Shown here piece by piece: positions 1 through 64,000 of a stretch of 64,000 bases of DNA. Location of the stretch: the NCBI GenBank assembly GCA_030674155.1, contig CM060325.1, positions 20,881,160 to 20,945,159 on the forward strand, read 5' to 3'. This stretch comes from Stramonita haemastoma. Lineage: Eukaryota > Mollusca > Gastropoda > Neogastropoda > Muricidae. The notes below the pieces were generated by a model. It made no database searches. It was not told the DNA's origin and saw only the letters and a program-made list of their open reading frames with translations. The translations under genes and the position numbers were made by a program. How positions within the stretch are numbered: the first letter of the stretch is position 1; every line of letters starts with the position of its first letter.

Positions 1-1
1 T

Positions 2-544
2 GACTTATCTGACAAAGCGACTGACAATAAAATTGACAGAGAAGGAAACAGAGACTATGAAAGAACTGACTATAGCACCATGACTGCAAACAATAGAACT
101 TTGATGCCCGAATCAATAGTTAGTGAATCAGAGAATGTCAAAACAGGTGGTGACAAATGCACTGACAGCAAAGCAGAAAACACAGAGGGTCACATGCAAA
201 GTAACACGTACCCTAGCGTTAAAAATCCTAGCAGGAAAGACGATTCATGCATGGCAGGTCAACTGATGAATCCTCTGAATATTGACCCACCACAGAAACA
301 GAGAGGCAGGCAGACCAGACAGTCTGCGAGCACAAAGCAGGCTGTTCAGCCAAGACGTGCTTCCTCACAAGTAAGTCATACAAAGCAAAGCTGCCGTAAA
401 GTGCCAGCAAGGTCGGGCAGCCAAAGCAGCATAACTGAGTCTTTTGACAGACTGCAATCTGGCGACAGAAAAACCAACAAAGACTTGACCCCAAGGTCAA
501 CAGCTAGATCTAAAACTGATGAAAGCCCACGGGTATCAGAATAG
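2..544 (+). CDS. 5' part of the LINE ORF, ending at an in-frame TAG
   Basis: The frame is open from base 2 with no start inside the window before ATG 80. It runs to TAG at 542-544 and is in the same frame as the endonuclease/RT ORF; the 60 codons between this TAG and ATG 725 are all sense. The product is polar, rich in Ser, Lys, Asp and Gln, and has no recognised domain. It could be the C-terminal part of a fused ORF1 or a low-complexity linker before the endonuclease. The single TAG may be an inactivating mutation or a sequencing error. Its function is unknown. Confidence 0.6.
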   Translation, partial: DLSDKATDNKIDREGNRDYERTDYSTMTANNRTLMPESIVSESENVKTGGDKCTDSKAENTEGHMQSNTYPSVKNPSRKDDSCMAGQLMNPLNIDPPQKQRGRQTRQSASTKQAVQPRRASSQVSHTKQSCRKVPARSGSQSSITESFDRLQSGDRKTNKDLTPRSTARSKTDESPRVSE

Positions 545-724
545 GGACTCTGCCGGGCCAGAGAAGCTCACTGTCAGTGGCAGAATGCTTCTGCAGTTGC
601 ATCTAATAGTAAAGGCACAGAAGCTGATTCCGATCAAGGTGTAAATATTTCTGGAATAAATTTTCTAAATTATAATGTAAACGGTCTTTTACCTAAAATT
701 GACAACAAAGATTTTGTTAGTTTT

Positions 725-3700
725 TTGCTGAGATTTGATATAATTTGTCTAACAGAAACTTTTGTTGCATCAGATATTGATTTCCCTATTTTTAGGGATT
801 ATGATATGTTTATTGCAGGGGCTAAAAAACTGTCCCATCAAGGCAGATATTCAGGAGGGGTGATTCTTTTGGTAAAAAAATCCATTGAGTCTTTTGTGGA
901 AAAAATTGAGATTGAATATGATAATACTATTGTTGTAAAGTTGCACAGAGATTTATTAGGTACTAACAAAGATATAATGCTGGTATGTACATATATTCCT
1001 CCTTGTGACTCTGTATTCTGGAAAACAAAACAAGGTGTGTATGGCATGGAAGATCTTGAACAGTGTTTGCTTGAGCTTCAAAGTTCATATGATGATTTTA
1101 ATTTGATGTTAACAGGGGATTTTAATGCTCGAACAGCTAGCAATAATTACAATCTAGGGGATGACTTTGATGATTTTGAAAATATGTATTCTTTCTCCAA
1201 TCTTCAATTGCCTAGAAAATCACATGATTCAGAAACAAATCTTTTTGGTAATCAGCTAATTGAGTTATGTAATATGTTTGACTGTGTTATTTTGAATGGA
1301 CTTTGCAATCCAGACTTTGATGGTAGTTATACATTTATAGCATCTTCTGGTTCAAGTACAGTAGACTATTTTATTGCCTCTCTGGAACTATTAGCATCTG
1401 TCCAAATACTTTCTTTGGTTGTGGATAGTTTAACAGAATCTGACCATCTTCCGGTTTGTATGAAGATAGAAACTGCTAACAATATTTCAGATAAGTTGCA
1501 CAATCAGTCATCTAAAAGTAAAGTATCTTATGACAAACTTATATGGAATGAGAATAGGAAAGATGACTTTCTTAATGCATTAAGCACTGTTGTCATAAAA
1601 AATAAATTTGCAATGGCCACAAGTACGATAGAAAATGATATAGAAGAGGCTTTAGTCATATTTGTTGAAAGTTTGAAAGAGGCTAGCATATGCATGTTGA
1701 AAAAGTTGTCTCAGCATAAAAGTAAAAAGAGTGAATGGTTTGATGAAGAATGTGCAGTTGCGAAGAAAGAAAGTAGATCAAAACTAAACAATTTCAGAAA
1801 AACCAGAAATGAAGAGGACAGACTAATTTATGTTGAGAAAAGGAAAATTTACAGAAGATTGCTAAAGACAAAAAAACAAGGTTACAGAAGACAGAAAGCG
1901 GAATCTTTAGCAAATAACATCTCAAATTCTTCACATTTCTGGAAAGATGTAAGGAGCATGGGTTGTGGTAATCGTACAGTAACTTACAACAATATTAATA
2001 CTGAAGATTGGTATAATCATTTCAAAAACGTTTTTCAGAACACTGATGATAACACGGAAGGTAATGATTTCAATATTGATTTAAAGGAAGGAACTGATCA
2101 TATTTTGAATCAAGATATATCTGAAACTGAAGTAACACAAGCAATTTTAAAGCTTAAAGTAGGAAAATCCAGTGGCATTGACAACATATCGGCTGAAATG
2201 TTGAAAAATGGTGGTAAAGCTGTTACAGAGTTTTTGGTAAAATTTTTCAACACTATTTTCACTTTAGGTATATATCCCAAAGACTGGTCAAAAGCCATAA
2301 TTATACCTATTTATAAGAAAGGAGATCCTAATATTACAGATAATTACAGAGGTGTGTCATTATTAAGTATCATTTCAAAATGCTATACAACTATATTAAA
2401 TGCAAGACTGTATAACTGGCTAGAAGACAATAATCTGATTTCTGAGAGTCAAGCAGGTTTCCGTAGGGGCTATTCAACAGTAGATCAAATATTTAATTTA
2501 TATGCAGTTGTTCAAAAATGTATGATGAAGAAACGCAGAAAATTGTATGTGGCATTTGTTGATTTTAAAAAAGCGTTTGATTCTGTACACCATGACAAAC
2601 TTCTTGAATGCATGAGAAACCAAGGTGTGAATGGAAAGTTTCTAGCCTCTTTAAAAGCAATGTATTTTTCTTTAGTCTCTTGCGTACGTGCAAATTGTGA
2701 ACTTTCTGAATATTTTGAATGCCCTATTGGTGTGAGACAAGGTTGTGTTTTAAGTCCGACTTTATTTTCTGTTTTCATTAATCAGCTTGCTGATCACATG
2801 AATGTGAAAGGAAGACATGGTATACAAGTTTTGCCTGATATTATGGAATTGTTTATTTTACTATTTGCAGATGATGTAGCTTTATTATCAACAACAGTAC
2901 ATGGCTTACAAAATCAATTAAATATCCTGCAGAGCTGTTGCAATGACATGAAATTAAATGTGAATGCTGAGAAAACAAAAGTGATGGTATTTAGAAAAGG
3001 GGGGTATTTAGGACAACATGAGCATTGGTCTTTTGGTGGTAAAAAATTAGAGGTTGTGAATAGTTACTGTTATTTGGGATTCCAATTTACTACAATGATA
3101 AGTATGAAAAGAGGTACCGAACGTTTAGCATCAAAGGGTAAGAAAGCAGTAGTCCAGTTAAATAAGGCTTTTCAAAAATACAAGGAAATGACTGCGAAAA
3201 CATATTTTAAGATTTTTGACGTTAAAGTTCAACCAGTTCTGCTGTATGCATCTGAAATATGGGGTTTAACTAAATTAGATCATATAGAAAAAGTTCATTG
3301 TATGGCTTGCAAGAGATTTTTAGGTGTCCCAGTTAGAACACCAAACTGCATGGTTTATGGTGATTTGGAAAGATTTCCTCTTCATGTTAATTCTTGTGTT
3401 TCAGTCTTAAGGTTTTGGTTTAGATTATTACAAATGAAAATTGAACGACTACCACATACAGCTTATCAGATGTTATTGGAATTGGACAAGGCAGGTAAAG
3501 ATTGTTGGGTGTCGAAAATTAGGGAAATTTTATGTGAGACAGGATTTAGTTTTGTTTGGCTGCAGCAGGGTGTTGGTCAGGTTAAAGTTTTTCTAAGGCT
3601 TTTTAAGCAGAGACTTGTTGATTTATACATACAAGAATGGTCCGGCACTATAAGACACCGTGACAGATATGATAACTACAGATCATTTAAAATAATTTTT

Positions 3701-4042
3701 GAAAAAGAAAAATATGTGTCTGACATGGATACCTACTGTTTTAGAGTTGCCATCTCACAGGTCAGGTTTAATGTTTTACCTATTAATGCAAATGTACATC
3801 GATATAGCAATATTCCTCAGAAGAGATCATGTCCATTGTGCAAATCAGTAAAGGAAGATGAACAGCACTTTTTGTTTGTATGTCCTGCATATTCTGATCT
3901 AAGAAATAAGTTTCTTGGGGATTTAGCTAGAACCCCAATCCACATGTTGTTACAAGTGTCCAATACCAAACAAATGCACGGTGTCTCAAGATATATTTTT
4001 CACTCAATGAACAAAAGGAAAAAAGAGTTGTCTGGAATCTAA
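725..4042 (+). CDS. Non-LTR retrotransposon endonuclease/reverse transcriptase
   Basis: This open frame encodes the enzymatic polyprotein of a LINE, which nicks target DNA and reverse-transcribes its own RNA. An APE-type endonuclease comes first: ICLTETF, SGGVILLVKK, LTGDFNART, a VDYFI block and ESDHLPV. The reverse transcriptase follows, with VDFKKAFDSV, GVRQGCVLSPTLF and the catalytic FADDVALLS. A C-terminal Cys/His cluster (CPLCK, then H and C) lies near residue 1060. The ATG at 725 is not the real start, because the conserved endonuclease motif YNVNGLLPK is encoded just upstream in the same frame (about 672-698). The frame is open back to base 2 apart from a TAG at 542-544. The family was not resolved (Jockey/CR1/L2-like are possible). 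It probably lies in an importin intron or just outside that gene. Confidence 0.93.
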   Translation: MLRFDIICLTETFVASDIDFPIFRDYDMFIAGAKKLSHQGRYSGGVILLVKKSIESFVEKIEIEYDNTIVVKLHRDLLGTNKDIMLVCTYIPPCDSVFWKTKQGVYGMEDLEQCLLELQSSYDDFNLMLTGDFNARTASNNYNLGDDFDDFENMYSFSNLQLPRKSHDSETNLFGNQLIELCNMFDCVILNGLCNPDFDGSYTFIASSGSSTVDYFIASLELLASVQILSLVVDSLTESDHLPVCMKIETANNISDKLHNQSSKSKVSYDKLIWNENRKDDFLNALSTVVIKNKFAMATSTIENDIEEALVIFVESLKEASICMLKKLSQHKSKKSEWFDEECAVAKKESRSKLNNFRKTRNEEDRLIYVEKRKIYRRLLKTKKQGYRRQKAESLANNISNSSHFWKDVRSMGCGNRTVTYNNINTEDWYNHFKNVFQNTDDNTEGNDFNIDLKEGTDHILNQDISETEVTQAILKLKVGKSSGIDNISAEMLKNGGKAVTEFLVKFFNTIFTLGIYPKDWSKAIIIPIYKKGDPNITDNYRGVSLLSIISKCYTTILNARLYNWLEDNNLISESQAGFRRGYSTVDQIFNLYAVVQKCMMKKRRKLYVAFVDFKKAFDSVHHDKLLECMRNQGVNGKFLASLKAMYFSLVSCVRANCELSEYFECPIGVRQGCVLSPTLFSVFINQLADHMNVKGRHGIQVLPDIMELFILLFADDVALLSTTVHGLQNQLNILQSCCNDMKLNVNAEKTKVMVFRKGGYLGQHEHWSFGGKKLEVVNSYCYLGFQFTTMISMKRGTERLASKGKKAVVQLNKAFQKYKEMTAKTYFKIFDVKVQPVLLYASEIWGLTKLDHIEKVHCMACKRFLGVPVRTPNCMVYGDLERFPLHVNSCVSVLRFWFRLLQMKIERLPHTAYQMLLELDKAGKDCWVSKIREILCETGFSFVWLQQGVGQVKVFLRLFKQRLVDLYIQEWSGTIRHRDRYDNYRSFKIIFEKEKYVSDMDTYCFRVAISQVRFNVLPINANVHRYSNIPQKRSCPLCKSVKEDEQHFLFVCPAYSDLRNKFLGDLARTPIHMLLQVSNTKQMHGVSRYIFHSMNKRKKELSGI

Positions 4043-4125
4043 TTTTGGATTTGATTTGTCTTGATGATTTATTTCAGGGTAAAGATGTCTCCGTGGTGTT
4101 TAGATTTGCTTTTGAAATGCTTAAA

Positions 4126-4200
4126 AGTGTATGTGTGTGTATGCGTGCGTGCGTGTGTGTGCGTGCGTGCGTGTGGATGTGGGTGCGTGTGTGGGGGTAT
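4126..4200. repeat. (TG)n/(CG)n microsatellite
   Basis: An impure alternating purine-pyrimidine run directly downstream of the LINE. Confidence 0.85.
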
Positions 4201-4336
4201 GTGGGCATGTGTATGTGTGCGTTTTGCATTGATAAAGCAAAGAATGCTGGAAAGCAGCGTATTAATAGTATTAATAGTATTATGTCTATAATGATGTACA
4301 TTTGAGAAGTGAACGATATTTTACTCCATGAATGTT

Positions 4337-4550
4337 CTGTCCCGAGCCTTGGCCTCATCGGGACGGTGCTTGTCCCGGTTCTGTGGCGATGGGCGACTGA
4401 GAGTCGTGGGCTCCCCCTGGGTGGGACGCCAGTCGATTGCAGGGGTGCCTTTTTCGGGGGCGCAGCGCCGTGGCCGAGGGCTGGGATCGAACCCGCAACC
4501 TTTGGATTGCGAGTCCGGCGCCCTGACCACTAGACTACAGCGACAGCTCG
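4337..4550 (-). mobile_element. tRNA-derived SINE, family B (internally deleted) with 10-bp TSD
   Basis: Read on the minus strand it starts with a tRNA-like head: A box TAGTCTAGTGG and B box GGTTCGATCCC. A body follows with AAAGGCAC, an ACTGGCGTCC block, ACTCTCAGTCG and a GGCTCGGGACA end. The direct repeat CATGAATGTT flanks it at 4327-4336 and 4551-4560. Compared with the copy at 52035-52332 it lacks about 80 bp in the middle (the CACCCAGGTGTAAAAGGGGT region). The tRNA-like part has no intact tRNA 3' arm, so it is not a tRNA gene. Confidence 0.9.
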
Positions 4551-4836
4551 CATGAATGTTAGCATGATGCATAAACAATGATGCTGATGGTGATGAAGAT
4601 AATATGGATGAATGTTTGGATTGAATCTCCGATAATGATGATTATTTAAGTCATGATTGTGTGAGGAGGATGTAAACGATGAGGCTCCTCGTTGTATGTT
4701 ATGTATTTCAATGTGTTGTATTTCTAGTCAATTGACTGAAGTTTTTTCATTTACTTATTACACTCCCCATCGCCCCTTTCACTTGTATTGTGGCCCAAGG
4801 CCGAAGTACAATAAAAATGTTCAGTGTTCAGTGTTC

Positions 4837-4862
4837 TCTCTCTCTCTCTCTCCTTCCCTGCC

Positions 4863-4892
<30 letters not shown>
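4837..4892. repeat. (CT)n / C-rich simple repeat
   Basis: CT dinucleotides interrupted by a C run. It precedes the much longer poly-C tract. Confidence 0.85.
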
Positions 4893-4894
<2 letters not shown>

Positions 4895-4982
4895 TGAATA
4901 AATAATGCATCTCTTCTGTATCTATGTAGTATGTATCCCTCTACATCTGAATGTACCACAATCTTCCCCACCCTTTCTCTCT

Positions 4983-5148
<166 letters not shown>

Positions 5149-6150
5149 GTCTTTCCTGTGTAAGAAAATCATTTTACAGACCAGCTGCATTACATAAGGT
5201 GTATATTAAATCCTGTCTGCCTACATACCATCCTGTTTGTTTTGTTTCTCGTTCTTGAAAAATAGCAGAAATCAGAGTACTAACGGTATTATGAGCAAAT
5301 ACTTGTCCCCTTTTTTATGAAGAGAAAAGGGGGGAGGGGGCAAATGCCCCCTTTTTTTCATTTCAGGGGGCCCTTGGGCCCCCTTTTTTGAAATCCTAGA
5401 ATCAACACTGTGCCCCCTCTCCCGGCTCCCCCTCCTCCAAATACAAGTATCCTTATCATTGTTCATGCTGCTTTCTGAACATTCAATCCCTGGTAGGCCC
5501 CAGGATGAGATGGGCAATATATGCTTATGAACAAAGGATTCTGTGTGCTTTTGGCATGCAATGGTCAAGTTCATCTGTTTTTCAAAAGACCGGCTGGAAG
5601 CAAAACATTTTTTTGGGTGGAAATAGTTTTTCCATTCATGTCTTTTCCTTCATGATTAACTGTTTGCATGTGCCACTTGGAGAGCTTTAATTGTTCAGGG
5701 TGTGCATCAGTATTGATTTCCATTTTTCATTCAACGTTGACATTGTGTTGTGTACCACTCTCATTCACAGTGGATTTCCCTCTGTTGTTTTTTTCCCAGC
5801 TGAACACTCTGGGGGTCACCCAGAATCTCCACACACTCATTCCTCCTGGGAGTGTGAGATTGAAATTGCACTCTGAATGAGAAGTTTGCATGTATGACTG
5901 TTTCAAGTACCTTGCCATCATAGGCAGCCATACTCCAACTTCAGAGGAATTTCTCTGTGTGAAATTCACTGTTTTCCATGGGGAGAGTGCATCAGGGCCA
6001 GAGCATCAACATGGATTACACTTGTAGTGTTTAATCTGATCTTTTCTCACAGAAAAATCTTATGTGACCTAAATTAAAATATAATGCAATACACAATTGG
6101 AAATTGTATTTTTATTTTATTTTTTCTCTCTGTGTGCTGTGGCACACCAG
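5149..6150. other. Non-coding, presumably importin intron
   Basis: No coding exon was recognised. It holds a GC-rich hairpin (about 5360-5394) and ends in a plausible 3' splice site (pyrimidines, then CACACCAG) at 6150. Confidence 0.6.
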
Positions 6151-25259
<19,109 letters not shown>

Positions 25260-28200
25260 ACAGGGAGGTACTGCTGCTGCTGCTGCTGCTGCACCGTTCA
25301 TTGCTTCATTCAGGAATTCAGCATCACACACACACACAGGAGGAAGGGAGGATACATGTGCATTGTCGGAGGAGATGGATGTGGAAAAGCGTTTTGAAGT
25401 TCGTTGTGGTTTGGGTTGTGGTCACTTCATTCAGCATGGAAGCATCTGTCTGACGGCAGGGGATAGGGTTAGGTTTTGTGGGTGACCACCTTTGCCAGAT
25501 TTGGAAGATTCTCTGTATCAAAACGAAGGATGGTATGTGTTAAGGTGACTGTGGTCTTCTTACGGTAAGGTGAAAGACTTGGGGTGGATTTTCTTGAACC
25601 AGGGTTCATGTTGATAAAGTAGACTAGAGGCTGGACTAAACAGGGAGAGGGGACTTTCTGGTTTTGGTTAACCACTGTGGTTAGGCAGAAGGGTTTGGGG
25701 TTTGGTTTGGGTTTTTTTTTGTCAGTTTATGTCTCAATTTTTTGGAGTTTTTTAATTAACAACAAAAAAGAAATTCAGTGTTGTGGAAGTCAAGTTTTTT
25801 TGGTTTTTTTTTTTTAAGTTAAAAAGAAACAATCTCCTGCCAGAATCTATCCCTGAACTATGCTTTGTGTGTGTGTTGTTTGACATCAAAAATAAATCCT
25901 CAACTGAGGCAGATTTTGAAACTTTTTTTCCCTGTCAGTTTTTGCCTTGGGACATTTTTGATGCCTGATGGTTTTGTGATGGTGCATGACTTTTGTCGTT
26001 GCTGTCATGACCGGTTGCCTTTTTTTTTTCTTTTCTTTCTTTCTTTTTCTTTCTGTCTGTCTTCTTGTGTGTTTGTGTGTTTCATTTTTTTGTAATGCGT
26101 GGTGCTTGGATTATTTCAGAACCACCTCCATGTTTTGGTCACGTGGAAAAACTTTTTCATTGTGTACACATCCATTTTGCCTTTTAATCTTGGGACAAAC
26201 ACTTCCAGACTGTCTTTCTTTGCCAGAGTTTGCCACGCTGGAAGAGTACTTAACAGATTCGCCATCCCAAAATTTTCTCGAATAAACTCAGACATGTATT
26301 TATTGACTGTTCTTGTATCACTTGTGAAATGTATGGGTGGTTTTAGTCATTTTTACAAAGATGATAGCAGTAGGTTTGACATTTTAAGAAATGGATACAT
26401 GTATGTTTGTTGCGCTACCATGTCACACACACAAAAAAATGAACTGTTGAAGAGAGAAAGTGTCAGTAATATAATTTGCTGTTTGATTTTCTGAATGCTA
26501 TGACCAGTTTTGACTTCAGTAGTGTGGTGACTGACTTGGTGCTAACAAAATGATAAAACTTGAATGATATTTACTGAAAGGTTGTGCACAAATCGGATTT
26601 TTTTACATACAAACCAAAACATAGAGGTAAAAAAAAAAACAGTGTTGAGAAATATCAAAAGCTATTTTTGAAAACTTCTTTTTTTTTTTTTTTTAAAGAA
26701 AGAAGAAGTAGTAGCTCAAGAACACTCAGAAACTTTTTTTTTCTCTCCTGTTTCCTGGGGTTCTAAGCATCTTGTATTCATGTTTGAGGTATCCTGGAAT
26801 GTTTTTTGGTTGAAAGAGCCTTAGATTTTGGGAAATTGTGTGTGTTTTTGTTTAAATCGGCTTAGAAGTAGAAAGCTACATTTGGGTTTGCACAGTTTGA
26901 GAAAGATGAGGAGCATTGCTGACACATAAAAAGGTCAGCAGAAAGTGGTATTGATTTTGGAAAACTCACAGTCAGAAAAGAACATCCAAAAGGTGAAATA
27001 TTCAAAAGTATAACAGAACAAAGACACAAGATTTAAAAAAATAATTGGTCAATGAATGAAAACACCAAGATGACCAATGTAAAATATAGAATTTTTGTAC
27101 TGCTCAGTAGAAAATGTAATTTGTAATATGATGAAATAAGGTTTATTTTCTTGTTCATATATATTGAGATCTTGGAAGATGATACCTCAGTTTAGAGCAA
27201 GTTTTCTGGAAAACAGTTTGTGTCAGTATGTTGGAATGGTATAGGTAACTTCTTGTTGTTCTTTGAAGTGAAGGCAACATGGCAAGTCTTAGCTTGAATG
27301 CTGTACCGATGTTTTGCACTAGTCAGTATTGCTATATGTAGTTACAGTTCCATATTCTCTAGTAAATTTTATACGCTTGTCAGTGAGACTTGCACAACAT
27401 GTACTGTTTATACAAGTTTCTCTAGGAATGGCAAGCCCCCAAAAGTGTGTTTAATGTGGAATATATAAGAAACTTAGACCAACATTGAAGGATTACACAT
27501 CGTGCTTTTAAACATCTGAGGCCTTTTTTGGTTGAAACTACTGCTTTACCAGTAGCTGCATCAAGTTTGAGTTTTTTCCTCATGTGGCATTTTGTTTTAA
27601 AACTGTTTTGGGAGCGGAAATTTGTTCTCCAAAACAGTGCTTTTATGTGTTTTCCATTTGACCCGTCATTTTCCTAAGCGCATGTTAACTAGTGTTACAG
27701 GGGTTCTGCGTGTGTTGCATGTATGGATTATGCTGTCATTTTGGGGGGGAATATTTTTAATCAGTGACCTTATTAGACATTGGAAAATAACAGCATGCAG
27801 AACCTTATGAATGCAATTATCATCCTTTATAAATAGATAAGACTCACTACACTCAAAATTTCAGATTATCTTCCAGTCTGTTTTTTCAAAACTTATGGAG
27901 GTTTATAAGGAGTTAAATTTTTAAGCTTTTCATACAGAGAATTGGTCAAGGAAAGGAGTCGAGGTATAAATTCTGTACTAAAGTACCGATTTGTAGTGTT
28001 GCATTTCATCCTGTCATTTTTCCAACTTCTTTCATTTTTAAAATATGCTGTAAAGGTGTGATGCTCCTGATTTTGTCCAGGTGTTTTTGAGATTATTTCT
28101 GAGAAGAAAAAACACTCCCATGTGGTGTCTGCTATATGAGTTTTTGTCAGGTCATGGAACACATTCTCTCTTTTAACATTGGATATTTTTTGGTTATGTG

Positions 28201-28880
28201 CGTACAAATGTCGCGCTCAAAAATGAAACAACACGGTCAAATCACAGAATTGTTCTTCTCATATGCTCCTCTCTCACTTGTGCTTTTCCTCCCACACACC
28301 TCTTTTTCAAATGTGCAATGAAATTTCAACCCAAATGTATATGGATTGAGTGCTGTGATATGTGAGTGTGTGTGTGTAAGTGTGTGTGTGTGTGTGTGTA
28401 TGTTTGCTCATATTGCTTCGGCTGTGTCTTTATTCGTGTTTTGTGTTCATGCATGAAATGGGTACCACACACTTTTTTTCTCCCTTACTTTGTCAAAGTG
28501 TAACAATATGGAATATTCCAGAATGAAACTGGTACGTGAATATTTGTAACTGTAAAGTATAAAAATGTTTAGTAATGTTTTGTTTTGTTTTAATAATCGG
28601 CAGTGTAAAGAATCACCCGTCTTGTTCTAGCCATGTAACATATAGCAAATGGACACCGTAACTTATGTATGTGTGGATCCCATTCGCGTTTACAGCCTCG
28701 TTGACTTCTATGGGTGTTAGATTCTTTTAGTCCAATCTGGATTTTTTTCCCCCTTTTTTTAATAGTCTTACTGAAAATTCAGATATCTTGTCCACCATGA
28801 CATTTGAGCTTTAAACATAATAGTCATTCCTCTTTTTTTCAGACCATAAACTAAGTAGTTGTATGACAGGGAGTGGATAT
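25260..28880 (+). other. Importin 3' UTR and downstream flank
   Basis: The stop TGA is at 25257-25259. A (CTG)7 run starts at 25271. Candidate poly(A) signals AATAAA lie at 25891-25896 and 26281-26286. The region is T-rich on the plus strand, with no coding exon or tRNA. A short TG microsatellite is at about 28367-28400. The true transcript end cannot be placed without RNA data. Confidence 0.5.
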
Positions 28881-28883
28881 TTT

Positions 28884-29937
28884 TTGTTTGTTTTTTTGCT
28901 GCCCTGTCTTCTGTGTCGTCCCTGTCCTGTTGTTCCCATGCTGCTCATTTCAATCTCCCTGCCACAGCCATACCCAGAGTCATTGTGTCTCATCCCCGGG
29001 GCCGGAAGTCCACAGGGAGCCCATCAATATTAGGCCGCTGTGGGGCCACCAGGCAGAGGGGCCCTGCACTGCTGCTGGGTCACTTTGGTGGTGTTCAGTG
29101 GTGCCTGTTCTGAGCTAACATACGCAGGACACCACCTACTAAGTCCCCTACTAACGACAGTAATAGCTTAGTTGCGGAGCCAGACTGAGTGAGTCACTCA
29201 CCTGAGGTGGCGACCACCACAACTTCCCTCCAACGACCATCCCCCGCAAACCCCAACCCCAAAGGCTTTATTTATTTATTTTATTTATTTATTTATTTAT
29301 TTATTCTTTTATATCGAGGATAACAGAATAAGCAATCATGTGCTTTTTTTCATCCGGTCCCCGTGTGTATGCAGTTTTGTAAATATTGTCATCTGTTCCC
29401 ACCGGCACACGATGGCCTACTCTTACGAAAAGCGGAACAGGATTTAACGTGTGCGCAAGATGTTCTGCGTGCGTACGCACACGGGCACTGAATTGTATAG
29501 GGAAACTAAATCTGAGGTCACCATGAGACCAGAGCAACACGCCAGATCAGAGGCAATTTTTATTATTGCATGATAATCAATGGTGATGAGGATGATGAAT
29601 TGTAATGATGCTGCTGTGGAAGTGCATCCGCTTTGAGACTACTTAACAGGGTTGTATTCTACGCGTACTGTCAATATATCTCGGCATCAACCGGGCCTGA
29701 GAGATACAGACACCTGCAGTGTTGGTCGGGTAATTTGAGCAACACTCTCAAATTAGCATCCGTAAAGTGGATGAAGTTCGACTGTGTGGTCCCAGTCTTC
29801 CCACTGAGCCCACAGCACACTCACTCTGGGTAAGAGCCGGCCGGAGTCCGAAATCCCTTTGACTCTTCTGGGAATTGAACCTGTGACCTTCCAGTCCGAA
29901 ATCCAAGGCACTAACCACTGTGCCATGGCAGCTGGTA
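28884..29937 (-). mobile_element. Family D tRNA-headed long retroposon, with nested SINE
   Basis: On the minus strand it starts ACCAGCTGCCATGGCACAGTG (A box TGGCACAGTGG) and has a degenerate B box (GGTTCAATTCC). It then follows the same body as 58895-59764 (GGCTCCGGCCGGCTC-like, ACTCACTCAGTCTGGCTC-like and GCAGTGCAGGGCCCCTCTG blocks) and ends at GGCAGC plus A's. It is interrupted at 29270-29488 by a family A SINE. Confidence 0.88.
29270..29488 (-). mobile_element. SINE family A nested in family D
   Basis: The (TTTA)n tail complement, ATATCGAGGATAACAGAAT and GTTCCCACCGGCACACGAT identify family A in reverse. Family D sequence resumes after ACGGGC at about 29488, with roughly 25 bp missing. Family A was therefore still mobile after this D copy inserted. 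Confidence 0.85.
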
Positions 29938-30715
29938 CAATGAGTAGAATATATGTTTGCTGGAAAAGGGGGATGGAAAACCCTCTTGTGTGCATGACTG
30001 TAGAAGAATCTAGACATATAGATTTATTCATTAGAAAAAAGATCTTTTTGTGTGTGTGTGTTTTTTGGGTTGGGGGCTTGGAGGGCTTTCTTTGTGGGTA
30101 AGAAGACATATAAGAATCTTGTGTAATATCATTGTCACATTTCCAGTAGTAATATACCACACAATGCAATCTTTTACGCTACTTTTTAGGTGCTTTAACT
30201 TTTCACGTGAGAAAAAGTATGTAAGAGACGTGTAACTAACCAGGTAAAACAAGTACTGGAAATGTGTTTGATATATATATAAACACTTGTGACTGAAGAA
30301 TGTGAAGAGAGGTTTCTTCCCTTCTAAATTTGTACAACATGTGAAAATCTAGTTTCCTTGCCTATCTTCCCCCCCCTCTTTTTTTTTTTTCTTTTTTTTT
30401 TTTAATCTTCTTCGACTTGCCTATCATGTTGTTTACTGTCATTGATAAGATTTCATGAATTTGAAATTGTCTGGCGGCGGTTTTTATGTAGGAGAGAATT
30501 TTGCTGTTTTGCACTCGTGGCTACCATAGAAAGACTTACATAGTCAGTCACCTTCGGATGTAGGTTTGGTTGAACTTGCGCATTGTTTTTTTGTAGGAAA
30601 TGCTCCCTGATTGTTGTGCTTTCATTCAGTAGGAAGGTCATGCTTATGTAGAAAAATCTTATTTTCAACCTTCACCATATCTCGGTTGTAACCTGTTCTA
30701 TTATCATAGGTTTCT

Positions 30716-30945
30716 CAGACCCATGGAAAAAACTTCGGATGAGACTATAAACCCAGGTCCCGCGTGCGAATGCAAGCAGAATATCTTGTGCACACCTTAA
30801 AACCTGTTCCGCTTTTCGGAAGGGTAGGCCATTGTGTGCCAGTGGGAATGCAAGAAAAAAAATTTAAACTGCATACATGCGGGGACTGGATGTTAAAAAA
30901 AAAAAGTTGCATATGTGCTTATGCTATTATCCTCGAAATAAACGA
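30716..30945 (+). mobile_element. SINE family A, 5'-truncated
   Basis: It carries CTTCGGATGAGACTATAAAC, GGTAGGCCATTGTGTGCCAG, GGGACTGGATGTTAAAA and TTATCCTCGAAATAAACGAG. Confidence 0.85.
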
Positions 30946-30949
30946 GTAC

Positions 30950-32937
30950 ATGATAAAAATGGGGTAAAACTAGGGGGTGGGGGGGGGGGATATTTTGAAA
31001 GAAAACATACAAGTGGTTGTTAATTAACCAGACTGGTTCTTGGAACTAGGCATTGTGTAGTGTTCATGAAATTTAGACAGTGTGGGCATCTGAGAACTGT
31101 TGGAGTCCACATCTTGGGGGTGGCCTTTATGAGACTTTACACTTATGATGAAAGGAGCAGCAAATTTTTGTTTACTTCTGTCTGATATTTAAAAAAAAAA
31201 AAAAAGGGTCTGTGATGCTTATGATACATGGATGGGGATGTCTAGGAGAAGTCTGCATTTCTTTATTCACAAGCAGAAATAATTAAAATTACTCAGAAAT
31301 ATTTGGCCTGTTAAAAGTTAAGGGAAGACCACAACCATTTTAATCATTCCAACTAAAACTATTGTTCCTTCTTTGTGTAGACTAACAGGAGAATAGCCCT
31401 CAGAAGATGGTGAAGGGGTAGTAAAGTGCATGTGTTCTCAGCCTTTGAGTTTATCGCTTGTACATATGTTGGCTTGAGTGTAATATTGTGCATTTTTATT
31501 TATGAAGACATCCAAATATGGCACAGTCAGACGCACCTCCTGGCTTTTTGTGGTACTAGTCTGTAATATGTGTGTGTGTCGGTATCATATTAGCTTGTAA
31601 TGTGTATTCCCATGTTTGATAAAAAGAAAGAAGATATTGGGTAAGAGGGAAACAATGCATAGATAACCTTTCTCTACCTAGATTTGTACAAACTTGTTCC
31701 GGAAGACGACAGATCAGTAAATATATCTGCATTACCTGACATGTATAGATATGTGTGTAAATAGCAGGTTTCTAAACAGTATTTTATTTTGTTCCAACAG
31801 TTCAATGTCAAATTTCATAACTTTTTCTTTTGGAAAAAAAAAATTTTCACATCATCACCTCCCCTTCGCACAAATCTACCAACCATTTTCAATATGAACG
31901 GTTTGTTAAAAACTTTGCGTAAAACAATACCAAAAAAAAATACACTGTTGATGTTTTGCTTTCAAACTAAACAGATATTGGTGAGGGTGGTAGTTAAACA
32001 GATGATGTTACTCTCTCCTGTCTAACATATCTTCAATTGTACAATAAACTGGCGAGTTTTATGGAGTTGATTTTAATCCCGCAAATGTCGTGCTTGTTAG
32101 TGCATGCTGACTGATAATTGCATCTCAGGCTTAGGGAATGTTGATGTTTTTCACGTTTCATTAGGGGTTTTTTTGTTGTTGTTTTTTTCTCGACTATTTT
32201 GCAGCCTGCCACATTTTTATGAGTATGGATACATTTTCGTAAATTTTTAGATTATAATTTCGGTCTTGTAAAGATTGTAGATCTGCTTATAGTTAGCATG
32301 AGTTATGACTTCAAGTTTTGTTCATACAAAATTTTTTTTTACTTATTTAAGTAAACCATTATGCTGTTGTCTTTTGCAAGTTACATTTATGTTCAGTTTG
32401 TACAAATCTTTAGATTGTGTTCAAAAAACTAATTTGCTGTGTTGAAACAGTGTTGTTCTTTACATTTTTAAAACAATTTCTCCTTTTTCGTTCCTTTTTT
32501 TAATTAAAATGATTTTAGTTATGCCAGTAAATTTAAGAATTGATGAAGCAATTGTTTTCCTGCTACTGCAAAAATAAACTTTGATAACAAAAACTGTTTT
32601 GAATGGGGTTTTTTGTTTGTTGGGAGGAGGGTGGGAGGGGTTGGTATTGTTCATGGTTTACTTGTTGCCAGATGAATGTCTCAACCATTCTGCCACTCTC
32701 CTTATGTATGAGTATGGAAATGTGTGTGAATGGAAGTTTCAAGGGCAGTTTCAGCTTTCATCGAACATGTCAGCTGCTCCTCAGATAGTAGGCATGTTTT
32801 CAAACAGAAAGCAGTGCAATGGTTCTTTAGTTGGCAGAGAGAGGGAGGGAGGCTGAGGGATCTTAGGATGGGGGCATTTGGCCATAGACAGCAAAATCGG
32901 GTACAAAGTGTCCAACACTGAAGTGTTTCTTTTGGGC
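30950..32937. other. Intergenic
   Basis: AT-rich sequence with no supported exon. Poly(A)-signal-like AATAAA occurs at about 32043 and 32574, but no gene on the plus strand needs it other than a very long importin 3' UTR. Confidence 0.5.
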
Positions 32938-33166
32938 AAGGCTAAGGCCTTTGTGTTTATTGGTAAAAAAAAAGGTAACGGTGTGGTTGTGGGGGAGCGA
33001 GGCATCAGAGACCTCAGCTTCTCTAGGGGCCAGCATGTTGAGGGCGGCGCCCATCTCTTCTCCCTTGCTGCTTTACCTTCCCTAACCCTAAGGAGGATAG
33101 GTACCCATTTACAGCTGGGTGAACTGGGGGAAATGTACTGTAGCCAAGGCGTGTAAACGGTTTATA
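32938..33166 (-). mobile_element. SINE-like family C, 5' head missing
   Basis: The reverse complement matches 16735-16880: CACGCCTTGGCTACAGTAC, CACCCAGCTGTAAATGGGTA, CATGCTGGCCCCTAGAGAAG and GATGCCTCGCTCCCCCACA, with about 40 extra bp in the middle and an A-rich end. Confidence 0.82.
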
Positions 33167-36100
33167 TCAACAAAATTTAAAGGCAACAACAGTCAAATCA
33201 CAAGAGACTTCATAAATCAAAGAAGGATCATTAAATTAATGAGGTGTTAGTACTACCTACAGTTTGACGAAAAATCGATCGCGATTTTTCAGTTTTATCG
33301 TTGTTTTCTGATAGTTCTTGCAGTGTCTAGTTTTATGTGCAATTTGAGTAACATTGATCTCTGGCTTAGTTTTTGAGCTATGGTCCTTTGAAGTATAGGG
33401 GTGTCTGCCTCTGTGAGAGTAAATATGGCGACTCTTGGTTTTTTGGGTTTTTAAAAAATTTTAGCCCACCTGCAAAAAATAACTCCTGCAAGTGCCTGTG
33501 ACCAGGAACATTAACTCCAGTTCATTACAAATGGCTGCCTTCATGCACATGTGGTTGAGGATTGTTTGAAGTTTTTGCTGTGATACATATTGTGAAAGGT
33601 CAAAGTAGACTGCCTTCTTCAACATGTCTTGTGACAAGAACATGAGAGGTAAAGGGCCTAAGAAGAAGAGATTCTGTGGAAATCAGCACCCAAAACTTTA
33701 ATGTAGAGCATGAACTGAGCTGCAGTGGAGAGGAAACAGGTCTGTCTGAAGTTGAAAACAACGCTGTTTTGTCATGGTCACAACATCGAAGTGCCACTCC
33801 CACTCTACCGCTGTTTTTCAGGTGAAAATTTTGAACCAGTATGACATTATGAAAGACTCTAGTGATAGTTCTAGCTGTGGTGATTCTAGTGATAATGATT
33901 ACAATCTATTAATCCTCAGACATTACTTTTGCATTATGCTAAATTTGAAGTTTATCTCAAACTATACAGATTTGGTGACCATACGTGTTTAGTACCCCTT
34001 GGTTAGGTAGTAACTGCTACCTTAAACACCCACATAAATGTATGTTCAGTTTTGTTGGGTTTTTTTTGTGTGTGTGGGGGGGTGGTAAAGTTGTTAAATG
34101 CCATGGTCATTACACCAGCACATCTACACAGTCACTTCCATCTTTACAAGATGAAACAAGACTTGGGCTTGTTTTCCCAAACTCATCGGCAGATACACAC
34201 AGACTTTTCAAAATGGATTAGGGGTTAACTGCAGGCAACTTTAAGCTGGATAATGATGAACAGTCACCTGTGATCACTTGTACTAAAAAAATTATGTGTA
34301 CATACATGTAAAACATATCTGTGCATATTACATGTATAAGCCACATGCCTTTCCACAAACACAATAAGAGAAAAATTATTTCAAGTAAAATAAAAACTTT
34401 ATTGCAAAATCAGTCATTGTTACTGCATGCATCCAGCTATGTAACACACACACACACACACACACACAAATACCTACATACAAGTTGTATATCTGCCCCA
34501 AGTATTCTGCTTCATGGTTTGTTTCTTGCAAACACAAGGAAGCAAAAAAACCAAAAAAAATTTAAAAGGATCACAGTACTCAGTCTTGGACACAAAATTT
34601 CCAAAACTACAAGACGTTCTTTTCATCCTGAGGAAAGGCCACACAACTTGTAGCCATCTGGTACATTTTATCAGAAGGTAGACTTGTCAGTGAGCTTCAG
34701 TGGTCAATAATAATAGTGACAATGTGCAGCCCACTTATCCTATTGGTGCCCGAAATACAAACTTGAGGTAACATTTGATGATTTTTCTAAAGAAGTATAA
34801 ATTCAATTGGAATTTGGCTCTTATCGAAAGCTTTAGCTTATTTTTTAGCTTATTTATTTAGCTTACCACAAGGTTTAGCTTACATTCTCAAAAACTTAAG
34901 ATCACTTTTTTCTTCTTTATCAAACACTCAGATAGCAACTATTGTCTTGTCATTTGAGCAAAAATGTTTTGTGCTGCCATTTAGCGCCTGACAAGTCAGC
35001 CCAGCATGTCCAACTTTGCCATGGGAGAGATGCGTTAAATCTTAAATCATTCTGGAAACAAGGCAGGAAAATGGACCCAAGAAGTCTGAAAATAGACAAG
35101 AAATGGCAGGAAGAAAAGGATCGAGGCAGAAACAAAGAGGGATATAAAAAAAAAAGGGAATTCCTAGCACAGAATTTCTAGTCGTTGTTGTGATTAAATT
35201 AATTAATGTCCTAAGGGTCATTTCCAATTTTAGGGACTCAGAATTTCCAGAAGGTGGGGATACTATTTATTCTGACAGACCCCTGGCATCTCCAGGGAGG
35301 TAGCTCACTTCATCAAGAGCTTTAGTTTACTGTATCAAAAGTTATAGCTTTAAAATAGCTAATGCTTTGACATGTCCTGGAGATTGTCTTTATTTACGGC
35401 ATACTGCAAACATAATATAAATAACCTTCATTCTTGATTGAGAAAAAAAAAATTTAAAAATCCATTTTTGGTTGAAGAAGAAAATCCTCTGATGTCAAAT
35501 ATAGCTGTAGTCAATATGGTCAGGTATTAAAAAAAAAAACCAAAAAAAAATAAATGCCATATATTTTATTTTCTTCTCATTAAGTGTGTATAAACGATCC
35601 CCCAAATATTTTCAACAAAAAACTGCTGTATATCTTATTATCTTCTCATTAAGTGTGTACATATAAACAATCTCCCAAATATGTCCAGATACAAGAGTAA
35701 GATTGAGTGCACATTCAGTTTAATTAACTTTCCAGGGTGTTAAGTTAAGCTGGGGAACTCTCCAGAAGAAGACACCCAGAACCTAAATCACAGTCAACTA
35801 ACACAATACTGCATCACACACACTGTGCTCACCTGATGATATCATGGTCATAGTGTAAAATTGTAAAAAATCAAATGCAGACATGGGGCAGATTTACTAC
35901 CAAACATGCTGTCAGCAAATAAATAATGTAAAAATAATATCCAAGGGAAAAAAGAAAGATCCAAAGTTGCTATATTATTGATACTGGTCACCATCTTCCC
36001 ATTTATGTACACACACCTTATAGCCAGCCCACCCAAATATACTGAAATACAGTGTTTATCAGGTACACATTTAAACATCTAAATATACTTAAAATACACT

Positions 36101-36723
36101 GTTCATGAGGTATGCATTTGGGGTATATATACACAGCTATAGATACACCACCCACCAAAACACCCACATATATACACATACATGTATATACCAACACATA
36201 TGCACACATATTTATGCAATATCACTTCTGTGAGAAGATAAAACACACACACACACACACACAGAGTTTTACAAATAACCACGAGGCAGATCCGACTTAT
36301 CCAAGGTGTACCAAACTTAACTCTTAAAAATCTTGCACATTCTGATCATTGCACTTGTAAACATATTCATCCAAATTACACAAGTAACCCAAGTATGCAT
36401 CACAATCAAAAGTACCTTATGCATATATCACACATAAATAATCATTACATATATACATACCTCCAGAAAGGCAAGCAAACTGCTTGTAAGTCCAGAGAGA
36501 TACACCCCTCCAAGTTTCCCCAATGATACAAAAAAGATGTATTCACCCTATCCAAAGAGTTTCTGCCAGGATTGAAACTATGCACACATTAGGCAGTCCG
36601 GTTGAAATCAAAAGCACCAGCTAGCAACCTGGATTTCACAACAGTCTACTCATAAAGGAAAAAAAACAAAAATTAAAAAATTTTCAAACTGACAAGGACA
36701 AAGCTGTATCATCAAACTTCCGT
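33167..36723 (-). other. 3' UTR/flank of the photolyase gene and intergenic DNA
   Basis: Downstream of the minus-strand stop at 36724. Minus-strand AATAAA signals occur, for example at about 34399-34404 (GCAATAAAG in reverse). A 77-bp segment (TCTTCTCATTAAGTGTGTA) is duplicated at about 35570-35680. Short CA runs are at 34445-34468 and 36243-36262. A weak terminal-inverted-repeat pair (ACTACCTA-like) brackets about 33244-34020. No exon was recognised. Confidence 0.45.
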
Positions 36724-39700
36724 TCACAACTCCACAAATCGGTTGGTCTGTTCGTATCGCTTGTGTCTCAAGGCACATTCGTTCAGAGTGCTGGCAGTGA
36801 AGTCCACCTGGTTGGCAAAAGCGATGGCTTCGTCCCGTTTCCGACTGCGGTAGCCTCTGAGGACTGCGGTGTGAGGGTTGTCCTTGGCCTCAGGGTTGAA
36901 GGTCTTGTACTTGAACTCTCTGCGCGTGATGACGGGCAGGAGGCGACCTGTTGGAAGGGGGACAAGGTCGTTTCCCATGTCGTCCACAAAGTGAGGGTTG
37001 GCCAGACGAATGGCCACCACGTCCTTCAGGGATTGCTCTCGTGCTTCTTCCAAGTCGGTCACGATTCTGTGGGGATAGTTCTTGCCTGGAAAAACAAAAA
37101 AAAATTTACAGTTACAGGTTTTATTTACCGATAACAGAAACATTTTTGCTTGATTTTTATCTGTAATGGTTTTTTATTATTTGATGCTTGTTTCTAATAT
37201 TCAAATTTCTCCTTTTTGAGGGATGTTACTTTAGGTATATACATCTTTGACAGTTAACCCTCTTAGTCCTGATCCAGGATTTGCTGGGATTGAATAATTA
37301 CCTCCCCTAAGTCCGGATCTGGGATTTACACACAGTAGATGTCCATCATGCTGTGACCATCACTAATTGCTAGCACATGTTAAACCTCTATCAGGCTAGA
37401 AGGAGAAACCCTGTAGAGTGTCTGGAAGTAATTATAGCTGCTGGTATCAACTTAGAAGGAGGAAAAGGCCAGCAAGCATGTGTGCCTGACCTGATTTCAT
37501 GATGGAATGCAAAATCTAGAAGCAATTTGTGTTCAGAGAATCCGAATGCAAGAGGGCTAATCTAGCAATCTAGGGTTTTTGATTTAAAACAGAGGTAAAA
37601 CACTACCAAAAACTCAAATATCTATGAATTATGCATCCAGGGATGGGATAGCTCAGTGGGCAGAGCGCTCGCTTTCCCCAAGCCAAGTGTAACAGAGTGG
37701 ACATTGGCCCATGTGATGTCTCATCTCTGCACAGCTTATCGGGTGGGTACAGCTAGCCAGTTAGGACGTGACCTCTAAAAAGAGGTTGCATAAATTCTAC
37801 CGTTCACCATGAAGGCAAAGAGTATGCAATAGAGGGCTTTCGACCACCACCCAAGGAAACAGAGCATCGCACATTTCGCAGGTGTGTCCCAATTTAGTAA
37901 CACAACGCTGCTGCGACAGAGCTCTGATTGCATGGGAGGCAATCTACTTACCACCCCATCACATAAGGTTAGGCAGTATCGTGCATACCAGACAACATTC
38001 ATTTTTGTGACTCACCGAGCTCCACACCAGCCCTGCGCAGCACTGAGGGGGGACATTTCCAGGGTTTGTGGATGAAGTCGTCAGGCAGTTTGGATAACTC
38101 AGGGCACCACTGCCTCACGTACTGGCCCTTGGGGTCACAGGTCAGGGCGGCGTCGACGGGGTGCATGACGAAGTTCCACTGGTCCAGGCCACTCATGCCC
38201 CCGTTCTGCCACATCATGGCGTTGATGGCCACATCCGCATCCAGAAGCGTGTCCTGACAAACAGAGAAACACAGAGTGTGAAGGGGGACGGGATAGCCTA
38301 GTGGTCAGAACATTGCGCTCACAATTTGACTACTGAAAGCCAGTGCTTCTTACTAAATCTGTTACCTGATGAGAACGGAAAGCAGTGCAAGAAAATAAGA
38401 TAGTAACCTTTACCTAGTTTCAAAAGAAGTCCTCAGAAGCTTCAAAAAAAAAAGCAAGCGAGCACTATATTAGCCAAAAAAAGATAATAAGAGTTGCTTC
38501 ACAAACAAGAGAATTCCATTTTAAAAAAATAGTCATGTAGAAAAATATATTTGTATTTGAAAAAAAAATAATTTGTTTCTTTCTGTAAGAAAAAATGAAA
38601 TTTTCTTTTGAAATTAGTTCATCTCTGCATTTCTTTCCATCACCAAAATTTACCAAAAAAACCACCAAAAAACAAAACCCCTAACAAAACAAAACTGACC
38701 AGAATAAATAAGGATAAAACCAAGATATGGGTATACAAAGATTTTCTGGACAAATTTCTCATCTTTAAATGGCACACATGTCAAGTAAGTCTCTCAGATA
38801 AGACTAAAAACCGAGGTTCCCTGTGCTAACAAACGCACGCAGAACTTCTTTCACACGTGTTAAAACCCGCTCCACTTTTCGAAAGAGTAGGGCATTGTGT
38901 GCCGGTGGGAACAGATCGCAATTTTTTTTGGTTTAAACTGCATACACACAGGTATGGGATGTAACAAAAAAAAGCACATGAGTGCTTGTTCCATTATCCT
39001 CAAAATAAAATAAATTAAAAAAAAAAAAAATAATAATGATGATAAAGTCTCCATCTATCTCCAAATATCTGGAAATAACAGAAATTTTTAAAAATAACTA
39101 ATAATAAAAAAAATAATAATAATGATAAAGTCTCCCTCTCCCTCCAAGAATCTACCTGGAACCACTGGTAGCCGTGCACCCAGTGAAGGTGGAGGTAGGA
39201 GATGAGGAAGGAGGCCACCACGTGGCGGGTGTAGTTGTTCATCCACCCCGTCAGCCACAGTTGCCGCATGGCCGCATCCACCAAAGGGTACCCTGTCTGT
39301 CCCTTCTGCCAGGCTTTCAGGTCTGCTTTGCTGTCGCTCCACCGCTGATCCTGTCAGTTCAAACCATAACAGCTGTTATTTATTTATTTATTTACTTATT
39401 TATTCATTTATTTATTTATTTACTTATTTATTTATCTATTCTTTTATTTCAAGACAATACTGGAACCATTCGTATCGGTCTTTGCCTTTCTAATGGATAA
39501 TTCCAGTGGCATGGAGTGGGGGGGGTGTCTGTTGCATGGGTAACAGCTTGCCCTCCATACTTACTTACCCAGGCTTTGCGCTCTAAAGACTAGAGCGCAA
39601 CTCCATAGTCTTCCGAGACTGATGGGTGCCTACTACTGTTTCAAGAAAAATGGAATAAGCATTTTACATGTGGGAGTAGGCATCCGTCAGTCTCAGAAGG

Positions 39701-40493
39701 CTCTTGAGTGCAAAGCCTGGGTAAGTAAGTAAGTATGGAGAGCAAGCTGTTACCCACGCAGCAAAACCCTCGCCAGCACACCCCTCTCCAGGCCATAGAT
39801 TGCTGACTTCGTATATTAAGGGGTGATGAGATAGCGTAGTGGTTAGAAAATAGCGCTTGTAATCTGACGATCCAGGTTCAAATCCCATTCAAGGGGATAT
39901 TTTCCCCTGAAGTTAACATCAGTATCAACTTCACTCCCCCAAAAGTCCTTCAGATGAGACTATATACCAAGGCCCTGTGTGCGAACGCATGCAGAACATC
40001 TTAAGCACATGTTAAAACCTGTAGTGCTATTTATAAAAGAGTAGGCCACTGTGTGCCAGTGGGAACGGATGACAAAATTTACAAAACCATATACACACAG
40101 GGACTGGATGTAAAAAAAAAAGCATGAAGTGTTTATTCCATTATCCTCAATATAAAAGAATAAATAAATAAAATAAATATTATATGAACCTCCATCCCAA
40201 ACTGAGTCACAATGCACTGGTAGTCAATTTCTAATTGGTAACATATTAATATCCAATAAAAGGTTGTATGGCTTCAGGATTTTTTTGTTCCTCAGCTAGA
40301 GCTGTGAGGTTCACCAAAGGTGAGATTTTACATGTGACACCATTTTTGCCCACCATGGAGGTAGCTGCATTCCGACTTGGGGATAGATCACATGTTTGAT
40401 GCTCTAAACTATGCTATTCCACACCTGTAGACAGAACAAAAACCTGGGCTCATGTACGCACATGCGCACACACACACACACACATAGTGACAT

Positions 40494-40528
<35 letters not shown>

Positions 40529-42125
40529 ACACACTTACACACCTGATAGTGAACCCGGATAGGTTGGCTGGGCATGTCAGGGAACTTGGACAGGAGCCAG
40601 TAGGAGAGATCTCGCCAGGCAAACTTGCGCAGAAACTTGGGCGACCTCAGTCCTTGGGCATAGCGAAGGACTGCACGAGGACTGACCTGGCCGAAGTGGA
40701 GGTATGGGGACAGGTGACTTGTGTTGGGCATGTCCGCTCTGCCGGACTCTTTCTCGTAGTTTCGGATGCCTGCACAATGAAGCACCGTACTTGTTTATTT
40801 GTCTGTTGTGTTCGGCATGACATCCAAAAACAGAACAGGAGGCAGCTGCTGTTTCGGAAATTGGGCTGAATTTTGATTATAGTGGAGATACCTTACCCAC
40901 GCACAGCCCTACTCTCTCGCCAAGACGGCATAAGGATAGTCAGCCTTCAAGATGTTCTCCAAAGGCCAACTAGCCCCCAGGGCTGCAGCACATAAGGACT
41001 GTGCAAGTCAAGCCTCCTAGTCAGAGAGTCATAGTCGATCACCAAAGACTAAGCTGTACAGTAAGATTCCATGAGTAGGAAAGCCATTGATCATACAGCC
41101 TGTCACTTTGCTGTTGCCCCCAGTATCATGGTTTAATCAAGAACTGTGATAAAGCCTAGGCACTGAAGGCTAAGCACCATACTTACCTTTGGCTAATGCA
41201 ATTTGAATGTGGGGGATGGGATAGCCTTAGTGGTCAGAGTGGTGCGCTTGTGGATCTGCTGACCTAAGTTTGAATCTTGTTCATAAAGATTTTTTCTCTG
41301 CAGTTAACATCACTGCTGACTTGACTCCACTCCCCCTCCCTCCCGAAAGCGCTTAACCTTACTTCAAACAAAAGAAACAGCTTTTTTTTTAAATCTTTCA
41401 AATTCAAAGAGTTCACACTTAGATTAGTCCCTTTTTTTCGTGATAAAAAATTATTATTCTGTATCTTTAACTACCTACCACAAGCCTTGTCCAAACATAC
41501 ACTCAACTATTCATTTGACAGCCATCCCACTCTAATCCATTCAACTCTTCTCCACCCCCCCCACACACACACACATACGGAGTACAGAAACAGATAGAAG
41601 TTCTAAATCTGACTGGATTCACTTCCAAAATTATGGGAAAAAAAACACACACAAAAATCTACATAAGCAATAACAAAATAAAGAAAACAATTTATTAAAC
41701 TTGATCTGGTTTCCAAATTTCAATAGTATATATAGAGGCAAAGGCAAAGAGAATTACTGAAATAACATCTCTTGGGGTGTACATAGAAAGAAAAAAAAAA
41801 AGCAACTAATGATATACTGACCTCCATCCACAAAAGGTCAAGGGCTTTCCATGCACCATCTTCCGAAAAGTCCCAGCTTTCCCGAATGACTTTTGCCCAA
41901 TCAATCTGCAGCAGGCAATTATTGGATATTGATCAAACAAAATAATTTGATAAAAAAAAAAGAAAACCACAACACATAACAAAAACAAAAATTATTCTGT
42001 ACTAGTACATATATACTGGCTGCCTTCTTCGAATGGGTAGTCACATATTTTAAAAGAATACTCATTAAACAATCGTTTTAAATAAAACAAACCACAACAT
42101 ACAAACAACATTACTCACCCGCCCC

Positions 42126-42174
<49 letters not shown>

Positions 42175-43865
42175 CACACACACACACACACACACACACA
42201 CATTCACATGCAAATGCATGAACAACTCAAACTGCAGAACACAGCCTTTTTACACAACAAGCAAATCAAGGCTTAAGTGTTTCATATAAAACATTCAATA
42301 CAAAATGATCAACATGGGAACATAAACCATCATTTTCTGAAACCATTTTCAGCAAACACCACACATAAAAAAAAGAAAACACATATATCATACAAAAACC
42401 TTCCACAGCAGTTATACCCGATGATTTCATAATCCTTCACTTACGATCGTGCCATCACGGCGCCTTGGCAATCTGGCAAGCTCCAGTTCTTCCAGAGGCT
42501 GACTGTGGGGTATGGTCCCACAGGTGGGCAGGCATGCTGGCTTCTCCACTGGGAAACCGATGGACTGTGTTGTGGGGGACAGTCGGCAACATTGCATGAA
42601 AATGAAGCACGGACCCAAACCCCCTGTAGCCTTTGGACTCAATGTTGACCGAGCTAGGCTCATGCAGAAGATAGGAGTCGAAGCGTTTGACAGCCACTCC
42701 TGCAATACAAAATATGATAAACCTTCTGAAATAACATAGAAATGAAACAAGCATGACCCTTATAAATAAATAAAGTATGTGTTTAAGATTACTAAACATT
42801 AAACTAAAATTATTTTTTCTTTCTCATTTTTATTTGACAAAGTGGTATTTTGTTTAATTCTTTTATTTATTCTTTTAAATTGAAGATAATGGAATAGTCA
42901 CTCATGTGCTTTTTTACATCCAGTCCCTGTGTGTATGCTGGTTTGTCAATGTTTTTCATCCATTCCCACTGGCACACAATGGCCTACTCTTCCAAAAAGT
43001 GGAACAGGTTTTCACATGTGCGCGCGCAAGATGTTCTGCATGTGTTCACACACAGGGCCTCAGTTCATATAGTCTCAAGCGTTAAAGATTACTTCAAGTT
43101 AAACAAAAGTTATGAACTTATTTCCATTCTTGTTTTCATTTGACAGAGTGGCGTTTTGTTCAGTATGGGTCTAGTAAGCTTCAATTTCAAGTCAGCAGGA
43201 GGAAAGACAGGGTTTCATGATTTTCACACCTATTTCACAGTTATGATAATTTAGTGTTCTTGTTATGTTCACTAGGCTGGCATACTCCTGCATGAGATGT
43301 TTGAGGCTCTAAATCTTACTCTGGCTGTCTCTTTCAAGTGGGTAGCACAAAGTTTCTTTGTATTTTGCCTTAAAAAAAAGATTATTAAAAAAAAGCCAGT
43401 GTCTTGTTAGTTTTTCTTATCATTTAAGTAGGTTTTCCTAACCACATTGCTGGTTTGGTGACCCCCAAATACTTAGCAAGAACTATCACTAAAAATACAA
43501 CTGAAGTATCAGTATGGAGATGACATATAGCTTCTATGAACGACAGTGAGGCTGTACACAATTATTTCCATACTGAAAAGATGTAATTTCCCAGCATCTG
43601 TTCTCATTGAATTTAAGATTTTGAAGATATCATATAGCATAGGTTATACATGGTCTGTTACTTATAGTACTATACAATTCGTAGAAAACAGTGTCACTGG
43701 TTGACAACAGTGTCACCAGCAAACAGGTCACTGTGACAAAATAAGTTGCTCTTTGATCATGAATATACTGAAGTAACTGATACTACCAGAGAAAAGCCTG
43801 AAAAATACTGGGCTGATCACACAAAGAAACATAATTTTATAAGTATGCATACAGTTGATGTGTCA

Positions 43866-43946
<81 letters not shown>

Positions 43947-44990
43947 CATTGGTAAATGTATGTTATATATAAATATGCTCCCATTATGAGATAAATTTAT
44001 GCTTACCTTGTGATATCAATGAAGCACTGATCTGATCATCTCTCTTCTTCAGACACGGTTCATACAGGTTGTTCAGAACAACGGTCCCAGCTCCTACCTC
44101 TGTCACCAGCGATTTGATTTCCTTTTGACTGTTTTCAACTTTACGAAACAGTATTCTGTTGCTATATTCATTTTGAAGTGAACTATTCAGCTCATTCAAA
44201 GCAAAATGCAACCAATACTTCGTTGCCCCTCCAGCTGCGAGTGGTCCTTCTTCTTTTTCGTTCCAGAGAAATGCCAAAAGAACAGGGGCGTTCTCTTCAA
44301 AGGCGGCGACCAACGCTGGATTATCATGCAGTCTTAAGTCTCTCCTCAGCCAGTATATCACAGGCTTGTTGTAAATGTGTCGTGCTGGCCCTTGCTGTTT
44401 CTGTTGTGCTCTTTTCTTTTTCTTCTTTCGTTTGACATTTCACTATGTGGAACATTATTCGACACCACAGAAGGGTTTTGCCGGGTATCTTGTCTTGGAC
44501 TTGAAGTGCATGACTCTGATTTGACACACAACTGCTGTACTGACCCACGTGTTTTCACATCGCTTGCTTTGAGTTTGCTAGCATACGATGACGACGGACT
44601 TCCACCATCAGAAACAGGGTATGGTTGTGAAGCAGACGACGCGTTGCATGTAGCAGACGATACTTTTTGTTCGCTGCTGGACAAAGCCAGAGCAAACTCT
44701 AAGTCAAGTTCCTCCCCAAAACTTTCAGTATCACATGGTTCGTTTGACTGCTCGTGAACGACGCTGTACAATGCAAAATACCCACTATACATGTTACTCA
44801 GCTCTTGAAACAGGGTTGTCTTCAGGGGACATTGTTGCTGTGCGATCCTCAAGAGCTGATGGAAATCGCTCTTCGTCTTCTCTTCGCCAAGCAGGGAAAG
44901 AATCATACAGAAACATTCATCAGACGACAATTTCCCTGTCGAAAACTGCCCCAGGATGTTAAGCGTATCTTCGGTGTTTTCACTAGCCAT
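36724..44990 (-). CDS. Photolyase/cryptochrome-family flavoprotein with N-terminal extension
   Basis: Family members bind FAD and either repair UV-damaged DNA or sense blue light; which applies here is not decided. Exons on the minus strand: 44990-44007, 42699-42445, 41905-41822, 40769-40543, 39350-39156, 38253-38016 and 37085-36724 (TGA). All junctions are GT-AG. The antenna domain starts near residue 209 (VIYWLRRDLRLHDNPAL). FAD-domain blocks follow: HLSPYLHFGQVSPR, FAWRDLSYWLL, TGYPLVDAAMRQL, GWMNNYTRHVVASFL, LDADVAINAMMWQNGGMSG, YVRQWCPEL and IHKPWKCPPSVLRRAG. Length is about 780 residues, longer than typical photolyases (450-550) because of a 200-residue leader and a C-terminal tail of about 110. 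NGGMSGLDQW differs from the commonest CPD, 6-4 and DASH versions. Three 1-nt frameshifts occur (about 44404-44440, 42598 and 41828). It diverges from HERPUD2 across 680 bp. Confidence 0.9.
37258..37556. mobile_element. TTAA-type short MITE, copy 1 (299 bp)
   Basis: It starts CCCTCTTAGTCCTGAT and ends ATGCAAGAGGG. It is flanked by TTAA (37254-37257) and CTAA (37557-37560, one change from TTAA). It is homologous along its length to 63153-63465 (GGAAGTAATTATAGCTGCTG, AGAAGGAGGAAAAGGCCAGC, GCATGTGTGCCTGACCTGAT). It lies in the last photolyase intron. Confidence 0.85.
37641..37692 (+). mobile_element. SINE-like family C head fragment
   Basis: GGGATGGGATAGCTCAGTGG, then GCAGAGCGCTCGCTTTCCCC, matches the start of 16652-16895. 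The rest of the family is absent. Confidence 0.65.
38283..38329 (+). mobile_element. SINE family A head fragment
   Basis: GGGACGGGATAGCCTAGTGG, then TCAGAACATTGCGCTC, matches the 5' head of 48141-48480. Confidence 0.7.
38782..39040 (+). mobile_element. SINE family A, 5'-truncated
   Basis: It carries AAAACCGAGGTTCCCTGTG, GAGTAGGGCATTGTGTGCCG, GTGGGAACAGATC and TCCATTATCCTCAAAATAA, then an A-rich tail. Confidence 0.85.
39361..39440. repeat. (TTTA)n low-complexity tract
   Basis: TTTATTTAT repeats just upstream (in transcription) of the photolyase exon 5 acceptor. Confidence 0.85.
39511..39800. repeat. Foldback repeat with about 100-bp arms
   Basis: The left arm (39511-39633: TGGGTAACAGCTTGCCCTCC, ATACTTACTTACCCAGGCTT) and the right arm (39676-39800: AAGCCTGGGTAAGTAAGTAA, GAGAGCAAGCTGTTACCCA) are near reverse complements separated by about 42 bp. 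It lies in a photolyase intron. Confidence 0.85.
39822..40175 (+). mobile_element. SINE family A, full length
   Basis: It has a head TGATGAGATAGCGTAGTGG, B box-like GGTTCAAATCCC, the AGTTAACATCAGTATC body, GGGACTGGATGTAAAAA and a (AATA)n tail. Confidence 0.88.
40450..40535. repeat. (CA)n microsatellite next to photolyase exon 4
   Basis: CA runs end about 8 bp from the exon 4 donor (40542-40541). Confidence 0.9.
40775..41820. other. Photolyase intron 3
   Basis: It contains a 3'-truncated family A SINE (41211-41351: GGGGATGGGATAGCC, GCAGTTAACATCACTGCTGA). The rest is unassigned. Confidence 0.6.
41211..41351 (+). mobile_element. SINE family A, 3'-truncated
   Basis: The head and first 130 bp of family A are present; the sequence breaks off after CTCCCGAAAGCGC. 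Confidence 0.78.
42127..42202. repeat. (CA)n microsatellite
   Basis: A nearly pure CA run in photolyase intron 2. Confidence 0.93.
42445..42699 (-). CDS. Photolyase exon 2 with one extra base
   Basis: It opens GVAVKRFDSYLLHEPS and continues KGYRGFGSVLHF. The next family-like reading, MQCCRLSP through LEELELARLPRRRDGTI, is one frame over. One base too many near 42596-42602 (in CATTTTCATG on the coding strand) explains the switch. The donor GTAAGT and the phase into exon 3 (IDWAKVIRESWDFSEDG) fit the second frame. Confidence 0.8.
42854..43082 (-). mobile_element. SINE family A, 5'-truncated
   Basis: The reverse complement carries GAGACTATATGAACTGAGGC, GGCCATTGTGTGCCAGTGGG, GGGACTGGATGTAAAAAAGC and an A-rich tail. 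Confidence 0.84.
43083..44006. other. Photolyase intron 1, remainder
   Basis: Unassigned AT-rich sequence with a (CA)n run at 43868-43945. Confidence 0.6.
44364..44990 (-). CDS. N-terminal extension of the photolyase-like protein, with UIM
   Basis: It starts at ATG 44990-44988 (MASENTEDTL). Residues 1-80 look like a compact helical domain with no assigned family (LSSDECFCMILSLLGEE, FHQLLRIAQQQCPL). Residues 93-107, EELDLEFALALSSSE (44714-44670), match the ubiquitin-interacting motif L-x-x-A-L-x-x-S-x-x-E with a preceding acidic pair. A Ser-rich linker and a Lys/Arg-rich stretch, nuclear-signal-like in either frame, precede the photolyase domain. The frame as written stops at a TGA just as the photolyase frame reads KPVIYWL, so one base is missing or extra in the A/G-rich run (about 44404-44440). 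Confidence 0.75.
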
Positions 44991-45670
44991 CACTGCACTC
45001 TCCTACACAAAGACTGGTGTCTGATCAAGCTCTGGTAAACTATAATTTTTCGTAAGAGTTTCATAACAAGAACAGTTTTGTAACATGTGAACTTTCTTCG
45101 GAAAATATCGGAAAATGTCCTCGTCCAATCATCTTTAGCCCCATGTTCCGTACACACACACGAAGCGAGCCGATCTCATGTTTTTGTATAAGGTAATAGT
45201 TTGTGAAAAGAGGAGTATTCTTACACCTGTTTGGTTATTTTGAAACTATTCAAATCAAATTTATGTAGGTTTATGTTGAAAACATTCAGACAGATTTAGG
45301 TTTCGTTTTGTTAAAAAAATATATCGACCAATCACTGATGGCCTAGTCATATGACGTGTGCATCTGTATTTTGGTGGCTGCTCGGGTGAGGTTGTCGCCC
45401 ATCACAGCTTCAATCATTACATCAGCTGAAAAAGGCTACTACACTACATAGTTCTCGCATGAGCAATATTGTAAAACTTAAGGTCACAGTAGCGTGGTAA
45501 AGACGACCATTTGAATATTCATGACAGGTAAAAACGTTTTTTGACGTTTGTGGATTAACAAGATTATTGTTGCGTGAGCACTTCCGCTTGAACAAGGCCC
45601 TTCGGTTGAATTGGAAACTTCACAGAATCACATTTCTTTCCTGCGTTCAGACGTGCTTTTTAGTTTCACC
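44991..45670. promoter_or_regulatory. Divergent promoter of photolyase-like gene and HERPUD2
   Basis: The two start codons face away from each other across 680 bp, so both promoters must lie here. CCAAT boxes occur at about 45124 (GTCCAATCAT) and 45329 (GACCAATCAC). TGACGTG at 45352-45358 matches the core of the ATF6/UPR element, and TGACGTTT occurs at about 45542. A CATATG E-box overlaps the first. Motif roles are inferred; no TATA box is obvious. Confidence 0.55.
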
Positions 45671-46153
45671 ATGGACTTGGCAGCAGATCTGCCGGTGACA
45701 TTAGTAGTGAAAGCTGCTAATCAGAGAGTCGCTGATCAGACTGTTGAATGTGTTTTGGGATGGACAATTCGAAAATTGAAACAACATTTGGAATCGGTAT
45801 ACCCAAGTAAACCTGTAAGTATGCCCGTGGGCGACAACTTTTGTTGTTGTTTGCTTTTTTTAAAATGTTCAAATGATTCAAAGTAAAATACAAAAGCCGA
45901 TAAAGCCCAATAACCACAAAAGAGGGGTGGAGGGTGGGGGTGGACAAATACAAACAGAAACTGTACAAGTTACGTTCTTGTTGTGATTGACGACCCTGCG
46001 GAGATTTCCGATTTAGGGACTGAAAGACTAAGAGTCTTCTTACTCATAGTCTCTATAAAGAGGTGGTTCTGGGGAGGTAGCAGTACGATGGTCTGTGGGA
46101 TGGGGCTGTCTGAAAGATGCCTTGCATGTATGTTAGTCTTCTATGATTCACAG

Positions 46154-46225
<72 letters not shown>

Positions 46226-46230
46226 CACAG

Positions 46231-46266
<36 letters not shown>

Positions 46267-49200
46267 CTCTCTCCTCTCTCCCTCAGCATGTTAACCATAC
46301 ATGTGTGTGTACACAAGTTCCGCGCTACTCGAACTCAGAGTGAATTTTTTTTTTTTTTTTAACTGGAAAACAAACAAAACATCACCACCCACTCAGGAAA
46401 ACAAACAAAACAACCCAAACATTATGAAACATATGTGACAACTTGCATGATCAGAAATTAATAAATTTACTGATTCCGCTGTGAAGTCAAGTTGTCATGT
46501 GCAGTTGTGTATCAAGTATACTTAGTATTATACACTACAGTATACTTTTATAGCACTTGATGCAGTCACAAAACTCAAAGTGATGCCAGTGAACTGATGT
46601 GTCAGTGTGTGTGTGTGGTGTGTGCGTGTGGTCACTGTGTGTCTATCACTCTGCGTGTGTACATGTATACATGTACGACATACAGAAAACCCAACTACAA
46701 ACAACTAGGCCCATATATGTATGAAGCTCTATCTAAACCCATGGACATGACCTTGACTATATTCTCATAGTCATAGCCTTTGTATTCAAAAGAATTATTC
46801 TCAGATGGTCCATTTAAGAATAAAATCTGCCTTTTTGCTTTATACAGTCTATTTAATCCCATGAAGTTTACACTAATTACAGTTACACCACCAGTAAAGA
46901 ATGTGCTTCAACTTAAAATGTGAGCACTATATTCATGATTAGGCCCAACACTGGGCCATACATAGCACCATATCAAACATGACACTAATGCATAATTTTT
47001 GTATGTGTGTTTTGCCCTGTGTTTTGTCTGAATCTCAATTTGAAGACAGATTTTTCCATTGAAGTAAAAGCAAACAGAGCATTCCATCATTTAAAAACAG
47101 TAGTAAGCTGAGAGACCATGTGATTATAGACTAAGCAAGCCTCCAGTTAATTTAAACATTCAGTGGAATTTCTAATTATCTGAATATTGTCACTTTAATT
47201 AAACATTCAGGTGAATTTCTAATTATCTGAATATTGTCACTTCACAGTGTCAGTGAACTGAATTTCTTCAGCTTCACACATCTCAAGAATAAATGTTGAA
47301 TACCTAGAGATATGAGATTTTATGTATTGTTAAAGAAAAAACTTGTCAAGCATGGCTGCCGTGCCATTTTTTCCCCTCTTTGTTGCATTTTGATCTGAAT
47401 TTATTTTTTTTATTGAAGTACATTTAAGTAACCAAATATTCCATTGTTAAAACGACGGAAAGCTGTGAAGGGAGACTGTTTACTAAATTTAAGTTCTCAA
47501 CTGTTGGGACCTAGAACAGGCAAATTCGCCAAATGGCAGAAGACAAAAAAATTGGTTACACTTACAAACTGTGATGCCGCTTGCAACTAACGTTACCCCA
47601 AATTGACAGTTGTTGTTTGTCAAGAAGACTTGTTTAAAACACCTGAGCACATCATTTTATCCTTTATCTCAGTCTGTCACTTTTTAAGTACTCTGGCTTT
47701 AGTTCTGTATAAGATTTTAAAATATAATTTATAAAGGGTTAGTTATTATCATAGTGCTAAGTACTAGTACTTAATGAACTTTAGTTTAGAAGTGAGTGGT
47801 CAATAAGCATTCCTGTTTTGGGCATCATTATTAGGCCATTTTCATCAGAAATTTTTCTCGTAAAATAATTTTCTGTTTTGGGTGTCTTGGCTGCTCACTC
47901 TGTTTCCATGAATATAAAATTTATTAAGTGAAGATAAATGGTTCATACGAAACATGTATTGTATATTTTGTTCATTTCAAATGACAAACAGAATTAAAAG
48001 TTTTTCTGAGTGACATCCCTGATGACCCCAACACTATGGGGAACTCATGAACAAAACAATTAAAACAGCCCTTTTCTATTTTTGTTGGCCATTTTTAGTT
48101 TGGTGAAGTCCATGGTTCAGCCTTTAACTAAGAATTTCAAGGGGGGATGGATAGCCTAGTGGTCAGAACATTGCGCTCGCAATTTGACGACCCAGGTTCA
48201 AGTCCGGTCGAGGAGATTTTTCTCCTGGAGTTAACATCAGTGCTGACTTCACTCTCCCCAAAATCCTTCGATGAGACTTTAAACCGAGGCCCCGTGTGCG
48301 AACGCACGCACAACATCTTGCTACACGTTAAATCCTGTTCCGCTTTTTGTAAGAGTAGGCCACCGTGTGCCGGTGGGAACAGATGACATTTACAAATTGC
48401 ATACACACAGGGACTGGATGAAAAAAAGCACAACGAGTGCTTATTCCATTATCCTCGATATAAAAAAAAGAAAGAAAAAAAAAAAGAAAGAAAGTATGTA
48501 ACAGTTTTGGGGTATTTTTATTTAATACTGAGAGTGTGAACTGTGATGCCTCTTTTCTTTTTTTGAACTGCTGATGATCTGTCAATTTCAGTTATTCGAT
48601 AGATGATAGAGGTAGAACTGAACAAAGTGTTAAGTCAGTTTGTTGCTTAAATAATTTCCATCAATGACTGGAATAGTGAGATCTCTCCCCCCCCCCCAAA
48701 AAAAAAGAAAAAAGAAAAAAAATGTGTAAGACATATAATTGATAGTAAAAATATTTTTTTATAAGCTGTCTAACTTCTAAGGGAGTGAGTAACTGCTTCA
48801 CCACCTGTGGCAACAGACCCTTTAAAGTTAAAATCAAATGCTGAGAAATGGAATCAAGGATCATAAATACTATTTTTGATGTAGCCTCCTAAAGTGGTCT
48901 GCTGATTGGCCAGGTTATAAAATTTCTTATAAAGTAGAACTTTTTTAGTTAACAAATGCTTCCCAATTTTCTGCTGTTAACAGTTAAGACTTGTAAACAT
49001 TTTTTTCTCCTTTATTCAGTGGAAAAAATCTCTTTCACTTTCCTTATTTCATCATCATATGATCATGTCATGACTGAGACATGATATACTGAAAAGGAAT
49101 TGAAGAAAAATGGAACTTTGTTGACAGTCTAAGATTCTAGTAGTAGTAGTAGTAGTAGTACCACTAGTGTGGGTATCATTAATCATGTTTTCAGCATACC

Positions 49201-52200
49201 CTGCATGAGAAAGATCTAGTCATGCCTACATTTGTTGTGTCTTGTTTGGGTTGAGAGCTGTTGATTATAATTTGTACTCGTTATCAAATCGGCAAACAGT
49301 TGTCTTACTCAAAGTCTCTTATTCTCAGTGAGTTAGTCTGACTTTGATTTACTCATTTACACAGGTCTTTGATTGTTTTGTTTTAAATTATTGCATGACA
49401 TTGCCAGCCTTTTCTTCTGAGACAGAAGGATGGGTTTGTATGATGTGCACACTGGGCTTCGGTTTAGGAAATATTTTATACTTTTCAAGTATTCTCATTC
49501 AAAGGACTTGTTGAGAATAGATTACAGTTCAGAACCAAAGTAAATGCCAGGGGACATCATCGTTATGGCCTCCAATGGACAGCAGAGCATGATGACTTGA
49601 AGTTGAACCAGCACCCCTTATTTATATTGAGATCATGAGTCTTGATAGTGGTAACCACTGAAGTATCTCACTATCTGCCTTTGAGTCCTGTTTGACTGAA
49701 TTAATTTCAAAGGATTTATGTTGTTGTTACTTGGCTGGAGCTCCGAGGTTTACCAGTCATGAGATATTATGTGGCCATTTTTTGCCCTCCATGAAGTTAG
49801 CCACATTCCATCTTCGGGGTGTATCAGTGTATGCTGAGTTAGTGAGTATGTTTGTAATTCTGTAACCCACTGAACACTGACATAAATTACAGGATTTTTA
49901 AATGTGCATTATATATTATTATTTTGATCTTCTGTATAAATGTGTGCTATAGCACATGAAGGACATTAAAGCCTAATAAAGGCACTGGCAGGTCTGCACT
50001 GGAAGGTGACCTGGCTTAACTCGCTCAAATTGTCAGTTTGGAACAAAACCCCCCAGATTATTTAAACACCTGACACTGGTGAAAGTGAAATAACTTTAGA
50101 AGAAAGTGTGGACTGTAAGACAGGCATTCAAGGCAAGTTGCATTTTTCATTTAATACTAATTCAAATAATTGATAATCATATTGAACATTCCTTTGTTAT
50201 CTTAATTTCCCCTACAACAGCTTGCAGAACAAACAAAATCAATCATGAATTTGTCTTTGTTTTCTGATTTTAGAAACACCACCAGCAGAAATTAATCTAC
50301 TCTGGACAACTACTGGCTGACCATTTAACACTGAAAGAAGTTCTCCGACAGGTGAGTATTAGTATTTGTAAAGTCTGCTTAGAACTTATTATACTCTAGT
50401 TAGCATTCAACAGGATCAACTAGTAATACAATACTCAATAGTACAGGGTTCGCGATAACCGGTAATTGTCGGTATTTTACCGATTGTAAACAGGGAATAC
50501 CGAAAATTTTCAAAGCAGCCGGTACCGTGTACCGATTCTGTTTGCCTGTGACCGATTAGATTTCCGTCTCAAAAAAAAAAAGTCTGAAGTGACGTTTTCT
50601 GACAGTCTGTCATGCGCCTGTACTGTGCTTACGCACCTACCCCTTCCTACCACCACCACTTCCGACGAACATCTTTGGCGCCAGCCTCATTTAATTAGCC
50701 TAGCACGCAGAACAGCAAGCTTTACTGTGAAAGAATAGAACTTCGCGCTCTTCTCGGCATGACAGTCACTTCCATTCACAATGAGTAAATGGGGCCTAGA
50801 TTTATTTATTCTTTATTCTTTTAATCTTTCATATCGAGGATAATGGAATAAGCACTCCTGTGCTTTTTTACATCCAGTCCCCGTGTGTATGCAGTTTTGT
50901 AAATGTCATCTGTTCCCACCGGCACACAATGGCACAGGATGGCCCGCTTTGCGGAGGGTCTATGACTATGAATTTGCGCGTTGCTTTGAGAGAGAAGAGT
51001 CGAAAACTAAATCTAAAGTGAACGAAAGATCTAGATGAGCACTAAGCATAGAAACAAAAAAGAAGAATATAAGTCACACGAATGATGCCATGCAAAACAA
51101 CAGTCTGACACAGACGATGACACAGGCGCTAGAAAAAAAATCCTATTGCCTGTGTGGCTTCGTGCCCAAGAAGCGAGTGTGGCAGCAGCACGGCAGTCAA
51201 AGTCTGAGAGATTCGCGTTCAATTTAGATAGAGTTTTTCTGCCGAACGATCCCCCCCCTCCCTCACCCCTCTCTGAATAGTTTCGTTTTGTTCACAGTAC
51301 GTACCGGATTTTATTTTCTGGGGACCGATTTGGGGGAGTTGGTCAAGATATCTCTGAAATGGCAACTCGCAGTACCGGTTTTAAAAAATCCTAGCGCGAA
51401 CCCTGTAGTATCTATGTACTTCGCTGTTTGTAGGGCTCCACAAATGGCACAATGTTGGTGTATGAGCCTATGGTTTACAAATTATAACGTATATGATACT
51501 ACTTTACAAGTGAAAATATCATATTTAATAGCCAGATGTAATTGATAAGAACACTTTTTGCTGTCAGCTATTACTGTGTTTATAATCAAACTGGATGTTT
51601 TGTTTCCTCCTTCCTTTTATCATTGTTTTTGTTAGATTTTAGTATTGTCATTATCATCCATTATTTTGATTATTATATTAATTATTATCATTATTATTAT
51701 TTTACTATCACTAACAAATATAATATCAGGCTTTATGTTTTAGCTGAATTGTATTAAAAGTTTTCTAATTGTTTAATAATCAATAAGTTAAATTAAGTTG
51801 CCAATATAAATTCCACTATCTACTAATACTAATAGTATTATATCGTTTTGTGGTGTCTGATAATTTCAAAGGAGTAAAGCTGCTGCAGCCTTACTCAGAT
51901 AATATATATATTGAATAAGTTTTTATCCGATAAATGATATGATAATCTGATCTTTATTCATATTTTATTGTCATCTAAAGAGTTGGTCTCAGTCTCTCTA
52001 ATAGTAATACTAGTATAGTACTAGTAATTTACCTGAGCCGCCGCTGTAGTCTAGTGGTTAGGGCGTTGGACTCGTAATCTAAAGGTTGCGGGTTCGATCC
52101 CAGCTTTCAGCTATGGCGTTGTGCCCTTAGAAAAGGCACTTTACGGCTATTTTCTCACCCCACCCAGGTGTAAAAGGGGTACCAACCTTGTGTTGGGGGT

Positions 52201-55200
52201 TAACCCTGCGATAGACTGGCATCCTATCCAGGGGGGAGTCTATGACTCTCAGTCGCTTAACGCCACAGAAACCGGGATAAGCACCGGCCTGATGAGCCTT
52301 AGGCTCGGGACAGACTTTAACTTTTTTTTAACTAATTTACCTAGTTTTTCTAAAAAGCTGGAAACCATTATTAATAATTTATAACTTGTAAGTTGTATCA
52401 ATTAAAAGATTATGTGTCTGCACAAGACATGGGTAGTTAGCATACTACTATTGTATTAGTATTACACAGTAGGTTGGTTATTCTTTTTTTTTTTCTTTCT
52501 GAACTTTGAGAGGAAACTGGAATATTTTTTTTAGGATTTGTCTTTAACTGAGGTATACTGGCTCAATGTAATCATAATACAATGTAGCAGAGTTAAAAAA
52601 CAAACAAACACAAAAAACAACAAAACCAATGTTGGAGAGACAACACACAATGACAATGGATTTACTGGCTTTGTTTTCAGTGTAATTTTATGATACTGTA
52701 CAACTTTTATTATGAAGCCTAACTGCCATTTTGTTTTAAATCATCATCCAGCATAGTAAGATGGTGTAGTAAAGATGCAAACCTTGTTGGATCAGTGGAT
52801 GATATAAAAAGAAGGGGAAAAAAAGAGTGAATGATCCTTTGTGAGAAAAGAAATAAAGATGAGGAAAGTATTGAGCCAGAAAACCCAGCCCTTGTCATGT
52901 GAATAAACATACACATGGGTGACATGTCCTTGAGGTATTGATTTTTTCCTGGTGTGTCATCATAGCTTTCATATTTCTACACAGGGTTTGCCTCCAGGTG
53001 TTCAAACTTTCAGTCTGAATATCACTTGATCTTTTTCATCAGCCATAATTTACAACAAGTTGCTAGAATACTGCATGGAAAATCAAAGAGCTTGGGAGTA
53101 TCTTTGGCAACTTTTTAATTTTTTTTAAGAAATGAGTTGGGGTTTAGAATTTGTAACACCATGAAGTTCATGTCTTACATTTAAGCCATGATAAGGTGTA
53201 TTCATGACTTTTGGTTTTAGTTTAGAGTGAGTTTGTGAACCAGAACTGTGTTATGATCAACAGCAAAGACAATAATTTCACCAATAGCCTGGTTTTTTGG
53301 TGGTTTTTTTTGTGTGAAATAATATCATTTGATGCAAATAAATTCCATACCAATACCATCTGACCTGTTCCTTCATTGGTCATGAAACTCAGTAAAGGTT
53401 ATTATAAAAGCTTTCCCCATGGGGGTTTTGGGGGCTTGTCAGTATTAATAGCATACCCACCTTCTGGGAATTCTGTGCTAAGAATACCCTTTTTTTCTAT
53501 CCCTCTCATTGTAAGTTTGTTTCTGCCTTGTTCCTTTTCTTCCTGTTACCTCCTTTTTCAAGTTTTTGTATTTTTGCCTTCTTGGTCCATACTCCTACCT
53601 TTTTATTTTCCAGAAACTGATAAAAACTTGAGATAACAGCTCTCTCCCATGTTGAAGTTGGATGGGCTAGGCTTGGCCCGACTTCGCAGGCGCTCAATAG
53701 CAGCGCAACACATTTTCATACAATGAATAATTATATTTGACAGACATAAATAGTTGCTGTCTGAATAATAGATAAAGAAGATGAAAAAGCTTTCTGGTCA
53801 GCTAAAAATGACAAGTGATTTATAAACTATTTTCTGTGTTTTTACTAAGAAAATACTTTTTTATAGTTCTTTTTAAAACAGTCTACTAGAAAAAGAACGT
53901 ATTGCAACTTTTATTCAAAATAGACTGTCTCGGGGTCCATTGATCTAAGCACAAGGTCCTGTGTGTCGCTTTTGCAACAGCTGTGCGGGAGCATCGATTA
54001 AAGAGTTAAAAACCCGTTTTTACGAGTTATCTGGTTGCTTATACTTTGGCAGCCTTTCAGTTTCAAGATGTGCATTGTAAGTCATGCCAGCAAAGTCGCA
54101 CCATGTGAAAAAAGTATTGAATGCTTAGCTGTCATGTGCATACAAGTCCGCATTGCGTCACCCACCCTTTTGATGGGAAAGCGAACAGCCTGCATCGTAA
54201 TTCATGCCACTTGCCACAGATACATATTGATTGACTTGATGATTGATAGCCACAACTATGTATGTTGCATGGAAACCAACCATTTCTTTGCTAGACTTGA
54301 CACCTTCTGGTGGTATGGTGATTTAAAAAAAAAAGAAGAAAAGATGGTATACATAATACTTAATAATAATATACTTGGATAGGTGACATTTCAAATTGAA
54401 TTTGTCAGATGATTTTAAGTTGTAGCACAGTTGTTGTTGGGTTTTTGTTTTGTTTTTTGATTGAGTGAAGAAAAATGTGCATTTTTTTGTTTGTTTAGAA
54501 CTGTTCCTGGGTAGACAGTAGATCTATCTTTTGTAAACTATAGAATGTATGCATGTGAATCAACATGTCTTATACATCATGCATGTAAGGAAAAACTCAG
54601 GAAATAAGTTGTTGATACAACTGTAGTGCAGATCAAGGATTTCAGCATAATTCAATTAATTGTCCAGTTGAAGTTTCTTTCATATAATGAACTTTGTTGG
54701 AAAGCAAGGTATTCCAATAAATTAAAATAGCAAGAATTGTTTTCAGTGCACTTGCTATAACAAGTAGAAGCCTAAAGGTTTAAGAAAAACGCATGGATTT
54801 CCTAATATTATAACAAATAAATAACAGTTGTTTTAGTCAGTGTCTATATCAGTATATGCACCAATAAGTTACTGTACTGTACAGCAGTCTATTTTACTTT
54901 ATCACTATCAGTAAGAGTATCATTCCACAATTGGAGGTGTTTTGATTTGTTTGTTTTGCTTCTAGTTATGTTTATTTACAAGTTTTTGTTGTTGTTGATT
55001 AAATTATTGTTCTGTTTATAAATGCCCAGCTGAGCTGTGGTATGCTAGAATTCAAACTTTGAAAAAAACCACAACTTTTTAATTTTTTAAGTAAACCTAC
55101 CTACCTACCCACTTCTACCTGAATGAAAGATTTCTCAGCCACACTTTTGTTTTCATATGCTTGGAATGAATTTGTCTCATACAAAGCTGGTAATTAAAAC

Positions 55201-55332
55201 TGTTGTTAAGGAAACAAAGACATACATCGGTGCAATGTTGACATATTGATCTTGTAGCCCATCTAGTTTTTAGACTAGTCTCTGTATCCCCGCCCTCCCC
55301 CCCCCCCCCCCCCACACACACACAGAATGACA

Positions 55333-55418
<86 letters not shown>

Positions 55419-55835
55419 CTAGTTTCTAATTCTGATAGAGTGGCATCAGTCGGACTAAATGAAACCTAGTAAACTAAGTCAGTAAGTGACAGATGTTGTA
55501 AAATTTAGGGCTTGGCAAAGAAAGATATGTGACTTCAAAGCAGTTTATTTGTGGTTTTGATAGGAGATGTCACTGATATGACATCTGAAATAAATAATGA
55601 TTCTGTTGTGATATTCCGTTTTTCCTCTCCCAGCAGAATGTAAACATAACAAAACTTGGGAAAGTGAACTCTATGATACAGTTTATGAATCATGAGCATT
55701 TTTTTTTTGTGGGGGTGGGGGGGGGAGTTTCTAATTTATTGATAGTATCATAATCATATGCACCAAGAGATATTTCCCATGTGTGTGAATCATCTCATTG
55801 TGTGATTAGTAATTACTCTGTGTGTATGTCACTGT

Positions 55836-55901
<66 letters not shown>

Positions 55902-57881
55902 ATGAGAGAGAGAGAGAGAGAGATGACTGACTGACTGACTGACTGACTGACTGACTGACTGACTGACTGACTGACTGTGATGAGCAGATTGTCTGACTGC
56001 ATGCGAGTCCTCCTGGTTCATAACGTTTCTATACATTTAAAGGTTTAGTATTATAATCTATACTCAATTATGCAATTGATATTAACATGTAGTATGCTTG
56101 CGTGTGTTGCAGTATGACCAGACTTCCCAGCACACCGTCCACCTAGTTTGCAGCCCCAGTGTCGAAACTGTACCCCTGCCTGGATCATCACAGAATGCCT
56201 CCTCCACAGAAAAGGTAGGTACCTCTAGTGTACATATCCATCTGCCTAAAAGTAGGATAAATGGTGAACTCTTTATCTTCAGCTTTGCACTTATTCCTAT
56301 CATAGAGATCAGGATATGGTCAAAATACAAAAATTGTAACATGGAGGATGTAGGCAGCTCGGTTTGGGCTAATTTTTGTTTTTTATCTTTTCTTTTAAAA
56401 ATTGTATAAAATATGAATTAGCGCATGGTTGTACACATAGTTATGGCAGACATCAAGACAGCTGGGTACCTACCTCTTGATGTATTCTTGAAAGGATGTA
56501 TTCACTTCAACTGTCCAAAGGTGGAAACCTTTGTACAATCTCCAGTACTACACTCTTTTTGTGGTTTGACCTCTGAAGCCAAGATGTTTTTCCTCTATAG
56601 ATCTATCCGAAGATGTCCAGTTTCATCAGTGAACCCCGACCCCACAGCTGCTATGAATGATATTTTCTATGCTTAGACTTCTCTCTCTGTTTTTAACTTG
56701 GTGTCCAGTGATTTTGTTCAATGTTACCAGTGTGATCTAGTGCACTTGTTATGTTTGTAACATTTATCACAAGATGCGCAGTGGTTTTTTTGTTGTTGTT
56801 TTTTTCCTGTGACTAATTTTGTGCTTAAACCAGCTCAGATCTCAACTGAGGGGAGAGGGTCCCAGGAACTGACACAAAAGCAATACTCCCAATAGTCCTT
56901 GGTGATTGAAAGTTTCTTTAACAGAAAAGGGAGCAGGCCAGACACACAAAAGCTAAAACAGGAACAACAAAAGAATTTATGGTACTGGTAAGAACAGAAA
57001 AATAACCATTTGAAACTGATTTTTTTTTTTTTTTAAACAGCGTCGTGAAAAGAACTTTGTTGATAGTAGGATCTGAAAATAGTCTCTTTAAAGTGATTAG
57101 TATGAGTTTCTGTTTTTCCGCAGAAATCCGAACCACTCACAAGCACAACCCAGTCGTCTATATCAACCCCAAATGGAGCTGATGGATTGAGGCATCGTGG
57201 GACAGGTGTTTCCTCCTCCCAGCCTGAAGGGACTAATGCTGGGTAAGTTCTGTTCATCTTATTTTAATTGCTTAAAAAAAAATTTTTTTTATTACTTTTT
57301 GAATGAAGTTTTTATTGATGATTTTATTCACAGCACATTACTTCTTATCTGCTCTGTTCATCCAGTTTTGTTATATTTGCCAATAGTATGATCATTTGGA
57401 ATTCTTTGAAGTAGCTTTTTTTTTGGTTGTTGCAGGTAGCTCTTGTAAGTTGTAAATTGTCTGCCTTAATGATAAATGTGTTTTATTCACACACACACAC
57501 ACACACACACACGTTAAATGAATTTGAACACACACACACACGCTCAGGGGATCACCTGGTGGTCAGAGTGATGCGCTCGTGATCTGCTGGCCTGGGTTTG
57601 AATCTCATTCAAGAGGATTTTTTTCTACTGAAACGTCCTTTGGATGAGACTATAAACTGAGGTCCCAGGTGCAAACACATGCAGATCATTTTGGGCACAC
57701 GTTAAAACCTGTTCTGCTTTTCAGAAGAGCAGGCCATTGTGTGATGGTAGGAACAGATGACAAAATTAACAAAACTGCATACACACAGGGACTGGATGTA
57801 AAAAAAGCACATGAGCGCTTATTCCATTAATGATTATCCTTGAAAAAAGAGAATTAAAAAAAAATATATATATATATAAAA

Positions 57882-57953
<72 letters not shown>

Positions 57954-60900
57954 CAGATGACAAAATTTACAAAACTACAAACACATGGGGACTTGGTGTA
58001 AAAAAAGCACATGAGTGCTTATTCCACTATCCTCAAAATAAAAGAATAAAAAAATAAAATAAAAATAAAAACAACACCACACACACACACACCTGTGCAC
58101 ACACACTTAAGTTTATCTTCTTTTCTTCCCTTTCTTCTGTTTTATATACATAGTTCAGTGAGTTATATCTGGGTTTTTTTCATGGTATCATTTATTCAAC
58201 TAAACAAACAAACACACTTATATTCACATCTATCTGCTCATTCCCATGTCCTGTTTAAAATCTAACCCTACCCACAATGCATCACCAGAGAAACTCAAGT
58301 TTATCTTCTTTTTTTCCGCTTTGTTCTATTTTATATACATAGTTCAGTCAGTGAGTTCTCTTTTTTTTTCTTGTATCATTTATTCTACTTAACAAACACA
58401 CACACACTTATATTCACTTCCATGTCCTGTCTAAAGTCTAACCCTACCCACAATGCATCACCAGAGAAACTCCAGTTTTAATGCTGTTTATCTTCCTTTT
58501 TTCCCCCTTTGTTCTATTTATATACATAGTTCAGTGGGTTAGATCCTTTTTTCCTTGTATCATTTATTCAACTTAACAAACAAACACACTTATATTCACT
58601 TCCATGTCCTGTCTAAAATCTAACCCTACCCACAATGCATCACTATATGAACTCCAGTTTATCTTTTTTTTTCTTTTGTTGTATTTTATATACATAGTTT
58701 AGTGAGTTAGATCTGTTTTTTCCTTGTGTCATTTATGAAACTTAACAAACAAACACACTTATATTCACTTCCATGCCCTGTGCATCACTAGATGAACTCC
58801 AGTTTATCTTCTTTTTTTTTTCCTTTGTTCTATTTTATATACATAGTTCAGTGAGTTAGATCTGTTTTTTCCTTGTATCAATTATTGAACTTTAACCAGC
58901 CGCCATGGCGCAGTGGTTAGCGCCGTGGATTCCGGACTGGAAGGTCGCGGGTTCGAATCCCATAAGTCATAGGGATTTTTTCGGGCTCCGGCCGGCTCCT
59001 ACCCAGAGTGAGTGTGCTGTGGGCTCAGTGGGGAGACTGGGACCACACAGTCGAGCTTCATCTACTTTACGGATGCGAATTTGAGAGTGTTGCTCAAATT
59101 ACCTGACCAACACTGCAGGTGTCTGTATCTCTCGGGCCTGTTTGACGCCGGGATATATTATGACAGTAAGCGTAGAGAACAACCCTGTCAAGTAGTCTCA
59201 AAGCGGATGCACCTCCACAGCAGCATCATTACATCATCCTCATCATCATTGATCATCATGCAATAATAAAAATTGCCTCTGATTCGGTGGCCTCCGTTGC
59301 TCTGGTCTCATGGTGACCTCAGATTCGGTTTCCCCATACGCTTCTGTGCCTGTGGTGAATTTGTGTCAAAGCCTTTGGGGTTGGGGGTTCGTGGGGAGGC
59401 GGTCGTTGGAGGGACGTTGTGGTGGTCGCCACCTTGGGTGGGTGACTCACTCAGTCTGGCTCCGCGACTGAGCTAATACTGTCGTTAGTAGGGGGCTTAG
59501 TAGGTGGTGTCCTGCGTATGTTAGCTCAGAACAGGCACCACTGAACACCACCAAAGTGACCCAGCAGAAGTGCAGGGCCCCTCTGGCTGGTGGCCCCGCG
59601 GCGGCCTAATATTGATGAGCTCCCTGTGGACTCCTGACCCCGGGGGTGAGACACAACGAATCTGGGTATGGCTGTGGCGGGGAGATTGAAATGAGCGGCG
59701 TGGGAACAGCAGTACGGGGGCGTCACAGAAGACGAGGCAGCAAAAAAAAAAAAAAAAAAAAAAAAATTATTGAACTTTACAAACACTTATATTCACTTCT
59801 GTCTCCTCATTCCCATGTCCTGTCTAAAATCTAACCCTACCCACAATGCATTAGGGTAACCTGTGCCTATTTCGACCAAAGCGGACAGTGCTCCACTCTA
59901 CGGTCTATTCTGGCTTACACACACAGCCAGCCTGCCTAGTTTTGAAAGCTCTGATAAATTGACCAATCACTGAGTACTTTGACTGTGCCCAGTGGTATAA
60001 GCTCATGAATATTCATTAGATACTGACCTAAAACTAATCTCTGTGTTCCCGTGACATTTTCGACCAGCACCAAGCAATTTCGACCGTGGTGTAAAGGCAT
60101 TTTCGACCAAAGGAAAAGAGGGACAAAGTCGTACTTAAAAACGAGTGGGTTTTAAATATTCTAGTCTGTTTTTGTGGTTTGTTTGTGTTTATTGGACTAA
60201 AAGAGATTAAAGAAAGGGACCAGAGAGTATATGAAGTGACAGAAGATAAAAATAGAGTGACTTTCGCTTCGCGCTATACCTGTGAATGTACACACGTACG
60301 TCACTACGAGTCAGTAGCACCTGCTACTCTCAGATATACTCTTATACAAACACAGGCATTCATTTTTAGTGTTATTATTACTTAAATCAACAGAAATATA
60401 TAAATCAACAGCTGGATTATTTCTGTCTTATTTATGACTATGAGTGCTTGGTCGGATTTGCTTGGAGTACTCTTTTTCATGACAGGCACACACAATTATC
60501 TTTTTTTCTTAAATCTTTTACCCTAAAGCATAGATTTAGCCACATTTACACAGATTAATGATTCATACAACAGTCTTTTCCATAGCTAGCTTCTACTTGA
60601 CAAAAAAGAAACTTTGATCAAAACTATAAAGCAGAAGAAAATTTTGCCGGAAGATTCGTTTTCAGTTCAAAATGGCCGCCAGCGAGACGCCGTGACTTGG
60701 GTCGTGATTTCATCTAAAATTATTGATGCACACTTCCAGTAAATACTTCCAAAGCTACATCATTTTCATTATTAAGAATTCCTCTTCAGAAAATATAGGC
60801 TTGAAAAATCTATTTCTTGAAAGAGAAGGAAAGATTCAAGTTTTAGTGTCGCTACCCAGTCCGGTGGTCGAATTTGCTTGGGGGTTGAAATTGTCACAGG

Positions 60901-63705
60901 TTACCCTACTAGGGAAAGTAAAGGAGCAACTTCCTTTCTGAGCTTCCTGTCAGTATAAACAGTGTGTTATTTGATGGAGCAGCAGCGTTTGAGGTACAAA
61001 ATTTCAAATTTTACTCATTTTCCTGTTTCAAAATGGCCCCGAGGATGATCTGGTGATATGGTAAATCATTATAGGGGGATTCAGTAAGGGTTGTTGCCCT
61101 ATTTTAGGGAGTTACATTGGAATACACATCAAGCCCTTTACATCAAGTTAGATATTGCATTGACTTTCTAGAAAACTTTATTCCAAGGAATTCAGACATT
61201 TTTAGTGCAAGGTGAATTGAAGACTGACACCCATGATGAAAAGTTGACTTTTTTTCTCAGTACCTGTTTTTTTTTTTTTTTTCAGCATTTACCTTGAGAG
61301 CAGCATTCCAATTAAATTAAAAGCAATATAAAAATTGTCTTGTAGCTTTTTTTTTTTTTTTTTTTTTACAAACTGCCAAGTTTCCATTGCTTTTACTTGA
61401 TTTTTTTGGGGATTGTTTGTTTAATAGGTGTGTGTCCTGTTTGGGGTAGCTTTCCTTTGCTCAGGATTCAGAAGACACTGTCATTTTTAGTGTTAACCCT
61501 CTTGTTGTTGAATTCTACAGAGCTAAACTGCCTGTAGATTTTGAATTCTTTGAAAGTTTTCTACCCCAAACTGACATAGTCTACTCCTGAGACAACTGTC
61601 TGTGTGCATGACAAGCTATCAAGCTGAAATTTTTTTTTACTTGCATTCTAAGGCAAGTTCACATGTCTGGTCTCAAAATTCCGTGTCATTGTCACCTTAT
61701 TTGTCACCAATCACAGATTAAAGTATATTGTATACAATAAACCAGCAAATATGTATGGAATAGACAAAAATTCATACATGTAAGTGTTGAATAAAGAACG
61801 GATGCCTAGCTAACGTGTTTATTGATGTTTGTGTGCAGTTGTACTTCAACAGTTCAGGGATGTGTCACACAATGTCCTCATAACACCTGTTGTTTTATAT
61901 GTCTTGATGAGACATACTTTTTGTTTAACTGTTTTTTTGTCTTTTGAAAACAAGGCATATTCAATCAATATCTGACCTGTATACTGCATTTCAGATGTCC
62001 ATGTCTTACACATGTTTGTTAAGTGCACAGAAGTGTATTATTGTACATAAGTGTCACATTGTCACCAGTGTCACCACACAGGTGTGACAAATATGAAACA
62101 ACACAGAACTTGTGTAATTCTACAAAATTTTATTCTTGATAGCCTTTAAAATAGTCGTAGTGATGGCACAGGGACACTTCACATCACAGAAAGCACAAAA
62201 TGTGGATGTGTCGGGGGTGTAGCTATCGCTGTCACCTGTGGCACCTTGGCAGACTGGAGACCTATTTTCTTTTTCTTCTTACTATTTTTGTCATCAGCAA
62301 ATATGTCCGTTGAGTTTCAAATAAAAAGTGTTGTAATAACTAGAAAATAGTCGAAAGGCGTCACATTTTCTGGCGTTTATGCTGCAGACCTCCCCCCTCC
62401 CCCCCAGGTCAAATTTCTCCACAGTGGCGTGGGTAGCACAGGTCACTGCGCTTGCAGGAATGTGCCGTGTAGTGCTTTATTTTCAGGGTCATTCTTCTCT
62501 CTAACTGCGTTATTTCCTTTCTCTTCTCTCCCCTCAGCTTTGTATTTCTGACTCACTTGACATTTATCATTGAAATTTTCCTACTTCCAATGCAAACACA
62601 TTCATTTTATTGTCTAGTTAGTTAGATGAATCGTCTGCTACCAATGAAGACGCCTTTTTTTTCGCCACGTGCTATGTTTCTACCACCAGCCTTGCTTTCT
62701 TCCTTCCCTCCCAAGTACACACGTCTTAGTGGTCTAAATTTATCACTGGCACCATCTGAAACCTTCCCTGCATCGCCCCACCAAATTTCAGAAACATTGT
62801 GTGAGAACCACAAGATATGTGTGTGATGGAAAAGTACTGCCCACGTGGTTAGGACTAACGGCCGTAGCACGGCGCAACGGAATCTAGCAGCTGGTGCTGT
62901 TACGGGCGGCTGCGACCTTAACGAGGCTAAGACGGTTAAGGAGCATTGGGTTTTACAGGAGATGACAGCTGATGACACATTTCTGTGGTGCACTTTCAGA
63001 GGCAACCAGAAGACACTTTGTCATTTCAGTGTCAGGGGGCATTGGGTTTATAAATTACAGATGATAGCTGATGACACATTTCTGTAATGCACTTTCAGAG
63101 GCAACCAGAAGACACTTTGTCAGTTTAGTGTCAGGGGGCATTGAGTATTTAACCCTCTCTGTCCCCATCCGGGATTTGCTGGGACTGAATAACTACCCCC
63201 CCCCCCCCAAGTCCTGATCTGGATTTGCTGGGATTTAGACACAGTAGATTTCCATCACACTGTAACCATCACTTATTGCAACCACATGTCAAAGCTCTAT
63301 CAGGCCAGATGGAGAAACCTGTAGACTGTCTGGAAGTAATTATAGCTGCTGGTATGTACTTAGAAGGAGGAAAAGGCCAGCCAGCATGTGTGCCTGACCT
63401 GATTTTGTGATGGAATGCGAAATCTAGGGGCAGTTTGTGTTCAGAGACACTGAATGCAAGAGGGTAAAGGAGATGATAACTGATTACACATTTCTGTGGT
63501 GCACTTTCAGAGGCAACCAAGCAGCCGCCATGCCAGGAGGAGCAGGCATGGAGGGAATGGCAGGGATGATGGGCATGGGAGGAATGCCCATGATGCCCAA
63601 CGGTGCCCCGGGGATGATGGGCATGCCAGGCTATGCCTATACACCCGAGCAGATAGCATGGATGCAACAGATGTACTCCCAGTACATGGCCCAGTATATG
63701 CAGTA
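45671..63705 (+). CDS. HERPUD2: HERPUD2-like ER-stress ubiquitin-like protein, 5' five exons
   Basis: HERP-family proteins are ER membrane proteins with a cytosolic N-terminal ubiquitin-like domain, acting with the HRD1 complex in ER-associated degradation. Exons: 45671-45814, 50274-50351, 56113-56214, 57124-57242 and 63511-63705; all junctions are GT-AG and phases agree. The ubiquitin-like domain spans exons 1-3 (LPVTLVVKAANQ, GWTIRKLKQHLESVYPSKP, LIYSGQLLADHLTLKEVL, HTVHLVCS). A Ser/Thr-rich linker follows, with DGLRHRGTG. Exon 5 is Met/Gly-rich (GMAGMMGMGGMPMMPNGAPG) and ends in YTPEQIAWMQQMYSQYMAQY, resembling the conserved WWQQMYAHQYYMQY-type stretch of HERPUD2. The frame leaves through donor GTAAGT at 63706. 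The transmembrane C-terminus lies beyond the window. Confidence 0.9.
45815..48140. other. HERPUD2 intron 1, first part
   Basis: (AC)n at 46153-46222 followed by (TC)n at 46231-46282. A 50-bp segment (TCTAATTATCTGAATATTGT) is tandemly duplicated at 47151-47240. No gene was recognised. Confidence 0.6.
48141..48480 (+). mobile_element. SINE family A, full length
   Basis: The best-preserved copy: GGGATGGATAGCCTAGTGG (A box TAGCCTAGTGG), B box-like GGTTCAAGTCC, GGAGTTAACATCAGTGCTG, GACTTTAAACCGAGGCCCCG, GCCGGTGGGAACAGATGAC, GGGACTGGATG and a TTATCCTCGATATAAAA end, then a purine tail. Confidence 0.9.
48481..50273. other. HERPUD2 intron 1, second part
   Basis: (AGT)n is at 49139-49159. A possible very old SINE-like stretch lies at about 49435-49680. 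Otherwise there is no supported feature before the exon 2 acceptor TTTTAG at 50273. Confidence 0.5.
50444..51405. mobile_element. DNA-transposon-like element with CAGGGTTCGCG ends (962 bp)
   Basis: The ends are inverted CAGGGTTCGCG / CGCGAACCCTG, with CCGGTA-rich subterminal sequence at both ends. It is flanked by TAGTA at 50439-50443 and 51406-51410. The CAGGG terminus recalls hAT elements, but those normally make 8-bp duplications, so the superfamily is open. No transposase was recognised. A family A SINE fragment is nested inside. Confidence 0.78.
50803..50950 (-). mobile_element. SINE family A fragment nested in the DNA element
   Basis: ATATCGAGGATAATGGAATA, CCAGTCCCCGTGTGTATGC and GTTCCCACCGGCACACAAT identify the reverse 3' end of family A. 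Confidence 0.85.
51411..52024. other. HERPUD2 intron 2, AT-rich stretch
   Basis: Strongly AT-rich with ATTATTATT runs. No gene or recognised element was seen. Confidence 0.6.
52035..52332 (+). mobile_element. tRNA-derived SINE, family B, full length with 10-bp TSD
   Basis: The tRNA-like head has A box TAGTCTAGTGG, a CTCGTAA loop that would place CGT as anticodon, and B box GGTTCGATCCC. The body carries GTGCCCTTAGAAAAGGCACT, CTCACCCCACCCAGGTGTAA, AGACTGGCATCCTATCCAGG and ACTCTCAGTCGCTTAACGCC, and ends GGCTCGGGACAGACTTTAAC plus T's. TAATTTACCT flanks it at 52025-52034 and 52333-52342. The body resembles the conserved central domain shared among invertebrate SINEs (a Nin/Deu-type domain is possible). 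Confidence 0.92.
52345..56112. other. HERPUD2 intron 2, remainder
   Basis: It contains C and CA runs at 55297-55416, (GT)n at 55837-55899, (GA)n to 55922 and about 14 copies of CTGA at 55923-55978. A segment at 53430-53490 resembles 24880-24950. No coding exon was recognised. Confidence 0.6.
55923..55978. repeat. (CTGA)n tetranucleotide repeat
   Basis: About 14 tandem copies following GT and GA runs. Confidence 0.95.
56215..57123. other. HERPUD2 intron 3
   Basis: It begins GTAGGT and ends CCGCAG. No recognised repeat or gene. Confidence 0.65.
57548..57860 (+). mobile_element. SINE family A, near full length
   Basis: It carries GGTGGTCAGAGTGATGCGCT, B box-like GGTTTGAATC, a GAGACTATAAACTGAGGTCC block, GGGACTGGATGTAAAAAAGC and a degraded tail. 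It lacks the GTTAACATCAGTGC block. Confidence 0.86.
57889..58075 (+). repeat. (AC)n plus partial second SINE A end
   Basis: AC repeats to about 57950, followed by GAACAGATGACAAAATTTAC, AAAAAAGCACATGAGTGCTT and an A-rich tail. This is a second copy of the last 120 bp of the SINE just upstream. Confidence 0.82.
58105..59850. repeat. About 170-bp tandem array interrupted by family D retroposon
   Basis: Units carry ACACTTATATTCACTTCCAT, GTCTAAAATCTAACCCTACC, CACAATGCATCACCAGAG, TTCTATTTTATATACATAGT and TCAGTGAGTTAGATC. About five units precede 58880 and the broken unit resumes after 59764. Confidence 0.9.
58895..59764 (+). mobile_element. Family D tRNA-headed long retroposon with 15-bp TSD
   Basis: The head CCAGCCGCCATGGCGCAGTG has A box TGGCGCAGTGG and B box GGTTCGAATCC. 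A body of about 800 bp contains GCTCCGGCCGGCTCC, GAGTGTGCTGTGGGCTC, ATCATCATGCAATAATAAAA and CGGCGGCCTAATATTGATG. It ends in about 25 A's. The direct repeat AATTATTGAACTTTA flanks it at 58880-58894 and 59765-59779. It has no ORF and is longer than a usual SINE. Poly(A), target duplication and a tRNA promoter indicate LINE-mobilised, pol III-type retroposition. Confidence 0.93.
59854..60906. mobile_element. TA-flanked MITE-like element (1053 bp)
   Basis: The terminal inverted repeats match at 21 of 24 positions; both begin GGGTAACCTGTG and end the match with ACC. TA lies immediately outside each end (59852-59853 and 60907-60908). Subterminal TTTCGACC motifs recur (about 59870, 60058, 60080 and 60101). 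No transposase ORF. TA targets suggest a Tc1/mariner-type helper, which is inference. Confidence 0.8.
60909..62940. other. HERPUD2 intron 4, middle part
   Basis: AT-rich with T runs (about 61268 and 61349). No supported exon or assigned repeat. Confidence 0.5.
62943..63520 (+). repeat. Triplicated 3' splice site before HERPUD2 exon 5
   Basis: GATGACACATTTCTGTGGTG, then CACTTTCAG|AGGCAACCA, occurs with AG at 62998-62999, 63097-63098 (GTAATG variant) and the true 63509-63510. Copies 1 and 2 share AGAAGACACTTTGTCA and GTGTCAGGGGGCATTG after the exon-like start. The third unit is interrupted by the MITE at 63153-63465. Confidence 0.9.
63153..63465. mobile_element. TTAA-type short MITE, copy 2 (313 bp)
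   Basis: It starts CCCTCTCTGTCCCC and ends ATGCAAGAGGG, with TTAA on the left (63149-63152) and TAAA on the right (one T apparently missing). It is homologous to 37258-37556. The neighbouring tandem units give the empty site GGGCATTGRGTNTT...GGAGATGA, which supports a precise insertion. Confidence 0.86.
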
Positions 63706-63711
63706 GTAAGT

Positions 63712-64000
63712 GTGCATGAGTGTGTGTGTGTGTGTTGTGTGTGTGTGTGCACAGTCTGATAATGTTAAGGTAACATATTTGTGTGTGTTTGCCATCACTA
63801 GAATTATGTGCATACTAAGAGTACACTTGTATCCTGAAAAGTTTGTCTGCTACATAGCATCCAGCAAGTGTCGCACATTGCTATTATTGTCATTATCAAG
63901 TGAAGCATAAGACACAAGATCCTTGCCTTCCCTATCATCATTTTGATCCAAATCATCTGCAGTGCTGGCAAAGGGGTGTACATTTTCCATGCGGTGGATG
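63712..64000. other. HERPUD2 intron 5, start
   Basis: It follows donor GTAAGT at 63706 and has a short TG run. No further exon was recognised before the window ends. Confidence 0.6.

What the first reader, a model, noticed from the sequence alone, without database searches (positions are those of the whole stretch)
44670..44990. A photolyase/cryptochrome with a UIM-bearing N-terminal extension
Residues 93-107 of the predicted protein (EELDLEFALALSSSE) fit the ubiquitin-interacting motif L-x-x-A-L-x-x-S-x-x-E exactly, with acidic residues in front. Animal CRY proteins are controlled by ubiquitination, and DNA repair uses ubiquitin scaffolds, but I know of no photolyase-family enzyme carrying a UIM. 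The first 80 residues also look like a folded, unassigned domain. This could be a repair enzyme recruited to ubiquitinated chromatin, or a photoreceptor reading ubiquitin. The domain link itself crosses a probable 1-nt sequence error.
Basis: partly seen in the sequence, partly recalled or inferred. Interest (0 to 1): 0.82.

Follow-up and report, generated by a model that had tools for sequence, protein, structure and literature searches.

The report
Snail cryptochrome-6 with ubiquitin-binding motif
The window holds a sea-snail copy of cryptochrome 6, a light-sensor-like protein whose N-terminal tail carries a ubiquitin-binding motif; the combination is real and old, but it was already described in frogs and fish.

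Summary
On the minus strand an ORF from 44990 reads a compact N-terminal stretch and, at residues 93-107, a full ubiquitin-interacting motif (UIM), ahead of a cryptochrome/photolyase core. The gene has seven exons (44990-36724). Three single-base frame changes in homopolymer runs look like assembly errors: a neighbouring importin-4-like exon also changes frame by one base, and 0 of 184 near-invariant core columns are altered. The tail-core link is supported: Babylonia areolata has both in one annotated 787-aa protein, and 116 of 122 proteins (window included) carry the tail. The UIM core is kept at the aligned columns in 105 of those 116.

The claim that no photolyase-family protein has a UIM is wrong. 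This is CRY6 (PCRY-like). Okano et al. 2023 described the same tail in Xenopus CRY6 and showed polyubiquitin binding; an extended N-terminus was reported for oyster in 2017. The core lacks two residues used by CPD photolyases, so a ubiquitin-reading photoreceptor is likelier than a repair enzyme; that is inference. New here: a snail member, and the spread of the tail, which fits one early animal origin.

The parts
36724..44990 (-). CRY6 / PCRY-like gene, seven coding exons, ~781 aa when read through three frame changes
   Evidence: 78% identity to Babylonia P0001
44007..44990 (-). exon 1: N-terminal extension plus start of photolyase homology region
   Evidence: ORFs in two frames; donor site found; Pfam DNA_photolyase E 5.2e-24 for the second part
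44748..44981 (-). predicted four-helix N-terminal domain, residues 4-81
   Evidence: AlphaFold2, pLDDT mostly above 90
44670..44714 (-). ubiquitin-interacting motif EELDLEFALALSSSE, residues 93-107
   Evidence: pattern; at aligned columns core in 105 of 116, with acidic +3 in 97 of 116, window included
44433..44669 (-). poorly conserved linker, residues 108-186; includes SSYASKL (134-140), also seen in several relatives
   Evidence: the corresponding stretch of the Babylonia model is disordered
44391..44432 (-). Lys/Arg-rich patch (NLS/NoLS-like) and site of the first frame change (one base short in an A-rich run; stretch starts at 44429)
42445..42699 (-). exon 2; second frame change in a stretch starting at 42607 (T run one base long)
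41822..41905 (-). exon 3; third frame change in a stretch starting at 41842 (T run one base short)
40543..40769 (-). exon 4; contains WRDLSY and the Lys aligned with the CPD-contact Glu
39156..39350 (-). exon 5
38016..38253 (-). exon 6; contains MWQNGG, the PCRY-like signature, and the Asn at the FAD N5 site
   Evidence: motif from PMC9498864
36724..37085 (-). exon 7 and stop codon

Best explanation
This is a gastropod orthologue of cryptochrome 6 (CRY6, also called PCRY-like): a cryptochrome core carrying, through a long flexible linker, a four-helix domain and a UIM helix. Most likely it works as a light-responsive adaptor that binds (poly)ubiquitinated proteins through the UIM; light absorbed by the core would change the protein's binding or location, and the basic patch may send it to the nucleus or nucleolus. 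Shown here: gene anatomy, family membership, conservation of the UIM and of the tail-core link. Shown by others in frog: the motif binds polyubiquitin. Inferred: FAD binding and light sensing in this protein, and any coupling of light to ubiquitin binding. The confidence given is for identity as CRY6 with a real UIM; for the light-responsive adaptor mechanism I would say about 0.5.
For: P0019 is named cryptochrome-6 of Xenopus tropicalis (51% identity over 830 columns); the other listed relatives are mostly photolyase-like or uncharacterised proteins of molluscs, amphibians and fish. Babylonia joins tail and core in one model. MWQNxG is in 120 of 122 proteins, window included (motif). UIM core at aligned columns in 105 of 116. 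Mean identity to the window is 54% in residues 95-107 against 10-12% in the linkers beside it, 26% in the helical domain and 62% in the core. The core scores best with 4u63 and plant CRYs in the PDB. Trp-triad positions kept. Frog motif binds K48 polyubiquitin in GST pull-down (PMC11520951). Fugu Cry6 is light-induced in one group with Xpc, Neil1, Hells and photolyase genes (PMC5394683).
Against: No RNA evidence for this gene. The assembly breaks the frame three times. Six of 122 models have less than 100 aa of extension, among them the closest relative by core, Nucella P0003, and Littorina P0004; a short isoform is not excluded. Eleven of 116 lack the UIM core at the aligned columns; four unnamed ones (P0058, P0106, P0110, P0119) keep a helical domain without a proper UIM. 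Of 11 mollusc-like rows all have the core but only 6 have the acidic residue at exactly +3 without a gap. Pfam UIM does not score the window. In the full-length Babylonia model the UIM region is low-confidence (pLDDT below 50 for 82-96 and 104-106). Frog GFP-CRY6 was cytoplasmic although its basic patch alone went to the nucleolus. Nothing seen ties light to ubiquitin binding.
Confidence: 0.9

Rival explanations
1. A DNA-repair photolyase recruited by its UIM to ubiquitinated chromatin at UV damage.
For: Best PDB match is a photolyase, 4u63 (class III CPD photolyase, recalled), then plant CRYs; Asn at the FAD N5 site as in 4u63, where plant CRY1 has Asp in the same alignments; Trp-triad kept; fish Cry6 is co-induced with repair genes.
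Against: The residue aligned with the CPD-contact Glu is Lys in the window and in 119 of 120 relatives; the second Trp of WQW is Asn in the window and 119 of 119; at the N5 site 80 of 120 relatives have Asp. Residue roles are recalled from E. coli photolyase. Frog full-length protein was cytoplasmic.
Confidence: 0.15
2. Two neighbouring genes: the N-terminal ORF is its own transcript and the core starts separately.
For: Frame change at the link; gene models without the extension in Nucella, Littorina, Ruditapes, P0029, P0034 and Batillaria P0042.
Against: 116 of 122 proteins (window included) carry both parts; the frog cDNA was cloned with primers in the untranslated regions and encodes both; a profile of the extension found no protein of stand-alone size (0.55 to 1.75 times 189 aa) at E<=1 among 4154 candidates; in the window the core frame has stop codons just upstream and no early ATG.
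Confidence: 0.04
3. A decaying pseudogene.
For: Three frame changes in ~2.3 kb of coding sequence.
Against: All three lie in homopolymer runs; splice sites intact; 0 of 184 core columns conserved at >=98% in the other proteins are changed; an importin-4-like exon in the same window changes frame by one base near 20075; only one match to the extension in the whole assembly. A whole-genome search for other copies of the core did not complete.
Confidence: 0.05
4. The UIM match is a chance run of acidic and aliphatic residues.
For: 1.67% of shuffles of the window's extension give a match; no Pfam hit in the window; the 32-residue piece matches nothing in the PDB.
Against: Core at the aligned columns in 105 of 116; shuffles of the 116 extensions give a mean of 2.0 strict matches against 98; of five weak PDB hits of the extension profile, four are UIM proteins, partly by recall.
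Confidence: 0.02

Closest known systems
Xenopus tropicalis CRY6 (Okano et al. 2023, PMC11520951)
   Same: N-terminal extension of ~200 aa with four-helix domain, UIM and basic patch, then plant-CRY-like core
   Different: Snail extension is shorter (204 against 225 aa) and lacks the EPED segment of the frog; the acidic residue of the second, shifted UIM is Lys in the snail; frog protein is longer overall (862 against ~781 aa)
Oyster CgPCRY (Perrigault and Tran 2017, PMC5224872)
   Same: Mollusc member; extended N-terminal fragment was noted by the authors
   Different: UIM and helical domain not mentioned in the passages seen; the word ubiquitin does not occur in the main text
Babylonia areolata 'deoxyribodipyrimidine photo-lyase-like' (P0001)
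   Same: 78% identity over the whole protein, tail included
   Different: Database entry under a photolyase name; frames intact
Hrs, ataxin-3, ZFAND2B and a VWFA protein (Rpn10, recalled): UIM proteins
   Same: chains of these are four of the five weak profile hits; the fifth, VPS18, is not a UIM protein to my knowledge
   Different: No photolyase core; other architectures
Platynereis L-Cry (PDB 8p4x, identification recalled)
   Same: Cryptochrome fold
   Different: Scores 137 bits against 313 for 4u63 and 264-272 for plant CRYs: a different branch

Membership tests
CRY6 / PCRY-like | MWQNxG signature (100 of 103 PCRY-like, none of the other sequences, PMC9498864) | tested here: met
   MWQNGG in exon 6; 120 of 122 proteins, window included (motif)
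CRY6 / PCRY-like | WRDLAY (83%) and VGLR (74%) motifs; not universal in the family | tested here: inconclusive
   Both absent as such: window has WRDLSY, one residue off, and no VGLR; 100 and 101 of 122 have them exactly
CRY6 / PCRY-like | core nearest to plant CRY / class III CPD branch | tested here: met
   top hits 4u63 and plant CRYs; no tree was built
CRY6 / PCRY-like | ~200-aa N-terminal extension with four-helix domain | tested here: met
   (fold predicted)
CRY6 / PCRY-like | UIM in the extension (UIM1) | tested here: met
CRY6 / PCRY-like | second shifted UIM and inverted UIM (DI-UIM) | tested here: inconclusive
   Read by eye: shifted UIM has F99, A102, S106 but Lys at 109; inverted UIM not tested
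CRY6 / PCRY-like | nuclear/nucleolar basic patch | tested here: inconclusive
   Up to 6 K/R in 10 residues, but the patch spans the frame change
Ubiquitin-interacting motif (PF02809) | Pfam profile score | tested here: inconclusive
   No hit in the window; 5 of 20 members of A3 hit, best E 0.004
Ubiquitin-interacting motif (PF02809) | binds ubiquitin | not testable with these tools
   shown for the frog motif only (PMC11520951)
CPD photolyase | CPD-contact Glu (E274 in E. coli, recalled) | tested here: not met
   Lys in the window and 119 of 120 relatives
CPD photolyase | second Trp of WQW (W384, recalled) | tested here: not met
   Asn in the window and 119 of 119
CPD photolyase | Trp triad and Asn at FAD N5 site | tested here: met
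   N5-site Asn in the window and 39 of 120 relatives, Asp in 80, Leu in 1
KaiA/RbsU-like fold | four-helix right-handed superhelix related to KaiA/RbsU | tested here: inconclusive

The most novel reading that the evidence does not exclude
CRY6 is an ancient animal light-switched ubiquitin reader: tail and core were joined once, before molluscs and vertebrates split, and light-driven flavin reduction in the core changes what the tethered UIM can bind. The shared tail would also argue against the proposed repeated horizontal transfer of PCRY-like genes into animals.
Probability: 0.3. Interest if true: 0.65.

Novelty: new member of a known kind. Interest (0 to 1): 0.27.

Why it matters
It removes a claim of first discovery and places the gene in a published but little-studied family. 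What it adds is evolutionary: a UIM that stays recognisable from snails to frogs and fish, between linkers that vary almost freely, was probably under selection, so ubiquitin binding is likely part of what CRY6 does rather than a frog peculiarity. The shared extension also bears on whether animals received this gene once or many times.

Tried and rejected

Limits of the counts: 122 sequences are the window, P0002 and the 120 rows listed out of 1026 hits. In alignment A2, used for the window's structure model, part of the window's linker was aligned with core columns, so that model says little about residues beyond ~110; the statement that the linker is disordered rests on the Babylonia model.

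Full report
What is there. On the minus strand an ORF opens with ATG at 44990 and reads MASENTED... through EELDLEFALALSSSE at residues 93-107. A second frame of the same exon reads a photolyase N-terminal domain (Pfam DNA_photolyase, E 5.2e-24). Seven exons with GT-AG sites run from 44990 to a stop at 36724. Read through, they give about 781 aa. Three single-base frame changes lie in exon 1 (A-rich run, stretch from 44429), exon 2 (T run, from 42607) and exon 3 (T run, from 41842).

Error or pseudogene. All three changes are in homopolymer runs. The core differs from its relatives at 0 of 184 columns that are at least 98% conserved among the other proteins. In the same window, an ORF that matches importin-4 in the PDB up to about 20075 (E 6.5e-8) continues in another frame with a segment that by eye resembles the importin sequence that follows. 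The extension has one match in the 2.17-Gb assembly, this one; the same search with the whole protein did not complete. Assembly error is the simplest reading; raw reads or cDNA were not available.

One protein or two. A search with residues 1-215 found two proteins, among them a 787-aa protein of the snail Babylonia areolata with the whole extension (46% identity) joined to the core; over the full length identity is 78%. A wider search listed the best 120 of 1026 proteins. With P0002 and the window that makes 122; 116 have an extension of 100 aa or more. The six others are Nucella P0003, Littorina P0004, Ruditapes P0015, P0029, P0034 and Batillaria P0042. The closest relative by core, Nucella (90.5% over 581 columns), is among those without it, so model truncation or a short isoform is open. 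No protein of stand-alone size with the extension appeared. The host is probably a neogastropod: this is inferred from Nucella and Babylonia being nearest.

Is the UIM more than chance. Alone, the window's motif would arise in 1.67% of shuffles of its extension. Across the 116, window included, the strict pattern is found in 98 against 2.0 on average and at most 6 in 200 shuffles. At the aligned columns the core residues are present in 105 of 116, and with the acidic +3 residue in 97, one of them through a gap. All 11 rows that I grouped as mollusc-like (nine named, P0002 and P0010 unnamed) have the core; 6 of the 11 have the acid at exactly +3. Mean identity to the window is 54% in residues 95-107, 10-12% in the linkers beside it, 26% in the helical domain and 62% in the core. 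A profile of 20 extensions gave five weak PDB hits: a VWFA protein (E 0.023; Rpn10, recalled), VPS18, ataxin-3, the Hrs UIM and ZFAND2B; all but VPS18 are UIM proteins, partly by recall. Against: Pfam's UIM model scores 5 of 20 members and not the window. Eleven of 116 lack the core: six change only the Ala (P0014, P0041, P0043, P0054, P0076, P0113), P0070 starts after it, and P0058, P0106, P0110 and P0119 have a helical domain but no proper UIM (P0106 and P0110 have a degenerate stretch aligned there).

Structure. Residues 4-81 are predicted as four helices with pLDDT mostly above 90, and 92-108 as a helix at about 75. In the full-length Babylonia model the helical bundle and the core are folded, residues 108-208 are below pLDDT 50, and so are 82-96 and 104-106, so the UIM itself is low-confidence there. 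PDB fold searches were not informative.

What it is. The PCRY-like signature MWQNxG (PMC9498864, passages) is in 120 of 122 proteins, window included. P0019 is named cryptochrome-6 of Xenopus tropicalis. The paper on that protein (PMC11520951; abstract, introduction, start of the methods, results and discussion read, figures and supplements not) describes the extension as four-helix domain, overlapping UIMs and NLS/NoLS, shows polyubiquitin binding by GST pull-down, and reports the extension in other CRY6 proteins and the UIMs in Takifugu and zebrafish. The oyster orthologue was reported with an extended N-terminal fragment in 2017 (PMC5224872, passages). PCRY-like genes were recorded in most bivalves, Trochidae and Conidae (PMC10733189, passages). 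So the finding is a rediscovery in a new species.

Function. Against 4u63 (class III photolyase, recalled) the CPD-contact Glu aligns with Lys, and the second Trp of WQW with Asn; in the family these are Lys in 119 of 120 and Asn in 119 of 119 others. The Trp triad is kept. The N5-site residue is Asn in the window and 39 of 120 others, Asp in 80, Leu in 1. The residue roles and E. coli numbering are recalled. Fugu Cry6 is light-induced in one group with DNA-damage and photolyase genes (PMC5394683; abstract, one section and passages), which keeps a UV-response role open. I therefore favour a light-responsive ubiquitin-binding adaptor over a repair enzyme; light control of ubiquitin binding is inference.

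Evolution. PMC9498864 suggests horizontal transfer of PCRY-like genes into animals, while PMC10733189 argues for vertical descent and loss. The same extension in molluscs, a hemichordate (P0014, taxon recalled), amphibians and fish fits one joining before these lineages split. Algal proteins were not examined, so this is support, not proof.

Noticed in passing
window 545-4042 (+): Uninterrupted 1165-aa non-LTR retrotransposon-like ORF with endonuclease and reverse transcriptase domains.
   Followed up: partly
window ~7400-25500 (+): Importin-4-like gene: one ORF (19583-20188) matches importin-4 in the PDB and changes frame by one base near 20075; the other exons are my reading and had no Pfam hit where tried.
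   Followed up: partly
window 45671 (+): Divergent neighbour starting 681 bp from the CRY6 ATG; its first exon looks to me like HERPUD (ubiquitin-like ER protein), a recalled resemblance with no Pfam hit.
   Followed up: no
residues 134-140 (44571-44591, -): SSYASKL after the UIM recurs as S/T-Y/F-A in relatives (55 of 109 by a loose pattern without a shuffled control); a possible second short binding motif.
   Followed up: partly
P0058, P0106, P0110, P0119: Unnamed relatives with a helical domain but no proper UIM; P0058 and P0119 share an EPED segment with amphibians.
   Followed up: partly
literature: The name Cry6 is used for two different families: Drosophila-type CRY (PMC4350181, PMC7553075) and plant-like CRY (PMC11520951).
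   Followed up: yes
window ~8278-9871: Stretch in which several frames read repeated units such as INQQGFQHH and ISKVFNIT, probably a tandem array (ORF list; no repeat finder run).
   Followed up: no
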